DNA of 64,000 nt from Methylomonas subterranea (lineage in GTDB: Bacteria; Pseudomonadota; Gammaproteobacteria; Methylococcales; Methylomonadaceae). Shown here one piece after another: positions 1 to 64,000 of this stretch. The translations under genes were made by a program, and so were the position numbers. Numbering within the stretch: the stretch's first letter is position 1; every line of letters begins with the position of its first letter. The notes under the pieces were generated by a model. The model searched no databases and was not told the origin of the DNA. It saw only the letters and a list, made by a program, of their open reading frames with translations. The stretch is taken from positions 1 to 64,000 of the forward strand of contig NZ_JANIBJ010000001.1 in assembly GCF_024505185.1 (NCBI RefSeq), given 5' to 3'.

Positions 1-10
1 TAGCCGACAT

Positions 11-36
11 GGACGTATTCACCGCGTCATGTCCGG
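11..36. repeat. Dispersed repeat copy, GGACGTATT type
   Basis: A 26-base stretch starting GGACGTATT and ending TGTCCGG closely matches 42481-42506, with a few mismatches. The second copy lies in a repeat-rich intergenic region, so this is probably one end of a dispersed element family of this genome. Nothing else is recognisable in bases 1-126. Confidence 0.5.
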
Positions 37-126
37 TAAGTAATCGCCGCGCCATTCGTAACAATCCGAATTCCGGGACGCCATTTATGCCCGCATCCCG
101 ATTGCGGACGACGCTCCCTGTCCGGA

Positions 127-1260
127 TTAAAGCCTGCCGTATTTTCCCAGCGTTTCCTGGCTGTCGCAAAGCCAAAAGCCGGCGGTGTCGCGGGAAGCGT
201 TCTTGGCCGTGTACATGCGTTTGTCGGCGGCGTTTACCAGCTCGTCGGCCGATAGGAATTTGTCCGGGCCGGTCTGGCAAATGCCTATGCTGAAGGCGAT
301 GTCTTCCCCTTCCTGTCTGGCGATGAAACACTGAATCAGCCGCTCGCATACGTCCTTGGCCTGGCCGTTGGTGGCACCGGGCATGATGATGCAGAATTCA
401 TCGCCGCCGTAACGGCAGGCGATGTCGGTTTCGCGGATACTAGCCAGGATGCATTTGCCTATCATCACCAGCATCTGATCGCCGGCCACGTGACCTTGCA
501 TATCGTTTAAGCCCTTGAAGCCGTTCAGATCGAAATATATCAGGGTCAGGGGTTCCTTGCGCCGCGCGCAACCGGCCAGTTCCACCCGCATGCGTTCGTA
601 AAAGGCCCGGTGGTTCAGCAAGCGGGTCAAGCCGTCCTGGCAGGAAAATTCCTTCAGTTCCCGGGTTTGCTTGGCCACGGTCTCGGCCAGATCGTGGGCG
701 TAGTGTTCCAATTCCAGCTTGGCTTTTTCCACCTCGGCAACCAGGGCGCCGGTATAGGTTTCGAACACGAACTGCACGTCGAACATCAACAGCTTGGTCA
801 GGGAGCGTTGCCGTTTGTCCACTTCCTCGCGGCTGCAATTGCCTTCCAGATGATCTTTTTCGAACTGATCCGACAGAATGTCCCATAGCAGACGCACCGC
901 CGCCATATACAGGGCCGGCGATACACCGATGCGTTTGTGTACCTTGCCGACCCGCAGGCGGGCGGACACGTAATGTTCGTCGAATTTGCCGGAAAACACC
1001 TCCTGGATATAGCCGCGCATGCTGTTTTTCAGGCGTTGCAGGGTATCGGAGTCGCCGATGACGATTTCCACTTCCAGATGGGTCAGCTGTTTGGCGTAAA
1101 ACTCCTCGACGATCCAGTCGAGATTCCGGGTGATGAAGGGTTCGGCGGCTTGCATGTTTTCTTCGTCGGTCTGAGTCAGGTCGAACAGTTTTTTGATCTG
1201 CTCGATGCGCCGTTCCGTCAACTTTAGCTGCTCCACCATGGTGTGGTTGGTTAAAAGCAT
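127..1260 (-). CDS. Globin-coupled sensor diguanylate cyclase
   Basis: Predicted haem-based oxygen sensor that makes cyclic di-GMP from two GTP. The first 160 or so residues look like the globin domain of globin-coupled sensors, with proximal-histidine context VGKVHKRIG (His108). A short coiled linker (about 175-205) leads to a GGDEF domain with an intact GGDEF motif at 285-289. An inhibitory-site RxxD (RETD, 276-279) sits five residues before it. There is no EAL domain. I chose the ATG at 1260 because AGAGGA lies about seven bases upstream; a longer open frame to 1344 lacks such a site. The 377-residue product is soluble. It lies divergently from nifV, so it may share the intergenic control region, but a functional link to nitrogen fixation is inference only. 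Confidence 0.88.
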   Translation of the reverse strand: MLLTNHTMVEQLKLTERRIEQIKKLFDLTQTDEENMQAAEPFITRNLDWIVEEFYAKQLTHLEVEIVIGDSDTLQRLKNSMRGYIQEVFSGKFDEHYVSARLRVGKVHKRIGVSPALYMAAVRLLWDILSDQFEKDHLEGNCSREEVDKRQRSLTKLLMFDVQFVFETYTGALVAEVEKAKLELEHYAHDLAETVAKQTRELKEFSCQDGLTRLLNHRAFYERMRVELAGCARRKEPLTLIYFDLNGFKGLNDMQGHVAGDQMLVMIGKCILASIRETDIACRYGGDEFCIIMPGATNGQAKDVCERLIQCFIARQEGEDIAFSIGICQTGPDKFLSADELVNAADKRMYTAKNASRDTAGFWLCDSQETLGKYGRL

Positions 1261-1556
1261 CGTTAATCCTCTTATATATTGGGGTATTACGGAAGCTGAA
1301 AATAAACCCATTGCGGGTGTTTGGCAAATTGGCCTGATTGTCATTTCACGGTAACGGGAACGGATTGTAGGCCGGCTATCGCGGCTACCGCCGCCGGATT
1401 TAAGAAAATATGTCGGTTGCCCGGCAAAATATTTGGCGGCCGCCGCAATACGGAGTGTTTAGGGTCGAAAGCGGCTGCGCGACCCGCGCGCGTAAGCCTG
1501 TTATCAACCCTGGCCCGGATTGGGTATTAAGCCGACACAGGCGTTGCCGGACAGAT

Positions 1557-1572
1557 TGTAGGTTTTGCGACA
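1557..1572 (+). promoter_or_regulatory. NifA upstream activator site (TGT-N10-ACA)
   Basis: The sequence is TGT, ten bases, then ACA, exactly the NifA-binding consensus. It lies about 100 bp upstream of the -24 element at 1659, a usual distance for enhancer sites acting by DNA looping. Seen directly; binding by NifA is inferred. Confidence 0.8.
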
Positions 1573-1656
1573 ATTTGCCTGGCCTGTTTCGGATTATCGT
1601 GTAGACATTGCACCAAATTAGTCCGTACCCCCCGCTAATTCCGGCCTTCCCAGCAG

Positions 1657-1673
1657 TTGGCAAGCGTTTTGCT
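1657..1673 (+). promoter_or_regulatory. Sigma-54 (-24/-12) promoter of the nifV operon
   Basis: TTGGCA and TTGCT elements place GG at 1659-1660 and GC at 1671-1672 with exactly ten bases between, the invariant sigma-54 spacing. Transcription should start near 1684, leaving a leader of about 40 bases before nifV at 1723. With the NifA site upstream, this is a canonical nif promoter. The rest of 1261-1722 shows no gene. Confidence 0.85.
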
Positions 1674-1722
1674 TTATAGCTATCGACAGTGTTTTCCACG
1701 TTACGGTACTTAGGGTTCAGCC

Positions 1723-2847
1723 ATGACACTCCGCTCGCGCAACATCATTATCGATGACACCACGCTCCGCGATGGCGAACAATCGGCTGGCGTGGTGTTT
1801 TCCCTGGATGAAAAAATCGCCATTGCCGGGCAACTGGCCGCGCTGGGCGTACCGGAACTGGAGATCGGTATTCCCGCCATGGGCGCCCAGGAACGCGAAG
1901 AGATCAAGGCCATCGCGGCAATGAAGCTGCCTTGCAATTTGTTGGTGTGGTCCAGAATGCGCAAGGACGATTTGAAGCATAGCCTGGGTCTGGGCGTGGG
2001 AACGGTGGATTTATCCATTTCCGCTTCCGATCAACACATACAGCACAAACTGAAACAAAGCCGGGCCTGGGTGCTGGAAACCATCGATTATTGCGTGAAA
2101 GCCGCCGTCGATGCCGGACTGCACGTCTGCGTCGGCGCCGAGGATGCCTCGCGGGCCGACCGTGGTTTTCTGGCGCAAATGGCGGAAACCGCCCAACGGG
2201 CCGGAGCCATCCGCATCCGTTTCGCCGATACCGTCGGCATCATGGAACCGTTCGGGGTGTATGAAGCTATTCGCCAACTGCGCGCGGTTACCGAGATGGA
2301 TATCGAAATGCATGCGCATGATGATCTGGGACTGGCCACCGCCAACACCCTGGCAGCCGCTTATGCCGGCGCCACCCACCTGAATACTACCGTCAACGGT
2401 TTGGGCGAGCGGGCAGGCAATGCCGCGTTGGAAGAAGTGGTGGTGGGCTTGAAACAACTATACGGCATGGATTCAGGCGTGGACCTGCGCGATTTTCCCG
2501 CGCTGTCGCAACAGGTGGCAACAGCGTCCGGCGACACCATAGGCAGCCGCAAAAGCTTGATCGGCCGCGATGTCTTCAGTCACGAGGCCGGCATACATGT
2601 CGACGGCCTGCTGAAAGACCCCAACAATTACCAAGGCGTGGACCCGGCGTTGGTCGGGCGCAGCCATCAACTGGTGCTCGGCAAGCACTCCGGCAGTCAG
2701 GGCGTCATGCATGCCTACCAACAACTGGGCATCGCCATCAACCGCTGGCAGGCTGGCCGCCTGCTGCCGATGATCCGGCAATTCGTCAGTATTCACAAGC
2801 GCGCACCGCAAAGCGCTGATTTGAACCAATTTTTACTTAGCCTATAA
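1723..2847 (+). CDS. nifV: Homocitrate synthase NifV
   Basis: Condenses acetyl-CoA and 2-oxoglutarate to homocitrate, the organic ligand of the nitrogenase FeMo-cofactor. The 374-residue length is normal. The HMGL-like TIM barrel opens with TTLRDGEQ (residues 13-20). It also carries the metal-binding MHAHDDLGLA segment and GLGERAGNAALEE, both diagnostic of the homocitrate/isopropylmalate synthase family. There is no LeuA-type C-terminal regulatory domain, which together with the nif context separates it from leucine synthesis. It is the first gene behind the sigma-54 promoter and is followed after 12 bases by a small gene and then cysE, as in Azotobacter-type nif clusters. Confidence 0.95.
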   Translation: MTLRSRNIIIDDTTLRDGEQSAGVVFSLDEKIAIAGQLAALGVPELEIGIPAMGAQEREEIKAIAAMKLPCNLLVWSRMRKDDLKHSLGLGVGTVDLSISASDQHIQHKLKQSRAWVLETIDYCVKAAVDAGLHVCVGAEDASRADRGFLAQMAETAQRAGAIRIRFADTVGIMEPFGVYEAIRQLRAVTEMDIEMHAHDDLGLATANTLAAAYAGATHLNTTVNGLGERAGNAALEEVVVGLKQLYGMDSGVDLRDFPALSQQVATASGDTIGSRKSLIGRDVFSHEAGIHVDGLLKDPNNYQGVDPALVGRSHQLVLGKHSGSQGVMHAYQQLGIAINRWQAGRLLPMIRQFVSIHKRAPQSADLNQFLLSL

Positions 2848-2859
2848 AAGAGGTGTCCG

Positions 2860-3027
2860 ATGAACAGTAAACGTCAAAAACCAGCCGTACCGACCGTTGG
2901 CAAACTGGAGTCGGTGCAACCGAATCATCCGCCATTCGACGCGCAGGACGACCGTTACCCAGGCAGTTTCTTTCGGGTTCCCGGCATACCGGCACCCGGC
3001 AAAACCACCTGGAGCTTGGCAAAATGA
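2860..3027 (+). CDS. 55-residue protein between nifV and cysE
   Basis: Small soluble protein of unknown function, not recognised. It starts [10 protein letters not shown] and ends TTWSLAK. It is rich in proline, with a central acidic and aromatic stretch DAQDDRYPG, and has no cysteine or membrane segment. AGAGGTG lies just upstream of the ATG. The stop overlaps the cysE start as ATGA, which indicates translational coupling and argues that it is a real gene. The position inside a nif operon suggests an accessory role, but nothing in the sequence names it. Confidence 0.7.
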
Positions 3028-3803
3028 TGTTTTTTTCACCGCCCCGGCCCAGCGCCGCGCCGGGTTTATGGCAGGACTGGCGCGAAGATGTGGCGTGCGT
3101 ATTCGCCCGCGACCCGGCCGCCAGGAATCTGTTGGAAGTATTACTGGCTTATCCGGGCGTGCATGCGGTGCTGTTGTACCGGCTTACCCATAGATTATGG
3201 TTGTCGGACTGGAAACTGTCGGCCCGGCTGGTGGCGGCTTTCGCCCGCTGGCTGACCAATGTCGACATCCATCCCGGCGCCACCATAGGCAAGCGCTTTT
3301 TTATCGATCACGGCGCCTGCGTGGTGATAGGCGAAACCTCGGAAATCGGCAACGATGTCACGCTGTACCACGGCGTAACCTTGGGCGGCACCACCTGGAA
3401 CAAGGCCAAGCGCCATCCCACCCTGGGCGATAACGTATTGGTGGGTGCCGGCGCCAAGATTCTGGGCGCCATCACGCTGGGCGACAACGTCAGAGTGGGA
3501 GCCAATTCGGTGGTGATCAAGGATGTGCCGGCCTGCTGCACGGTAATAGGCATACCCGGCCGCATCATTCAACAAAAAGGCGTCAAGATTCAAAATCCGC
3601 GCGGTATCGATCTGGACCACCATCTGGTGCCCGATCCGATCGGCAAAGCCATCAATTGCCTGGTGGAAAGACTGGATAAATTGGAAGCCAATCAGGAACG
3701 ATTCGTCACGCTGGACAGCGAAAATTGCGACAGTTGCGAATCGGAAGGCGTCTGCCACGGTGACGACAAAATTATTTTGAAACAGGCGGCGGGTGGACAG
3801 TAA
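3024..3803 (+). CDS. cysE: Serine O-acetyltransferase, nif-linked
   Basis: Transfers acetyl from acetyl-CoA to L-serine, the committing step of cysteine synthesis. In nif operons this raises cysteine supply for Fe-S cluster assembly. The 259-residue protein has a helical N-terminal part and a left-handed parallel beta-helix (about 85-185) containing [20 protein letters not shown] and [10 protein letters not shown]. The C-terminal tail contains [10 protein letters not shown], a small cysteine cluster that could bind metal or form a redox switch; this is speculative. An alternative ATG lies one codon downstream. It overlaps the upstream small gene by 4 bases and the next gene by one base (TAATG). 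Confidence 0.93.
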
Positions 3804-4309
3804 TGGATCTATTGGAATTTGAAGCCAAGGACTTGTATTTCGAGCAAGAAGACAGCGCGGAAGTACAGACGTTGATCCAATACGCCTCGGAATTATATGC
3901 CAGCGGTGAAGCCGAACTGCCGCTGTTGCAAGCTTTTTTACGCGCCCCCGATTCCATCAACGTGCTGGTATCGCTAAACCGGTTTTATTACTACCAGCAC
4001 AGGCTGGAAGAAGCCTTACTGATCTCCGAGCGCGCATTGAGTCTGATCCGGCGGGAAATAGAGTTTCCGGACGATTGGCGGCAACTGGACGAAACGCATA
4101 TCACTCAGGCGCCGAAGGATTGGCTGACCCGGGTCAGGCTGTATCTGTTTACCCTGAAGTCGATCGGATTTTTGAACATGCGCATGGAGAATCTGGAGCT
4201 CAGTCGCGGCATCTTCGAAAAACTGGTGGCGTTGGACGACAGGGATCGCATCGGCGCCAAGGCACTTTTGGAGTTGGTGTTACAAAGACAACAGGCAGCG
4301 GTTGCCTGA
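3803..4309 (+). CDS. Nif-operon helical-repeat (TPR-like) protein, paralogue 1
   Basis: A 168-residue, apparently all-helical soluble protein whose pattern resembles tetratricopeptide repeats, especially RFYYYQHRLEEALLISERAL and LYLFTLKSIGFLNMRMENLE. I do not recognise a named family. The gene at 33435-33941 encodes a same-length relative. There FYFYQGRLQEAE, LYTLKALAFIKLR and LDPQDKSGA align with FYYYQHRLEEAL, LFTLKSIGFLNMR and LDDRDRIGA here. Having one copy in each nif arm suggests a scaffold or chaperone role in nitrogenase maturation, which is inference. Translation is coupled to cysE. Confidence 0.8.
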   Translation: MDLLEFEAKDLYFEQEDSAEVQTLIQYASELYASGEAELPLLQAFLRAPDSINVLVSLNRFYYYQHRLEEALLISERALSLIRREIEFPDDWRQLDETHITQAPKDWLTRVRLYLFTLKSIGFLNMRMENLELSRGIFEKLVALDDRDRIGAKALLELVLQRQQAAVA

Positions 4310-4360
4310 CACGGGGGAGAGCGGTCGCTCTCGGGAGAAGCAATGTTTGAGGTATTTGTG

Positions 4361-4465
4361 ATGTTGAGAGAAAAGCTGGATTCGACGCTGGTACCGGCGG
4401 TGCTGTTTGCAATATTGGTGATTTATTTGCTGAGCAGCGACCCCGGCATAGTAGGGCCGTTTTAG
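4361..4465 (+). CDS. 34-residue single-span membrane peptide, copy 1
   Basis: Very short gene: MLREKLDSTL, then a hydrophobic span of about 16 residues (VPAVLFAILVIYLL), then SSDPGIVGPF. I prefer the ATG at 4361, because GAGG lies eight bases upstream and the resulting N-terminus aligns with the next small gene. An in-frame ATG at 4343, also preceded by a purine-rich GGGAG, would give 40 residues. It resembles the 4538-4660 product in order of features: MLxxK, D, a hydrophobic span, LVxYxL, then DxG. Function unknown. Predicted to insert in the inner membrane. Confidence 0.6.
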   Translation: MLREKLDSTLVPAVLFAILVIYLLSSDPGIVGPF

Positions 4466-4466
4466 G

Positions 4467-4490
4467 GCGGCGTAATAACCGCCGCTTTTG
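4467..4490 (+). terminator. Hairpin between the two small membrane-peptide genes
   Basis: GCGGCG (4467-4472) pairs with CGCCGC (4480-4485) around a seven-base loop, followed by TTTTG. It begins one base after the stop of the first small gene. The short U-run makes it a weak or partial terminator, or an RNA-processing or stabilising stem that sets dosage within the operon. Confidence 0.45.
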
Positions 4491-4537
4491 TTTCCGCGGG
4501 TGGGTTTTGCCCATCCTTCATTTTAAAGGTGATTATC

Positions 4538-4660
4538 ATGCTTAAACATAAATCCGATCCTTTTCTGGCCCAGGCATCCCTGATGCTGGTGATTATGTTG
4601 GTGATGTATGCTCTGGGTGGCGATAGCGGCAATCTGGATCACCTGATAGCCGCGAGGTAG
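4538..4660 (+). CDS. 40-residue single-span membrane peptide, copy 2
   Basis: The product starts MLKHKSDPFL, has a hydrophobic segment ASLMLVIMLVMYAL and ends GGDSGNLDHLIAAR. AAAGGTG precedes the ATG at good spacing, and the last codons carry GAGG, which serves as ribosome binding site for nifW five bases after the stop. It looks like a tandem paralogue of the 4361-4465 product. The N-terminus is positively charged and short, so cytoplasmic-in orientation is expected. Not recognised; possibly a membrane anchor or a subunit of a respiratory or electron-transfer complex, both speculative. Confidence 0.65.
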   Translation: MLKHKSDPFLAQASLMLVIMLVMYALGGDSGNLDHLIAAR

Positions 4661-4664
4661 CTTT

Positions 4665-4979
4665 ATGAGTTTAGAAGACGATATGGAAGAACTGGAATCC
4701 GCCGAGGATTTCTTACAGTACTTTGGGCTGGAATACGATCAAACCATAGTCCACGTCAACCGTTTGCATATTTTGCAGCGCTTCCACGACTATCTGGATA
4801 AGGGCGGCGAGTCCTTGCCGGAAGATGAGGACAGCAAGCGGCAAGTCTACAAAAGTCTGCTGGCGCGGGCCTATGCCGACTTCGTGGACTCCAACGCGCA
4901 GACCGAAAAAGTATTCAAGGTCTTCAACATGCCGGATCCGCAAAACGTGTTCGTCGCGCTCAGCGATATCAAGACATGA
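4665..4979 (+). CDS. nifW: Nitrogenase stabilising protein NifW
   Basis: NifW associates with the MoFe protein and helps it mature or withstand oxygen. The 104-residue length and the pattern DMEELESAEDFLQYF, VNRLHILQRFHDYL and ARAYADFV...KVFKVF match the family. It is soluble and acidic at the N-terminus. The stop overlaps the nifZ start as ATGA, and the order nifW-nifZ-nifM is the Azotobacter one. The ribosome binding site lies inside the end of the preceding small gene. Confidence 0.93.
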   Translation: MSLEDDMEELESAEDFLQYFGLEYDQTIVHVNRLHILQRFHDYLDKGGESLPEDEDSKRQVYKSLLARAYADFVDSNAQTEKVFKVFNMPDPQNVFVALSDIKT

Positions 4980-5455
4980 GAGAAGAGCGCTTCGACGAAG
5001 GCCGCTTCGAATACGGCGAGGCGGTCAGGATCACTCGCAACGTGCGCAATGACGGTACCTACCCCGGCAAGGAAGTGGGCGACCTGTTGATACGCCGGGG
5101 CAGTGTCGGCAACGTCATCGAAGTCGGCACCTTTTTGCAGGACCAGGTGATTTACACCGTGCACTTTTTGGATCAGGGCCGCATGGTGGGTTGCCGGCTG
5201 GAGGAGTTGATTCCGGCCGATGCGCCCTGGAATCCCAGCCGCTTCGAGTTTCGCGATCTGGTGGTCTGCAGCATAGACCTGGGTGTGCAGGGCAATGTAT
5301 TGGTGGAAAAAGGCACGGAAGGCGAAGTGCTGAAAGTGTTGCGCGAAACCTTGCCGCTGCAATACCACGTTCGCTTTCCCGGCAGGACGCTGCAAGTGCC
5401 GGAAAGCGTGCTGGAGCCGGCCGATCCGAAAAACTTTAGAGAACCGGAGGATTGA
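4976..5455 (+). CDS. nifZ: Nitrogen fixation protein NifZ
   Basis: NifZ acts in maturation of the P-clusters of the MoFe protein. The 159 residues form two similar SH3-like halves. The first (about 10-80) runs from FEYGEAVRI through GDLLIRRGSVGNV to GCRLEELIP. The second (about 85-150) runs from FEFRDLVVC through LVEKGTEGEVLKV to VPESVLEP. The duplication is part of the family. It overlaps nifW by 4 bases, and its stop overlaps the nifM start region. Confidence 0.93.
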   Translation: MREERFDEGRFEYGEAVRITRNVRNDGTYPGKEVGDLLIRRGSVGNVIEVGTFLQDQVIYTVHFLDQGRMVGCRLEELIPADAPWNPSRFEFRDLVVCSIDLGVQGNVLVEKGTEGEVLKVLRETLPLQYHVRFPGRTLQVPESVLEPADPKNFREPED

Positions 5456-5457
5456 TG

Positions 5458-6312
5458 ATGAGCCCTACGTCCGAAGCTGCCATTGAACCTTATACCCTGT
5501 TGCGGGCCTCGTTAAGCCTGTTCAAAAAAGCCCCCACCGAGCTGGAGAACCAACAGTTGTCGCAGGCGCAAAGGCAGGCCAAAAACGAATACGAAATCGA
5601 AACCCGGGTGTTGAACTCCAACGAAGCGGCCAGCGTGATCGTCTCCGACCAGGAAGTCGCCAATGCCTTCGCCGAGGTCAGGGCACGGTTCGACGATGAT
5701 GATGCCTTTGAAGCGGCGTTGCTGGCCAACCGCTTGACCACGGAAAGCCTGAGGGCGGCGCTGTCGCGGCAATGCAAGGTCAACAGCGTGTTGGAAAAAG
5801 TAGCGGCGCGGGCACCCAAGGTCAACGAGGTGGAAGTGGGGATTTTTTACCACTCGCATCCGGAAAAATTTCATATTCCCGAGCAGCGTATAGCCCGGCA
5901 TATCCTGATCAGCATCAACCCGGATTACCCGGAGAATACCCGCGAGAACGCCTTTGCGCGCATCACGGAAATTGCCGAAACCCTGAAGCGCAAGCCGCAC
6001 AAGTTCGCCAATCTGGCCCTGAAGAATTCCGAGTGCCCCACGGCCCTGAACGGCGGCGAACTTGGAACCGTGGTGCAAGGCAAGCTGTACCCGGAACTGG
6101 ACGCGGCCTTGTTTCAACTGAAGGAAAATCAGATCAGCGCCATCGTGGAAACCGAAGTCGGATTTCACCTGATTCAATGCAGCAAAATTATTCGGGCCGA
6201 GACCATGTCCTTGAAAAATGCCACGCCCAAGATCAAACAAATCATGCAGGAACGTTCCCGGCGCAGATGCCAACGTAGTTGGTTGGCCAGCCTGCCGGCT
6301 GTAAAATCCTAG
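5458..6312 (+). CDS. nifM: Peptidyl-prolyl isomerase NifM
   Basis: NifM is a parvulin-type prolyl isomerase needed to activate the nitrogenase Fe protein NifH. The N-terminal half (about 1-125) is helical, and the C-terminal PpiC domain (about 135-265) includes IARHILISINPDYPENT, GELGTVVQGKLYPELD and VETEVGFHLIQ. The ATG at 5458 stands seven bases after GGAGG; ATG 5455 and TTG 5452 are alternatives. No signal peptide is visible, so it acts in the cytoplasm, unlike most parvulins of the SurA/PrsA type. It ends shortly before clpX. Confidence 0.93.
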   Translation: MSPTSEAAIEPYTLLRASLSLFKKAPTELENQQLSQAQRQAKNEYEIETRVLNSNEAASVIVSDQEVANAFAEVRARFDDDDAFEAALLANRLTTESLRAALSRQCKVNSVLEKVAARAPKVNEVEVGIFYHSHPEKFHIPEQRIARHILISINPDYPENTRENAFARITEIAETLKRKPHKFANLALKNSECPTALNGGELGTVVQGKLYPELDAALFQLKENQISAIVETEVGFHLIQCSKIIRAETMSLKNATPKIKQIMQERSRRRCQRSWLASLPAVKS

Positions 6313-6341
6313 GTGCGCGGCGCGTACCCTTTTGCTACCCA

Positions 6342-7649
6342 ATGGTGAATAAAATGGCCAAAGAATCCAAGCACTGTTCCTTTTGCGGTATCGAAGCTTC
6401 GGCATCGGTACCCATGATAGCCGGCACCGAGGGCTTTATTTGCGAAGCCTGCGTCATGCTGGCCAGCCAGGTGGTATCCAGCTGGGGCAAGAAGAAAGAG
6501 CTCACCGAAATGCAGGGCGCGCTGCCCAAGCCGGTGGAAATCAAAGCCATGCTGGACCAATATGTGATCGGACAGGATTTGGCCAAGGAAATCCTCTCGG
6601 TAGCGGTCTACAATCATTACAAGCGTCTGAAGCACGAAAGCGTCAAAACCGGCGGCTTGGGCGATGCAGATACCAACGTGGAAATCGGCAAATCCAATAT
6701 TTTGCTGATAGGCCCCTCCGGTACCGGCAAAACCTTGCTGGCCAGCACGCTGGCCAAAATCGTCGGCGTACCGTTTACCGTGGCCGACGCCACCACGCTG
6801 ACCCAGGCCGGTTATGTCGGCGACGACGTGGAAAATATCCTGGTGCGCTTGCTGGACGTGGCCGACGGCAATATCAGCAAGGCCGAATGGGGCATCGTTT
6901 ATATCGACGAAGTGGACAAAATCGCCCGCAGCCCGGAACAGGCTTTCGGCACCCGCGATGTGTCCGGCGAAGGCGTGCAACAGGCCTTGTTGCGATTGGT
7001 GGAAGGCTCGCATGTCAAAATCACCGCCAAGGGCCGCCGCAAGGAAAGCAGCAGCGATACCTTGATGATAGATACCAGCAACATTTTATTCATCTCCGGC
7101 GGTGCTTTTCCCGGCCTGGAAAAACACGTGGAAAAACGCTTGCAGCCGCCGAAAACCGCCATCGGCTTCCATGCGGAAGTAAGCGACAGCAGTCAAAAGC
7201 CTTCGCTGGAAGCCTTGCTGAACGCAACCCAGCCGGACGATTTGAAACGCTTCGGTTTGATTCCGGAATTCATCGGCCGTTTCCCGGTATTGGCGCCCTT
7301 GGAGCCCCTGGATGTCGATGCCTTGATTCAGGTATTGACCGAACCCAAAAATGCCCTGGTCAAACAATACCAAAAGCTGTTCGCCTACGACGATGTCGAG
7401 CTGGAGTTTACCAAGGATGCCTTGGTGGAAATCGCCGAAAAAGCCATCGCCCGCGATACCGGCGCCCGCGGTCTGCGCAGCATCATGGAGCATGTGTTGC
7501 GCAAAACCATGTTCGACATTCCGTCGCGCGGCAATGTGGAACGCTGCGTCGTCAACGCGGACGTGATCAAGGGCGAGGCGGAGATTCAGGTTTTGGAACG
7601 CGGCGCCGGCGAAGGGGCGGATTTGCAGCGTTTGTCGGCGGGCGAGTAA
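6342..7649 (+). CDS. clpX: ATP-dependent Clp protease unfoldase ClpX, nif-linked copy
   Basis: Hexameric AAA+ unfoldase that feeds substrates to ClpP. The N-terminal zinc domain has CSFC and CEAC pairs. Walker A is GPSGTGKT (about residue 124), the pore loop is GYVGDDVEN, Walker B is YIDEVDKIA, and RDTGARGLRS marks the sensor-2 region. Length (435 aa) is normal. No clpP or lon is next to it, so this is not the housekeeping clpP-clpX-lon locus. In Azotobacter vinelandii a second clpX downstream of nifM controls NifB and NifEN levels, and that role is likely here. The start is uncertain: ATG 6342 or 6354, neither with a strong ribosome site. Confidence 0.92.
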   Translation: MVNKMAKESKHCSFCGIEASASVPMIAGTEGFICEACVMLASQVVSSWGKKKELTEMQGALPKPVEIKAMLDQYVIGQDLAKEILSVAVYNHYKRLKHESVKTGGLGDADTNVEIGKSNILLIGPSGTGKTLLASTLAKIVGVPFTVADATTLTQAGYVGDDVENILVRLLDVADGNISKAEWGIVYIDEVDKIARSPEQAFGTRDVSGEGVQQALLRLVEGSHVKITAKGRRKESSSDTLMIDTSNILFISGGAFPGLEKHVEKRLQPPKTAIGFHAEVSDSSQKPSLEALLNATQPDDLKRFGLIPEFIGRFPVLAPLEPLDVDALIQVLTEPKNALVKQYQKLFAYDDVELEFTKDALVEIAEKAIARDTGARGLRSIMEHVLRKTMFDIPSRGNVERCVVNADVIKGEAEIQVLERGAGEGADLQRLSAGE

Positions 7650-7716
7650 GCTTTATACGCTTGCCGGTGCGGATACCGGCATTGAGGTTCCGCCCAAAAT
7701 AAATCCGCCCTCTGTT

Positions 7717-7747
7717 CCCTCTCCCTTCGGGAGAGGGTTAGGGTGAG
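7717..7747. repeat. REP-like palindrome (CCCTCTCCC / GGGAGAGGG)
   Basis: A perfect 9-bp inverted repeat with a three-base loop (7717-7737), followed by TTAGGGTGAGGG. Related hairpins with the same flank occur at 38107-38212. It sits between clpX and the glutaredoxin gene and could stabilise the upstream transcript or act as a terminator, though it has no U-run. Confidence 0.7.
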
Positions 7748-7840
7748 GGATATTAACTGGGATGTTATTAGGGACGGAATCCTAAATCGCATCCGTGCCA
7801 GCGATACCAGGAATTATGGCCGCTTAACCTAGAGATACTC

Positions 7841-8458
7841 ATGAGTACTAAAGAAACCATCCTCAAACAAATCGCCGATAACCCGGTCATCCTGTATATG
7901 AAAGGGGTGCCGACCGCGCCTGAATGCGGGTTTTCCGGCAAAACCGTGGATATCCTCAATGCCACCAAGATACCTTATGCCTATGTCGACGTGCTGAGAG
8001 CGCCGTTTATTCGCGACCGGCTGCCGTCGGTATCGAAATGGCCGACCTTTCCGCAGCTGTTCGTCAAGGGCGAGCTGGTGGGCGGCGCCGATATCGTCGA
8101 AGCCATGAACAACGACGGCAGCTTGCTGCCCTTGCTGCAAAGCGCGGTCAAACCCGCCGAGGATGCGGCGGCAAGTAATGTCATCAGCCATTCCGAAGTG
8201 GAGGCTTTGATTCTGGGCGCCTATCCCGATGCGCAAATCGCCATAGAAGGCCAGGGCTGCGACTTGACGATAAGGGTGGTCAGCGCGCAATTCGCCGATT
8301 TGAGCATGGTCAAGCAGCACCAGGGCGTCATGGCCACCTTGACTGAACCCCTGGCCAGCGGACGTCTGCACGCGGTGACCTTGAAAACCTTTACCCCCGA
8401 ACAATGGCAGGCTCAACAGCCCGCTCCGCAAGCCGGTTTACTGCAAATTCAACTTTGA
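7841..8458 (+). CDS. Monothiol glutaredoxin-BolA fusion
   Basis: Two domains in one 205-residue chain. Residues 1-105 are a Grx4/Grx5-type monothiol glutaredoxin with the CGFS site (Cys29), WPTFPQLFV and GGADIVEAMN. Residues 115-190 are a BolA/IbaG domain with the conserved RLHAVTLKTF (His177) and a cysteine, Cys140, in the variable loop. CGFS glutaredoxins and BolA proteins usually form heterodimers around a shared [2Fe-2S] cluster, so the fusion makes that complex covalent. It lies just upstream of nifF, in the place where nif-specific monothiol glutaredoxins occur in Azotobacter. The likely role is carrying Fe-S clusters to nitrogenase maturation proteins (inference). Confidence 0.9.
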   Translation: MSTKETILKQIADNPVILYMKGVPTAPECGFSGKTVDILNATKIPYAYVDVLRAPFIRDRLPSVSKWPTFPQLFVKGELVGGADIVEAMNNDGSLLPLLQSAVKPAEDAAASNVISHSEVEALILGAYPDAQIAIEGQGCDLTIRVVSAQFADLSMVKQHQGVMATLTEPLASGRLHAVTLKTFTPEQWQAQQPAPQAGLLQIQL

Positions 8459-8483
8459 TTTTATTAATAATGGAGAAACGATC

Positions 8484-9017
8484 ATGGCCAAAGTAGGCAT
8501 ATTTTTTGGAACAGACACCGGTAATTCGCGCAAAGTCGCCAAAACCATACACAAACAACTGGGTGACGAATTGGCGGACAAACCCGTCAACATCAGCAAG
8601 GCCACGGTCGACGATTTGCTGGCTTACGATGTATTGATCATCGGCACCCCCACCTACGGCGACGGCGAATTGCCCGGCCTGACCGCCGGTACTTCGGCCG
8701 AAAGCTGGGAAGAGTTCATGCCGCAGCTGGCCGGCGCGGATTTCTCCGGTAAAACCATAGCTTTGTACGGCTTGGGCGATCAGGTCGGTTATCCGGATAA
8801 TTTCGTCGACGCGCTGGGCATGCTATACGATGCCTTTGCCGATTGCGGCGCCAGTTTCGTCGGTGCCACGTCTACCGCCGGCTACGATTACAATAAATCC
8901 AAGGCAGCGATGGGCGACGAGTTTGTCGGCTTGGTGCTGGATGAAGACAACCAAAAAGAGCTGAGCGAAGACCGTCTACAGGACTGGTTGAAACAAATCG
9001 AATCCAGCTGGGCCTGA
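8484..9017 (+). CDS. nifF: Flavodoxin NifF
   Basis: FMN-binding electron donor to the nitrogenase Fe protein. The phosphate-binding loop is GTDTGNSRKVA (about residues 9-19). GTPTYGDGELPG and YGLGDQVGYPDNF form the isoalloxazine-binding loops. At 177 residues it is a long-chain flavodoxin. GGAG precedes the ATG, 25 bases after the glutaredoxin-BolA stop. Its place behind the nif operon supports NifF rather than a housekeeping FldA. Confidence 0.92.
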   Translation: MAKVGIFFGTDTGNSRKVAKTIHKQLGDELADKPVNISKATVDDLLAYDVLIIGTPTYGDGELPGLTAGTSAESWEEFMPQLAGADFSGKTIALYGLGDQVGYPDNFVDALGMLYDAFADCGASFVGATSTAGYDYNKSKAAMGDEFVGLVLDEDNQKELSEDRLQDWLKQIESSWA

Positions 9018-9027
9018 TTTCGCTTTT

Positions 9028-9429
9028 ATGCAGGCGCTGCCCGCCGAGGTGTTGACCGAAACCGGCTTCGTGACGGTGGATGTGGTGCTGCACAGCCAGA
9101 CGGCGCGCGCCCGGCGGGCCAATGTGCTGGTGATTCGGTATCGGGGCCGAGTGTATGCGTATGTGAACCATTGCATGCACATGCACCGGCCCCTGAATTG
9201 TCAGGAAGATGCGGTGTTCGACGCCGAACGGCGCTGGTTGCGTTGTTCGATGCATGGCTTTATTTTCGAGCCGGACAGCGGAATCTGCCGCAGCCCGGTC
9301 TGCGAGGGTCAAGCCCTGCAAGCGGTCAAGGTGGAGGAAACAGACGGCCTGATCGTGTTCAAGGAAAAACAGCTGCAAATTCTGGCTGTGCAATCGCCCA
9401 AGGCCGAGGTCGGATTAAAGCATGATTGA
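9028..9429 (+). CDS. Rieske-type [2Fe-2S] ferredoxin
   Basis: 133-residue small Rieske protein. The ligands are visible as CMH (Cys49, His51) and CSMH (Cys73, His76), with a 21-residue spacer. No membrane segment or oxygenase catalytic domain is present, so it is a soluble electron carrier or a regulatory redox subunit. It starts 11 bases after nifF and overlaps the next gene by 8 bases, so the three form one unit. A role in moving electrons to or from the flavodoxin is plausible but not shown. Confidence 0.85.
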   Translation: MQALPAEVLTETGFVTVDVVLHSQTARARRANVLVIRYRGRVYAYVNHCMHMHRPLNCQEDAVFDAERRWLRCSMHGFIFEPDSGICRSPVCEGQALQAVKVEETDGLIVFKEKQLQILAVQSPKAEVGLKHD

Positions 9430-9853
9430 AGAAACCGCCATTGTCACCCGCATCGAGGACGGTCAGGTGTGGATCAAAAGCCTGCAAGGCGGAGCTTGCG
9501 GAGGCTGCATGCAACAAAGCAGCTGCGGCACGGCTAGCTTGTCCAAATGGTTGCCGAAACGGGAGTTTGCGGTGGAAAGCGATCAAGCGCTAACAGTCGG
9601 CGATCAGGTGCGGGTGGGCATAGACGACTCGCATGTGTTGTTGAGTTCCATCGTGCTGTACCTGCTACCCATCCTGGTGATGTTGCTTGGGGTAGGGCTG
9701 GCCAATAGCTTTTTATCTCCCGCTTTTACCGAAGCCTGGTTGCCGGAATTGTCCCTGGGTTTGCTGTTGGCGACCTTTTGGGTCATACACAAGCTGCAGC
9801 ATGTCTTGCTGTTGTATTTTTGTTTCCGGCCGCAAATCGTCGGCAGGCTTTGA
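9422..9853 (+). CDS. RseC/MucC-family (SoxR-reducing) membrane protein
   Basis: A 143-residue inner-membrane protein: a cytoplasmic N-terminal part with CGGCMQQSSC (Cys26, Cys29, Cys35), then two membrane segments (about 74-95 and 105-125). RseC homologues act with Rnf/Rsx electron-transport complexes. In diazotrophs Rnf drives reduced ferredoxin or flavodoxin supply to nitrogenase, so the position next to nifF is meaningful. No rnf genes are in the window. Confidence 0.82.
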   Translation: MIEETAIVTRIEDGQVWIKSLQGGACGGCMQQSSCGTASLSKWLPKREFAVESDQALTVGDQVRVGIDDSHVLLSSIVLYLLPILVMLLGVGLANSFLSPAFTEAWLPELSLGLLLATFWVIHKLQHVLLLYFCFRPQIVGRL

Positions 9854-9883
9854 TCTCTCATACAATCCGTTCAGGAGCCGCCG

Positions 9884-9958
9884 GCGACTATGCGTCGCTC
9901 CTACGAGACTGCCTTTCATTTGCCGGGGCGATGCACCGGCTTCATGATCGTCAGGAAG
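9884..9958. repeat. Partial copy of the dispersed palindromic repeat
   Basis: Matches 42629-42690: GCGACTATGC, GTCGCTCC, ACGAGA, TGCCTTTCATTTGCCGGGG and TTCATGA occur in the same order. The left palindromic arm is missing here, so this is a half copy. Confidence 0.65.
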
Positions 9959-9965
9959 GGAATCC

Positions 9966-10628
9966 TTAGCTGGCACACCATTGCTTCGACAATGCGGCAA
10001 ATTGATGCTGCACGCTGCTAAACGCCTTTACCAATTCCGGGTCGAACTGACTGCCGGCCCCATCGGCAATATAAGCCGCCGCCTGTTTGTGCGACCAAGC
10101 CGCTTTATACGGGCGATGCATGGTTAGGGCGTCGTACACATCGGCAATGGCGGTAATCCGCCCGTAGACATGGGTTTCCTGCCCCTTCAAGCCATGCGGA
10201 TAACCCGTGCCGTCCCAGCGTTCGTGGTGGGTCAGGGCGATTACCTCGGCGGATTTCAACAAACGGCTGCTGGAGCCCTTCAGAATATTGTGCCCGTGGA
10301 TGGTATGTTGCTTCATGATTTTCCATTCCTCGCTATTCAACTTGCCGGGCTTGAGCAGCACATGATCGGGTACACCCACCTTGCCGATGTCGTGTAACTG
10401 CGCGGTGAGGGTGATTTCATGCACGATGTCGGCGCCGAAGCCGACTTCCCTGGCCAAACAGCCGGCGAAATGGCCGACCCGTTGGGTATGAAAATCGGTG
10501 TCCGTGTCCTTGAACTCGCCGGCAATTCCCAGCCGTTCGAGAATTTCCGCCTGCAGTTTGAGTAACTCCTGGGCTTGATCTTGCACCAGCGCGTCGGAAA
10601 TATTTTGGTATTGGGGAAAATCATTCAT
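9966..10628 (-). CDS. HD-GYP domain c-di-GMP phosphodiesterase
   Basis: 220-residue metal-dependent phosphohydrolase. HDIGK (His79-Asp80) and HHERWDGTGYP (His134-135; GYP 142-144) are the HD-GYP signatures of enzymes that degrade cyclic di-GMP. The N-terminal 40 residues are helical, with no receiver or sensory domain, so input must come from a partner. It overlaps the end of the MASE1-GGDEF-EAL gene by 8 bases in the same direction, which suggests joint translation and opposing or coordinated c-di-GMP control. Confidence 0.88.
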   Translation of the reverse strand: MNDFPQYQNISDALVQDQAQELLKLQAEILERLGIAGEFKDTDTDFHTQRVGHFAGCLAREVGFGADIVHEITLTAQLHDIGKVGVPDHVLLKPGKLNSEEWKIMKQHTIHGHNILKGSSSRLLKSAEVIALTHHERWDGTGYPHGLKGQETHVYGRITAIADVYDALTMHRPYKAAWSHKQAAAYIADGAGSQFDPELVKAFSSVQHQFAALSKQWCAS

Positions 10629-13575
10629 CGGTGTCTGCCGTATATTGCTGAGCTTTCAGCAGTTGCTCGAAATCGCCGGCCGGCATGGGCTTGGCGAACA
10701 GGTAGCCTTGCCCGTAATCGCAGCCGGCTTGCGCCAGAAAATCGCGCTGTTGTCGGGTTTCTATGCCTTCGGCAATTACTTTGATGCCCAATTTGTGCGC
10801 CATTACGATAATGGCTTCGCACAGAGCCAGGTCGCTGGAGCCTGGAGCCAGATTTCGCGTGAAGGATTGATCGATTTTCAAAAATTCGATATGGAATTTT
10901 TTCAGATAAGACAGCGCGGAATAGCCGGTGCCGAAATCGTCTATGGCGACCTGGATGCCGCATTCCTTGAAATGCAGCAACTTTTTGGCCGTATTGTGGC
11001 TGTCGTCCAGTAACAGCCCCTCGGTGATCTCGATCACCACGCTGTCGGCCGGCATGTGCAGTCCGCGCAAATAATCGGTCCAGTGCCGGTGCAGGCCGTC
11101 CTGGCTATGAAATTGTACCGGGGATTTGTTGACGCCGATCTGGAAGTCCGTCAGGTAGTCTTGTTGCCAGCGCCGGGTTTGTTGGGCGGCCTGTTTGAAG
11201 ATCCAGTCGCCGATATCGTTGATGATGCCGGTTTCCTCCGCCACCGAAATAAAGTCCAGGGGCATGATCATGCCCCTGGACGGGTGTAACCAACGTATCA
11301 GGGCTTCGGCCTTGACTACCTTGTCCCGTCTTGCCAAGTCGACGATGGGTTGGTAATACACGATAAACTGCTCATCTTCCAGCGCCTGGTGCAGGTCCTG
11401 GGCGATGTGCATATGCGTTTCCACCTTCTGTTGCATGGCCGGGGTGAAAAAGCAATACATGTTGCGGCCCTTGTTTTTTGCCGCATACATGGCCTGATCG
11501 GCAAAACGGATCAAATCCTCGTAATGCTCGGCATCGGCGGGCGATAATGTGATGCCTATGCTGGCGGAAACATAAGCTTGGCTGGTCCCCAATGTAAACG
11601 GTTGGCTCAAGGCCAGCAGAATGTTTTGCGAGATTTTTTCCAGATAAGCGTTGTCGTTTAACTCGGAGATGATAATGGTGAACTCATCCCCGCCCAGGCG
11701 GGCCACCGTATCGGATTTTCTGACGCAGGCGGTCAGACGGCCGGCGACCTGTTTCAGCAGTTCGTCTCCGGTGCTGTGTCCCAAGCCGTCGTTGACTTCC
11801 TTGAAGTGGTCCAGATCGATAAACAGCAGACCTAGCGATTGTTGGTCGCGCCTGGCCTTGATCAGGTCTTGTTGCAGACGGTCGATAAACAGGCGCCGAT
11901 TGGGCAGTTGGGTCAATGGGTCGTAGTTGGCGTGAAACCAGATCAATTCGTCGGATTTTTTCTTTTCGCTAATATCGGAAAACAGCGCGACCCGTCTGTG
12001 CACTTTGCCGTCGGCATTGAAAACCGTATTGATGACCACCCACTCTGCGTAGATCTCGGCATTTTTACGTTTGTTGTGTATTTCGCCCTGCCAGCGGCCG
12101 CTGGTATTTAAGGCATGCCACATGGTTTTGTAAAACGCCGCCGGCTGGCGGCCGGAGTTGAGTATGCGGGGATTTTTGCCCAGCACTTCCTCCGGCGTAT
12201 AACCGGTGCAGGCGGTGAAGGCGCGATTGACCGAGATGATGCAATTGTTTTCGTCGGTGATCATCATGGATTCGCTGCTGTTTTGATATACCAGGGCCGC
12301 CAGCCGCAGTTCGTCTTCGGCGGCCTTTTGCTCGGTGATGTCGCGCGCGGCCGAGTAGATCAAGTCGCCCTGGGCGCAGGAATTCCATTCTATCCAGCGC
12401 CAGGAACCGTCGCTGTGCCGATAGCGGTTGACGAAATTGTTGACCGTTGCCGCGCCGGCAAGGCGGGTCATGGCCGCCTTGGTGGACTCTATGTCATCGG
12501 GATGCACCAACTCCAAAAACGGCTTGTCGGTGAGTTCACCCAAGCCGTAACCCAACAACTCTTCCCAGCGGCCGTTCAATTTGCGGAAGTAACCCCGCGT
12601 GTCGGCAATACTGAATAAATCCAGGGCATTATTGAAATAAGCGTCCAGTTCCTGAGTTTTCAGCCGCAAGGCTTCCTCGGTTTGCCTACGCGCGTTCAAC
12701 ATCAAGGCCATCAGGTTGCCGACAATCGCCAGTATCAGCAGGTAAAGCCATAGGTTTTGCCCATCGCTGTAGCGATACTTTGCGAAATAACCGGCCCCGC
12801 TCTTCATGCCGATATAGCCGACGATGCAGACCGTCAGCAACAGCAGCAAGACGCCATGATGGCCGAAACGAAACGCGCCCCATAAAAGCAACGGAAACAT
12901 CCAGTACTCCGGTGAAACGCCGCCGAAGAATTCGGATAGAAAATCCATAAACAGCGTGGCCGGCACGATCAGGGACAACAAAATATAACTATGCGCTTCC
13001 AGTCCGCGTCCGGCGAGGCTAAACCAGCCTCGCGGCCAACGCCGCCAGACCAGCAGGCAAGGCGTACCGATCACCATTCCCAGAATGTTGGCCCGCCACC
13101 AGTGAAAAACGTTGTCGGCCAGCGCGGCACTGTCCAAAAGCCGCAGATGCCAAGCCACGAAACTGCCCAGTAGTGCGCTGACCCAAGCGCTTATGACGGC
13201 GACCGCAAGCAGGACAATGAAGTCTCCCGTGCGTTGAAGATGGCTGTCGAAGTTGCCGTACAGGTTTAACAAGCGAACGGAAGCATAAACTTCCAGGGTG
13301 TTGGCACAGGCCATGACTGCCGTTGCGCTCCACGGCAGATGCTGTATCAGGCCTGATATCAAGGAGCCGGCGATAATGCCGAACCAGACTCGACTTTGCT
13401 TGAGCAGTAACAGTGCCAGTGCGATACCGTTGGGCATCCAAAACAGCGTATTGTCTTGATCGGCATTGGATAGCATTGTCAGCGCTTGAGCGCAGACAGC
13501 ATAAGCCAGCGTCAACGCGGCGAAGCTCGACCAATCGTTAATCCGGATGCTGGGGATGCGAGTCAAAAAAATCAT
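10621..13575 (-). CDS. MASE1-PAS-PAS-GGDEF-EAL c-di-GMP enzyme
   Basis: 984-residue membrane sensor. The N-terminal 300 or so residues are a multi-span MASE1 domain. Two PAS domains follow (about 320-440 and 445-560), the second containing ITDENNCIISVNRAFTACTG. The GGDEF domain has an intact LGGDEF preceded by the inhibitory RxxD (RKSD). The EAL domain keeps EALIRW and IDDFGTGYSAL. Both catalytic halves look functional, so the net activity cannot be told from sequence. It is cotranscribed with the downstream HD-GYP gene. Confidence 0.9.
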   Translation of the reverse strand: MIFLTRIPSIRINDWSSFAALTLAYAVCAQALTMLSNADQDNTLFWMPNGIALALLLLKQSRVWFGIIAGSLISGLIQHLPWSATAVMACANTLEVYASVRLLNLYGNFDSHLQRTGDFIVLLAVAVISAWVSALLGSFVAWHLRLLDSAALADNVFHWWRANILGMVIGTPCLLVWRRWPRGWFSLAGRGLEAHSYILLSLIVPATLFMDFLSEFFGGVSPEYWMFPLLLWGAFRFGHHGVLLLLLTVCIVGYIGMKSGAGYFAKYRYSDGQNLWLYLLILAIVGNLMALMLNARRQTEEALRLKTQELDAYFNNALDLFSIADTRGYFRKLNGRWEELLGYGLGELTDKPFLELVHPDDIESTKAAMTRLAGAATVNNFVNRYRHSDGSWRWIEWNSCAQGDLIYSAARDITEQKAAEDELRLAALVYQNSSESMMITDENNCIISVNRAFTACTGYTPEEVLGKNPRILNSGRQPAAFYKTMWHALNTSGRWQGEIHNKRKNAEIYAEWVVINTVFNADGKVHRRVALFSDISEKKKSDELIWFHANYDPLTQLPNRRLFIDRLQQDLIKARRDQQSLGLLFIDLDHFKEVNDGLGHSTGDELLKQVAGRLTACVRKSDTVARLGGDEFTIIISELNDNAYLEKISQNILLALSQPFTLGTSQAYVSASIGITLSPADAEHYEDLIRFADQAMYAAKNKGRNMYCFFTPAMQQKVETHMHIAQDLHQALEDEQFIVYYQPIVDLARRDKVVKAEALIRWLHPSRGMIMPLDFISVAEETGIINDIGDWIFKQAAQQTRRWQQDYLTDFQIGVNKSPVQFHSQDGLHRHWTDYLRGLHMPADSVVIEITEGLLLDDSHNTAKKLLHFKECGIQVAIDDFGTGYSALSYLKKFHIEFLKIDQSFTRNLAPGSSDLALCEAIIVMAHKLGIKVIAEGIETRQQRDFLAQAGCDYGQGYLFAKPMPAGDFEQLLKAQQYTADTDE

Positions 13576-14068
13576 CTTTTTGGTAAAGCTGTCCCGGTGG
13601 GGGCGGCGTGAGCGCGGATAATGAAAATCTTATGAAACCATTACATTAGCAGATATGGGGGAAATAGGCTTGAGGATTTTGCCGGGCTTGCAGGGGGCAT
13701 GTGGCGGCGGAAGCTCTCCATGCGCAGCATCAGTGTTAGGTGGTGCGGGCCGGAATTTGCGGGTGTTTGCCCGTGGGGGTGAGCTCAAAACCATGGCGGT
13801 GGTGTCCCAGGGACATCGTGCAACTGTTAAAGCGCGCAAATAGGCTAGCGTTAGCTGTTATGCGCGACTCGGAATTCATGAACGGAAAATTTTTTTCGTT
13901 GGGGTCGTGTGGCGCGTTTCAGGCAGCCTATTGGGGCGCACCGGTTAGACTGGTAGGCGATGGTGCAAGTTTACCGGATAGTGCTCCATGTCGACGAATC
14001 ATTTGTGATGCGAGCCGAACGAAAAAAAGCAGAAGTGGCCTTGGTGTTAACCCGGGGCTGGATCGACG
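13576..14068. other. Gene-poor stretch between signalling and polysaccharide genes
   Basis: About 490 bases with no convincing gene. Short open frames here lack ribosome sites and recognisable composition. It separates the c-di-GMP genes from the more AT-rich glycosyltransferase locus and may mark its boundary. No tRNA, direct repeat or integrase was seen. Confidence 0.4.
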
Positions 14069-14950
14069 TCAGATAAACGGTTTCAGAAGTCCGTGAGCAG
14101 CAAGCTGGCGGCCTGCAAACCAAATCCACAGAGATAAGCGCCAGCGCAACGGCAAACCTTTATCTAAAAGAATAAAGCGAGTGATATAGCTAACAGTCTG
14201 CACGATTCCATGCGGCACTGAATTCTGGGCGAGATTACTCATGGTGGCCGGTGCTTTTCCCCCTTGCAGCACTTTATATAATGCTCTCGCGGCATGTGCC
14301 CGCGCACTGATAAGCGATAAAAAGTCTCCGTCATCAGCGAATCTTCTTCGCTGTCGGTAGGTATCGTCTAAGGGCGCTTTTCCGGTTCGATAATGCATGT
14401 GCTCGAATATAACTTCAGGCAGATAGCGAATACGTTTAAAGCCCAATTCCTCTAATCGCTTAAAAATATCCATAAGATGATAATCGATGAATGCTCCTTT
14501 ATATGTAATTGGATAAGGATCTTTTAAGGCTTCGCAGGTTTTTCGCGAAAGGATGGGGAATGTGCAAAGATTTCCCTTCTTGAATAAATCGTTTCCATAA
14601 GCCAGATAGATATGATCCGGAATACTGTCATGTAATTGACGTATTATGCTATCCCAGCCATGTGTGCGAATAAGCATGTCGTCGTTGGCGAGAATGATAA
14701 TATCCCCACGAGCCATTTCATAGCATGCCGTATTGTACGCTCCCATGGTCGCCCTAGGCCCTATAATGCGTTTAACTGCTAATCCGGGACATTTCAACGA
14801 GTGGCTGGTCAAATCATCATTGTCCAGATAAGCAATAACTTCCAAATATTCCGGATACTCGCTATTTTCTAGAACGCTTTGTAAAAAGGCGTTGGCGCGT
14901 TGCAAGCGGCCACGGCTAGGCAATAACAAAGAAATCAGGGCATTTTTCAT
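14069..14950 (-). CDS. Family 2 glycosyltransferase
   Basis: 293-residue GT-A fold enzyme. The N-terminus SLLLPSRGRLQRANAFLQSV is typical of nucleotide-sugar-binding GT2 proteins. AYLDNDDLTSH and GDIIILANDDMLIR contain the acidic metal-binding motifs. No strong membrane span is seen, so it probably works at the cytoplasmic face on a lipid-linked glycan. It is the last gene of the minus-strand polysaccharide locus; donor and acceptor are unknown. Confidence 0.82.
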   Translation of the reverse strand: MKNALISLLLPSRGRLQRANAFLQSVLENSEYPEYLEVIAYLDNDDLTSHSLKCPGLAVKRIIGPRATMGAYNTACYEMARGDIIILANDDMLIRTHGWDSIIRQLHDSIPDHIYLAYGNDLFKKGNLCTFPILSRKTCEALKDPYPITYKGAFIDYHLMDIFKRLEELGFKRIRYLPEVIFEHMHYRTGKAPLDDTYRQRRRFADDGDFLSLISARAHAARALYKVLQGGKAPATMSNLAQNSVPHGIVQTVSYITRFILLDKGLPLRWRLSLWIWFAGRQLAAHGLLKPFI

Positions 14951-15027
14951 GGAAGGTCGATAAATTTTTTCTGTTTAAAGGGCCGTTATCCTAAGTTTGG
15001 TCCGCCTGCCGACGGCGATGGATTTAT

Positions 15028-16125
15028 TTATATTTTCGATGCTGCGAAACATGCATCAACAAGCGAATCAAATACCAATATTTGATCGGCATGAGTTAGT
15101 GTATGATGCTGCAAGTCTATCGAGCCTAAACTAAATGGTATATTATAATACTTTCTGTTATATAGGACAATATTAACTTGATTTATAGATTTTATCAGAC
15201 AAGGTAAAGGAATGTATTGCTCGACAGCTTTGCTGGCACTTTGAAGCGTATCGAAAACAGTAATTTCATCATGATTAAGAGCGTCAATCATGTCCAAGTC
15301 GATCGAGCCTAAACTGAATGGTACATTTAAGAATTTACCTTTGAAACTTACTATGTTAAAGCTATTGATTGATTTAACAAGATGAGGCGGGCTAATGCGG
15401 TGTAGCTTGGAAATAACTTCTATTTCATTATTATATACTGAATAGTCTTGCACAAATTCAGGGTGGTGATCCGGGTCAAAATCTATATTGATGCATCTCA
15501 TGGATGATGCTTTAAAACCTTGGCCGTATATAGCACCCCATTTTTTCGCAAATAAATCTAAGTCTTCATCAAGGCAGTTTTCTCCGCCCTTGCGAATATC
15601 TGCTTTCGTTATATTTATAAGTTTTTTTTTACTATACTCACAGCGCCCGCCTTTTGACCAAACTTTAAAACTAAGATCAGTGTCGGTAAAATCCTTTTTA
15701 AATCTACCATCAAAATATCCTATGCTCAAAGCATCTTCGAGACGCATAAATGGAAAGTTACAATAATAAATCCCATAAACGGTCCCAATAAGTCCAAAAT
15801 GAAGACCCAAACAAAACATGCTTCCATCTTTAGGTTTTCGCGCCGAAAAATTAGCTATTGCTTGAATATCCCAGCCGGGTAGATATTCGCAATCATCCGA
15901 CGTTGCTGTAATAAAGTTACCGGTAGCACGCGAGGAAGCTACTGCATGCGCAAATGCAGAGCCGTTTCTTTCCTTCTCTTCGATCCATATTACATCTGTT
16001 TCATCAACCTTAAAAGGAGAGACTACGATAATTTCATAATCTACACTTGTAGTATTACGAATGTTTTTTAATGTTCGAGCGAGAGCGTCCGGATACAGCG
16101 AGGGTAGTGTTATAGATATTTTCAT
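15028..16125 (-). CDS. Family 2 glycosyltransferase with duplicated C-terminal module
   Basis: 365 residues. The N-terminal 230 are GT2-like, with ITLPSLYPDALARTLKNI and ATSDDCEYLPGWD carrying the acidic motif. The C-terminal third consists of two 50-55 residue repeats (about 248-302 and 309-363), each with KSIN-NIV, PFSLGSIDL and VFDTL or VFDSL. The repeats are visible in DNA too, as near-identical GAGCCTAAACT blocks at 15122 and 15305. The module may bind glycan or a partner. The gene is AT-rich compared with the nif regions, which suggests a different origin. Confidence 0.8.
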   Translation of the reverse strand: MKISITLPSLYPDALARTLKNIRNTTSVDYEIIVVSPFKVDETDVIWIEEKERNGSAFAHAVASSRATGNFITATSDDCEYLPGWDIQAIANFSARKPKDGSMFCLGLHFGLIGTVYGIYYCNFPFMRLEDALSIGYFDGRFKKDFTDTDLSFKVWSKGGRCEYSKKKLINITKADIRKGGENCLDEDLDLFAKKWGAIYGQGFKASSMRCINIDFDPDHHPEFVQDYSVYNNEIEVISKLHRISPPHLVKSINSFNIVSFKGKFLNVPFSLGSIDLDMIDALNHDEITVFDTLQSASKAVEQYIPLPCLIKSINQVNIVLYNRKYYNIPFSLGSIDLQHHTLTHADQILVFDSLVDACFAASKI

Positions 16126-16149
16126 AATGCTTTATTTCGCTACTGTGAG

Positions 16150-16914
16150 TTACTCTTTACAGATTTGCTTGGGCTCTCGGCGTGACATCGTCATAACGGC
16201 TTCATATTCTGAAAGAACATTGGAAATAGAACCTTGCACTAGAACGTGGCCCATATTCAAACAAATCCCCGAATCACACATTTCGGCCAATGCCTCCATA
16301 TCGTGCGACACTATGACCAGCGTGCCTTGGCGCGCTTTGAAGTCTTGCAAATATTGTCCGCATTTTTCCTGGAAGTGGCTGTCCCCGACCGCAAGTACTT
16401 CATCAATCAATAGAATATCGACTGGAGTATGGGCGATAGTGGAAAAACCAAGGCGGGCAATCATGCCGCTCGAATAGGTACGGATCTGGTTATCAATCGC
16501 TCCGTCCAGTTCGGAAAAGCCAATTATTTTGTCCAGATTGTTTCGAATTTCAGTAAGCGACATCCCCAGGATGGAGCCGTACAAGAAAATATTTTCACGT
16601 CCTGTCAGTTCAGGGTGAAAACCGGCCCCGAGTTCCAGCATCGAAGCTACACGTCCATGCATCCTGATATTTCCCCTGTCGGGCGGAATCGTACCCAGCA
16701 ACAACGAGAGTAAGGTGCTCTTACCCGTGCCGTTGTGCCCGACGATACCGAATGCCGAACCGCGCTCGACTGCAAAATTAATATCCCGCAGCGCCCATTC
16801 GCGAGAATATCGGCTATCGTCCGCCTTATGGCGGCCCACTAATAACTCTTTGATGCCTCGGGGTTGCCTGCCATAGCGTTTCCATACACCGTCACATTGC
16901 ACCGCGCTGCTCAT
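16150..16914 (-). CDS. wzt: Polysaccharide ABC exporter ATPase (Wzt/KpsT type)
   Basis: 254-residue nucleotide-binding subunit. Walker A is GHNGTGKST, the signature is YSSGMIARLGFS, Walker B is ILLIDEVLAVGD, and the H-loop is IVSHDME. The IKELLVGRHK insertion near the N-terminus is typical of polysaccharide or teichoic acid exporters. It stops soon after the ATPase fold, so it lacks the C-terminal carbohydrate-binding domain of long Wzt proteins; export should not depend on chain-end recognition by this subunit. It overlaps the permease by 4 bases. Confidence 0.9.
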   Translation of the reverse strand: MSSAVQCDGVWKRYGRQPRGIKELLVGRHKADDSRYSREWALRDINFAVERGSAFGIVGHNGTGKSTLLSLLLGTIPPDRGNIRMHGRVASMLELGAGFHPELTGRENIFLYGSILGMSLTEIRNNLDKIIGFSELDGAIDNQIRTYSSGMIARLGFSTIAHTPVDILLIDEVLAVGDSHFQEKCGQYLQDFKARQGTLVIVSHDMEALAEMCDSGICLNMGHVLVQGSISNVLSEYEAVMTMSRREPKQICKE

Positions 16915-17696
16915 AACAATTCACCGAGTTTACAAGCTCCCCCGCGATAAATGACTATCGACAAAAAGGACATGATCAACGCCATGGTAATACACTGATT
17001 GATCAGCTTGAAATCGATATTCCCCTCCAGGAAAATGCTACGCCAGCTGCCCACCAAGGCAACCAGCGGGTTCCATTCAAATATGTGTCGATACGTGTCG
17101 GGAATCATACTCACTGGATAAACAATAGGCGTCAGAAAAAACAGCAAGGAAAGGCCTATGCCGACTATATATTCCACATCGTGGACGTAAACATTTGCCA
17201 CTGCCAATATTAGGGCTAGCGGGTAAGCCATGGAGAGTTGGAGCATAACCATAAGCGGTAATTGCCAAAGCCAGGAGAGGTGTAATATTCCACCCGTAAA
17301 AAATATGAAGCAGCACAATACCGGCAGAGCAAAGCAAAAGTGCACCATTTCATGAATAACACTACCAAGGGGCAGTACAGCGCGCACAAGATTGACTTTT
17401 TTCACCAATGAAACGTTATTTTTGAAGCTAGCCGACGCTTGTATCAGAGAATTTGTAAACCATACCCAGGGAAACATTCCAGTTAATAGAAAGACTGAGT
17501 AATTGGGCATTTGCACCCTCATAATAATCTTGAACGCCACGTAATAAACCAAGGCAAACGCGAAGGGATTTGCCAGTGCCCATAAATATCCAAGGACACT
17601 ACTTTTATAGCGTACTTTAAGGTCTTTTTGGACTAGCAGATATAGCAGCTCCAGAAAATGTTTTACGTTGATTCCAATTTTTAATTCACGATTCAT
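16911..17696 (-). CDS. wzm: Polysaccharide ABC exporter permease (Wzm/KpsM type)
   Basis: 261-residue inner-membrane ABC-2 protein with about six spans. The cytoplasmic start has LLYLLVQKDLKVRYKSSVLG, the usual amphipathic lead-in of the family, and LTPIVYPVSMIP lies near the end. With the ATPase it exports an undecaprenyl-linked glycan across the inner membrane. It overlaps the preceding gene by 11 bases and the ATPase by 4. Confidence 0.9.
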   Translation of the reverse strand: MNRELKIGINVKHFLELLYLLVQKDLKVRYKSSVLGYLWALANPFAFALVYYVAFKIIMRVQMPNYSVFLLTGMFPWVWFTNSLIQASASFKNNVSLVKKVNLVRAVLPLGSVIHEMVHFCFALPVLCCFIFFTGGILHLSWLWQLPLMVMLQLSMAYPLALILAVANVYVHDVEYIVGIGLSLLFFLTPIVYPVSMIPDTYRHIFEWNPLVALVGSWRSIFLEGNIDFKLINQCITMALIMSFLSIVIYRGGACKLGELL

Positions 17697-18831
17697 TTTT
17701 TTTCAAATTTTTATAGTTTATCATGATTGCTTGTAAAATCCTGTCGTTTTCCATGTTTGCTATCTGCATATATTCTTTTGTTAATGGACCAAGATAGTCA
17801 ATAAGTTCGCTGGGAAATTTGAAGTACCGATACATTTCATATAAAGATTTTTCGCCAATAAATTGCAGGCAAAGCTTTTCTATCGGATGTTGATGAAATA
17901 CTTTTGTTAAGACCGGCATATTGTGTTCATGCTGTAATGCGCGATAAATTCTAGTTGGACTAGAATATTTCCAATTTTTCAATTGAGGCGGATGTAATGA
18001 ATAAGCGCCTCGCGCAATACTTTGACCCGCGGTAGTTGAAAAGGGAATGGATTTACATGGGTTAAACCTATTTTTTATACCAAGCGAAAGAATATCTATG
18101 TTTATTCTGCGAATAAATTTAAGACGATATGGGGTGATTGAGCCAGTTATTTCTATAAAGAGCTTTTTATCTAAAAATAATGATCGTTCGATTTCTGCAA
18201 AATTGATTTCAGGATGAATTGTGCCCAATACAGGAGTGTTTTCAATGATGCCGTTAATATTATCAACGATTGATTGGTGACTCAGAATGACCGCGTCGGC
18301 GCAGGCTATCATTTTTTCCAATCCCAAGTAGCGCATGAGCATATATGCCGTACGATGCAATCTTGATATCAGCGGTAAACGTTCGTTCCTTATCAAGTTT
18401 CTTAGAAAATGATCGAATAAATAAACAACTAAAAGCGGCGAGTAAAAAATAGCTACTAGCCAATGTTGAATAGTTGCCGATTGAAAATCTTCACGGTGAT
18501 TCCTGAAATAAACATTCATTGCCGCGATTACCGAAGCCTCTACAATTCCCCCAAAAAAGTTGAATGAGGTTACAAACAAGCGATGCTCGATAAACTCAGT
18601 CAATACATATACCAGTCCGGAGTTGGGGTTTTGTCGTTTAAATTCTATTATTTCCCGGTTGGATATGGCATCGGTGAATTCATCAATAATCAGAGTTATA
18701 GCATCAGGATCCAGTGTTTCTGTAACTGTTACCTCGTGACCACGTTTTATAATGACAGTGCTAATGATGCTGATTAAATCTTCTATCCCATCAAGTTTGC
18801 CGTGGTTACTTACAAATATAGAGAATCTCAT
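17686..18831 (-). CDS. Hypothetical protein of the polysaccharide locus
   Basis: 381 residues, AT-rich, not recognised with confidence. It starts MRFSIFVSNHGKLDGIEDL and has alternating beta/alpha character. There is a hydrophobic stretch WLVAIFYSPLLVVYLFDHF near residue 125 that may touch the membrane. Position between sugar-nucleotide genes and the exporter suggests a glycosyltransferase of a divergent family, but no diagnostic motif was found. Confidence 0.6.
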   Translation of the reverse strand: MRFSIFVSNHGKLDGIEDLISIISTVIIKRGHEVTVTETLDPDAITLIIDEFTDAISNREIIEFKRQNPNSGLVYVLTEFIEHRLFVTSFNFFGGIVEASVIAAMNVYFRNHREDFQSATIQHWLVAIFYSPLLVVYLFDHFLRNLIRNERLPLISRLHRTAYMLMRYLGLEKMIACADAVILSHQSIVDNINGIIENTPVLGTIHPEINFAEIERSLFLDKKLFIEITGSITPYRLKFIRRINIDILSLGIKNRFNPCKSIPFSTTAGQSIARGAYSLHPPQLKNWKYSSPTRIYRALQHEHNMPVLTKVFHQHPIEKLCLQFIGEKSLYEMYRYFKFPSELIDYLGPLTKEYMQIANMENDRILQAIMINYKNLKKNES

Positions 18832-19036
18832 TGTGTTCCTGTTGATTCGAAAATTTAATCTTTCAATCTCTGCTATCCCAATTGAGTTAAATAAAATTTA
18901 ATTCAGTTTTTCAGTACGCGATTGTTTCCGAGGTTGATAAAATTCATTGCCTTCCGTGGGACTGCACGGGCTAAATCGTTTGCCGAAGTGGCGTGGTTAT
19001 GAATAGCGGACAAATTAAAATCCATAATTTCTGCGA

Positions 19037-19975
19037 TCACACGTTTCCGTACATCGAATTCTTGATCATGGTAAAACCTTTGATTAATTCAGCGATGCCG
19101 GCGTCTAGGCTTACCGAAGTTTTGTAACCGGTTGCCTCGATTTTGGCGTTAGAAACGATGTAGTTTCGTTGATCCGGATCCTTGCCGACCGGTGCGTCGA
19201 TAAACACGAAGTCTGGAATCTGCTTTCTGATTGTTTCGCACAACTCCATTTTAGAGACATTGGCATCTGAAAGGCCGACGTTGTAAATCTGGCCTTTCAT
19301 CGCGTCGTAATTGGTAATCGCATGTTGGAAAGCGCGGGATACGTCGCGTACGTGCAGGTAATTGCGTTTGAAATAGCCTTCGAACAGCACGATGAAACGG
19401 TCGTTGACCGCCCGATAGGTGAAGTCGTTGACCAGTAAATCGATGCGCATCCTTGGCGACATGCCGAACACAGTCGCCAAGCGGAAGCTAATGGCGTTTT
19501 CATGTTGCATCAGTTCCTGCTCTATTTTGACCTTCTCTATCGCATATTGCGAGATCGGGCGCAACGGCGACTCCTCGGTACAAAAATTGTTTTCGTCGCC
19601 GGTACCGTAAGCGCTATTAGTGGTCGGCATCAGCACGATTTGATTCTTGGACAGCAATTTCAGCATCAGCATTATCGCGTCGTGATTGGTGGTCGTCGCG
19701 CCGATAGGATCCATATTGCACAGCGGCGCCCCCACCAGCGCGGCCAAGGGAATTACGATGTCGGCATTTTTGAGCAAAGGCGCGATGGTTTTTTCCAAGC
19801 GGATGTCACCCTTAACGACTGAAAAATTCGGATGGTAGCAAACGTGGTTCAAACTGCTTTGCTTGAACATGAAATTGTCCAGCACCGTTACTTTATGTCC
19901 CGCCGCCAGTAAGTCGGGGGCCATGGTCGAGCCCAGATAGCCGGCCCCGCCGGTCAATAAGATGTTGTAATTCAT
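19037..19975 (-). CDS. NAD-dependent sugar-nucleotide epimerase/dehydratase (extended SDR)
   Basis: 312-residue Rossmann enzyme with TGGAGYLGS at residues 7-15 for NAD(P) binding. The catalytic YAIEK (YxxxK) follows a TTNSAYG segment. It belongs to the extended SDR group that epimerises, dehydrates or reduces nucleotide sugars. I chose the ATG at 19975, which has AGGAGA upstream. In this locus it probably works on the product of the nucleotidyltransferase, but the substrate is unknown. Confidence 0.85.
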   Translation of the reverse strand: MNYNILLTGGAGYLGSTMAPDLLAAGHKVTVLDNFMFKQSSLNHVCYHPNFSVVKGDIRLEKTIAPLLKNADIVIPLAALVGAPLCNMDPIGATTTNHDAIMLMLKLLSKNQIVLMPTTNSAYGTGDENNFCTEESPLRPISQYAIEKVKIEQELMQHENAISFRLATVFGMSPRMRIDLLVNDFTYRAVNDRFIVLFEGYFKRNYLHVRDVSRAFQHAITNYDAMKGQIYNVGLSDANVSKMELCETIRKQIPDFVFIDAPVGKDPDQRNYIVSNAKIEATGYKTSVSLDAGIAELIKGFTMIKNSMYGNV

Positions 19976-20412
19976 ATTTCTCCTTTCGGTTCGAAAAAAA
20001 ATCGTTCGACAAAGATTGCCGCTTCGGCGCATACGCCCGTGCGAGTGCGCCAGCGCTATGCGCAATTCCTCAATGGAACTGGTCATTGTTTTAGGAACGA
20101 TGGCCGCCTAAATGGCAAGTCCGCGCCCCTTGCCACCATCGCGGGCAGGAAAAGCGATACTCGGTATCGACATGGCGGCCATTAAGTTGGCGCTAGCAGT
20201 ATGTTCGGCGACAGGCTTGACGTGATAATCCCAAAAAAGGCGTCGTTGCCGGTTGCGGGCGAGAGTGAACTCTCGAGGTCAAGACTTCCGCGGGTAAGAT
20301 ATCGCGTTTCCGCGCGCAATTCCGCCGCCTCGAAAGCGGTCAATGCGGCGGAATCCGCCGACAGACGGCTTTGGCCGCGATCGAGGCATGGATATTGGCG
20401 TTCAGTCGGAAA
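19976..20412. other. Gene-free interval within the sugar locus
   Basis: About 437 bases without a credible gene; open frames are short and lack ribosome sites. It is GC-richer than the exporter region to its left and may hold a promoter for the SDR-exporter genes. A GC/AT composition step lies around here. Confidence 0.35.
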
Positions 20413-21129
20413 CTACCGGGACGCCGGTTCGTCCAACACTTGCCCTGCACGGGCGTAATCCTCAGGAACCCCGATGTCGATGAAGCCGCCCAAAAACTCG
20501 ACTCCGATCAAGCGTCGCCCGGCCGCCAGGGCCGCGGGAAAAATATCGTCCTCGAGAGACCAATTGGCGCGAAGCGTAAAGCGTTCTTCCTGCAGTGCGC
20601 AACGCCGAAGGTAATACACACCGCCGTTCGCCAGACTGCCGACCCCTGCCTTGCCTGACTTCAAGGATCTAATGCACCCGTCGTCGGCTACTTCCATAGC
20701 CATATAACGACCTTCCGTGTTGGAACGAAACATTGAAAAGCAGCAATCCGCGTCGTTTCGTTGCGCGCATCGCATCAATCGTTCGAAATCCACAGCGAAG
20801 AAAGTATCGCCGTTGAGCAATAGAAAACGTTCGCCGGCGGCGATGTTGCGCGCGGCTAGCAACACCCCGCCGCCGGTACCCAAGGGTGTGTCTTCAACCG
20901 CGTAGTCGATTGCCGCGTCGCGGTAATGATCGCCAAAGTAATCGATGATCGCATCGCGCCTGTAGCCGACCGACAGAATAAAACGCCTCACGCCCTGGCC
21001 CCGCCAGTACTCAATTAGATAGTCCAGAAACGGCCGGCCATTGATTGGCGCCATCGGTTTCGGCAAATCGGGTACCGCGTCACGCAAACGCGTACCCAAG
21101 CCGCCGCCAAGAACGATTGCGGTGGTCAC
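20413..21129 (-). CDS. Sugar-phosphate nucleotidyltransferase (HddC-like)
   Basis: 238-residue enzyme joining a nucleotide to a sugar 1-phosphate. AIVLGGGLGTRLRDAVPDLP and KPMAPINGRPFLDYLI form the nucleotide-binding signature; LLLNGDTFF and GFIDIGVPEDY are typical of GDP-mannose or heptose-1-phosphate transferases. I chose the GTG at 21129, which puts the signature at the N-terminus as in the family; a TTG at 21144 overlapping the upstream stop is an alternative. With the HddA-like kinase it suggests GDP-heptose-type activation, though gmhA and gmhB are not in the window. Confidence 0.84.
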   Translation of the reverse strand: MTTAIVLGGGLGTRLRDAVPDLPKPMAPINGRPFLDYLIEYWRGQGVRRFILSVGYRRDAIIDYFGDHYRDAAIDYAVEDTPLGTGGGVLLAARNIAAGERFLLLNGDTFFAVDFERLMRCAQRNDADCCFSMFRSNTEGRYMAMEVADDGCIRSLKSGKAGVGSLANGGVYYLRRCALQEERFTLRANWSLEDDIFPAALAAGRRLIGVEFLGGFIDIGVPEDYARAGQVLDEPASR

Positions 21130-21140
21130 GATGTTCGCCG

Positions 21141-22310
21141 TCAAACCGCGTTAAGCAACGCGCATAATTCGTCGACTTCGGCAATGCTCAAATCCGGGAA
21201 ATTGCCGATGTAAAATCCGTAGAAATGAATGTGCTCGGTGTTGGGAAATTCCAGGTAATGGCCATCTGGCACGACGCCTCTTAAATACGGCTGGCGTATC
21301 TGATTGCCGCCGCCGGCGCTGCCCCGGCGGAATTCGATGCCGGATTCGCGCATTTTATTCATCACTCGTTGTACCAAACCATTGTCAGCTTGGTTGAGAA
21401 TCAGGTTGAAGGCATAGTTGCTAGAGCCTTCCAGCTTGAAGTCGGTGCGGTATTTGGACGAATCGATTTGGTCCAGAAAGCGCAGCAAATTTTCGGTGCG
21501 GCGTTGCACGATTGTATCGAGGCGCTTGAGTTGGCTACGCCCCATGATGCCGCCGATTTCGGTGTTGCGGGTGTTATAGGCCGGATAGGCAAAAATGAAG
21601 TCCGGGTTGAGCTGCGGATTTTCGTCGATGTAGCGCGCCTTCAAATCATTGTCGGTCGCCTCGCGCACCATGCCGTGCGAACGCAACATGCGTACTTGCT
21701 GGTAGACCTCGGGATCGTCGGTGCAAATCATGCCGCCCTCGATCGTGCTCATATGGTGGGCGTAGTAATAGGAAAAATTGGAAATCCAGCCGATGCTGCC
21801 GAGTAGTTTACCGTTATGGCGGGCGCCGTGCGACTCGCAGACATCTTCGATCAACGGAATCTTGCGGCGTTCGAGTTCCGCAACCAGTTCGTCGGTAAGG
21901 CCGTCGAAACCTTGTACGTGGGTCAGAAAAACGGCGCGGGTTTTGCCGGTAATTTTGTTTAGGATTTGCCGGGTATCCATCGCCAGGGTGGCAAGATCTA
22001 TATCGGCAAAAACCGGCGTGAAACCGTTTTGTAAAACCGACGCTATGTCGGAAACCCAGGCCAACGGCGGCACGATGACTTCGCCACCTTCGGGATGCCG
22101 TATTTTCAACGCCGCCATGGTCAGCAGATTGGCCGACGCACCGGAATTCAGAAAAACGCTGTATTTCACACCTAGCCACGCCGACCACTCGGCCTCGAAT
22201 TCGCGCACGTTCGCGCCGTGGGTCAAAATCGGATCGTCCTGCTTGAGATGTTCGATTACTGCGTCGAGATCTTCGCGCAGGATGTTGTTACGCATCAGAG
22301 GGAATTTCAT
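21141..22310 (-). CDS. PLP-dependent sugar 3-dehydratase-like enzyme (ColD/E1 type)
   Basis: 389-residue DegT/StrS-family protein. The Asp that binds the PLP ring nitrogen is in IEDVCESHGA (Asp156). Where aminotransferases have the PLP lysine, this protein reads YYYAHHMSTIEGG, with His185 at the aligned position. Replacement of that lysine by histidine is known from ColD and from the E1/RfbH dehydrases, which remove the C3 hydroxyl of 4-keto sugars instead of transaminating. So a 3-deoxy sugar is predicted. The ATG at 22310 is preferred over a longer frame overlapping the transketolase gene. Confidence 0.82.
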   Translation of the reverse strand: MKFPLMRNNILREDLDAVIEHLKQDDPILTHGANVREFEAEWSAWLGVKYSVFLNSGASANLLTMAALKIRHPEGGEVIVPPLAWVSDIASVLQNGFTPVFADIDLATLAMDTRQILNKITGKTRAVFLTHVQGFDGLTDELVAELERRKIPLIEDVCESHGARHNGKLLGSIGWISNFSYYYAHHMSTIEGGMICTDDPEVYQQVRMLRSHGMVREATDNDLKARYIDENPQLNPDFIFAYPAYNTRNTEIGGIMGRSQLKRLDTIVQRRTENLLRFLDQIDSSKYRTDFKLEGSSNYAFNLILNQADNGLVQRVMNKMRESGIEFRRGSAGGGNQIRQPYLRGVVPDGHYLEFPNTEHIHFYGFYIGNFPDLSIAEVDELCALLNAV

Positions 22311-22326
22311 GTCTTCGAATACCCGG

Positions 22327-23292
22327 TTATTGAGAAAGTGCTTGGATGAAGGCCGCGACGCGCCGTTGCACGGCTTCCGGTCCGATGCCGACCTGTTCGT
22401 GCAATTCGGCCCGCGTGCCCAGTTCGAAACGGTAACCGCCCTCGACACCCAGGTTAAGCAATTTTAACGGTAGTTCGCGGCGGGTCAGAAAATCGAATAG
22501 CATGGCATCGACCCCGCCACGGCCACGGAAGCCTTCTTCCAGGCTGACCAGTCCTTGATAGCCGGCGAGTTCGTCGGCCAAGCGTTCCTCATCAAAACGC
22601 ATTATGTCCACCAAGTCGATAAGGCCTGGCACAATCCCGGATTTTTCAAGTATATCCGCCACCTTGAGAGCGGTATGCAACATGTAGCCGGTCGCCAGCA
22701 GACACGCATGCTTGCCGCGACGGTGAACATGAAAACCCAATTGCAAGTCCGGCGCGGCTTGCTCGTAGATGACCGGTAATATCTGAGCGTCGAAACGCAG
22801 ATATTTTGGACCGGTAGACGACAGGCAACGCTCGAACAACGCTCCCGCTGTTATGTGGTCGGCAGGGGAAAACACCTGGAAATTAGGCATAGCACGCATC
22901 AAGGTCAAATCTTCGTAGCACTGGTGGGTCGGCCCGGAAACCACATAACTGTAACCGGCGCCTACGCCAATCAGGTTGACGTTAATCGGTCGCGCTTCAG
23001 ACAGCAACGCCAAGCTGACGCGAATCTGTTCGTAGCAGCGCATGGTGATGAACGGCGCGATGGCGTAGGCAAAAACGGTAAAACCTTCGAGTGCCAGACC
23101 GGCGGACACATTGATCAAATTTTGCTCGGCGATACCGACATTGACAAAACGGTTTGGGAAATCGGTGCGTATCTTGTCCAGTATCGGCGAACCGAAATCA
23201 GCGCTGACGAAAAATATTTTTGCATCCTGGGCCATCGCCTGCCAAATCCGCTCGAGCAGGACATCGCGCATCGCTAGCGGCTTGGTCGTCAT
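22327..23292 (-). CDS. Transketolase-like C-terminal subunit
   Basis: 321 residues carrying the pyrimidine-binding and C-terminal domains of a split TPP enzyme. VNVGIAEQNLINVSAGLALE contains the conserved TPP-activating Glu, followed by MRCYEQIR and SLEEGFRGRGG. Its start overlaps the stop of the N-terminal subunit gene (ATGA), so the two form one heteromeric enzyme. Split transketolases in sugar clusters can add two-carbon units to keto sugars, but the substrate here is not evident. Confidence 0.87.
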   Translation of the reverse strand: MTTKPLAMRDVLLERIWQAMAQDAKIFFVSADFGSPILDKIRTDFPNRFVNVGIAEQNLINVSAGLALEGFTVFAYAIAPFITMRCYEQIRVSLALLSEARPINVNLIGVGAGYSYVVSGPTHQCYEDLTLMRAMPNFQVFSPADHITAGALFERCLSSTGPKYLRFDAQILPVIYEQAAPDLQLGFHVHRRGKHACLLATGYMLHTALKVADILEKSGIVPGLIDLVDIMRFDEERLADELAGYQGLVSLEEGFRGRGGVDAMLFDFLTRRELPLKLLNLGVEGGYRFELGTRAELHEQVGIGPEAVQRRVAAFIQALSQ

Positions 23293-24107
23293 GGCATTTG
23301 CTCCAGTAACCGGTCGATCAATTCCGGTTTGGGATTCAGAATGTGTGACAAAGGCGCGTTCTCAAGCCCCGGCACGCCGCGTCCTTTCAAGGTTTTGGCG
23401 ATCAGCGCTTTCGGTTTGCCGGTCGCCGATGCTTTCATGTCTAACAATGCCGACCGTACCGCCAACACATCATGACCATCAACCCGGCGACAATCCCAAC
23501 CGAACGCCGACAAACGCTCGACTAGCGGGTGGTGACTGACGATGTCGTCGGTATAGCCAAGCATGCTGATGCCGTTGTCGTCGATGACGAGGTTCAGGTT
23601 GTCAAGCCGGTGTTGAGATGCAAACATGGCGGCCTCCCAATTGGCGCCTTCGTGCAATTCTCCATCGCCGGAGACGACGAATACTTGCCGGTCGCTATTG
23701 AGCCGGTTTAAGCCCAGCGCCATACCGCTGGCAACGCCCAGGCCATGACCGAGCGACCCGTTGACGGTTTCATAACCGGGAATCACCGGATCGGGGATGC
23801 CGCCCAAAAAACCGCCGCTATGGCAAACCCGCAACAATTCATCTTTGGGGAAAAAACCGAGATCCGCCAAAATCGGATACATGCAAATTGAACCGTGCCC
23901 CTTGCTGATCACGCACCGGTCACGATGCGCCGACAGCGGCTGGGCGGCATCGAAACGCAATACGCCGCCGTAATATAAAGCGACAAAAATTTCGACGGAC
24001 GACAGCGACGAAGCCAGTCGCGTTTCGGGCGCGCGGCGGTGGATAGCCAACGTTTCCCTCCAGACCCAATGAGCCTTGGCGCGCAAATCGGGAGTTTCGG
24101 AGCTCAC
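23289..24107 (-). CDS. Transketolase-like N-terminal (TPP-binding) subunit
   Basis: 272 residues with the diphosphate-binding half: VISKGHGSICMYP, GSLGHGLGVASGMALGLN and the GDGELHEGANWEAAMFA motif that binds Mg and TPP. The GTG at 24107 has AGGAG eight bases upstream. It is much shorter than a whole transketolase, and the rest is encoded by the overlapping next gene. Its position inside a polysaccharide locus argues for a dedicated sugar-building role and not central metabolism. Confidence 0.87.
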   Translation of the reverse strand: MSSETPDLRAKAHWVWRETLAIHRRAPETRLASSLSSVEIFVALYYGGVLRFDAAQPLSAHRDRCVISKGHGSICMYPILADLGFFPKDELLRVCHSGGFLGGIPDPVIPGYETVNGSLGHGLGVASGMALGLNRLNSDRQVFVVSGDGELHEGANWEAAMFASQHRLDNLNLVIDDNGISMLGYTDDIVSHHPLVERLSAFGWDCRRVDGHDVLAVRSALLDMKASATGKPKALIAKTLKGRGVPGLENAPLSHILNPKPELIDRLLEQMP

Positions 24108-24195
24108 GGCAATGTCTCCTTCCCGGCGTTCGCTCGTGAAAAGATCGAGTCCGCGCGCGCGCCGGTATAAAGGCAGAAAAACATATACATGGAAA

Positions 24196-25191
24196 TCAAA
24201 GTCCGTTGGGTTGGTAGAGTACTACACGGCTGCCGGAGTCTTCGAAATTGAACGGCACGTGAATAAGCTTGTCCAGGCGTGCGCGAATCGCGGCTTGCTT
24301 CTCCGGTTTGGCGAACAACAATAAGAAACCGCCGCCACCAGCACCCAAAATCTTGCCGCCGATGGCACCGGCGTCGATTGCCGCGTTGTATATTTCGTTG
24401 ATTTTTGGGTTGGATACCCGGCTGGAAAGACTGCGTTTGTAATGCCAATTAGTATCCAACAGCTTACCGAACGACTCAATGGGCTGGCGGCGATCCTGGA
24501 GCAAGTCGATGGCTTCGTCGACCATGGCCCGCATCAGCTTCAGCTCTTTCTCGCGATTCTCCAAATTGTCGATTTTCGACTTCGCGATCTCGGAGGCGAT
24601 ACGCGAAAAGCCGGTAAAGCACAACATCAAATGTTCGCGAAGTTCTTGTTGGCGCTGTTGCGGCAAAATCACCGGCGCCACGTCGAAGGTATCGTTGGCA
24701 TGAAAGTCGATCCGGTTGAAACCGCCGAAGGCCGCCGATACTTGGTCTTGCGAGCCTACATGCTCACGGATCACATTTTGTTCGATGTGAATCGCGTCCC
24801 TGGCCAATCCATCCTTATTAGTTACTTGCCCTTGTAAGGCTTGCAGGGCGTTCAACAAACCGACCGTAAACGACGAACTCGAACCCAAGCCGGAACGGGC
24901 GGGCAAGTCGCCGTCATGATGGATTTCCAGGCCTTCCTCAACGTTAGCCCATTTAAGCACCGCGCGAACGGCGGGATGTTGAATATCGTCGGTATGTTTG
25001 ACGTTTTCGATCAAGGAATAGACGATGCGGTGTTTGTGGTCGAAAAACGGCGGCAAGCGGCGGCAACTGATGTAACAGTACTTGTCTATGGAGGTCGACA
25101 ACACCGCGCCACCGTGCTCGCGGTACCAGCTCGGATAGTCCGTGCCGCCGCCGAAGAACGAAATTCTAAACGGGGTCCTGGTGATAATCAT
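24196..25191 (-). CDS. GHMP-family sugar kinase (HddA-like)
   Basis: 331-residue kinase. The N-terminus ITRTPFRISFFGGGTDYPSW and the phosphate loop ARSGLGSSSSFTVG are typical of D-glycero-D-manno-heptose 7-phosphate kinase and related enzymes; GGKILGAGGGGFLL is the third GHMP motif. It would phosphorylate the anomeric carbon of a sugar phosphate for the downstream nucleotidyltransferase. It begins 4 bases after the radical SAM gene ends. Confidence 0.86.
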   Translation of the reverse strand: MIITRTPFRISFFGGGTDYPSWYREHGGAVLSTSIDKYCYISCRRLPPFFDHKHRIVYSLIENVKHTDDIQHPAVRAVLKWANVEEGLEIHHDGDLPARSGLGSSSSFTVGLLNALQALQGQVTNKDGLARDAIHIEQNVIREHVGSQDQVSAAFGGFNRIDFHANDTFDVAPVILPQQRQQELREHLMLCFTGFSRIASEIAKSKIDNLENREKELKLMRAMVDEAIDLLQDRRQPIESFGKLLDTNWHYKRSLSSRVSNPKINEIYNAAIDAGAIGGKILGAGGGGFLLLFAKPEKQAAIRARLDKLIHVPFNFEDSGSRVVLYQPNGL

Positions 25192-25195
25192 ACGC

Positions 25196-26716
25196 TCAAT
25201 CCCCCAGCAATTTCCGCTTTAGGCGGATACTCGCCATGTCTTCGATGTTTTTTCTTTCTTGCGCGCCAAATCGGCGTTCGGCAAGTTCGAGATAGGCGGG
25301 ATTCGAAAAGTAGGTATGCCATGCCCTGTCGCGGAATCGTAAAACGTCCGCCGAGCTCAAATGCCTTGTCGGCAGCGGTTCGCATGCGTAAGACAGGAAA
25401 GCGAAGCCTTCGTAGGTCTCGGGCAGTTTCCAGCCGTTGCGTTTGGCGATATGGTACATGGGGCTGCCCGGCAAGGCCTGGCAAGGATACATGTTAGCCA
25501 TTTCGGTATTGAGCTCGATGGCAAGATCGAGCGTTTGCTGCATGGTTTCCAAGGTATCGTCGGGAAAACCGAAGATATAATTACTGATTATATTGATGCC
25601 GACCTCTCCAATCGTATTGCAAACCTCGCGGATATTGATTTCCTTGAAAGAACCCTTGGAAACCTCTTGCCGTACCATCTGGTTGCCCGTCTCGATGCCC
25701 AATGCCAGCCAGTTCACGCCGGAACGCTTAAACAAATCGAGTGCGTCGCGCCTGACCGTATCGACTCGGGAGTATGTCCACATGTTAAAGTCGAAACCCT
25801 GATCGACCACGTTTTGTAGGATGGGTTCGTAGTATTTGCGATTGAGGAAAAACATTTCATCGCTGATACGTAGCGTGCGGACGCCAAGCTTGGCCAATTT
25901 TTCCATTTCACGGATTACCCAAGCGGGTGACCAAAAGCGCATGCCCCGCGAATGCGAGGCGTCGATGCCATCGCTGTTATCGGACCGGTTGACAATGTTG
26001 ATCATGCAGAAATCGCAACCGAAATTGCAGCCCAGTGAGGTATAAATGGCGGCGAACGGCGTGCGTTTTTCATGGCTGAACCCGGCGTGCCAGAAATGCG
26101 CCCGGTAGAGATCGAGCGGTTTTTCGCGGTAAGGAAGCAAATCCCATGCATAGCCGGGTAAGTCTTCGTCCATCCGTTCTTGCGGTACCACGGATTGAGG
26201 CGGGTTGATTACTGGTAGCGACGTTCCCTCTTGTTTATAACCGATGCCCTTGACGTGCGCCAAGTCGCGTTTGAGATTGCCGTTCAAAAGGTTGTGCAAC
26301 GCGTAAACGCCTTCATTTAGCAATACGATGTCGACGCAATCGTGAGCTAGAACTTCCAGCGGCAAGGCACTGGTATGTGAGCCAACGAAAGCTATCCTGC
26401 AGTTAATGCAGTCGTCTTGTTTGATTGCACGGGCCAAGGCCAGAGCTCCAATCATGCCGGTCGTTCCGGAATTCGGATTTTGTCCATATACGACGAATAA
26501 GACCAATCTCGGAGCCAAGTCGACAACCCGTTTGACCGATTGGTCGAGCGTCAAACATTCCGCAATGCAATCCAAAATCGTAACTCCGAAGCCTTTGCTG
26601 CGGCAGGATTCGGCCAAAAGCAATGCAAACGTGGGAGGCTCGATGGCTGAATAAGTTTTGGCAAGATCCTGATAAGCCTTCGCGGACGAATCGGGATTTA
26701 TTAACAATAGATCCAT
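25196..26716 (-). CDS. B12-binding-type radical SAM protein
   Basis: 506 residues. The N-terminal 150 or so look like a cobalamin-binding Rossmann domain, but the usual DxHxxG ligand motif is not evident. The radical SAM cluster motif CNFGCDFC lies near residue 230, after AAIYTSLG, and LRISDEMFFLNRKYYEPI continues the TIM barrel. Such proteins methylate or rearrange unreactive carbons. As first gene of the sugar operon it probably modifies the sugar or a lipid carrier; this is inference. Confidence 0.82.
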   Translation of the reverse strand: MDLLLINPDSSAKAYQDLAKTYSAIEPPTFALLLAESCRSKGFGVTILDCIAECLTLDQSVKRVVDLAPRLVLFVVYGQNPNSGTTGMIGALALARAIKQDDCINCRIAFVGSHTSALPLEVLAHDCVDIVLLNEGVYALHNLLNGNLKRDLAHVKGIGYKQEGTSLPVINPPQSVVPQERMDEDLPGYAWDLLPYREKPLDLYRAHFWHAGFSHEKRTPFAAIYTSLGCNFGCDFCMINIVNRSDNSDGIDASHSRGMRFWSPAWVIREMEKLAKLGVRTLRISDEMFFLNRKYYEPILQNVVDQGFDFNMWTYSRVDTVRRDALDLFKRSGVNWLALGIETGNQMVRQEVSKGSFKEINIREVCNTIGEVGINIISNYIFGFPDDTLETMQQTLDLAIELNTEMANMYPCQALPGSPMYHIAKRNGWKLPETYEGFAFLSYACEPLPTRHLSSADVLRFRDRAWHTYFSNPAYLELAERRFGAQERKNIEDMASIRLKRKLLGD

Positions 26717-27163
26717 GTGCCTTTATAACGCGCAAAAAATAGGGTTTACTGAAAAAAAAGCTAAAACCGAAGCGCTAATTTTTTCAGATAGTTCTTCCGT
26801 GTAATCTTTAACCATGACCGTAGATGGATCAGTAATAAGACAAAGTGGAATTATAGCTATTTAGTCGCTGATTCTGCCGAGTAACAGGACTGGCAACAAG
26901 TGGAGCCACGGATTCATGGAGTACTCAATGAACAGAACTGCCAGATTTTCACGTGGCTGGACGTAAAATTGCTGTCTTAAGAGTTAGTCTGAGAGTCATC
27001 GTGGGAGCGAGGCACAGTCGCGATTTGAAAGGCCTTAATCGCGACTGTGCCTCGCTGTAACGGACTGCTTTTCATAGCCGGGGTAATGCCGAGCACTGAT
27101 GAGCTTTACCTTGAAGGATCGGGAACAGCGCCGACTGCGGCCAAGTGGACAAGCGCCAACGCG
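26717..27163. other. Intergenic region with palindromic repeat
   Basis: About 447 bases with no gene. It contains the dispersed repeat listed separately at 26982-27060. It lies upstream of the sugar operon, so the promoter of that operon should be in its left half; no sigma-54 pattern was seen. Confidence 0.4.
26982..27060. repeat. Dispersed palindromic repeat, full copy
   Basis: A perfect 20-bp inverted repeat: left arm 27006-27025 (AGCGAGGCACAGTCGCGATT), right arm 27037-27056, loop of 11 bases. The flank GTTAGTCTGAGAGTCATCGTGGGAGCGA closely matches 42570-42597 (blocks TCTGA, AGTCAT and GTGGGAGCGA). It is probably a non-autonomous palindromic element or an intergenic RNA hairpin. Confidence 0.75.
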
Positions 27164-29566
27164 CTAGCGTTGGGCCGTAGCCGAGTGCAGATGCCGGCTT
27201 AACTGCCCGGCCGGCAGCGGGTAACAGAAATAGTAGCCCTGGCCTTCCTGGCAACCTTCGCGCCGCAGAATTTCAAGCTGGCCCTGGGTTTCCACGCCTT
27301 CCGCGATGGTGCGCATTTCGAAGCCTTTTGCCAACTGGATGATGGAACGAACGATGGCAAGATCGTGGCTGTCTACTTCCAGATTACGGATAAACGAACC
27401 GTCGATTTTCAGTTTGTCGACCCGAAACCGCTTCAAGAACGCCAGACTGGAGTAGCCGGTGCCGAAGTCGTCGATCGACAAGGTGAAATGCAGGGTTCTG
27501 AATTTCTGCATGATGTCCAGGATGTAGTCCACTTCCTGCAGCATGATGGCTTCGGTGAGTTCCAGCTCGATATATTGGGGGTCGAGATCGTGTTGCTCGG
27601 CCAGACCGGTAATCATTTTGATGATGTCGCCGCGCTTGAAATGCAGCGCAGATAAATTGACGCCGACCCGCACCGGCGCATAGCCCTGCTGTTGCCAAGC
27701 CTTCGCCTGTCTGCAGGCTTCGCTGATCACCCATTCGCCGATCGGCACGATCTGTCCGGTCTGTTCGGCGATCGGAATAAACTTGTCTGGCAGCAACAGG
27801 CCGCGCTCCGGATGGTTCCAGCGTACCAGCGCCTCAATGCCCACCAGTTGCAAGGTGTTCAGGTCGAATTGGGGTTGGTAATGCAGGACAAACTGCTGCT
27901 TGAGCAAAGCCTCCGCCAAACCGTTGCGCATGCGCAGACGTTCCATGGCGTCGATATTCATCTTGTCGGTATAAAACCGGTAAGTATTGCGGCCGCTGTC
28001 CTTGGCGTGATACATGGCCGCGTCCGCCAGCTTTAATAGCGTGTCGAAATCGTCGCTATCGACGGAATGCAGCGCAATGCCGACGCTGGCGGTCGATGTC
28101 AGCCGGTATTGCTCGATTTCAAACGCTTCCGCCAGATGGTTGAGGATATTTTGCGCGACCATGGAAATGGAGTGAGAATCCGGCATGTCCGACAGCACGA
28201 CAACAAATTCGTCGCCGCCCAGGCGGCAGACCGTATCGATTTCCCGCACATTGGCTTCCAGGCGCTTGGCCACGGCAATCAGCAGGCGGTCGCCTATTTC
28301 ATGCCCGAGCGTATCGTTGATGTTTTTAAATTGATCCAGATCCAGATACAACAGCGCCACGGAGCCGGCATCGCGCCTATGGGTGATGCCGACCGCCTGA
28401 TCGAAGCGGTCGCGCAGCAGCAGGCGGTTAGGCAACTTGGTCAGCGGGTCGTGATAAGCCAGGAAGGTCAGCATGGCCTCGTCGGCCTTGCGTTTGGAAA
28501 TGTCGCTGAAAATGGCCACATAGTTGCATAGGGTGCCGTCGCTATCGTGTACCGAGCTGATATTGAGCCATTTTGGGTAAATTTCGCCGTTTTTGCGTTT
28601 GTCCCAGATCTCGCCGTGCCAATTGCCCTCATGCAGGATATGCCGCCACATGTCTTCGTAAAACACTTTGTCGTGCTGGCCGGAGGCCAGAATGCGGGGA
28701 TTGTGCCCGGCCACCTCATTGAGCGAGTAGCCGGTTATTTGCGTGAAGGCGTCATTGACGTAAACGATATCGTTGCACTGGTCGCTGATCAGCACCGCCT
28801 CATCGCTGTTGGCCAATACCTTGCTCATCAAGCGGCCCTGCCGCTCGTTTTCCAGCCGGTCGGTAATTTCCTGACCTTGCGTGATCAGGGCCTTGCGGCT
28901 GCCGTTGGCTTCGAAAATGGGGGTTTTGACGATTTCAAACACTCGGTTTTGCTGGGAGTTGCCGCCGTTGGGCGCGATGGTCAAAACCATTTCCACCGCC
29001 AGGCCGGTCTGCCAGGCCTGTTCGTCGTTTTGCGTGCTGGTTTCAAAATGATGGCGGCATTGCGGGTCGCAAAGCGCGACCAGTTCGCTGCAGGTCTTGC
29101 CTTGCCAGGGTTTGCCGATCAGACCGAACAATTCCAGGCAGGCGTTGTTGGCGATTTGCCAGCGGCTATGGCCATCCTTCAGCGTCACCAGATTGCGGGT
29201 GGTATTGATCAACAGGAAAAAATTTTCTTCGTTGACAAAGGTGGCGGGTTTGCCGACTTGACCTATGAAGCGATAGCCTTGGCCGTATTCGGTTTTTATC
29301 AATAATTCGCTGCCCGGGCTGGTTTTGCGCAGCGTCGATTTCAAAATCGACAGGCAACGGGAAATGCTTTCATCGGACGTGGGAGCACCGTTCCAGACCT
29401 TGGTGATCAGCTCTTCCTTGGATACCCGCGTGCCGGCCTGCTTGACCAGTTCCAGCAGCATCTTGAATTCCTTGGGGTGCAAGCTAACGGGCTTGCCGGC
29501 AAAAGACAGGCCTAGCTCGCTGTCGATTACAAAGCCGTAAAAGTCGGCGTGAAATTGGTCTTCCAT
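27164..29566 (-). CDS. OmpR-type winged-helix protein fused to PAS-PAS-GGDEF-EAL
   Basis: 800 residues. Residues 1-105 form an OmpR/PhoB-type winged-helix DNA-binding domain (LHPKEFKMLLELVK, SKEELITKVWN, IKTEYGQGYRFIG) without a receiver domain. Two PAS domains (about 110-250 and 250-370) follow. The GGDEF domain has LGGDEF with the inhibitory REID, and the EAL domain keeps EALVRW and IDDFGTGYSSL. DNA binding on the same chain as both c-di-GMP synthesis and breakdown is unusual and suggests local coupling of c-di-GMP to transcription. AGGAA precedes the ATG. Confidence 0.88.
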   Translation of the reverse strand: MEDQFHADFYGFVIDSELGLSFAGKPVSLHPKEFKMLLELVKQAGTRVSKEELITKVWNGAPTSDESISRCLSILKSTLRKTSPGSELLIKTEYGQGYRFIGQVGKPATFVNEENFFLLINTTRNLVTLKDGHSRWQIANNACLELFGLIGKPWQGKTCSELVALCDPQCRHHFETSTQNDEQAWQTGLAVEMVLTIAPNGGNSQQNRVFEIVKTPIFEANGSRKALITQGQEITDRLENERQGRLMSKVLANSDEAVLISDQCNDIVYVNDAFTQITGYSLNEVAGHNPRILASGQHDKVFYEDMWRHILHEGNWHGEIWDKRKNGEIYPKWLNISSVHDSDGTLCNYVAIFSDISKRKADEAMLTFLAYHDPLTKLPNRLLLRDRFDQAVGITHRRDAGSVALLYLDLDQFKNINDTLGHEIGDRLLIAVAKRLEANVREIDTVCRLGGDEFVVVLSDMPDSHSISMVAQNILNHLAEAFEIEQYRLTSTASVGIALHSVDSDDFDTLLKLADAAMYHAKDSGRNTYRFYTDKMNIDAMERLRMRNGLAEALLKQQFVLHYQPQFDLNTLQLVGIEALVRWNHPERGLLLPDKFIPIAEQTGQIVPIGEWVISEACRQAKAWQQQGYAPVRVGVNLSALHFKRGDIIKMITGLAEQHDLDPQYIELELTEAIMLQEVDYILDIMQKFRTLHFTLSIDDFGTGYSSLAFLKRFRVDKLKIDGSFIRNLEVDSHDLAIVRSIIQLAKGFEMRTIAEGVETQGQLEILRREGCQEGQGYYFCYPLPAGQLSRHLHSATAQR

Positions 29567-30021
29567 GGCTTATTGTTCCTCGGGCGCGGCGCGGCGGATG
29601 TTGGCGGGGTTATCGGTGTGACGGTAGCGGATGGTATAAAGCACTAGCCTGCAAATGTACAGTTAAAAATGACGGCGCAAGATACCAACACTTGGCGCGT
29701 AAATCCTTACGGAAATTTGTAAAACGTTGCCCGAGCGCGGGCGGGGAACACGCCTGCCAAACCAGAGCGTGCCGCCGATTGCCGAATCTGGCGTTTTGCG
29801 GTGCGCCGGCGGGAATTGTTCGCCGGTTGGCGGTTTTGCTACAAAATGGCCTAAAACCCACTATAAAAAAGAGGGTTTAGTAAAAACAGCATGAAATTCA
29901 ATGCTTTGCGATTATGATAAGTGGCATTCTAATTGCTAAATGGCAAGTGCCGGCTCGGGATGCGCTGCGGAATAAGCGCCAGCCCCGTGGCGGCTATTTT
30001 TTCTCGTCGTGAGGTGTTGAT
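29567..30021. other. Intergenic region upstream of divergent genes
   Basis: 455 bases between two divergent starts. A weak inverted repeat (CTAAAACCC at 29851 and GGGTTTAG at 29873) is present without a U-run. No gene, tRNA or sigma-54 promoter was recognised. If the winged-helix protein is autoregulatory, its operator should be here. Confidence 0.35.
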
Positions 30022-30318
30022 ATGTTTGAAATCATTGTGTTGTCCATGTTGCTGGTATTGTTTGCATCATGTTTGTATACCCCGTTCTCCAATTGCCTGG
30101 CCTACTTTATCCGGTCCGGTTCACGCCAGAGCGGCTCCTCGGTAGAACCCGACATGCAGGCGGGCAAATCCGCGGAGAGTCATACGTTTTTGACCTATTT
30201 GAAAAGCGAAGTGGAAGCTGAGTTGTTTCCGCGTCCGACTGACTCGGTATTGCGCAGGCATTACGATGCCCTAGTGGCGGCCGAACTGCAAAATCGGCTG
30301 GCGTTAATGGCTGAATAG
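30022..30318 (+). CDS. 98-residue membrane-anchored hypothetical protein
   Basis: Starts MFEIIVLSMLLVLFASCLYT, a single hydrophobic segment that could be a membrane anchor or signal, followed by a polar helical tail (FLTYLKSEVEAELFPRPTDS). GAGGTG precedes the ATG. It points toward the end of the GlcF-like gene and is not part of the nif operon. Function unknown. Confidence 0.65.
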   Translation: MFEIIVLSMLLVLFASCLYTPFSNCLAYFIRSGSRQSGSSVEPDMQAGKSAESHTFLTYLKSEVEAELFPRPTDSVLRRHYDALVAAELQNRLALMAE

Positions 30319-30328
30319 CGTGGGCGGG

Positions 30329-30362
30329 CGGGTTTGCCGGCAGGGACGCCGCAAACCGTTAT
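30329..30362. terminator. Possible hairpin between convergent genes
   Basis: CGGGTTTGC (30329-30337) pairs, with one bulge, with GCAAACCG (30351-30358), in the 54-base gap between converging genes. There is no clear U-run, so this is a weak call. Confidence 0.3.
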
Positions 30363-30372
30363 AGAGCAAGTT

Positions 30373-31629
30373 TCAATTCAGGGCGTCGGCCAGCAAGCGA
30401 ATGGGGTGCTGGATGATTTGCCCGTTCAATTCCGGCGCGGCATTCAAAAAACACATACAGCCGAAATTGCCGCTGACCACTCTTTGGGCGGCGGAGGCGG
30501 TAATAGCCCGCACCTTCAGGCTTCTCAAGGCTTCGGCATTGTCCGGATGCGTCAGCATATAACTACCGCCGGCCCCGCAACATAGCGGGTTGTCCGCCAG
30601 CGGCACAACCGTCAAGCCGGGGATTTTTGCCAACAAGGCGTAAACCGTCTGTTGATTTTTCAAGACGTTACGCTGGCTGCAGGGTTCGTGCACGGCCAAC
30701 GTGGTATCGGCCGCGGCTTTCAATTTTAGGTCGTCCGGCCAGTGCCGCAATATAAATTCATGTATGTCGGCCAGACGGCCGCCGAACAAGCGCGCGGCTT
30801 CCTGGTCGTCGTCCGCCCGGTATTCGCTCAACATGGCGCCGCAGCCCGTCGCCGCATGAATGACGGCATCGACGGGCAGGGCGTTGAACACCCGCAGATT
30901 GTGGCTTATCAAGCCGGCGGCGGATTGGCCGTTGTGTTGGTGTATGGCGCCGCAACAGCCTTGTTGCGGCGGCACAAGGACGTCGAAACCGATGGCGTTC
31001 AGCAGTTTGATGGCGGCCAGCAAGGTTTCGCGGTCGAATTGCTCGGCAACGCAACCGGTAAACAAGGCTACGTTGCCTCGGCGGTTTGCGGTAGTTGGGT
31101 AAAAGGGCTTCAAAGCCGTCAAGGCGGGCTTGGCGAGTAGCGCTTCGGCGGCAGCCAGGCGTAATTTTCGCGGCAGGCCGGTTTTACGGACGGGCTGGCG
31201 CAGGCCGGAATGCAGATAAAGACTCAGCAGCGGCATCAGGCGCTTGCGCCAGGTTTTATGTTCTATCAGACGGAAGGCCAGCCGCGCCAGCCGCTTGGGA
31301 GGCTGGCGCAGCTTGGCCTGGGCTTGGTCGAACAGTTCGCCGTAAGCCATGCGGCTGGGGCAGACCGGTTCGCAAGCCCGGCATTGCAGGCAATTGTTCA
31401 GGTGCCGCAGCTCTTCATCGCCGACCGGCTGATTTTCCAGCAATAGCTTGCTTATGGTGCGTATGCGCCGGCGCGGAGTTTCTTCGTCGGTTTGAAACAG
31501 TTTAAAGGTCGGACAAGCGCCGACGCACATGCCGCAACGCATGCAGTCGGCCGCCTCCGGAATGTAAGGGCCGCCGACGGGTTGACCGGCTTCGCCGCTG
31601 TTGAAATCCATGTCCATGAAGTCGAACAT
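30373..31629 (-). CDS. GlcF-like iron-sulfur protein with two CCG domains
   Basis: 418 residues. Two [4Fe-4S] motifs at the N-terminus (Cys29, 32, 35, 39 and Cys80, 83, 86, 90) are followed by two cysteine-rich CCG domains (QQGCCGAIH and NPLCCGAGGSY). This is the layout of the glycolate oxidase iron-sulfur subunit GlcF and of anaerobic dehydrogenase or heterodisulfide-reductase partners. No glcD or glcE is nearby; instead it ends a row of genes behind the nif-type [2Fe-2S] ferredoxin. A quinone-linked electron-transfer role connected with nitrogen fixation is inferred. It begins one base after the upstream stop. Confidence 0.82.
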   Translation of the reverse strand: MFDFMDMDFNSGEAGQPVGGPYIPEAADCMRCGMCVGACPTFKLFQTDEETPRRRIRTISKLLLENQPVGDEELRHLNNCLQCRACEPVCPSRMAYGELFDQAQAKLRQPPKRLARLAFRLIEHKTWRKRLMPLLSLYLHSGLRQPVRKTGLPRKLRLAAAEALLAKPALTALKPFYPTTANRRGNVALFTGCVAEQFDRETLLAAIKLLNAIGFDVLVPPQQGCCGAIHQHNGQSAAGLISHNLRVFNALPVDAVIHAATGCGAMLSEYRADDDQEAARLFGGRLADIHEFILRHWPDDLKLKAAADTTLAVHEPCSQRNVLKNQQTVYALLAKIPGLTVVPLADNPLCCGAGGSYMLTHPDNAEALRSLKVRAITASAAQRVVSGNFGCMCFLNAAPELNGQIIQHPIRLLADALN

Positions 31630-31630
31630 G

Positions 31631-32074
31631 TCAGCCCTCCATCATTTTTACGTAAGCCCGCCGCAGCAGCTCCATTTCGGCCGGCGGCCGGCCGCGCAGT
31701 TCGGGTAGAGTGCGCATGCGGCATTCCCGGTTTTGCATCAATCTATGCGGCGGGTCCAGCAAGGTGAAGCGGGCCATGTGCACCATGACGATGCCGCCGG
31801 GGGTATCGATCTGCTCGCAAAAGCCCGCTTCGGCGCGCAACAAGTCGTTGTCGAATTCTAGCAGGCGGTTGATTTGATTGACCAGCACGGAAGGGTGAAT
31901 ACTGACCTTGGCTGCCGAAAACTCCTCTTCCTCCAGCGGACTGGACAAGGCCGGCAAGGCGTCCGGAAAGCAGACGCTGCCGTTTGCCTGTTGGGCAAAC
32001 ATCACCAGGGCACTGATGTCGCCCTTGTACATCAACAGCAGGCGATGCCGGGCAAAGTCGTTGGGGTCGCTCAT
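31631..32074 (-). CDS. 147-residue hypothetical protein of the nif-linked block
   Basis: Not recognised. Soluble, with blocks RHRLLLMYKGDISALVMFAQ, SIHPSVLVNQINRLLEF and VMVHMARFTLLDPPHRLMQN. Two cysteines (in GSVCFPDA and AGFCEQI) and one near the end (RECRMR) are too scattered to propose a cluster. It lies between the DUF364 gene (10-base gap) and the GlcF-like gene (1-base gap), all in the same direction, so it belongs to the same transcription unit. Confidence 0.65.
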   Translation of the reverse strand: MSDPNDFARHRLLLMYKGDISALVMFAQQANGSVCFPDALPALSSPLEEEEFSAAKVSIHPSVLVNQINRLLEFDNDLLRAEAGFCEQIDTPGGIVMVHMARFTLLDPPHRLMQNRECRMRTLPELRGRPPAEMELLRRAYVKMMEG

Positions 32075-32083
32075 AAATTCAAT

Positions 32084-33052
32084 TTATACCGGCTTGCCGC
32101 CGTGGCGATCCCACAACACTTTATAGCTGCTGTCCAGGCGCGACAGGCGGGCGTCTACCCGCTCCAGCAGTTGGGTTTTGGCGAAACGCTGGCTTTGGCC
32201 GCCGGCATACCAGCTTTCCATCTGTTGTTTAAGTTGACTGCGTTCAGATGCGCAGTCGGCAATCTGTTGCTTCAACCAATTCAGGCTGGTCGATGGCGTC
32301 AGTTCGGCAATGCGGTAACGCAGGCCCTGGCTGAAGATTTTTACCCCGCCGCCTTGGGCCGCCGTGTGGTAGAGGGCGTTGGGGTCGGTAATTTCCACGC
32401 CGGCCAGATAATCGACACCGAACTCATGCAGTTGCGGCAGCCAGGGCACCGTGGGGCCCATCAAGACGGTTTTGGCGTGACCGGCCAGTTCGGCCAGACG
32501 CGGGAAAGTTTTATTGGGGATGGAAGAGGCGGTCAGAAACACCCAGTCCGCGTTCGGCAACAGGAATTCGCAGGCGGAATCCGGCAGATCGTCGGCGGCC
32601 GGCTGCTTTTCCAAAACGCTCAGCTGCATTAAATCCTGATAACGTTCTATGCCGGGGTAGCGGCCGATTACCACCACCTTTTTATGATGCAGTTGCGGTA
32701 GAAAATAATCGAACACGGCCAGATTGGCATGCTCGGGATCGGCTGGCAGGGCCACGGATTCCGGCAGCGGCCGACTGTTGATACAGCTATTGATCGCCGC
32801 CATGGCCACTGTTGCTTGATAGGGGTTCCAGTCTAGAATCCAGGCCGCCAGATCGGTAATCGGCTTGCCGGTCAGGCTGCCGGACCAGGATAGGGTGCGG
32901 GTGGCGTGGCCGGGGCTCATAGCCAGGCCGATCCCGCTCTGATCCCGGGTTTTACACAGTGTCCACACCAAGCCTATCATCAGGTTGTCGACCACCGCTT
33001 CGCTGCTGCAGTGGTCCAGTAACAGTTCGTATACATGCTTGGGATTGGCCAT
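32084..33052 (-). CDS. DUF4213/DUF364 (putative metal-chelation Rossmann) protein
   Basis: 322 residues. The N-terminal part (about 5-95; GIGLAMSPGHATRTLSWSG) and the Rossmann-like DUF364 part (about 110-245; KVVVIGRYPGIERY, DWVFLTASSIPNKT, VLMGPTVPWLPQLHEFGVDY) match proteins proposed to chelate heavy metals. A C-terminal extension of about 60 residues (LNWLKQQIADCASERSQLKQ onward) looks coiled-coil. Position in a nif-associated block makes molybdenum or iron handling a testable idea. The role of the family is not established biochemically. Confidence 0.78.
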   Translation of the reverse strand: MANPKHVYELLLDHCSSEAVVDNLMIGLVWTLCKTRDQSGIGLAMSPGHATRTLSWSGSLTGKPITDLAAWILDWNPYQATVAMAAINSCINSRPLPESVALPADPEHANLAVFDYFLPQLHHKKVVVIGRYPGIERYQDLMQLSVLEKQPAADDLPDSACEFLLPNADWVFLTASSIPNKTFPRLAELAGHAKTVLMGPTVPWLPQLHEFGVDYLAGVEITDPNALYHTAAQGGGVKIFSQGLRYRIAELTPSTSLNWLKQQIADCASERSQLKQQMESWYAGGQSQRFAKTQLLERVDARLSRLDSSYKVLWDRHGGKPV

Positions 33053-33060
33053 GACGCTAC

Positions 33061-33438
33061 CTATTCGGGAATGTCGAGCAATTTGGCTTCGGTTTTGATG
33101 TTGTCCTGTTGACCCCAGGCGTTGATGGCTTCAACGAAGTATTGCTTTTTGCCGGGGTGGGGCCGGACTACATCGTATTCGGCATAGAAACTGCCGTCGC
33201 CGTGAAATTTGATCTGGCCGACGCGCTGTTTGCCGCCGTTGTACCAGTAGCCGACCAAATCCTGGCTTTGCGTAAACGGATCGGTCACCAGACTGAATTC
33301 GGCGGCATCGAAGTCTGGCGTAGCGATTTGGCTTGCCGGCGTAAAACCCAGCTTGGCGATGTTGTCGGCCATGCGCCGGCAAACCGCCATGCCGAAGTCG
33401 CGCTTGGCGGCGATAAGTTGTTCCAGGGCTGCCGTCAT
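33061..33438 (-). CDS. 125-residue hypothetical protein of the nif-linked block
   Basis: Not recognised. The N-terminal half is helical (LEQLIAAKRDFGMAVCRRMA) and the C-terminal half is beta-rich with aromatic residues (GYWYNGGKQRVGQIKFHGDG, SFYAEYDVVRPHPGKKQYF). The ATG at 33438 overlaps the stop of the helical-repeat gene as ATGA, indicating translational coupling, so I chose it over longer frames. No transmembrane segment or cysteine motif. Confidence 0.7.
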   Translation of the reverse strand: MTAALEQLIAAKRDFGMAVCRRMADNIAKLGFTPASQIATPDFDAAEFSLVTDPFTQSQDLVGYWYNGGKQRVGQIKFHGDGSFYAEYDVVRPHPGKKQYFVEAINAWGQQDNIKTEAKLLDIPE

Positions 33439-33941
33439 GCGGCCTCCGGCTCCAAAGCGGCGGACAATTGCATGATCACCGACGCGCCGGACTTGTCTTG
33501 CGGATCCAGCACTGCCATCGCCGCCAAAACGGCACGGGCTTCGTCGGCCAGATCCTGGCGCAGTTTGATGAAGGCCAGCGCTTTCAGGGTATACAGATAA
33601 AACAGAGCAGTGTCGCTGGCATACATATCCCATTCGCCGGCTTGGCCGGCGAGTTGGCGGAAATCGGCCGGAAAATTGCCTTGCCGCGCGGCTTGATCCA
33701 AACCGGCCAGCACTTCGCGTTCGGCTTCCTGCAAACGGCCTTGGTAAAAATAAAACTTGTACAAGGCGAAATAGGTTTGCAGGCAGTTGGGGTCGAGTTG
33801 CTGGGCCTGTTTGAACAGTTTTTCCGCCAGCGGTTTTTCGGCATGGCTGGCCGCCACCGCCTGTTGCAGCAATTGGTTTACCGCCTCGGGCAAGTTGGGG
33901 CTGAACAGCACCCGTTCTTCAAAGATCAGTCTTGGCGTCAT
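33435..33941 (-). CDS. Nif-linked helical-repeat (TPR-like) protein, paralogue 2
   Basis: 168 residues, all-helical, the same length as the protein encoded at 3803-4309 and clearly related to it in the central and C-terminal parts (KFYFYQGRLQEAEREVLAGL, LFYLYTLKALAFIKLR, VLDPQDKSGASVIMQL). The TPR-like stretch AEKLFKQAQQLDPNCLQTYF is better preserved here. It starts 3 bases after the ferredoxin gene and overlaps the next gene by 4. Probable protein-protein interaction role. Confidence 0.8.
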   Translation of the reverse strand: MTPRLIFEERVLFSPNLPEAVNQLLQQAVAASHAEKPLAEKLFKQAQQLDPNCLQTYFALYKFYFYQGRLQEAEREVLAGLDQAARQGNFPADFRQLAGQAGEWDMYASDTALFYLYTLKALAFIKLRQDLADEARAVLAAMAVLDPQDKSGASVIMQLSAALEPEAA

Positions 33942-33944
33942 GGC

Positions 33945-34268
33945 TTACCAGACCTCGGGCGGTACGACCAGCGACGCAACCGGCGCACCGCCCAGCAAAT
34001 GCTGTTCGATGATGGTTTTGACGTCGTCCTTGCCGACCTTGCCGTACATGACGCCTTCCGGATAGACCAGTACGCTGGGACCCATCATGCAAGGGCCCAT
34101 GCAGCCGGTGTTGGTCAGGGCGATTTTCTCGAACAGGTTACGGCTTTGGATTTCATTCATGAATTCATTCATGACCTCGGCGCAACCGCTGGCCGCGCAG
34201 GAACCGCGCGGGTGGCCCTGCGGGCGGTTTTGAGTACAGACGAAGACGTGTTTTTTTGGGCGTGGCAT
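33945..34268 (-). CDS. Thioredoxin-like [2Fe-2S] ferredoxin
   Basis: 107 residues. Cys11, Cys24, Cys56 and Cys60 (CTQNRPQGHPRGSC and NTGCMGPCMMG) match the ligands of the thioredoxin-fold 2Fe-2S ferredoxins of Clostridium pasteurianum and Azotobacter (Shethna protein I type). Cys29 is extra. These are linked to nitrogenase, though their exact partner is debated. GGAGAT precedes the ATG. It is the first gene of the six-gene block that ends with the GlcF-like protein. Confidence 0.9.
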   Translation of the reverse strand: MPRPKKHVFVCTQNRPQGHPRGSCAASGCAEVMNEFMNEIQSRNLFEKIALTNTGCMGPCMMGPSVLVYPEGVMYGKVGKDDVKTIIEQHLLGGAPVASLVVPPEVW

Positions 34269-34471
34269 GATTAATCTCCTTAAACTTAATACGTTATGGC
34301 TATTTGATCGATAGCAAGTGTTACTTTTTAACGCTAGGGTTAAATGGCTTTTTCCCTAGAGCAAATACTGTTAGAATTACAACCGTTAAACGAAAAAAAC
34401 GGTCGCCATGTGTGCCACAATCCAAGTTAGCTTCGGCTACGCGCACATCCGCGACCACCTTTTCTGAGCTT

Positions 34472-35089
34472 ATGCGAAATTACGCCATCCTCATTGATGC
34501 CGGTTTTCTTAAACGGAAACTCGGTTCCAAAGAATCTCCAGTTACAGCGAATAAAATCATCGATTTTGTCGATAGGATTACTCGGCACGAGAGACTTCAC
34601 AACTTGGTGCTGCACAGAGTTTATTACTACGACGCGCCACCTATAATGGATGTTATCGAAAATCCCTTGTCTAAACAGCGAGTTAATTTGGGGCAGACTG
34701 AAATGGCAAAAACCAACAAGGCTTTACTTGATCATCTGTCCAGAGCGCCGTTTTTTGCGCTTCGGTTGGGTGATGTTGCCATGCGGGGATGGAAGGTCCC
34801 TCAACGTGTACTCAAAAATGGCGATGTCACCGGTATAGCTAGCGTTTCGGCAAACGACATTCAACCCAACATCATGCAAAAAGGTGTCGATATGCGGATC
34901 GGTTTGGATATAGCCTCCCTGACGTTGAAAAAGCATATCGACATCGTCGTTCTTGTTACTGGCGACAGTGATTTTGTCCCCGTAATGAAATTTGCCCGCA
35001 AGGAAGGCGCCCAATTATTCCTGATTACCTTGAATCATTCCGTCAAAGAAGCATTGATTGAGCATTCGGATCTAATTCTGGAAATTTAG
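34472..35089 (+). CDS. NYN-domain (LabA/DUF88-like) protein
   Basis: 205 residues with a PIN-like nuclease fold. YAILIDAGFLKRKL at the N-terminus and VLVTGDSDFVPVMKFARKEG near residue 165 supply the acidic residues expected in NYN domains. Proteins of this family are thought to act on RNA or to regulate; substrates are mostly unknown. It lies on the opposite strand inside the nif region, converging with fdxB and diverging from the ferredoxin gene, and its sequence is more AT-rich than its neighbours, which suggests insertion. I chose the ATG at 34472 because it starts just before the domain. Confidence 0.84.
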   Translation: MRNYAILIDAGFLKRKLGSKESPVTANKIIDFVDRITRHERLHNLVLHRVYYYDAPPIMDVIENPLSKQRVNLGQTEMAKTNKALLDHLSRAPFFALRLGDVAMRGWKVPQRVLKNGDVTGIASVSANDIQPNIMQKGVDMRIGLDIASLTLKKHIDIVVLVTGDSDFVPVMKFARKEGAQLFLITLNHSVKEALIEHSDLILEI

Positions 35090-35109
35090 TGTTCCGTCGC
35101 GCATAAAAA

Positions 35110-35427
35110 TCAAGCCGCCACCTTATGCTGATGCGTAAAACAATCCTTGGGGCAAACCTTGGAACAGGCCTCGCACCCTATGCAATCGGCGCCGTTTTTA
35201 ATGCTCATCACCATGCTGTTATCGTCATCGTCTTCAAAGTCGCCGTAGTCGTCGCCGAAATCCTCGGCCGACAGCACTTCGTCTTTTTCCACCAGATCGA
35301 ATACATCACGCGGGCAGACCTTGAAGCAACGGCCGCAGCCTATGCAACTGCGCTGGTTGATATTGCTGACGTATGACGGCGTCCAGATTGTGCCGCCGAA
35401 GGTGGTACCGGTTACAAATTCGCTCAT
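35110..35427 (-). CDS. fdxB: Nif-specific ferredoxin III (FdxB)
   Basis: 105-residue 2x[4Fe-4S] ferredoxin. Ligand sets are Cys28, 31, 34, 38 (CIGCGRCFKVCP) and Cys82, 85, 88, 92 (CIGCEACSKVCP). A long acidic insert of about 25 residues (EDFGDDYGDFEDDDDN) lies between them, as in the nif-associated ferredoxin III family. Likely electron donor in cofactor synthesis or to nitrogenase. GAGGAT precedes the ATG. It is the last gene of the nifE operon before the NYN gene. Confidence 0.92.
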   Translation of the reverse strand: MSEFVTGTTFGGTIWTPSYVSNINQRSCIGCGRCFKVCPRDVFDLVEKDEVLSAEDFGDDYGDFEDDDDNSMVMSIKNGADCIGCEACSKVCPKDCFTHQHKVAA

Positions 35428-35437
35428 CTTCGTATCC

Positions 35438-35653
35438 TCAAGCAGTTTCCGCGGAGGCCGCCAGAAACTTCCGATTGGCCTCGTCCCAGGCCTTGCAGGC
35501 CTCGTAAGTGTTCTGGGCCACGGCTAGCAATTCGCCGTAGGCGTCCGGCAGGCGGTCCTCGATCAGGTCGTGCAGTTCCATCGCGGCCTCGCCGGCTAGA
35601 CGCTTGGTTTTTTTGACTTCCTTTTCCAGTTTCTTCAGTTCTTCGTCAGTCAT
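35438..35653 (-). CDS. CCE_0567-family (DUF683) nif-associated protein
   Basis: 71-residue helical hairpin protein (DEELKKLEKEVKKTKRLAGE, then AYGELLAVAQNTYEACKAWD). Members of this family are found in nif operons directly after the DUF269 gene and may bind metal. AGGAGA precedes the ATG. Function is not established. Confidence 0.88.
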   Translation of the reverse strand: MTDEELKKLEKEVKKTKRLAGEAAMELHDLIEDRLPDAYGELLAVAQNTYEACKAWDEANRKFLAASAETA

Positions 35654-35664
35654 GAGATTTCTCC

Positions 35665-36138
35665 TCAGGCTTCCGCTACTTCTTTGAATTGTTCGATCAG
35701 CGCAACGGCTTTTTCAATCACGGCTTCGGTCTTGACGGATAAGTCTTCCAGGCTGGGAAAGCCGAAGCGGTGCACGTCGCGCAGGGTTTTATCCACCACG
35801 ATCAACTTGCCGACCAGCACAAACGCCCGGCCGAAACCTTCGTGGGTGATGTTGATGACCGGCACGGCCATCTTGCCGGAACGTTTTTCCACCAATGACG
35901 CGATGCTGTTGTAATAGGCCTTGACGCGGGCCAAAGTGATCTCATCCGGGTCGCCGATGATGGGGATTTCACGCTTGCGTTCCTTGGTCATCACCAGCGG
36001 GTCGATGATTTTTTCATCCGACCAGCCTTCGTAGGTGTCGTAGGTGTCAAGCGCGCGCAGTTGCTTGAGCATTTCCTGAACGACGGGTGAAGTCATGAAG
36101 GGGTCGCCGGTTTCCACGGCTAAAGCTGCTTGGGACAT
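35665..36138 (-). CDS. NifX-associated protein (DUF269)
   Basis: 157 residues, typical of the NifX-associated family: MLKQLRALDTYDTYEGWSDE, LVMTKERKREIPIIGDPDE and VFRFGFPSLEDLS-like RFGFPSLEDLSVKTEAVIEK are recognisable. It always accompanies nifX in Mo-nitrogenase clusters, but its reaction is unknown. AGGAGA lies upstream. A gap of 72 bases separates it from nifX. Confidence 0.9.
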   Translation of the reverse strand: MSQAALAVETGDPFMTSPVVQEMLKQLRALDTYDTYEGWSDEKIIDPLVMTKERKREIPIIGDPDEITLARVKAYYNSIASLVEKRSGKMAVPVINITHEGFGRAFVLVGKLIVVDKTLRDVHRFGFPSLEDLSVKTEAVIEKAVALIEQFKEVAEA

Positions 36139-36210
36139 GGTGTTCTCCTGTGTGTTGAATTCTGCGGTTGGTGTTGCCGTTGCAACGGTATATCGGCGGT
36201 GCGGGGCTGC

Positions 36211-36696
36211 TTATTCGTCCCAGCCTTCCTGCTCCATTTCATCGAAACGTTGCGGATCGGGACCCTTGTTCTGGTTGATGGCCTTGGCCAGCCAACTGGA
36301 CGGCCCGGCCTTCATTTCAGCTTGCAAGTCGCTGAGCAAATCCTTGATGGTGCTGCCTTCGTGGACCTTGATCGGCTGTATGCCCTGAGCGATGATTTGT
36401 TTGATCGCCGAAGCGCCGACGGCTTGGCAATACACCGCCGCGCAGCCGTCCAACAATTGCAGCTTCACCGACAGTTTGTCTTCGTTGCCGTCTTGCGCGA
36501 GTTCGCCGAATTGGGCGGCTTCTATCAGCTCAACCTGTTCCGGGTTCACGGCATATACCGCGAACGATTTGGCGGAACCGAAGTGCTGATTGACATGCAC
36601 CATGTCGGTGGTGGCGAATGCGACTTTGATGGCTGTTTCCATCGGTATCTCCTGTTCGGATTGATGCACGACCTGCATGCGGCGGGTTAATGACAT
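36211..36696 (-). CDS. nifX: FeMo-cofactor carrier NifX
   Basis: Binds the NifB cofactor and FeMo-co precursors and passes them to and from NifEN. The 161 residues contain KVAFATTDMVHVNQHFGSAK and VELIEAAQFGEL, then CAAVYCQAVGASAIKQII, the NifX/NifY/dinitrogenase-cofactor-biosynthesis fold. I keep the ATG at 36696 because TRRMQVV resembles the N-terminus of other NifX proteins. An internal ATG at 36642 has a stronger ribosome site (AGGAGA). It overlaps the end of nifN by 10 bases. Confidence 0.92.
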   Translation of the reverse strand: MSLTRRMQVVHQSEQEIPMETAIKVAFATTDMVHVNQHFGSAKSFAVYAVNPEQVELIEAAQFGELAQDGNEDKLSVKLQLLDGCAAVYCQAVGASAIKQIIAQGIQPIKVHEGSTIKDLLSDLQAEMKAGPSSWLAKAINQNKGPDPQRFDEMEQEGWDE

Positions 36697-38084
36697 GACG
36701 GCGAGCAGGCTGGACGTTCGGATTCGGGTTTTTGCGCGTACGGCGAGTAATACGGCTCTATCTCTTCATGGGCGAAATTGATCACCAGATTGGCCAGATC
36801 GAACAGGGTCTGGCGGGTGCCGCGATAACCTATCCAGGTTTTTTGATAGCCGCCGATCACATCGTAGAGCGGAAAGCCGATACGCAGAATGGGGATGCCC
36901 AGGCGTTCGGCGCTGGCGACGGCGTGCGAGTTGCCTATCAGCAGTTGCGCCTTGCGCTCCTTGGCCATTACTTCCAAATCTTCCAGGTCGCCGATTTTGA
37001 TGCTGTCCACCGGTGCGGTTGCCAGTACCGGCGTGTTGCCGGCGGCGATGGCGGTTACGACTTCGCAGCCCATGCCGTGCACCAGATGAATCAGGGCATT
37101 AAGCTGGTCGGGATCGGCGGCGATGGCTACCCGCAGTTGGCCGAGCATGAAATGGGTATCCAGCATGGCATCCTGCAATTGGGCCCGTTGCCGCTCGACT
37201 TTTTGCGGTACCGGCATTTCGCTGATGTCGGTCAGGGCCTGCACCAGCGCATCGTTGGCTTGCAGGCCATACAGGTGATCGAAATAATGGCTAGGCACGC
37301 CGGTTTTTTCCTGCAACAGTTCGCCGGATTTACGCAGGGATGCGCCGATAACCAAGGTAGCCCGGGCTTCGCCCAATGTGGCCAATTCCGAAACCGGCGT
37401 GCCGCCGATGGTGACGGGGGAAAAGTCGTCGTCGGTCAGGCTGCCGTCCAGGGAGTCGGATAAATCCGGCACCAGTACCGGCCGTAAATTGAATTGTTCG
37501 ATTAAATCGCGCAGCGCTTCCAGATCGCCCGGTGTCAACATCGGGCTGGCCAGTACGTTGACCTGCCGTTGGCGGTTGCCGGGTTTGCTGCCGGCGCTGG
37601 CGGCGTCCGGCACCAAATCCTTAATAATTTCGTACAGAGTGGCGGCATAGCCGGTCTCCACGCAGCCGGTGAAATCCGGGGTGTTCACGGCTACCACGGC
37701 GACATGGTTGTATTCCGGATATTTGACCCGGAACTCGCGAACGTTACGGTGCACGTCGCAACCTTGGGTTTCGGCCAAGCCGGTGGTCAATACCGCGATC
37801 AGGGCCGGTTTGGACTTTTCGGCGATATTCTTGATGCCTTCGACCACGTTTTCATCAGCGCCCAATACCGAACTGGCCTGATCCATCGCCGTGGTTTGCA
37901 GCGGAATCGGCTCGCGAAAATGCCGGACGAAGAACACCTTGGCAAAGGCGGTACAGCCTTGCGAGCCGTGCAGCATCGGAATGGCCTTGTCGAAACCCAG
38001 GCAAGCCAGGGAACCGCCGGTGGGTTGGCTGGCTTTTAACGGGTTTACCGACAGGGCTTTGTTGCGTTTGACGATTTCGGCCAT
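36687..38084 (-). CDS. nifN: FeMo-cofactor scaffold subunit NifN
   Basis: Beta-like subunit of the NifEN complex on which the FeMo-cofactor precursor is converted by addition of Mo and homocitrate. The 465 residues include NPLKASQPTGGSLACLGFDK, MLHGSQGCTAF and VLTTGLAETQGCDV, typical of NifN and the related NifK. The C-terminus ends with a cysteine-containing tail (ACSPSCH). It begins 2 bases after nifE. Confidence 0.95.
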   Translation of the reverse strand: MAEIVKRNKALSVNPLKASQPTGGSLACLGFDKAIPMLHGSQGCTAFAKVFFVRHFREPIPLQTTAMDQASSVLGADENVVEGIKNIAEKSKPALIAVLTTGLAETQGCDVHRNVREFRVKYPEYNHVAVVAVNTPDFTGCVETGYAATLYEIIKDLVPDAASAGSKPGNRQRQVNVLASPMLTPGDLEALRDLIEQFNLRPVLVPDLSDSLDGSLTDDDFSPVTIGGTPVSELATLGEARATLVIGASLRKSGELLQEKTGVPSHYFDHLYGLQANDALVQALTDISEMPVPQKVERQRAQLQDAMLDTHFMLGQLRVAIAADPDQLNALIHLVHGMGCEVVTAIAAGNTPVLATAPVDSIKIGDLEDLEVMAKERKAQLLIGNSHAVASAERLGIPILRIGFPLYDVIGGYQKTWIGYRGTRQTLFDLANLVINFAHEEIEPYYSPYAQKPESERPACSPSCH

Positions 38085-38086
38085 GG

Positions 38087-39592
38087 CTATGCCCCTGCTG
38101 CAACGACCGTCCCTTCTCCGTGAGGGAGAAGGTTAGGATGAGGGGGATCAAATAAGGCATTTTGCTGATTTATTTTCTCCTCACCCCAGCCCTCTCCAGC
38201 AGGAGAGGGGGCTTTTATACGCCAGGGCGGCGTGGCCCGCACGGCTTCCCAGACCGGACTTTCCAGGGTCAGGGCCAATTGCCGCACCAGTTCCAGCATA
38301 CCCTGGTAGCCTTCGTAACCGAATTCGCGTTCCTGGTTGATATCCAGGAAGGGAATGCGGGCTTTCAATGCGGTATACATATTGCGGCCGCCGGCGATCA
38401 GAATGTCGGCTTTATAGTCAGCGACGACTTTTAGCAAGGCTTTCGGGCTGCCGTCTTCTATCATCAAGGTCTCTTCGCCCATCAATTCGCGGATGCGCGC
38501 CTTGTCTTCCTCGGTGGATTTTTTGGTGCCGGTGGCGACCACCACCATCCCGAGATCCTGCAGCGCCGAAATGACCGACCAACTTTTTACGCCGCCGGTA
38601 AACAACAATACCCGTTTACCTTTTAGCCGTTCTTTCCAAGGAGCCAAGGCTTGGCGGATGCGGTTTTCCTCGCGGGCGATGATGGCTTCGGTACGTTCGA
38701 TTAAATCGGGATCGTTAATCACCCTGGCGAAATCGCGCAAAGCCTGGCTGGTGTCGGTGATGCCGTAAAAACTGCCCTCGAACCAAGGCGTGCCGTAGCT
38801 TTGTTGCAATTTACGCGCGACGTTGACCATGGCTTTGGAGCAGACCATCATGTTTACTTCGGCCTTGTGCATGGTCTGCACCTCGCGGAAACGGGCGTCG
38901 CCGGACAGGGTGCACAGCACGCGCAGACCCATTTCGTCCAGCAGCGGCAGCACGTGCCAGAATTCGCCGGCGATGTTGTATTCGCCGACCAGATTGACAT
39001 CGTGCACCTTGATGCCGGGCCGTTCGGTGCCGGGCGGCAACGGATCGGGATCGCGGGTGCCGATCACATGCTTGACCATGGCGTCGCCGGCGATGCGGTT
39101 ACCCAGGTTTTTGGTGCCGTAAAAGCCGGCGCAATCGATGGGTACCACCGGCACGCCCCAACGTTCGGCGGCGGATTTGCAGGTGGCGTTGATGTCGTCG
39201 CCCACCAAGGCGGGTACGCAGGTGTTGTAAATGAACACCGCCGGCGGGTTGTAGGTTTCTATGGCTTGTTTGATGGCGTGGAACAGGCGTTTTTCGCTAC
39301 GCCCCATCACCACGTCCTGTTCGGTCAAATCGGTGGTCATGCCGATGCGATACAGCTCCGAACCGGAAGAACGGGTGCCGCGGTTATCCCAGGAAGAACC
39401 GGCGCAGGCAATGGGGCCATGGACGATGTGCGCCACGTCCGCAATTGGCAACAATGCGATCTGGGCGCCGTCGAACGCGCAACCGCCCGCCGCCGAACCC
39501 GGTTTCGGTTTGGCGCAGCCGGACTTTTCCTTCTTGTTATGCTCGCAGGCCGGTTCGTCCAGCAGTTCGGCAATATCTTTGGTCGATTTCAT
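38087..39592 (-). CDS. nifE: FeMo-cofactor scaffold subunit NifE with repeat-encoded tail
   Basis: Alpha-like subunit of NifEN. 501 residues from the ATG at 39592, which has GAGGTG seven bases upstream. Family motifs: [52 protein letters not shown] and [20 protein letters not shown]. The family-like sequence ends near [13 protein letters not shown]. The last 43 or so residues are encoded by two REP-like palindromes (38107-38212) and look like translated repeat ([25 protein letters not shown]). The tail is probably tolerated and not functional. Confidence 0.94.
38107..38212. repeat. Pair of inverted REP-like elements inside nifE
   Basis: Two hairpins, CCTTCTCC/GGAGAAGG (38112-38132) and CCCTCTCC/GGAGAGGG (38190-38209). 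Flanks GGTTAGGATGAGGGGG and CCTCACCCCAGC face each other, a head-to-head pair of the family also seen at 7717-7747. They lie in frame at the 3' end of nifE, just upstream of nifN, where they may also affect mRNA stability. Confidence 0.75.
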
Positions 39593-39622
39593 GGCATCAC
39601 ACCTCGCTTTTTGATAGTGACA

Positions 39623-39641
39623 AAGCAACCAATGTGCCAGC
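39623..39641 (-). promoter_or_regulatory. Sigma-54 (-24/-12) promoter of the nifE operon
   Basis: On the minus strand the sequence reads TGGCACATTGGTTGCTTTG, a near-perfect sigma-54 site with GG and GC ten bases apart. The predicted start is about 20-22 bases upstream of the nifE ATG. Confidence 0.88.
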
Positions 39642-39683
39642 AGTTAAGATATTGAGTTTATTAGCTTTGTTTTAGTAAGGCTT

Positions 39684-39699
39684 TGTAGTAAATGCTACA
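39684..39699 (-). promoter_or_regulatory. NifA upstream activator site for nifE
   Basis: TGT, ten bases, ACA; also symmetrical at the ends (TTTGTAG and CTACAAA). It lies about 50 bases upstream of the -24 element. It sits in the divergent space between nifE and the aldo/keto reductase gene and could influence both, though no plus-strand sigma-54 site was found. Confidence 0.82.
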
Positions 39700-39807
39700 A
39701 AGCCCTGGCGGTGGGCCGCAATGACGACATTGACGGAACAAATAGCCGACAATCGGCCCCCAGGCCGAATCTCGGTTACCATGAGGGGGAACTTTTTAGG
39801 AGGCCTT

Positions 39808-40668
39808 ATGCAAGACGACGTTGTAATCAGTTCGGCCGGCGTAGCCATGCCCCGGCTTATTTACGGTACGGCCTGGAAGCGGGAAAGGACCGCCGAATGG
39901 GTGGCCCTGGCCCTGGAAACGGGCTTTCGCGGTATCGATACCGCCTGCCAGCCCAAGCATTATCATGAAGCCGGGGTGGGCGAAGCCCTGCATGCCGCAT
40001 TCGAATTGGGCTTGGGGCGCGAGCAGATTTATCTGCAAACTAAATTCACCCCCCTCGGCGGACAGGACCCGCTGCAAATTCCCTACGACCCGCAAGCGCC
40101 TCTGCAGCGGCAGGTGGCGCAGTCCTTTGCAAAATCGCTGGACAATTTGCGCACCGGCTATCTGGACGGCCTGATATTGCATTCGCCGCTGGCCGATAAG
40201 GCGGAACTGATGACGGTCTGGCGGGCAATGGAGGATATTGTGCTGTCCGGCGGCGCGCGCCAGCTGGGTATCAGCAACTGCTACGATCCGGCGCTGTTCG
40301 AATTTTTATATCGGGCCGCCATCGTCAAGCCGGCGGTATTGCAAAATCGTTTTTACGCCGACAGCGGCTACGACGTGGAATTGCGCAAATTTTGCCGGGC
40401 GCATGGGGTCATTTATCAAAGTTTCTGGACCTTGACCGCCAACCCGAAATTACTGGCGCACCAGACCCTCAAGGCTTTGGCGCAACACTACCGGCGCGGC
40501 CCGGCGCAAATTCTGTTTCGCTACTTGACCCAGGTCGGCGTGGTCCCCTTGACCGGCACCACTTCCACGCAGCATATGCGGGACGATCTGGCGATTTTCG
40601 AGTTCGAACTGACAGCGGATGAATGCGCCGACCTGGAGCGTTTGCTAAGCCCGGCCGATCCGGCTTGA
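39808..40668 (+). CDS. Aldo/keto reductase
   Basis: 286-residue NAD(P)H-dependent TIM-barrel oxidoreductase. It has GFRGIDTACQPKHYHEAGVG, where the tyrosine in HYHEAGVG is the expected acid, then LQTKFTP with the lysine, LDGLILHSP, and QLGISNCYD for cofactor binding. AGGAGG five bases before the ATG at 39808 fixes this start against in-frame ATGs at 39721 and 39781. Substrate unknown. It is divergent from nifE. Confidence 0.87.
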   Translation: MQDDVVISSAGVAMPRLIYGTAWKRERTAEWVALALETGFRGIDTACQPKHYHEAGVGEALHAAFELGLGREQIYLQTKFTPLGGQDPLQIPYDPQAPLQRQVAQSFAKSLDNLRTGYLDGLILHSPLADKAELMTVWRAMEDIVLSGGARQLGISNCYDPALFEFLYRAAIVKPAVLQNRFYADSGYDVELRKFCRAHGVIYQSFWTLTANPKLLAHQTLKALAQHYRRGPAQILFRYLTQVGVVPLTGTTSTQHMRDDLAIFEFELTADECADLERLLSPADPA

Positions 40669-40709
40669 CCTGGACGGTGGCCGCTTACGACGCACTATCG
40701 GCGCGGCTA

Positions 40710-41690
40710 CTATTCATTTCGGCTTTGCGGGGCCAGGGCGCCGCCGCAACTGCTGCCCTGGCCGGCCGTGCAGCCGTAACAATGGGCCGCCGTGGCTATT
40801 GCAGCGCCATTTAAAGCCGCCGGATTCAATTCGCCGATATGCACCTTGGGTTTGGCAACTGCCGCCAGCGGCATGTCCAGCATCTGATTGAAGTCGCAAT
40901 CGTAGACATGGCCTTGCCAATCGATGCTGATGGTATTCAAACACATCAAATTGTCCAGATTGTCGGCGCGGAAACTGTTTTTCAGCAAGGAAAGATAGGA
41001 ATCGAACAGACCATGGCTGAGCAATATGCTGCCGAAACGTTGTATCGGCATATTGGCGATGGCGTACAGATGGTTGAAGACGATGCCGTAATGTTGTTGC
41101 AGATGCTGTTTGTAGGCTTGTTCCAGCTGTTGTTGGTCGGGCGGCAACAGCGGGCCTTGAGGATTGAACACCAGATTCAGTTGCAAGCCGCTGTCGGACT
41201 GGCCGTAACCCAGTCGATTGAGGCGCCGCAGCGCCGACAGGCTTTGTTTGAAAACGCCCTTGCCGCGTTGTTTGTCGACATTGTCTTCCAGATAGCACGG
41301 CAGGGAGGCCACGATCCTGACCCCTTGAGCGGCCAAAAAACCCGCCAGGTCTTCATGCCCCGGCGCTTCCAGTATGGTCAGGTTGCAGCGATCGATTACC
41401 TCGATGCCGCAATCGCGCGCGCCGCGCACCAGATAATGAAAATCGGCGTGCATTTCCGGCGCGCCGCCGGTCAAGTCCAGGCAGCGAATATGGGCGGCTG
41501 CCGCCAGGGCCAGAACCTGTTCCACGGTTTCCCGGCTCATCATTTCGGTACGCTTGGGGCCGGCGTTGACGTGGCAATGCAGGCAACTGAGGTTGCATAA
41601 GTAGCCGAGGTTGATTTGTAAAATTTCCAAGGGCCGGCGAAAAATGGCCGGGAAGTCACTGGCGGTCAAAAGAGGCTTGGTGTCGTACAT
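40710..41690 (-). CDS. ArsS-like radical SAM protein
   Basis: 326 residues. The radical SAM motif is CNLSCLHCHVNAGP (C-x3-C-x2-C, near residue 35), followed by CLDLTGGAPEMHADF, both typical of the arsenosugar-synthesis radical SAM family ArsS. The C-terminal DUF3641-like part has CLNTISIDWQGHVYDCDFNQ and HCYGCTAGQGSSCGG. ArsS acts with ArsM in arsenosugar formation; no arsM is visible, so the substrate may differ. AAGGA precedes the ATG. Confidence 0.85.
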   Translation of the reverse strand: MYDTKPLLTASDFPAIFRRPLEILQINLGYLCNLSCLHCHVNAGPKRTEMMSRETVEQVLALAAAAHIRCLDLTGGAPEMHADFHYLVRGARDCGIEVIDRCNLTILEAPGHEDLAGFLAAQGVRIVASLPCYLEDNVDKQRGKGVFKQSLSALRRLNRLGYGQSDSGLQLNLVFNPQGPLLPPDQQQLEQAYKQHLQQHYGIVFNHLYAIANMPIQRFGSILLSHGLFDSYLSLLKNSFRADNLDNLMCLNTISIDWQGHVYDCDFNQMLDMPLAAVAKPKVHIGELNPAALNGAAIATAAHCYGCTAGQGSSCGGALAPQSRNE

Positions 41691-41694
41691 GTGT

Positions 41695-42342
41695 TTAATC
41701 CTTGGAAAACCAGATGTCGCCGTAGTCGGCGGCTGCCCGGCCGCCGCTGTTATCGGTATCGGTCATGATGGCCACGGCATCGATGTTTTCTATATTTTCG
41801 CCGAACAGTTGCTTGAAATCGGTCCGGAGATTGCGTTTTTCGCGATGCCAGACCTTCGGCGGCGCTTCCGGGCCGCGCAAGGCCAGCATCATCACATGCT
41901 CGCCGGCAAAGGCGTTGGGCCAGATGCTGTCTTTTTGGCTGTTACCGGCCCAGACATAGTTGATGGCCCTGGTGCGCCAAAACGCCAGACCGCCCTTGAC
42001 CACCACATACAGTCGCGCCGCGTAATCGTCGCCGGCCTTGCTTTGCTCGTTCAAACCGCTCAGCCGCTCTGCGATGCGCCACGACCAGTTCAACGTCGGT
42101 GTTTGGTTTAGATCGATGCTTTGTTCCTTGAACAAGCCGGAGCCGCTGGCATGACTGTCCGCGGTCAGCACCATCGTTCCTTCCAGGTTTTGTAGTCGAT
42201 AGCGGGTTTCGCCCTTGAAGCTTTTGTGCTCCCAGCCGTCCAGGCGGTTTTGGCTGAAGGCGCCGATTACCAGGCTGTCCTCGGCACAGGCCGCACGCAT
42301 AAGCAGCGGCGGGATCAAGGCTATCAATGCATATTTTGTCAC
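41695..42342 (-). CDS. DUF3047 periplasmic protein
   Basis: 215 residues. The GTG at 42342, with GGAG upstream, gives a signal peptide (TKYALIALIPPLLMRAACA) with a likely cut after ACA. The mature protein has DGWEHKSFKGETRYRL, LNWSWRI, DDYAARLYVVVKGGL and NAVAIMTDTDNSGGRA-like motifs (here DAVAIMTDTDNSGGRAAADY), matching DUF3047. The function of the family is unknown. It ends 4 bases from the ArsS-like start region and is upstream of it in the same direction. Confidence 0.82.
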   Translation of the reverse strand: MTKYALIALIPPLLMRAACAEDSLVIGAFSQNRLDGWEHKSFKGETRYRLQNLEGTMVLTADSHASGSGLFKEQSIDLNQTPTLNWSWRIAERLSGLNEQSKAGDDYAARLYVVVKGGLAFWRTRAINYVWAGNSQKDSIWPNAFAGEHVMMLALRGPEAPPKVWHREKRNLRTDFKQLFGENIENIDAVAIMTDTDNSGGRAAADYGDIWFSKD

Positions 42343-42480
42343 GGGATATTCTCCAAGGTGCGCCCGGTCACCAATTGTCATTCAAGTTACTGTCTTTTAC
42401 TCTGAAAGTAAAAAATCGGGCGGGTACGGTTGCTTGTTGGACAGGCGACGGCAGCAAGGATGCTGCCGTCGAGCCTACAC

Positions 42481-42506
42481 GGACGTATTTACGGCGTCCT
42501 GTCCGG
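42481..42506. repeat. Dispersed repeat copy, GGACGTATT type
   Basis: Matches bases 11-36 with a few differences; it is followed by CATTTGCCGGGG, also seen next to the palindromic repeats, so the two repeat types may be parts of one element. Confidence 0.5.
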
Positions 42507-42569
42507 CGAGGAACCGTACCCAGCTGCACTACTTTCATTTGCCGGGGCGATCGCCAGGCCTTCATGAAC

Positions 42570-42690
42570 GTTACTCTGAAAGTCATGGTGGGAGCGATGC
42601 AATAGTCGCGATTCGCAAGGCCATCATCGCGACTATGCATCGCTCCCACGAGATTGCCTTTCATTTGCCGGGGGGTTCATGACCGTTAGG
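42570..42690. repeat. Dispersed palindromic repeat, full copy
   Basis: Left arm 42588-42612 and right arm 42626-42649 form an inverted repeat of 24 bp with one bulged A (GTGGGAGCGATGCA ... CGCGAT). The flank after the right arm (ACGAGATTGCCTTTCATTTG) matches 9901-9920 nearly exactly, and the flank before the left arm matches 26982-27000. Confidence 0.75.
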
Positions 42691-42854
42691 GGAAGAATAG
42701 CGCTTTTGCTTATAATAGCCTGTCGATTTCTCGGATTGTCCGGCCGGCCGGGGTAAAACGCAGTATGCCCCTGTTTGCCGACGAAATAAATCCAAAGCCC
42801 CTACACCGGTTTTGTGCGATTTTCTTTTTTACTGCTTTTTAGCCTTCCAACATT

Positions 42855-45473
42855 ATGCCTCTTGCCGCCACAACGATAAAAACCCGCTTATTTGCGTTTT
42901 TATCCCGCTTACCCATCCGTTTTCCCTGGTCGCTGCTGTTGCTGTTTGCTCTGCTCGCCACCGGCAGCGTGTTTTATACCCGCGATCATCTGGGTATCAA
43001 CACCAATACCAGCGACTTGCTGTCGCAGGATCTACCCTTCATTAAAATCCGCGCCGAATTGGATAGGGCTTTTCCGCGGGACGCCCTGGCCATCATCGTG
43101 GTGGTGGAATCCCCGACGCCGGAGCAAACCGCGGAAGCGGCAAGAACTATAGAAGCTCATCTGCAAGTGGAAAAAGCCTTGTTCGAATCCGCTTACACCC
43201 CGGTCGATAACGCGTTTTTCCGCCGGCAGGGTTTTTTATATTTGACCGAGGAAGAACTTGAAACGCTGTCGAACAAACTGGTGGACGCCCAGCCCTTTAT
43301 CGGCTACTTGTCCGCCCATTATCATTTTGCCGGTTTAACCGACATCATTGGTCTGGCCCTGGAAGGACGGGAGCGGGATTTGGCCATGCCGCTGGATCCC
43401 TTGTTGAACGCCGTCGGCGAGTCTTTGCGGGCGGTCAAGGCCGGCCGGCCGCATTATCTGTCCTGGCAACAGTTGCTGACCGAAAAAAGTTTTGCCGGCG
43501 ATCAAACCCGAAGGCTGGTGATTACCCGCGTGCATCTGGATTACAAGCAACTGATGCCGGCCGGCAAACCCATGCAACATCTGCGCGAATTGGCCGTCGA
43601 CATGGCCGGTCGCTTCCCGGGCGTCCAATTGAGTTTTACCGGCGAAATCGCGCTGGAACACGAGGAAATGGAAACCGTGAACCAGGGCATGATCATCTCC
43701 AGTCTGGTCTCTCTGGTACTGGTGTGTCTGGCATTATGGATAGGCCTGCGTTCGTTGAGACTGCTGCTGATGACTTTTGTGGCCTTGCTGGTGGGTTTGG
43801 CGTTGACCGCCGGTTTTGCCGCCTTGACGGTGGGGCATTTGAATTTGATTTCGGTGGCCTTCGCGGTGCTTTACATAGGTCTGGGCGTGGATTTCGCCAC
43901 CCATTTGTGCCTGCGATATCAGGAATGCCGCCAGCAAGGCATGGCTACCGAACAGGCTATCTTAAACAGCATGGATACCGTGGGCCGCTCGCTGTTTTTA
44001 TGCGCGGCAACCACCGCAATCGGTTTTTTTGCCTTTATCCCGACCGATTTCAAGGGGGTTTCAGAGTTGGGCATCATTTCCGGCGGCGGCATTTTCATCG
44101 GCTTGCTGGTGTCGCTGAGCTTGCTGCCGGCCATGTTGAAACTGTTGCCCATCAATCCCCCGCCGACCAACGGCAAGACCTTTCTGCCCGAATGGATCTA
44201 TGAGTTTCCGTTCAGGCATGCCGGGGCGGTTTTGATACTTGCGGCGACGGCCGCCTTGTTGGCCGGTTTGACCTTGACCCAAATGCGATTCGATTCCAAC
44301 CCGATCAATTTGCGCGACCCCAACACCCAGTCCGTGATTGCCTTTAAACAATTGTTGCGCAGCCAAACCGATTCGCCGTTTGCGACCTCGGCGCTGACCG
44401 ACAGTCTGGCGCATGCCGATGAGTTGGCGGCCCGTTTCGCCAAATTGCCCAGCGTGCACGAAGCCATTACCCTGAGCGATATGGTGCCGGGGCAACAGGA
44501 AGAAAAGCTGGAGATCATCGATAACCTGAATCTGATCATGCCGGTGCAACTGAATCGTTTTGCCGAACAGCCGGAACATTCGGATGTGCGGGCGGCCTTG
44601 CTGAAGTTGCGGGACAGGCTGCAAACAGCTGTCCGGCAACCCGGGCAACTCGTGGCCTTGCCGGTTTTGGAGCAACTGACGCGGGAAGTGACGGATTTTA
44701 TCCAATATGCCGATGCCCTGCCCAATCCGGTCGCCGGCTACGCCGTGCTGGAAGACAGCATCATGAAGCTGTTGCCGCACACCATGCTGATGCTGCGCGA
44801 CGGTCTGACCGCCAGCGAATTCGGCATCGAAGATTTGCCGCCGGAAGTGACATCGCAATGGGTGAGCGCCGACGGGATTTACCGGGTATTGGTATTACCC
44901 AAGCAGGATTTGAATAATCCGGAAAATTTGAAGCGGTTTGTGAACGAGGTCATGGGTATCTATCCGAAAGTGTTCGGTTTGCCGATAGGCGATGTCACGT
45001 CGGGCCAAGCCATCGTCGATGCGTTTATACAAGCTTTCTCCGGCGCGCTGGCGATGATCGTGCTGTTGCTGTTGCTGTTGACGCGGCGTATCAAGTCCAC
45101 CTTGTTGGTCGTTACGCCCTTGCTGCTGGCGGCCCTGCTGACGGCGGCCGGCAATGTGTTGCTGGACAATCCGTTCAACTTTGCCAACATCATTGTGTTG
45201 CCGCTGCTGTTGGGCATGGGCGTCGATAGCGGCATCCATATCGTGCACAGGTTGCGGCATCAGCCCGATCATAAACAATTGCTGCAAACCAGCGCGGCCC
45301 GCGGGGTGTTTTACAGTGCCTTGACCACCTTGTGCAGTTTCTCCAGCCTGGCCTTCAATACCCATGCCGGCACCGCCAGCATGGGTTTGCTGCTGGCCAT
45401 CGGCATTTCCCTGACCCTTGTGTGCAGTATGCTGGTATTGCCGGCCATGGCGCATAAAATCGGCATCGAGTAA
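42855..45473 (+). CDS. hpnN: Hopanoid-associated RND transporter HpnN
   Basis: 872-residue inner-membrane MMPL/RND protein that moves hopanoids toward the outer membrane. A first span near residue 25 ([16 protein letters not shown]) and a large periplasmic domain (about 45-265) precede five grouped spans (about 270-440). A second domain (about 450-700) and spans (about 720-870) follow, the usual duplicated RND layout. Conserved [19 protein letters not shown] and [19 protein letters not shown] are the intramembrane motifs. No other hopanoid gene is adjacent. Confidence 0.88.
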
Positions 45474-45520
45474 TTGGCCGGACGGGCAGATTTTTTAGTG
45501 GTTACAGCGTTAGGATACTC

Positions 45521-47014
45521 ATGCTCTTTTTATCGAAAAAACGGGATTGGCTAGGCAATTTGCGCGGCGACCTGCTGGCGGGTTTGGTGGTGGCGCTGGC
45601 GCTGATTCCGGAGGCCATTGCCTTTTCCATCATTGCCGGCGTCGACCCCAAGGTCGGCTTGTATGCCTCGTTCTGCATTGCGGTGATAACGGCTTTCGTC
45701 GGCGGCAGACCGGGCATGATTTCGGCGGCAACCGGGGCGATGGCTTTGTTGATGGTGACGCTGGTCAAGGAACACGGCTTGCAATATTTGTTGGCGGCAA
45801 CCCTGTTGACCGGTGTGCTGCAAATCGGCGCCGGGTATCTGAAACTGGGTAGTCTGATGAGTTTTGTGTCACGTTCGGTGGTGACCGGATTCGTCAACGC
45901 CCTGGCCATTCTGATTTTCATGGCCCAGTTGCCGGAATTGACCAACGTTACTTGGCATGTGTATGCCATGACGGTGGCCGGTCTGGGCATTATTTACCTG
46001 TTTCCCTATTTGCCCGTGCTGGGTAAATGGCTGCCTTCGCCGCTGATCAGCATCGTCTCCCTGACGGCGGTGGCGGTGATTTTCGAGCTGGATATCCGTA
46101 CCGTCGGCGACATGGGCGCATTGCCCGATACCTTGCCGGTATTCATGTGGCCGCAAGTGCCGTTGAATTTGGATACCTTGCTGATCGTTGTGCCCTATGC
46201 GCTGCCCATGGCGGTGGTGGGTTTGCTGGAATCCTTGATGACGGCCACCATTATCGATGAGTTGACGGATACGGCCAGCGATAAAAACCGCGAGTGCAAG
46301 GGCCAGGGTTTGGCCAATATCGGCGCGGGTTTGTTGGGGGGCATGGCCGGCTGCGCGATGATCGGCCAGTCGGTCATCAATATCAAATCCGGCGGCCGGG
46401 GCCGTTTGTCCACCTTTACCGCCGGCACTTTATTGTTGATTATGGTGGTATTTCTGGATCAGTGGATTTCCAAAATTCCCATGGCCGCGCTGGTGGCGGT
46501 GATGATCATGGTGTCCATTGGTACCTTCAACTGGCGCTCCATCCTCAATCTGAAACAGTATCCCGTCTCGACCAATATCGTCATGCTGGCGACCGTGAGC
46601 GTGGTGGTGTGGACGCACAATCTGGCCCTGGGCGTGTTTGTCGGCGTGTTATTGGCATCCTTGTTTTTTGCCAATAAAATCAGCCATTTCATGTATGTCG
46701 ATTCCAGTATCGACGAAGCCGGCGCTACCCGGACTTATCGGGTGGTCGGTCAGGTGTTTTTCAATTCGGCGGACAAGTTCACGGCCGCCTTCGATTTCAG
46801 GGAAGCCTTGGAAAAGGTGGTTATCGATCTGCACCGGGCGCACTTTTGGGACATTAGCTCGGTGACCGCCCTAGATAAGGTCGTCATCAAATTTCGCCGC
46901 GAAGGCGCGGAGGTGGAAGTGGTCGGTCTTAACCAAGCCAGCAGCACCATCGTCGATCGCTTCGGCATGCACGACAAACCCGAAGAAATCGAAAAGGTTC
47001 TGGGAGGCCACTGA
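45521..47014 (+). CDS. SulP-family anion transporter with STAS domain
   Basis: 497 residues. The membrane part (about 15-390) has [20 protein letters not shown] and [14 protein letters not shown], typical of SulP carriers of sulfate, bicarbonate or other anions. The C-terminal STAS domain (about 410-495) has [20 protein letters not shown]. It directly overlaps the start of a universal stress protein gene (one-base ATGA-type overlap), a pairing often seen with bicarbonate- or sulfate-type SulP proteins. The substrate cannot be assigned. Confidence 0.87.
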
Positions 47015-47880
47015 TGCAGGTTCAAAACAATACGGTACTGGCTTGCGTGGACGGCTCGAATTTGCTGCCGGCGGTGTGCGATTACGCGGCCTGGATCGCG
47101 CAACGGCTCGCTGCGCCCTTAACCTTGCTGCATACCATCGATCATCATCCGGAAACCGCCGCCGCGCTGGACTTGTCCGGTAATATCGGCGTGGATGGCA
47201 GCGACCAATTGCTGAAGGACATCGTGGCGTTGGAATTGCAGCGGAGCAAGCTCAAATTGCAACAAGGCAAGTTGATCATGGCGGCGGCCCGGCAAAGAGT
47301 GCTGCAGTCGGGCATCGCCACGGCGGATTTACACAGTCGCCACGGCAGTCTGGTGGAGTCGTTGATAGAGCTGGAAGAATGCATTGGGGTTTTGGTGGTC
47401 GGCGCGCGCGGCAAAGTGCACGAAGATCAGGCCGATAAAATCGGCGCCAAGCTGGAGTCCATCGTGCGTTCCTTACATAAGCCCATTCTGGTGGTCAACG
47501 GTGCGTTTAAAGCGCCCGAACGTATCATGCTGGCTTACGACGGCAGCGCAGCCGCGGATAAAGCCGTGGACATGGTGGTGAACAGCCCGCTTTGTCGCGG
47601 GTTGTTATGCCACTTGGTTTGTGTCAGCGAGCAGGATTACGGCGGCGAGCTGTTGGAAAAGGCCGCCAACACCTTGAAACAGGCGCCCGGTATCAAACTG
47701 ATCAGCCAAAAACTCGGTGGTAATCCCGAGCAAGCGTTATGCGATTATCAAAACCGCTTCGACATTGATTTAACCGTCATGGGGGCCTTCAGCCATAGCC
47801 GGATTCATGATCTGCTGTTGGGCAGTTTTACGGCAAAAATGCTGTTGCAAAGCCATAAGCCGTTGTTGTTGCTGAGGTAG
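47014..47880 (+). CDS. Tandem universal stress protein
   Basis: 288 residues with two Usp domains (about 5-165 and 170-288). The first begins VLACVDGSNLLPAV and has GVLVVGARG; the second begins IMLAYDGSAAADKAVD and has LTVMGAFSHSRIHDLLLGS, the ATP-binding G-x2-G-x9-G-like region. GGGAGG precedes the ATG. Coupled to the SulP gene, it probably modulates the transporter. Confidence 0.85.
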   Translation: MQVQNNTVLACVDGSNLLPAVCDYAAWIAQRLAAPLTLLHTIDHHPETAAALDLSGNIGVDGSDQLLKDIVALELQRSKLKLQQGKLIMAAARQRVLQSGIATADLHSRHGSLVESLIELEECIGVLVVGARGKVHEDQADKIGAKLESIVRSLHKPILVVNGAFKAPERIMLAYDGSAAADKAVDMVVNSPLCRGLLCHLVCVSEQDYGGELLEKAANTLKQAPGIKLISQKLGGNPEQALCDYQNRFDIDLTVMGAFSHSRIHDLLLGSFTAKMLLQSHKPLLLLR

Positions 47881-47942
47881 ATGCCGATCCTTCGGCAACT
47901 GCCGCGTTTGCGCCCCTCAATCTCGGTTGTGAAATAACCTTT

Positions 47943-49223
47943 ATGGAACAACGATGCGCTTTTTCTAAAGCCTTACTAAAACAGGCGGCTTACACTCTGC
48001 AAGGTTTTATTCATGCGCTGGCGAGGGAGTATGAAGAAGGCGGCTTGAAACAACGGGCCATGAGCTTGGTTTATATCAGCCTATTGTCGCTCGCGCCGTT
48101 GTTGGCGGTCAGCTTTTCTATTCTGAAAGGTTTTGGGGTGCATAACCAGATTGAGCCGTTTTTAGCGGAATTTCTGGCGCCATTAGGTGCAAAGGGTGCG
48201 GAAATAACCGGCAATGTGATTGCGTTTGTCGAGAACATAAAAGTCGGCGTGCTGGGTTTTGTGGGGTTTTTGCTGCTGTTTTATACCGCCATATCGTTGT
48301 TGGCGGAAATCGAGAGTTGTTTTAACCATATCTGGCGCGTCAGCAGACCGCGTTCGCTTTACCGGCGCTTTACCGATTATTTGACCGTCATATTGATCGG
48401 GCCGGTATTTTTGTTTTCCGCCATCGGCATTAGCTCATCGATGGGCGACTCGGAGTTGGTGCGGCGCCTGGTGCAAATGGAACCCTTCGGCTTCGCGTAT
48501 TATCTATTTGGCCTGATTTTACCCCATGTACTGATCTCGATTGCGTTTGGCTTTGCCTACGTCTTCATTCCAAACAGCAAGGTGAAACTGGTGCCGGCCT
48601 TGATCGGCGGTTTATGCGCCGGAGTAGCCTGGAAGGCCGTGGGTACGTTGTTTGCGAATTTTATTGCCGATTCCACTCAGTACAGCGCGATATATTCCGG
48701 ATTTGCGGTGATCTTGCTTGCCATGATCTGGCTTTATATCAGCTGGCTGATCTTGCTGATGGGTAGCGTGGTGGTATTTCATGTTCAATACCCGCGTTAT
48801 CTGCGTTACGTTAAACGTCGGCCGCGGCTGAGTATTCAATGCCAGGAAAGCTTGTCTATTTTGCTGATGGTTATGATTGGTCGCCAGCATTTAAACAGCG
48901 GAACGGGCTGCACTTTACAACAGTTGGCGGATGCGGTGGATGTGCCGTGGGAAGCCGTCGAGGAAATTTTACACGGCTTGACTCGGGCGGGTTTTTTGCT
49001 GGCGCTGGAAAACGATTCAATGTTCGTTTTGGCCCATGATACCGATAACATTTTATTGATCGAGATACTGAATGTTATCCGCACTGCCGGCGACGGCTCG
49101 ATAAGCAATCGAACTTGTATCGCCATGGAACCCGCGCTACAAAACCTGTTCGTCGCTCTGGAGCAACGTGGAGTTGAAATTTTACAATCGAGCAGTTTAA
49201 GAGATCTTCTTACCGGCCCATAA
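47943..49223 (+). CDS. YihY/BrkB-family membrane protein
   Basis: 426 residues. The first 285 or so are the six-span YihY (formerly ribonuclease BN) membrane domain, with MSLVYISLLSLAPLLAVSFS, CFNHIWRVSR and AVILLAMIWLYISWLILLMG. The C-terminal 130 residues are soluble, with a winged-helix-like stretch (LQQLADAVDVPWEAVEEILH) resembling transcription-factor domains fused to some YihY proteins. Function unknown; not a ribonuclease. Confidence 0.84.
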   Translation: MEQRCAFSKALLKQAAYTLQGFIHALAREYEEGGLKQRAMSLVYISLLSLAPLLAVSFSILKGFGVHNQIEPFLAEFLAPLGAKGAEITGNVIAFVENIKVGVLGFVGFLLLFYTAISLLAEIESCFNHIWRVSRPRSLYRRFTDYLTVILIGPVFLFSAIGISSSMGDSELVRRLVQMEPFGFAYYLFGLILPHVLISIAFGFAYVFIPNSKVKLVPALIGGLCAGVAWKAVGTLFANFIADSTQYSAIYSGFAVILLAMIWLYISWLILLMGSVVVFHVQYPRYLRYVKRRPRLSIQCQESLSILLMVMIGRQHLNSGTGCTLQQLADAVDVPWEAVEEILHGLTRAGFLLALENDSMFVLAHDTDNILLIEILNVIRTAGDGSISNRTCIAMEPALQNLFVALEQRGVEILQSSSLRDLLTGP

Positions 49224-49337
49224 GGCGGCGCGCCAAAACGATTAACTTGTGGGGATCAATCATTCATCGCGCTCATCGATATGGGCCGCTGATCTTGCCG
49301 AAACCGAGCATAATTCGGCCATGGCGGTTTAAGTCGA

Positions 49338-51071
49338 TTACTCTTTGTTTTTGCCGCGTTTCGAGGTGGAACCCACCCGTTTTTTGCTTTTGTCTTTTTT
49401 GACCAAGGCCGGATCGTATTTGGAAATATTCAGCGGTTTGCCGGCGACCCTGACTTTTTTCAAGGCCTGAAACAAATCCTTCGGCATGCCGGCCGGTAGT
49501 TCCACCGTGCTGTAATTTTCCTCGATTTTGATGCGGGCAATATGCTCGCCGTCGATACCGGTTTCATTGGCGATGGCACCGACGATATTGCCGGGCTTGA
49601 CGCCGTCGCCATGGCCGACTTCTATGCGGAACAATTCCATTTCCACGGCGCCGGCCCGGCCGCGCTCGCGTTTGGGCGCGCGGTCGCGCTCGTGGTCTTT
49701 GCCGCGGGATTTATCGTCGGCATCCTTGCGCGGTTTTTTGGCTACATCCTTCATCAACAAGGGCGTATCGCCTTGCAGCAGCTTGGCCAGCGCGGCGGCA
49801 ATGTCGATGGCCGGCACGTCGTGTTCGACCTGATATTGGTTGATCAGCTGGTTGTAAAAACTCAATTCCTCGGCGGCCAGGGTGTCGGTGATGCGTTGCT
49901 TGAAACGGTTGACGCGGGCGTTGTTGATGAATTCGGTCGAGGGCAGTTGCATTTCCTCGACTTTTTGCTTGGTGGCCTGTTCGATGTTGGCCAGCAGGCG
50001 TTTTTCCCGCGGCGAGACGAACAGGATTGCGTCGCCCGTGCGGCCGGCGCGTCCGGTGCGGCCGATGCGGTGCACGTAGGATTCGGTGTCGTAGGGGATG
50101 TCGTAATTGACCACGTGGGTGATGCGGTCCACGTCCAGACCGCGGGCGGCGACATCGGTGGCGATCAAGATATCCAGCTTACCGCTCTTCAGGTTGTCGA
50201 TGGCGCGTTCCCTCAGGGCCTGCGACATGTCGCCGTTGATGGCGGAGGCCGAGAAACCGCGCGCTTCCAGTTTTTCGGCCACTTCGATAGTGGCGGTTTT
50301 GGTTCTAACGAAAATGATCATGCCATCGAAGTTTTCCGCTTCCAGAATGCGGGTCAGGGCATCCATTTTGTGCAGGCCGCTGACGAACCAGTAGCGCTGG
50401 CGAATATTGGCGGCGGTGGTGGTTTTAACCTTGATGGTGACTTGTTCCGGGTTATTCAGATATTTTTGCGCGATCTTGCGGATCTCGGTGGGCATGGTGG
50501 CCGAAAACAAGGCGGTTTGCCGGGTGGACGGGGTTTGTTCCAAAATCCATTCCACATCGTCGATAAAACCCATGCGCAGCATTTCGTCGGCTTCGTCTAG
50601 AACCAGGGTTTTCAGCTGGTCCAGCTTCAAGGTGCCGCGGCGCATGTGGTCCATCACCCGGCCCGGCGTGCCGACCACTACGTGGGCGCCGCGATTGAGT
50701 TGGCGCAACTGCACTGAGTAATCCTGGCCGCCGTAGATCGGCAGCACGTGAAAGCCCTTGATGTGGGCGGCATAGCTTTGAAAGGCTTCGGCGACCTGAA
50801 TGGCCAATTCGCGGGTCGGGGCCAGTACCAAGGCTTGTGGATCTTTTTGTTTAATGTCGATGCGAGTCAATATGGGCATGGCAAAGGCGGCGGTTTTGCC
50901 GGTGCCGGTTTGGGCTTGTCCCAGCACGTCGCGGCCGGCCATGACGAAAGGAATGATCTGCGCCTGAATGGGGGAGGGTGTTTCGTAGCCGATGGTTTCC
51001 AGCGCTTTTAAAACCGGTTCGGATAGTGCTAAATCTTTGAAGGACGGCGTAGGGGTGGGGGTGTCTGACAT
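49338..51071 (-). CDS. deaD: DEAD-box RNA helicase (DeaD/CsdA type)
   Basis: 577 residues. The order of motifs is complete: AQTGTGKT, PTRELAIQ, VLDEADEMLRMGF, SATMP, IATDVAARGLD and HRIGRTGRAG. The C-terminal DbpA-like RNA-binding domain (about 480-560; MELFRIEVGHGDGVKPGNIV) and a basic tail follow. Probably acts in ribosome assembly and cold adaptation. Confidence 0.93.
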   Translation of the reverse strand: MSDTPTPTPSFKDLALSEPVLKALETIGYETPSPIQAQIIPFVMAGRDVLGQAQTGTGKTAAFAMPILTRIDIKQKDPQALVLAPTRELAIQVAEAFQSYAAHIKGFHVLPIYGGQDYSVQLRQLNRGAHVVVGTPGRVMDHMRRGTLKLDQLKTLVLDEADEMLRMGFIDDVEWILEQTPSTRQTALFSATMPTEIRKIAQKYLNNPEQVTIKVKTTTAANIRQRYWFVSGLHKMDALTRILEAENFDGMIIFVRTKTATIEVAEKLEARGFSASAINGDMSQALRERAIDNLKSGKLDILIATDVAARGLDVDRITHVVNYDIPYDTESYVHRIGRTGRAGRTGDAILFVSPREKRLLANIEQATKQKVEEMQLPSTEFINNARVNRFKQRITDTLAAEELSFYNQLINQYQVEHDVPAIDIAAALAKLLQGDTPLLMKDVAKKPRKDADDKSRGKDHERDRAPKRERGRAGAVEMELFRIEVGHGDGVKPGNIVGAIANETGIDGEHIARIKIEENYSTVELPAGMPKDLFQALKKVRVAGKPLNISKYDPALVKKDKSKKRVGSTSKRGKNKE

Positions 51072-51189
51072 TAAAAATACCTGTAGAGAATAAAGAGAAC
51101 TGTCCGCGCGTGGCGGACAATGGCGGCATTGTAACGCAAAACAACGCTACAATGCTTAACTTATTGATAAGTTGGATAAAACGCTGGAG

Positions 51190-52167
51190 TTAGCGGGCGG
51201 ATTCGCCTTGGGCGTAATGCAGGCAAATAAACAGAAAAAATTGGGCGCCGAAAATCAAATTGGCCATCAGCAGGTGAACGGGTTGGGCAAGCGCCGGAAA
51301 TCCCAGTCTGTCCAGGCTGACGCCGGCCAGAATGGCTGTCACGATCAGGCCGATCAAGCCATGGGCCACTTTCAGCAACAGACTGTCTTTTTCAACGTTT
51401 TTACGCAGGGTCCAGGCCAGCCATAGATTGGTGAACAGAATCAGCGACGAAAACGAGCGATGCACGTAAAAAATGATGGGGAAGCTGTCTCGCCAGTATT
51501 GGCGGTCGATATAGCTGTGTTGATGGGCGATGTAATCCACCGATTCCCGAACCTGAGTGCCCATGGCAATTTGCAGCAAGGTCATCAGCATGGCTATTTT
51601 AAGCACCCAGATAAAACGCGGGGTCAGCCAAGCGGCATTCAGCGCCGTCAACAGGTTTTTTTGCGAGCGGCTGATGGCGTAAATCAATAATGCCACGATG
51701 AACAAGGCCAGCAACATGTGCAGGGTGATCATGAAGGGCTTCAAGTTGCTGGCGACCACCGCCGAGCCCAACCAACCTTGAAAACCCACCAGGAAAAAGG
51801 CGGATAGGGCCAGGTAAAAGGTGGTCTTGTCGGTTTTCAGATAAATACGCGACGACCAGGCGGTAAGAAAAATCAAAAATCCTATACTGACGCCAACCAG
51901 CCGATTGGTATATTCGGTCCAGGTTTTCACCGGATTGAAAGCGGTGCTCTCATAGCCGCGCGCGGCATAGATTTCGTGGTAATTGGCCGGCAGTTGCGCT
52001 TCGTCGGTCGGCGGTACCCATTGGCCGAAACAGGTGGGCCAGTCCGGGCAGCCCATGCCGGCGCCGGAAGCGCGGACGACGCCGCCCACCAGTATGACGA
52101 AATATACGGCGAAAATGGTGAGCGTGCCCAGGCGGCGAAAGCGGTTGGCGGCTTGGTGATCTATCAT
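51190..52167 (-). CDS. ctaA: Haem A synthase COX15/CtaA
   Basis: 325-residue, eight-span membrane protein that oxidises haem O to haem A for cytochrome aa3 oxidase. FRRLGTLTIFAVYFVILVGG and SGAGMGCPDWPTCFG at the N-terminus, EYTNRLVG and QGWLGSAVVASNL in the middle, and YVHRSFSSLILF and the QPVHLLMANLIFG end supply the conserved histidines. No cox genes are adjacent. Confidence 0.9.
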   Translation of the reverse strand: MIDHQAANRFRRLGTLTIFAVYFVILVGGVVRASGAGMGCPDWPTCFGQWVPPTDEAQLPANYHEIYAARGYESTAFNPVKTWTEYTNRLVGVSIGFLIFLTAWSSRIYLKTDKTTFYLALSAFFLVGFQGWLGSAVVASNLKPFMITLHMLLALFIVALLIYAISRSQKNLLTALNAAWLTPRFIWVLKIAMLMTLLQIAMGTQVRESVDYIAHQHSYIDRQYWRDSFPIIFYVHRSFSSLILFTNLWLAWTLRKNVEKDSLLLKVAHGLIGLIVTAILAGVSLDRLGFPALAQPVHLLMANLIFGAQFFLFICLHYAQGESAR

Positions 52168-52173
52168 CTGATT

Positions 52174-53016
52174 TCAAAGAAACATGGATTGAGCAAGTTC
52201 TATTTCTTCCGAAACGCCTTCGATTTCCAGAATTTCCGCGTCGGCTTGCAGGCCGAGCTTGGCAAAGGCCGGCACCGTGGCCCAATCGACCCGGCAGGCG
52301 GGATGATCCGTGCCTGCGATGCTCTGTAAAAACGCCACTTGCACCAAATCGACGTAATCGGCCGGGCCGTCATGATCGCGCTGGAAGTTTACATATTCCG
52401 ATGCCACCAGTTTTAATTCCTCCGGAAAGTTCCAGGTATCCATGATCAGTTTACCGACATGGGGATGGGCTTTTTCCAGCAGTTTTTCCAGGCGGGAAGG
52501 GCTGTCCTTGAATTCGGGGATTTTTTCCACCAGGGTTAAAATCGGCAATTTGCCAATCTGATGAATCAAGCCCGCCAGCATGGCTTCATCGGGGTTGAGT
52601 TTGGGCACGAAGGTGGCCAGGGCCCGGCTGATGGCGGATACATTGACGCCTTGCTCCCAAATGCCGCGGAAATAATGTTCCAGCAAGGCCGTGGTCGGCT
52701 TGAACATCTGTTGCATCACCAAACTGGTGATCAAGGTGCGTATGGTGCTGTTGCCGAGCCGGGTTACCGCCATCTGGATATTCTTGATTTCGTTGGCGCC
52801 GCGATACAGCGGGCTGTTGGCAACCTGAATCAGCCGGGCGGATAGCGCGGGGTCGGTGGCAATCATTTCGGCCAATTCCTGAGCCGAGGCGTCGCCCTTG
52901 GACACGGAATCGCGCACTTTTAATGCGATATCAGGCAGGGTAGGCAATATCAGCCGATTTGCTTCAAGCTCGGTTTTTACGTGGATCAGAAAGTCTTGCA
53001 CAGATTTGAATTGCAT
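52174..53016 (-). CDS. HDOD-domain signalling protein
   Basis: 280 residues. The HDOD domain (about 18-215) has LPTLPDIALKVRDSVSKGDA and IATDPALSARLIQVANSPLY, the pattern of non-catalytic HD-like output domains. The catalytic HD residues are not preserved. It lies between ctaA and ygfZ, 2 bases downstream of ygfZ, so they may be cotranscribed. Role unknown, probably regulatory. Confidence 0.85.
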   Translation of the reverse strand: MQFKSVQDFLIHVKTELEANRLILPTLPDIALKVRDSVSKGDASAQELAEMIATDPALSARLIQVANSPLYRGANEIKNIQMAVTRLGNSTIRTLITSLVMQQMFKPTTALLEHYFRGIWEQGVNVSAISRALATFVPKLNPDEAMLAGLIHQIGKLPILTLVEKIPEFKDSPSRLEKLLEKAHPHVGKLIMDTWNFPEELKLVASEYVNFQRDHDGPADYVDLVQVAFLQSIAGTDHPACRVDWATVPAFAKLGLQADAEILEIEGVSEEIELAQSMFL

Positions 53017-53018
53017 GG

Positions 53019-53930
53019 TTAAGCTTTCCGGCTATTGGCGGGGATCAGTTTGATCGCGGTGCTCTTACTGTCATCCAGTATAAGGTTTTTTGTGGTGTCA
53101 TCAACTGTTTGTAGCACTGTCAGCAGGCGGGTGATCCCGTCCGATGATTCCAGACACAGAATTTCACCGCATTTATCCCCGGAGTCGGCGTCTTTGATCG
53201 CGTAATCACTATCGGGCGGCAGGATTTTGTCGCACTCGGCCAGATAAAGATGGCGTTTGGCTTTGCCCAGATAATGGGTGCGGGCGACGACTTCCTGACC
53301 GGTATAGCAGCCTTTGTTGAAACTGATGCCGCCCAGTTGGTCGATATTTAACATCTGCGGGATGTATTGTTCCGATTTGGCGGCGGCAAACCAGGGAAAA
53401 CCGCTGGAAATTTCCCAAAAGCGCCATTCTGCAAGCTCGCCGACCGGCAGTTTTTCGAGCGCCGTGGTATCGGTCGCCGGCGCAATGCACAAAAATCCGC
53501 CAGTGCTAAACGGCATTTTTACAATCAGAAGGCCGGCGGTTTGGCTGCATTCGAAATCCTCCCGCAGCAGGCTGGTATCGCCGATGGCGCCGGCTGTCAT
53601 CAGGCCGATCAGGCTCAGCTTGTCCGGCTTATCCAGTCGGACTTTAGCGCGCAAAATATAGATTCGGAGTTTTTTTAGGACGATGTCCACCAAATCGGCG
53701 GGCAGGATCAGGAAAAATCCCGTGTGCGTTTTTATGACCAGCAATGTGCTGATCACGCGCCCCTTCGCGTTGCAAAAGGCCGCAATACTGGATGTTTGCA
53801 GAGACAGTTCGTTGATGTTACAGGTCAGTTGTCCTTGTAAAAACTGACTGGCATCCTGGCCATTGACTTCTATAATGGCTAAATGGGTCAAAGGGTAAAG
53901 AAAATCGTGCGGCTGGTTTTGAGCGGTCAT
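53019..53930 (-). CDS. ygfZ: tRNA-modifying / Fe-S repair protein YgfZ
   Basis: 303-residue folate-binding protein of the GcvT-like family. The signature KGCYTGQEVVARTHYLGKAK contains the conserved cysteine. YgfZ supports Fe-S enzymes under oxidative stress, including MiaB. The N-terminal LAIIEVNGQDASQFLQGQLT is also typical. Confidence 0.9.
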   Translation of the reverse strand: MTAQNQPHDFLYPLTHLAIIEVNGQDASQFLQGQLTCNINELSLQTSSIAAFCNAKGRVISTLLVIKTHTGFFLILPADLVDIVLKKLRIYILRAKVRLDKPDKLSLIGLMTAGAIGDTSLLREDFECSQTAGLLIVKMPFSTGGFLCIAPATDTTALEKLPVGELAEWRFWEISSGFPWFAAAKSEQYIPQMLNIDQLGGISFNKGCYTGQEVVARTHYLGKAKRHLYLAECDKILPPDSDYAIKDADSGDKCGEILCLESSDGITRLLTVLQTVDDTTKNLILDDSKSTAIKLIPANSRKA

Positions 53931-54013
53931 CGAGTCGCTGTATCGGAAAGGTTAAGCAGAGGGTTGTTGGGTTGACCATTCTACACGCGGCGTGTCGATA
54001 TTATGATGGGGAA

Positions 54014-54445
54014 ATGGAACAAAGTTTTCAAGCGTCACATTTTTTTGTTATAGTTCCTTCGCGGCGTTTAAGGTGGCTGGTCGATTCGCTGCATCTGCTG
54101 GCTTTTCTGGCCTGTGGCTTGAACGGCTTGCCGGTTTTTCAGCGGATGCTTTTATGTGTCGCGGTTACGATCGCCTGGGCCGTGCGGCACGCAGCCCGGA
54201 AAACTTCTACGCCATCGCTGCGATATACTAAAAATCAGGGCTGGGAGATCGCGCTTGATGGCGGCGATTACGTAGCTATCGAAGTGTTGAATGACACCGT
54301 TATCAGCCCATGGGCGGTGTTTTTATGCTTTAAGGCGGATGCGCTATCCACCACGTCATTGATAATAGCGAACGATGCGTTGGCCGTCGACGATTTTCGC
54401 CGCTTGAGAGTTCAACTTATGTTATCCGGATGCGGGCAAAACTAA
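54014..54445 (+). CDS. YgfX-like small membrane protein
   Basis: 143 residues. Two hydrophobic spans (LHLLAFLACGLNGLP and MLLCVAVTIAWAV, about 25-60) and a soluble end (WEIALDGGDYVAIEVLNDTV, WAVFLCFKADALSTTSLIIA and FRRLRVQLML) fit the YgfX/CptA family. The usual partner gene sdhE/ygfY is not between it and ygfZ, which is divergent here. GGGG lies just before the ATG. Its stop overlaps the next gene by one base. Confidence 0.7.
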   Translation: MEQSFQASHFFVIVPSRRLRWLVDSLHLLAFLACGLNGLPVFQRMLLCVAVTIAWAVRHAARKTSTPSLRYTKNQGWEIALDGGDYVAIEVLNDTVISPWAVFLCFKADALSTTSLIIANDALAVDDFRRLRVQLMLSGCGQN

Positions 54446-55308
54446 TGGACGATGTGCTTAGAGAGTCAATCGAATCGCGTATCAACAAGCTGAAAAATTT
54501 GCCGGCCTTGCCGGAAGCCAGCGTGAAAATCTTGGCCGCTGTGAACGATCCGGATGTGGATATCGATAAATTGGTAAAGGTGATTGCCTTGTCGCCGGCA
54601 TTGGTTGCCCGTTTATTGGGTTTGGCCAATTCGGCTTTTTTTGCCCAGTCGCGTCAAATCGACGATTTGCATACCGCCATCGTGCGGGTTCTTGGCTTGC
54701 AGATGGTCAAAAGCCTTTCCCTGGGTATATTGCTGAATGTGCAATTGGATGCCAGACAGTGTAAATGTTTCGACAGTCAGTCGTTCTGGATGCATTCGTT
54801 GATTACGGCGGTGGCGGCGCAAAAGTTGGCCGGTATCGATGGGGGGCGGGATTTGTCCGCCGCCAACGCCTATACCGGCGGCCTGCTGTTGCATATCGGC
54901 CTGTTGGTGGTCGCCTACTTGTTTCCCAAGGAACTGGACGTGATTTTATGCCGGGGGCCAAGCGATTATCGGCATATCGAAACCGAGGTTCAAAAATACT
55001 TTGGTCAAAGCCACTATCAAATGGGATATATTTTGTTAAAAAAATGGCGTTTACCGGAGTTTTTTCTATCCATGCTGCGGGATATCGACTCCAAGGAGCC
55101 GGTTGAAGAACGGGCGGCGTTTGTTCGTTGCATACTTGCCGGTCAGCGGATTTGCTATGCGCTGTTAGACGATAATGCGGATGAAAGCGGGCTTGAACCC
55201 GTTGCGCAACAAGCCGGTCTGCCGTTTGATCAAGTTGTTATGGTCTTTCGAACGATGTTGAACAACAAGGACAATGTGCAAAAACTGGCGGCTGAAATAA
55301 GCGGATAA
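54445..55308 (+). CDS. HDOD-domain signalling protein
   Basis: 287 residues. HDOD domain (about 15-210) with LPALPEASVKILAAVNDPDV and ALSPALVARLLGLANSAFFA, then GGLLLHIGLLVVAYLF. It overlaps by one base with both the YgfX-like gene before it and the GGDEF gene after it (TAATG in both cases), so it is probably the regulatory partner of that diguanylate cyclase. The start at 54445 is preferred over an upstream in-frame start at 54430. Confidence 0.85.
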   Translation: MDDVLRESIESRINKLKNLPALPEASVKILAAVNDPDVDIDKLVKVIALSPALVARLLGLANSAFFAQSRQIDDLHTAIVRVLGLQMVKSLSLGILLNVQLDARQCKCFDSQSFWMHSLITAVAAQKLAGIDGGRDLSAANAYTGGLLLHIGLLVVAYLFPKELDVILCRGPSDYRHIETEVQKYFGQSHYQMGYILLKKWRLPEFFLSMLRDIDSKEPVEERAAFVRCILAGQRICYALLDDNADESGLEPVAQQAGLPFDQVVMVFRTMLNNKDNVQKLAAEISG

Positions 55309-56513
55309 TGAGTGCGAACATGTTGCTGAGTTTAGATAATAACGATTGGGAACGCTCCAATGTACAGGATTTGATCGTCGATCTGGTGAACGCGCTTTCC
55401 GCCGTCAAGTCACTGTCTGAAATCAGTTGCGAAATGGCGGATGAGAAGCAGGTTATTCGCATGGCTTTATCCTGCCTGCTTTCCAATCAGGATATCGAAA
55501 GGTGCTCATTCTTCATCGCGGACGATGGCGGCGTGCTGAGTAATGTTACCGGTATCAGCGTGATCGATCAGGCGGGAGGCGAGGCTTCCGTCTTGCGGGG
55601 TACCATGAGTTTCCGTACCGGCGAGGGTATTGTCGGCGCGGCGGCGGCGACGGGAGAAATGCAATACTGCCGCAATTGCCATGAGGACGAGCAATTTGCC
55701 TTGGGCGCGGGTGATGGACGCATGCCGGGCTCCATCGTTTGCACCCCTGTATTTACCTTGCACAGGGAATTGATCGGGGTGTTGAACGTTTCGCATTCGG
55801 AGCCCGGTTTTTTTACGGTTTGGCATATGCGCTTGCTGCAGGTTTTCAGCAATATCCTGGGGCAACTCATTACCAATCGGCGTTTGTTTCAACAAATGGA
55901 AATTCAGATTGCGTCCAGAACGGCGGAATTGGAGCGCTTGGTTGAAGAGACCCGCCGCTTAAAGGATTACTACGTAAGCATGTCCATGCAGGATCAATTG
56001 ACCGGGCTGCACAACAGGCGTTATTTTTACGATCAGGTGGGGCTGGCTTTTGCCCAGCATAACCGCTACGAATACCCATTCTGCTTGCTGATGATGGATA
56101 TCGATCATTTCAAAAGCATAAACGACGAATACGGACATGCGTTTGGGGATGAGGTCTTAATTACGGTGGCGGACGCATTGAAAAAGTTGGTCAGAAACAC
56201 CGATATATTGGTGCGCTTTGGCGGCGAGGAATTTGTGATCATTTTCGTTAACACCGGCTGCGATAACGGTAAAACATTTGCCGAGCGGATCAGAAACAAA
56301 ATCAAAAGCTTGAAATGGCGGTTCGCCGACAGGGAGGTTCAATTGACCATGAGTATCGGTTTGTATTGCATGGTTCCCCAAGCCGATAAGGACAACCAGC
56401 AAAACGACATCGATCAAATCATTCATTGCGCGGATACGGCCTTGTACAGAGCCAAGGCCAATGGGCGCGACCGGGTGGAGGTGTTTGACAGCAAACTGAA
56501 TAAGGTGGGTTGA
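55308..56513 (+). CDS. GAF-GGDEF diguanylate cyclase
   Basis: 401 residues. A GAF domain (about 40-200) with IERCSFFIADDGG and FRTGEGIVGAAAATGE precedes a coiled coil (about 205-235). The GGDEF domain (about 235-395) has an active GGEEF variant (RFGGEEFVIIF) and the inhibitory RNTD five residues before it. Cys residues YCRNCHEDEQF in the GAF part could bind a ligand. Soluble. Confidence 0.88.
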   Translation: MSANMLLSLDNNDWERSNVQDLIVDLVNALSAVKSLSEISCEMADEKQVIRMALSCLLSNQDIERCSFFIADDGGVLSNVTGISVIDQAGGEASVLRGTMSFRTGEGIVGAAAATGEMQYCRNCHEDEQFALGAGDGRMPGSIVCTPVFTLHRELIGVLNVSHSEPGFFTVWHMRLLQVFSNILGQLITNRRLFQQMEIQIASRTAELERLVEETRRLKDYYVSMSMQDQLTGLHNRRYFYDQVGLAFAQHNRYEYPFCLLMMDIDHFKSINDEYGHAFGDEVLITVADALKKLVRNTDILVRFGGEEFVIIFVNTGCDNGKTFAERIRNKIKSLKWRFADREVQLTMSIGLYCMVPQADKDNQQNDIDQIIHCADTALYRAKANGRDRVEVFDSKLNKVG

Positions 56514-56661
56514 TGTTTTCCGGCGGGACAGGTTTCCGCTCCGGGCTTTGCCTGTAGGCGCGAATGGTTCGGGTGGACATTTTGCGCAGCCTTTGTATAA
56601 TCCCGCCCCATTTTGTAGCCGATTTTATTCGGTTCCCGCACTCTCATTCTAAGATAATATC

Positions 56662-57753
56662 ATGGCACTTTCTTGCGGAATCGTTGGCTTGCCCAACGTT
56701 GGCAAATCAACCTTGTTCAATGCTTTGACCAAGGCCACCATAGCGGCTGAAAACTATCCCTTTTGTACCATTGATCCCAATGTGGGCGTGGTGCCGGTTC
56801 CCGATCCCCGGATGGAAAAACTGGCCGAAATAGTCAAGCCCGAACGAGTCCTTCCCACGACGATTGAGTTTGTCGATATTGCAGGATTGGTGGCCGGTGC
56901 CTCCAAGGGCGAGGGCTTGGGTAACCAGTTTCTCGGAAATATTCGCGAAACCGATGCCGTTGTGCATGTGGTGCGCTGTTTCGAAGATGACAATGTAATT
57001 CACGTGGCCGGCAAAGTCGACCCGGTCGGCGATATAGAGGTGATTAACACCGAATTGGCGCTGGCGGACATGGCATCGGTGGAAAAGTCCCTGCAAAAAA
57101 CCGTGAAGGCAGCCAAATCCGGTAACAAGGACGAGGTGGCGAGAAAACAGGTGCTCGAACGGGTATTGGAGCATCTGAATCTGGGCGAGCCGGTCAGAAC
57201 CCTGGGCTTGTCCGAAGACGACGTCAAACTGATCAAGGAATTATGCCTGATTACGCTGAAACCTACCTTGTATGTGGCAAACGTGCGGGACGACGGCTTC
57301 GAGAACAATCCCATGCTGGACAAGGTCCGCGCCTTTGCGGAAAAGGAAGGTTCCAAAGTGGTGGCGGTTTGCGCGGCAATCGAAGCGGAAATAGTGCAGT
57401 TGGACGAAGCGGAAAAGCAGGAGTTTTTGGAGGACCTGGGTTTGCATGAGCCGGGTTTGAATCGGGTGGTCAGGGCTGGTTATGCCTTGTTGAATCTGTC
57501 TACTTATTTTACCGCGGGCGTCAAGGAAGTCAGGGCCTGGACTATTCCCGTCAATGCCACAGCGCCTCAGGCCGCCGGCGTGATTCATAGCGATTTTGAA
57601 AAGGGATTCATTCGAGCCGAAGTCATTTCGTACGAAGATTTCGTTGCCTATAAAGGGGAGCAGGGCGCTAAAGATGCCGGCAAATGGCGTTTGGAAGGTA
57701 AGGAATACAAGGTCCAAGACGGCGATGTGATGCATTTTAGGTTTAATGTTTGA
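56662..57753 (+). CDS. ychF: Ribosome-binding ATPase YchF
   Basis: 363 residues. The P-loop [17 protein letters not shown] (about 8-24), the switch region [20 protein letters not shown] and the C-terminal TGS-like domain (about 280-363; [20 protein letters not shown]) are standard. YchF hydrolyses ATP rather than GTP and binds ribosomes. Confidence 0.94.
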
Positions 57754-57800
57754 CATCCCTGTCGTTGGTTTTTATAATGCCGGCTCTTGAACAGTTTAGC

Positions 57801-57878
57801 GGCGATATAGCTCAATCCGGTTAGAGCGCGGGATTCATAACCCCGAGGTTCCAGGTTCGATCCCCGGTATCGCCACCA
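57801..57878 (+). tRNA. tRNA with CAT anticodon (tRNA-Met elongator type, or Ile2)
   Basis: Acceptor stem GGCGATA pairs with TATCGCC (57868-57874), and CCA is encoded (57876-57878). The anticodon CAT is at 57836-57838. The anticodon stem CGGGA/CCCCG has one A-C mismatch next to the loop; the T-arm CCAGGTTCGATCC is normal. The first pair is G-C, unlike initiator tRNA with its C-A mismatch. An Ile-type tRNA modified by TilS cannot be excluded. Confidence 0.92.
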
Positions 57879-57886
57879 TATAAAAC

Positions 57887-57919
57887 AAGCGCTTAGGCCA
57901 AAAGCCAAGTGCTTTTTTT
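57887..57919 (+). terminator. Rho-independent terminator after the tRNA
   Basis: AAGCGCTTAGGC (57887-57898) pairs imperfectly with GCCAAGTGCTT, followed by seven T. It lies nine bases after the tRNA end. Confidence 0.75.
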
Positions 57920-58157
57920 ATGTCCGCTGGATGCTGGAAAATAAAAAGTCAAAAGAAGCCCCGTTAGGGGCTGTGCATGACAACCCGGCATCGTCCGCGT
58001 TTACCTCGCCTCATGTCGGCAATGCTATCCTTCAGTCATGTATCCCGCTGTTCTTCTGTCCACCGCACTTCTCGGGCGGAAAAATCGGCTAATCCCCTCT
58101 CCCCGTCCGCTGTGCGGTAAAATACGGACCTATTACCAACTATTTCAACTGAAGAAA

Positions 58158-60434
58158 ATGGACGTTATCCAGCGCATTGCCAAAGAACTTTCCGTCAAAT
58201 CCCAGCAGGTGGCGGCAGCCGTGGGTCTGCTGGACGAAGGCGCCACCGTGCCTTTTATTGCCCGCTATCGTAAAGAGGTGACCGGTGGGCTGGATGATAC
58301 CCAGTTGCGGATGTTGGAAGAGCGCTTGGTTTATTTGCGCGAACTCAACGACAGACGTAAAACCATCCTGGACAGTATAGGCGCGCAAGGCAAGCTGAGT
58401 CCGGAATTGCAGCGGGCTATTCTGGATGCCGACAGCAAAACCTTATTGGAGGATTTATATCTTCCGTATAAACCCAAGCGCCGCACCAAGGCGCAAATCG
58501 CTCGCGAGGCCGGCTTGGAACCCTTGGCCGATGCGTTGTTGGCCGATCGCGGCCTGATACCCGAACAGGCGGCCATGGCCTATATCGATGCGGATAAAGG
58601 TGTTGCCGACGCTGGAGCAGCCTTGGATGGCGCGCGCCAAATCATCATGGAACGGATTTCCGAAGACGCGGAATTGCTAGCCGAGCTGCGCGAGCGCATC
58701 TGGCGCAACGGCATTCTGCATGCCAGCGTGGTCAGCGGCAAGGAAGCCGAAGCCGCCAAATTCAAGGATTATTTCGACTACAGAGAAGCAATCAATAAAA
58801 TTCCTTCCCACCGGGCGCTGGCTTTGTTCAGGGGACGTAACGAAGATCTGTTGACGTTGAGCTTGAAGCCGGCCGAGTTGGAGCAGGAAGAGCATCAGCT
58901 GTGTACGCAATTCGTTTCGCGGCGATTGCATGTCAGCGATATCAGCCGTCCGGCGGATGCCTGGCTGGCGGAAACGGCCCGTTTCGCCTGGAAAATCAAA
59001 TTGTTCACCCGCATAGACATGGATTTGAAGCTACGGTTGCGCGAGGCGGCGGAACAGGAGGCCATCCGTGTGTTTGCCAGTAATTTACGCGATTTGCTGT
59101 TGGCCGCGCCGGCCGGCCATAAGGCCACCATGGGCCTGGATCCCGGCATCCGTACCGGGGTAAAAGTCGCGGTGGTGGACGCCACCGGCAAGTTGCTGGC
59201 CACCGACACTGTTTATCCGCATCAGCCGAAAAATCAATGGGATCAATCCATTGCGGTGTTGGCGCGCCTGATCGGCCAGCACCAAGTGTCTTTGGTAGCC
59301 ATAGGAAACGGCACCGCCTCGCGCGAGACCGACCAGTTAGTAGCGGATTTGATGAAACAGCATAAAGACTTGCCGATCCAAAAAATTGTGGTGTCCGAAG
59401 CCGGCGCGTCGGTCTATTCGGCCTCGGAATTGGCGGCCAAGGAGTTTCCGGATTTGGATGTGTCCTTGCGCGGGGCGGTATCCATTGCCCGCCGTTTGCA
59501 GGATCCCTTGGCCGAACTGGTGAAGATAGACCCCAAATCCATCGGCGTTGGCCAATACCAGCACGATGTGAATCAGGTACAACTGGCGCGTATGTTGGAC
59601 ACCGTGGTGGAAGACTGCGTGAATGCCGTGGGCGTGGATGTGAATACCGCATCGGCGGCACTGCTGAAACAGGTTTCCGGTCTGTCGGCCAGTATCAGCG
59701 AAAATATTGTGGCCTTCCGCAATCAAAATGGTCCGTTCGCCAATCGTAGCCAATTAAAGAAAGTGCCGCGCCTGGGTGACAAGGCTTTTGAACAGGCGGC
59801 GGGATTTTTACGGGTGATGAACGGCGACAATCCCTTGGATGCCTCGGCGGTGCATCCGGAGGCCTATCCGGTGGTGAATGCCATTCTGGACGATACCGGC
59901 AAATCGATACGGGATTTGATCGGCCAAAGTCAGTTTTTACGTAGTCTGAATCCAGCCAATTACACCAGTGCCGATTTCGGCTTGCCGACGGTCAGCGATA
60001 TTTTGCAGGAGCTGGAAAAACCCGGCCGAGATCCCAGGCCGGAATTCAAAAGCGCGCAATTCAAGGAAGGCGTGGAAAAAATCTCCGATTTACAACCCGG
60101 CATGAGCCTGGAGGGCGTGGTCACCAACGTGGCCAATTTCGGTGCATTCGTGGATATCGGCGTGCACCAGGATGGCCTGGTGCATATCTCTCATTTGGCG
60201 GACGATTTCGTCAAGGATCCGCGCAGCGTGGTGAAAACCGGCGATATGGTCAAGGTGCGGGTGTTGGAAGTGGATGTGGCGCGCCAGCGGATTTCGCTGA
60301 GCATGAAGAAGAACATTGATAGCAGTGATATTGTGGCGAGCGAAAAACCGCAAAAAAATACTCACAAACCCAAGCCGCAACCGGCCTTGCAAAACAGCAT
60401 GAGTAACGCTTTTGCCAAGGCACTGAAAAAATAA
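58158..60434 (+). CDS. tex: Transcription accessory protein Tex
   Basis: 758 residues. The N-terminal helical part has [14 protein letters not shown]-like [20 protein letters not shown] and [18 protein letters not shown]. The YqgF nuclease-like domain (about 330-460) has [20 protein letters not shown]. Helix-hairpin-helix DNA-binding motifs (about 490-570) and an S1 RNA-binding domain (about 645-720; [20 protein letters not shown]) complete the usual architecture. I chose the ATG at 58158 because the family starts there; a longer frame to 58038 has no support. Confidence 0.93.
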
Positions 60435-60533
60435 AATAAAAATGCTCTGCTATACTTTTTCGCACGCCCGGCAGCAACGGATGTTTGTGCTTAAGGGCCC
60501 GTATAAAGACCACTAGACCGGATAGGCCAAACT

Positions 60534-60938
60534 ATGAAACTCGATTCCCAAAGATTGACTGCTTTGCTTTTTATGGGCTGGATGGCCTTCGCGCCCGTCG
60601 CCCAAGCCGATGACGTCGAAAGTTACGGTCAGACAGTCGGCCGCAAGGCCTTAAACGGTCTTGCGAATATCGGCACGTCTTTTTTGGAGATCCCCAAAAA
60701 CATCATCAACATCAGCAATGACAGCAATATCGCATTCGGTCTTGCCGGCGGTGGCTTGCAAGGCCTGTTGAATATGGGTGGGCGCACCATTGTGGGTATA
60801 TCGGATCTGATCCTGGCGCCGCTGCCTACCCAGCCTATCGTCTATCCGCTGTATGTCTGGCAGGATTTTGAATCCGATACCGCCTACGGCCCCATGTTTC
60901 GTACATGCAGCCCGTCCGACAATCCTTGCTACAAATAA
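60534..60938 (+). CDS. Exosortase system-associated protein (TIGR04073 family)
   Basis: 134 residues with a signal peptide (LTALLFMGWMAFAPVAQA, cut near residue 25). The mature part has GRKALNGLANIGTSFLEIPK and GLLNMGGRTIVGISDLI, the pattern of the exosortase-linked TIGR04073 family. Found in genomes with PEP-CTERM sorting; function unknown. No exosortase is adjacent. Confidence 0.85.
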   Translation: MKLDSQRLTALLFMGWMAFAPVAQADDVESYGQTVGRKALNGLANIGTSFLEIPKNIINISNDSNIAFGLAGGGLQGLLNMGGRTIVGISDLILAPLPTQPIVYPLYVWQDFESDTAYGPMFRTCSPSDNPCYK

Positions 60939-60978
60939 GCGGCTGTCAATCGCTTCAAGCCGCGCCGTGGAACGCAAT

Positions 60979-61007
60979 GACTGTCCATCCTTAATCTATG
61001 GGCAGTC
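60979..61007. terminator. Hairpin between convergent genes
   Basis: GACTGTCCAT pairs with ATGGGCAGTC (one G-T pair), loop of nine bases, in the gap between the TIGR04073 gene and sbcC. There is no U-run, so the terminator call is weak. Confidence 0.4.
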
Positions 61008-61017
61008 GTGAAATGTC

Positions 61018-64000
61018 TCAGGCAACCATCTTCAGTTCGCTCAGGCCGTTGGGTTTTTTCACCAGCTCGATTTGAGTCTTGATGCGTTTTTTTACCCCAT
61101 CCACGTGCGAAATAACCCCAACGATTTTGCCGTGCGTTTTCAGGTTTTCCAAGGTACTCATCGCCAGATAGAGGGATTCGGCGTCCAGATTGCCGAAGCC
61201 TTCATCCAGAAACAACGAATCGATGGCCTTGCCGTTGTTGGCTATTTCCGCCAAGGCCAGGGCCAGGGCCAGGCTGACTACGAAGCTTTCGCCACCGGAT
61301 AGGGTTTGCGGCAGCCGGAGGGCGTTTTTCTGTTTGGTGTCTTCTATTTCCAGTGCCAGCCCATGCTCGCTGATACCGCTGCGGACGTAATAACGGCCGC
61401 TGAGCTGTTCCAGAATCCGGTTGGTTTCCGATAGCAGTCTGTCGGTCATCAATTGCTGAATCTGGCGCCTGAAACCGGCCGGATTGTCATTGATAAGCTT
61501 GAGTTCGGCTTCGGCTTGAGCCAGCAATTGCTGTTCGGCCTCGATTTGCGTTTGCAGCGTCCGATATCTTTCCTGATATTGTGTTTGTTTGGCCAGTTTG
61601 TTTTCCAGGCCTTGGACTTCCTGTTCGGCAATATCCAGGCTTTGGTTGATTTGTTTCAAAGTCTGCCCGATGGCTTGTTCGTCGAGATTTTGAGCCGACG
61701 CGGCCGCCCGCTCGCTTTCAAGCGTGGCGTTCAGTTGCGGGATTTGTTGCTCGGTTTCCGCCAGATTCTTAAGCTCGGAGTCCATCTGTTGCCGAATTTC
61801 AGCTTCCCGCGCAATCAAATTCAGCGTATCCCGCAGTTGATCCACCGAGGTAAAGGCGCTGCCCGCCAGCCTGTCGCTCAGAGTCTGCAGAATGGTTTTG
61901 TGCTCTATGCGCAAAATCCGCAATTGCTGTTCCTGATCGACCATTAGTTTTTGTTTTTCGATGATGGCGATATGCAGGGTCATTTGTTTCTGATACCCCA
62001 AGCGCTCGGTGTTATCGGCTATTTGTTGCTGGAAATGGGCGATTTTATCTTCGCAGGCCTGCAGTTGTTGATTTAGCGCGGCAATGTCCTTTTGCAAGCC
62101 TTCCTGACGCAATAAATACACCTGATAATCCTGGCGTCGAGCGGTCAGGCGGTCGAACAAGGCATTTTCCTTGCCTTTTGCCGGTAGTTTTTCCCCCAGC
62201 ATGGGCAGTTGCGCTTGCAGCTTTTCGATCAGGGCGGTTTCTTCCGCGAGGCATTTTTCATAGCGTTGGCCGATTTCATCAAATTCCGGCGGCCTGTTGT
62301 CCCATTGGGTTTCCAGGTCTTGAACCGTGGCGCTCAGTTTTGTCAGCTGGGCTTGTTTGGCGCTTATGTCGGCGCTCATCTTGGCGATATTGCGTTGTAA
62401 CTGGCTGTGTTGGCTGACCAGATTGCCCAGTTTGGTCAGCTCTTCGTTTTCCTGGGTGAACAGGTGTTTCTGCAGCGACAGGTTTTCTATATCCATGCCG
62501 TCGCGCATAACATTCAGCCGATTGGCCAGCGCGATCCATTGAGAATGCATCTGTTGCAGGCGTTGTTGTTTGGCCGACAGTTGCGAGTCGAACTTTTGCG
62601 CGGCTTTCAACTTGGCGCTGGCCATATCGATACTGGATTTAAGAGCTTGTATCTTACCGCGCTGATCCACCAGGGCTTTCTTCGCATCGGTAAAAACCGG
62701 CGGTTTCAGAACATAGGGGTGGTTGGTCGATCCGCACAAATAGCAAGGCTTGCCGTCTATCAGCTTGGCCCGGTCGGCTGCCATTTTTTTGATCAGGGCT
62801 TCGTTACGCAGGGCCTGTTCGAGGACTTTGATGATGTTCTCTTCACGGCTCAATTCCTGGCTCAGTTCATCCAGACGGGCTTGCAGTTCGTTGACATCGG
62901 GCGGTAGATCGGTGCGTTTTTTGATGCCCAGCCAGCTCAATAACCCCCTGTCGCTCAGTTTGGCGGTGACGGTGGCCAGCGATAACATCTCTTGCAGGTC
63001 GTTGACGCGGGCTTGTTGTTCTTGCCGCAACTCTTGCAGCTCTTCCGGGCTTTTACCCTGGGCAATTTCGCGCAGGCTCGTCTGATCGGCTTCTATCCGC
63101 TGTTGTAAGTCGGTTAAATCTTCCCGGGTGGTTTGCAGCGTGGTTTTGTTTTTATTCAGAGACGCCGTGATGTTTTTGGCCCAAGTGGCCTGGGTTTTTT
63201 GTTTGCCGCCCAGTTCGCCGCGCTGCGCCCTGAGTTGGCGTAATCGGACTACGTCGGGAAAGTCGTTTATCAGGCCGGCATCCCTTTGATGAGCTTGAAA
63301 CCAGAGGTCGATTTCCGCCAACGCGGTCTGATTATCGCTTATCTGGCGTTGTATCGATTGCGCCAGTTCGCGCTGCCTGGGCAGCTCCAGTTTCAATTCG
63401 CTAAGCGATAATTTGAGGGTGTCGACGATCTGCTTCTGCTCGCTGAGCGATTTGTCGGGCACCGGCAAACCGAGCGGATTGGAATGCACCTCAAGTTGGT
63501 TTTGCAGCAGGCTCAATTCCTTTTGGTAAGCGTCCAGTGTCGCTTGGTTTTGTGCTATCAGTGCCTGCTTGCCATCCAGCAAGGCGATTTCAGCGCGAAA
63601 TTGCAGAGCGGGCTGACCGTCCGCGATCCGTTGCAAATCTTGTCGATACTGGCCGATTTTTTGGGATAAATTTCGTTGCCGCTCCAGAAGCCGTTGTTGC
63701 CTGTCCTCCAGCTCGGCAATGTTTTGCAAATCGGCGAGTTGCCGTTGGCTGTGCTTTTGCTGTTGCTTGAATTCCGCCACTTGCTGTTTGAAATCGTCAA
63801 GATCGTGAGCCGCCGCCTCCAGCGTATCCGGCGTCAATAGCGGAATACCGGCTAAATCCTGCTGTAATTGGCTTAAATTCGATTGGGCTTGCCGGAAGCG
63901 GTTTTCGGTTTGCTGTCGGTAGTCGGCATATAGATCGGTACCGCTGATTTTTTCCAGAATATCCATCCGTTCGCTGTCCAGCGCATGCAGGAAGGCGGCA
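61018..64000 (-). CDS. sbcC: Nuclease SbcCD subunit C (partial, runs off right edge)
   Basis: About 990 residues are present, from the sequence AAFLHALDSERMDILEKISG to the stop; the N-terminal ATPase half with Walker A lies beyond the window. A very long coiled coil fills the middle, with a zinc-hook motif KPCYLCGSTNHPY (CxxC) near the centre. The C-terminal ATPase part has LSGGESFVVSLALALALAEI (signature), SLFLDEGFGNLD (Walker B) and ISHVDGVKKRI. With SbcD it cleaves DNA hairpins and ends. Any ATG in the window is internal and not the true start. Confidence 0.92.
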   Translation of the reverse strand, partial: AAFLHALDSERMDILEKISGTDLYADYRQQTENRFRQAQSNLSQLQQDLAGIPLLTPDTLEAAAHDLDDFKQQVAEFKQQQKHSQRQLADLQNIAELEDRQQRLLERQRNLSQKIGQYRQDLQRIADGQPALQFRAEIALLDGKQALIAQNQATLDAYQKELSLLQNQLEVHSNPLGLPVPDKSLSEQKQIVDTLKLSLSELKLELPRQRELAQSIQRQISDNQTALAEIDLWFQAHQRDAGLINDFPDVVRLRQLRAQRGELGGKQKTQATWAKNITASLNKNKTTLQTTREDLTDLQQRIEADQTSLREIAQGKSPEELQELRQEQQARVNDLQEMLSLATVTAKLSDRGLLSWLGIKKRTDLPPDVNELQARLDELSQELSREENIIKVLEQALRNEALIKKMAADRAKLIDGKPCYLCGSTNHPYVLKPPVFTDAKKALVDQRGKIQALKSSIDMASAKLKAAQKFDSQLSAKQQRLQQMHSQWIALANRLNVMRDGMDIENLSLQKHLFTQENEELTKLGNLVSQHSQLQRNIAKMSADISAKQAQLTKLSATVQDLETQWDNRPPEFDEIGQRYEKCLAEETALIEKLQAQLPMLGEKLPAKGKENALFDRLTARRQDYQVYLLRQEGLQKDIAALNQQLQACEDKIAHFQQQIADNTERLGYQKQMTLHIAIIEKQKLMVDQEQQLRILRIEHKTILQTLSDRLAGSAFTSVDQLRDTLNLIAREAEIRQQMDSELKNLAETEQQIPQLNATLESERAAASAQNLDEQAIGQTLKQINQSLDIAEQEVQGLENKLAKQTQYQERYRTLQTQIEAEQQLLAQAEAELKLINDNPAGFRRQIQQLMTDRLLSETNRILEQLSGRYYVRSGISEHGLALEIEDTKQKNALRLPQTLSGGESFVVSLALALALAEIANNGKAIDSLFLDEGFGNLDAESLYLAMSTLENLKTHGKIVGVISHVDGVKKRIKTQIELVKKPNGLSELKMVA

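Follow-up and report, generated by a model that had tools for sequence, protein, structure and literature searches.

Small predicted membrane peptides encoded beside nifW in Methylomonas subterranea and other Methylomonadaceae

The stretch of DNA analysed here, referred to as the window, comprises positions 1-64,000 of contig NZ_JANIBJ010000001.1 of Methylomonas subterranea, and all coordinates refer to it. Within the window two very small genes, encoding peptides 1 and 2, lie in an operon-like series in the order nifV, cysE, a TPR-like ORF of 168 amino acids, peptide 1, peptide 2, nifW, nifZ and a nifM-like PPIase. The features of the locus are as follows:

1658-1674, plus strand: sigma-54 (-24/-12)-like promoter TGGCAAGCGTTTTGCTT, 5' of nifV, a pattern match
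1723-2847, plus strand: nifV, homocitrate synthase (NCBIfam TIGR02660, E 4.8e-159)
3024-3803, plus strand: cysE, serine O-acetyltransferase (NCBIfam TIGR01172)
3803-4309, plus strand: nafH-like gene, 168-aa TPR-like protein (weak TPR match, below cut-off)
4349-4353, plus strand: Shine-Dalgarno sequence GAGGT of peptide 1 (from sequence; spacing 7)
4361-4465, plus strand: peptide 1, 34 aa, predicted single-span membrane protein, the widespread type
4466-4483, plus strand: hairpin with T-rich tail, directly 3' of peptide 1, partly kept in relatives
4498-4516, plus strand: second hairpin, in the gap between peptides 1 and 2 (fold prediction)
4526-4533, plus strand: Shine-Dalgarno sequence AAGGTGAT of peptide 2 (from sequence)
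4538-4660, plus strand: peptide 2, 40 aa, predicted single-span membrane protein, diverged tandem copy
4654-4660, plus strand: GAGGTAG, the final Arg codon and stop of peptide 2 and also the nifW Shine-Dalgarno sequence
4665-4979, plus strand: nifW (Pfam PF03206, E 1.4e-35)
4976-5455, plus strand: nifZ (Pfam PF04319)
5452-6312, plus strand: nifM-like PPIase (Pfam PF00639; the name nifM is inferred from position)

The sigma-54-like site at 1658 is a candidate for the point at which the operon may begin. The 168-aa ORF is probably NafH, a name that follows from gene order alone, because nafH precedes nifW in Azotobacter as described in PMC6016461; of 64 genomes tested for a homologue of this protein, 53 have one. 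Among named sequences, the NifW encoded in the window is closest to those of Methylomonas lenta and Methylomonas sp. WSC-6. Further along the same strand, 3' of clpX, positions 7841-9853 encode a glutaredoxin-BolA fusion, a flavodoxin, a Rieske protein and an RseC/MucC-family protein, a set that we read as the tail end of the nif series, concerned with oxidative stress or electron transfer.

Peptide 1 has the sequence MLREKLDSTLVPAVLFAILVIYLLSSDPGIVGPF (4361-4465), while peptide 2, which starts at the ATG at 4538, reads MLKHKSDPFLAQASLMLVIMLVMYALGGDSGNLDHLIAAR (4538-4660). An in-frame ATG at 4343 would extend peptide 1 to 40 aa; the ATG at 4361 is, however, the best start because relatives align either to this position or to three codons upstream. 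A reading of the window made from its letters alone, termed here the sequence-only reading, had described two short genes of 34 and 40 residues, each with a good ribosome site, a single hydrophobic span and a shared sequence pattern. Both ORFs are indeed present, each preceded by the ribosome site listed above, both products are predicted single-span membrane proteins, and the common pattern is evident (MLREKLD...LVIYLLSSDPG in peptide 1 and MLKHKSD...LVMYALGGDSG in peptide 2). Across the family the single-span peptides range from about 32 to 44 aa. The same reading suggested that the genes had arisen by tandem duplication, a view that gains support from direct comparison of the two sequences. 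BLASTP aligned the peptides with 13 of 31 positions identical (E 6e-5, as a single comparison), and comparison of their profiles with hhalign gave a probability of 96% and a score of 37.5, a value reached by none of 450 column permutations (best permuted score 32.2) in a run that employed strict parsing and from which gap-rich columns had been removed. An earlier permutation run contained two outliers, of 130.8 and 146.0, that exceeded the real score, and a loose table parser is the suspected cause. Judged by these alignments, peptides 1 and 2 are homologous members of one family.

The proposal that the genes are too small for normal annotation fits the library searches, in which neither peptide had a credible Pfam or NCBIfam match. 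The longer reading of peptide 1 gave a weak match to FrdC (E 0.099), which was rejected. When 41 relatives of peptide 1 were searched, Pfam returned MitoNEET_N (2 sequences, E 0.0012), PsbH (2, E 0.04) and FixQ (1, E 0.11), and NCBIfam returned SosA (1, E 0.014), ComGE (1, E 0.017), YohP (1, E 0.023) and KdpF (2, E 0.094); all were taken as chance because hydrophobic helices give such matches. Among 14 relatives of peptide 2 there was a single Pfam model match at 0.051, also taken as chance, and no NCBIfam match. The peptide-1 profile matched nothing in the PDB, while three PDB matches of the peptide-2 profile (E 2.8-3.9 over 11 residues) were rejected. An Rfam scan of positions 3700-5100 returned one sub-threshold match only, on the opposite strand. 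In open PubMed Central full text, no title or beginning of an abstract among the matches listed indicated a paper on such a peptide. The peptides may already be annotated, as a bare hypothetical protein, in databases beyond those named.

The pattern of substitution suggests that the ORFs are maintained for their products. The sequence-only reading had staked its claim on two observations, loss of the reading frames in relatives and substitution typical of noncoding DNA, either of which would have told against it. The frames are kept in dozens of genomes, and substitution is of the purifying type. The median dN/dS is 0.18 both for peptide 1 within Methylomonas, where 17 of 21 pairs were usable, and for peptide 2, with 195 usable pairs of 231; among the remaining distinct peptide-1 genes, of which 45 of 78 were compared, it is 0.33 (517 usable pairs of 990). 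The 45 genes were the first 45 of the 78, 44 from other genera and one (G149) from the Methylomonas genus of the window. Saturated or too-close pairs were excluded, and no usable pair had a dN/dS above 1. Among 91 strong peptide-1 matches the start codon is ATG in 87 and TTG in 2, with no recognised start in the other 2; a Y followed by D or N is kept in all 91, and 89 end in GP[FLIYS], the exceptions being CPL (G090) and WPI (G129). The peptide-1 motif consists of a helix with F-x(5)-Y, a D about five residues past the Y, and a C-terminal GP; 41 aligned sequences show no variation at F, Y, G or P and very little at L and D. Fourteen peptide-2 sequences keep D7, F9, L10, Q12, M16, L17, Y24 and G27, such that the Y, and often the D, is retained and the GP is lost. 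Conservation is distributed differently in the two types, being strongest in the helix and outer tail of peptide 1 and at the inner end (DPFLAQ) of peptide 2. A ribosome site was found for 106 of 118 peptide genes, a proportion biased upward by starts having been picked partly by site match. Taken at the level of sequence, these data indicate that the ORFs encode proteins conserved as such, far beyond chance.

In a first sample of 41 genomes, that of the window included, peptide 2 was detected in 20 (21 at E <= 1, the additional match, in G034 at E 0.44, being dropped as chance); seven genomes had peptide 1, an eighth match at E <= 1 being put down to chance. Named loci of Methylobacter, Methylomicrobium and others contain a peptide-1-like ORF 5' of nifW without peptide 2, and a peptide-1 profile built from these loci matched 119 of 237 Methylomonadaceae genomes at E <= 0.1. 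The family survey covered these 237 genomes, 127 with nifW and 110 without. The tie to the nif operon that had been claimed from the window alone extends to the family: reading of the nifW loci placed at least one peptide 5' of nifW in 113 of the 127 nifW-bearing genomes, of which 8 have both peptides, 84 the peptide-1 type and 21 the peptide-2 type. Of the remainder, 4 have only degenerate forms and 10 have no peptide. One of the 84 (G090) retains only a remnant of 18-22 aa, and in G177 there is a stop inside the searched stretch of the peptide. The 10 genomes without a peptide, the 4 degenerate cases and the G090 remnant argue that the peptide is dispensable in places. G083 has two nifW loci (contigs C164 and C233), one with the peptide and the other without. 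Among the 110 nifW-negative genomes a single one, G054, had a peptide at E < 1e-3. Its locus (L273) is a decayed nif cluster without nifW, in which an open peptide-1 gene lies beside a shortened nafH-like gene, and which also retains clpX and the glutaredoxin-BolA gene. Matches dropped as weak were those in G029 and at a second site in G000 (E 0.5), in G133 and G238 (E 0.04-0.07), and in nifW-negative genomes with E between 0.005 and 0.1. It should be emphasized that E-values at nifW loci derive from small fragment sets rather than whole genomes, and that nifW-positive genomes were typed by nifW search, save for G146, G151 and G095, which were entered on the basis of genome-wide peptide searches; L235 (G054, no nifW) was left out of the locus table.

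None of the 51 nifW loci examined beyond Methylomonadaceae has such a peptide. In other Methylococcales families it was found 5' of nifW in 0 of 24 genomes, which represent 24 of the 28 nifW-positive genomes (ORF listing together with profiles covered 21, and profiles applied to oriented loci the other 3; G631, G644, G652 and G659 were left out). Similarly, all 36 matches in an order-level sample of 151 genomes fell within Methylomonadaceae. A class-level sample of 369 genomes gave no credible match beyond the family, though 32 of these genomes hold nifW over the cut-off; seven non-family matches (E 1e-4 to 6e-3) were rejected, as they span stops or sit in ORFs of 158-1066 aa. At this level 0 of 27 non-family nifW loci contained such an ORF, a count that includes one locus (L268) with only about 350 nt available 5' of nifW; in two of the 27, hydrophobic ORFs occur at distances above 140 nt but are unrelated. 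In none of these samples did profile or ORF searches detect the peptide family outside Methylomonadaceae.

The association with nifW extends to the spacing of the genes. In loci without peptide 2 the peptide-1 stop lies 10-31 nt from nifW in 72 of 83 cases and 41-426 nt away in the remaining 11. The peptide-2 stop lies 3-5 nt from nifW in all 27 loci, and in 26 of these the terminal codons, GAGGTAA or GAGGTAG, form the nifW ribosome site. The overlap of the second gene with the nifW ribosome site that had been noticed in the window is therefore borne out there (GAGGTAG, 4654-4660, within the end of peptide 2). Because the end of peptide 2 is also this ribosome site, its conserved C-terminal Arg may reflect a constraint on DNA rather than on protein, and the shared sequence also suggests that translation of the peptide is probably coupled to that of NifW. 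In six genomes (G060-G062 and G175-G177) the nafH-like gene is absent from the fetched stretch 5' of the peptide, and in G060 and G176 nifEN-type genes lie upstream of the peptide instead. The nafH-like gene is about 565 kb away in G060 and 34 kb away in G175, while the peptide is still 13-16 nt 5' of nifW. In rearranged clusters, then, the peptide remains with nifW and not with nafH.

A short hairpin had also been proposed between the two genes. The 72-nt gap folds with -26.5 kcal/mol (z -3.1 against shuffles) and holds not one but two terminator-like hairpins, at 4466-4483 and 4498-4516; strong folding is, however, not universal, as z ranged from -3.6 to +1.0 (mononucleotide shuffle) in the gaps of relatives at 8 loci. 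In the minimum-energy fold an upstream U-rich stretch pairs with part of the peptide-2 Shine-Dalgarno sequence, a part that is unpaired in the centroid. A tuning role of the gap hairpins is possible.

Peptide 2 was seen only in the genus of the window, where it occurs in 29 of 30 nifW-positive genomes, and 21 of these 29 carriers lack peptide 1; peptide-bearing genera other than this one have peptide 1. The sequence-only reading had not anticipated that peptide 1 is the widespread form and peptide 2 a genus-restricted copy that often occurs alone. On the simplest reading peptide 1 is ancestral and peptide 2 arose in this genus, as a tandem duplicate that would then have diverged at both ends, with later losses of peptide 1 on more than one occasion. 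Peptide 2 seems able to replace peptide 1, and the locus exemplifies a gene of some 105 bases that was duplicated in tandem and then apparently replaced. A tree built on 51 loci from their NifW, NafH-like and CysE proteins does not fix the number of these events: the genus does not form one clade, because G018 (peptide 2 only) and G001 (no peptide) fall outside a group in which peptide-1-only genera are included, and the relevant nodes are weakly supported (0.17-0.85). No remnant of peptide 2 was seen in the long gap between peptide 1 and nifW in G142. A separate, second duplication is found in genus g34, where G223 (L137) has an intact and a decaying copy that share the start MSNEKEDSI, and where G227 (L133) and G230 (L134) have degenerate copies only.

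Lys and Arg residues are more numerous before the span than after it in all 85 distinct peptide-1 sequences and in 17 of 19 peptide-2 sequences, the other two being ties. Based on this excess the N-terminus is predicted to be in the cytoplasm. AlphaFold models of 13 sequences consist of a helix at residues 10-25 and a short helix at 28-31, with a mean pLDDT of 79.9. Each peptide is predicted to form one helix with a cytoplasmic N-terminus and a C-tail that is short and acidic (in peptide 1, D....GP[FLI]) and would sit outside or in the lumen of the intracytoplasmic membranes. The helix conservation moment, which tests for a packing face, was not significant (p 0.07 and 0.19).

It could be argued, at about an even chance of being correct, that these are small single-span membrane accessory proteins dedicated to nif and packing against an integral-membrane partner. 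The helix and tail would pack against this partner as a small accessory subunit or adaptor, made only alongside nitrogenase, and the peptide would aid the membrane side of nitrogen fixation, either in electron or oxygen handling or, with NifW, at a membrane site for MoFe-protein maturation. An integral-membrane partner is favoured over a cytosolic one because conservation in peptide 1 is strongest in the helix and outer tail; the argument is weakened, however, by the conserved inner end of peptide 2. The divergent conservation of the outer tail of peptide 1 and the inner end of peptide 2, together with the loss of GP, fits one common partner only loosely. There are precedents for small subunits of this kind. 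CydX, CydY and CydZ are likewise of 30-40 aa, with one hydrophobic helix, lineage-restricted and hard to annotate, and are encoded in the operon of the enzyme served, cydAB, a placement similar to that of the peptides (PMC4325964). In contrast, the peptides have no cydAB neighbour, the nafH-like gene and nifW adjoining them instead, and among the Pfam and NCBIfam families listed they matched no Cyd small-subunit model. AcrZ and the regulator microproteins of transporters (PMC7267776) illustrate how a small transmembrane protein acts on a large membrane protein; by analogy the window peptides might do the same, but they are encoded in a nif operon and have no credible Pfam, NCBIfam or PDB match. 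KdpF (TIGR02115) and YohP are also small single-span proteins, whose matches to 2 and 1 of the 41 peptide-1 relatives (E 0.094 and 0.023) are at the chance level for short hydrophobic helices, and no kdp gene is a neighbour here.

Other explanations place the peptides in more specific settings. They could be membrane tethers of the NafH-NifW-NifZ pathway of MoFe-protein (P-cluster) maturation, the cytoplasmic end holding NifW or immature MoFe protein. The order of the genes in Azotobacter is also that in which NafH, NifW and NifZ bind immature MoFe protein, and the peptides belong to the same gene block and order (PMC6016461, PMC6484116). Such a role is consistent with the peptide adjoining nifW even where nafH has moved, with the probable coupling of its translation to that of nifW, and with the strongly conserved cytoplasmic end of peptide 2. 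The invariant residues of the widespread peptide 1, however, lie in the helix and outer tail rather than at the cytoplasmic end, and many bacteria have NifW without any such peptide, so that we consider a tether doubtful. It is equally unlikely, in our estimation, that the peptides are CydX-like accessory subunits of an electron-transfer or respiratory complex serving nitrogenase (Rnf, a terminal oxidase or pMMO), despite a size, single span and operon placement that resemble those of such subunits. In 64 chosen genomes rnfC is strong in 51 of 52 nifW-positive and 4 of 12 nifW-negative members, and within the window there is an RseC-family gene downstream (9422-9853). Among nifW-positive genomes, however, rnfC is strong in 34 of 34 with an intact peptide and in 17 of 18 that lack one (the 18 including G090 and the four degenerate cases), while G054 has the peptide and no strong rnfC; moreover, no rnf, oxidase or pmo gene is adjacent within the window. 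Across these genomes, therefore, the presence of the peptide did not track rnf genes: Rnf goes with nitrogen fixation here, and the peptide does not go with Rnf. As rnfC is equally present with and without an intact peptide, an obligatory Rnf subunit is unlikely; the electron-transfer role that the sequence-only reading had put forward as a possibility is neither supported nor excluded.

Two further possibilities discount either the location or the product. Type I toxins are similar to these peptides in size and hydrophobicity. That the peptides are toxin-like or membrane-stress peptides present in the operon by chance is nevertheless highly improbable, given their fixed position 5' of nifW across the family, their near absence from genomes without nifW and their own ribosome sites; YohP (E 0.023) and SosA (E 0.014) each match 1 of 41 peptide-1 relatives, which is the chance level. 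The ORFs could instead be leaders whose act of translation, and not product, regulates nifW, an idea suggested by the nifW ribosome site within peptide 2 and by the hairpins between the ORFs. Against this, purifying selection acts on the amino acids and residues are invariant, peptide 1 survives in G054, where nifW was not found, and in loci without peptide 2 it stops at least 10 nt 5' of nifW, making a leader function scarcely credible.

Whichever partner is served, the accessory-protein reading concerns a conserved gene that seems to have escaped notice in nif operons of a major methane-oxidising group, in which it is a constant neighbour of nifW. The peptides are predicted membrane proteins, whereas NafH, NifW and NifZ are described by copurification with the MoFe protein, and the text of PMC6016461 does not contain the word 'membrane'. 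A bolder proposal, which we regard as distinctly improbable, is that the peptides give the NafH-NifW-NifZ block its first dedicated membrane components, recruiting NifW and the maturing MoFe protein to the intracytoplasmic membrane of aerobic methanotrophs, where P-cluster assembly would occur at an oxygen-depleted, electron-rich site. If the peptides do act at the membrane they would provide a direct handle on how an O2-using methane oxidiser builds and feeds an oxygen-sensitive nitrogenase.

Elsewhere in the window, in the vicinity of the nifEN region, there is a second, diverged nafH-like copy (33459-33878, minus strand; 30% identity, E 9.4e-13), and two or more nafH-like matches occur in 32 of the 52 nifW-positive genomes of the tested set. 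A further sigma-54-like site, TGGCACATTGGTTGCTT, which is a good match to the pattern, lies at 39639 on the minus strand, just 5' of a nifE-type gene.
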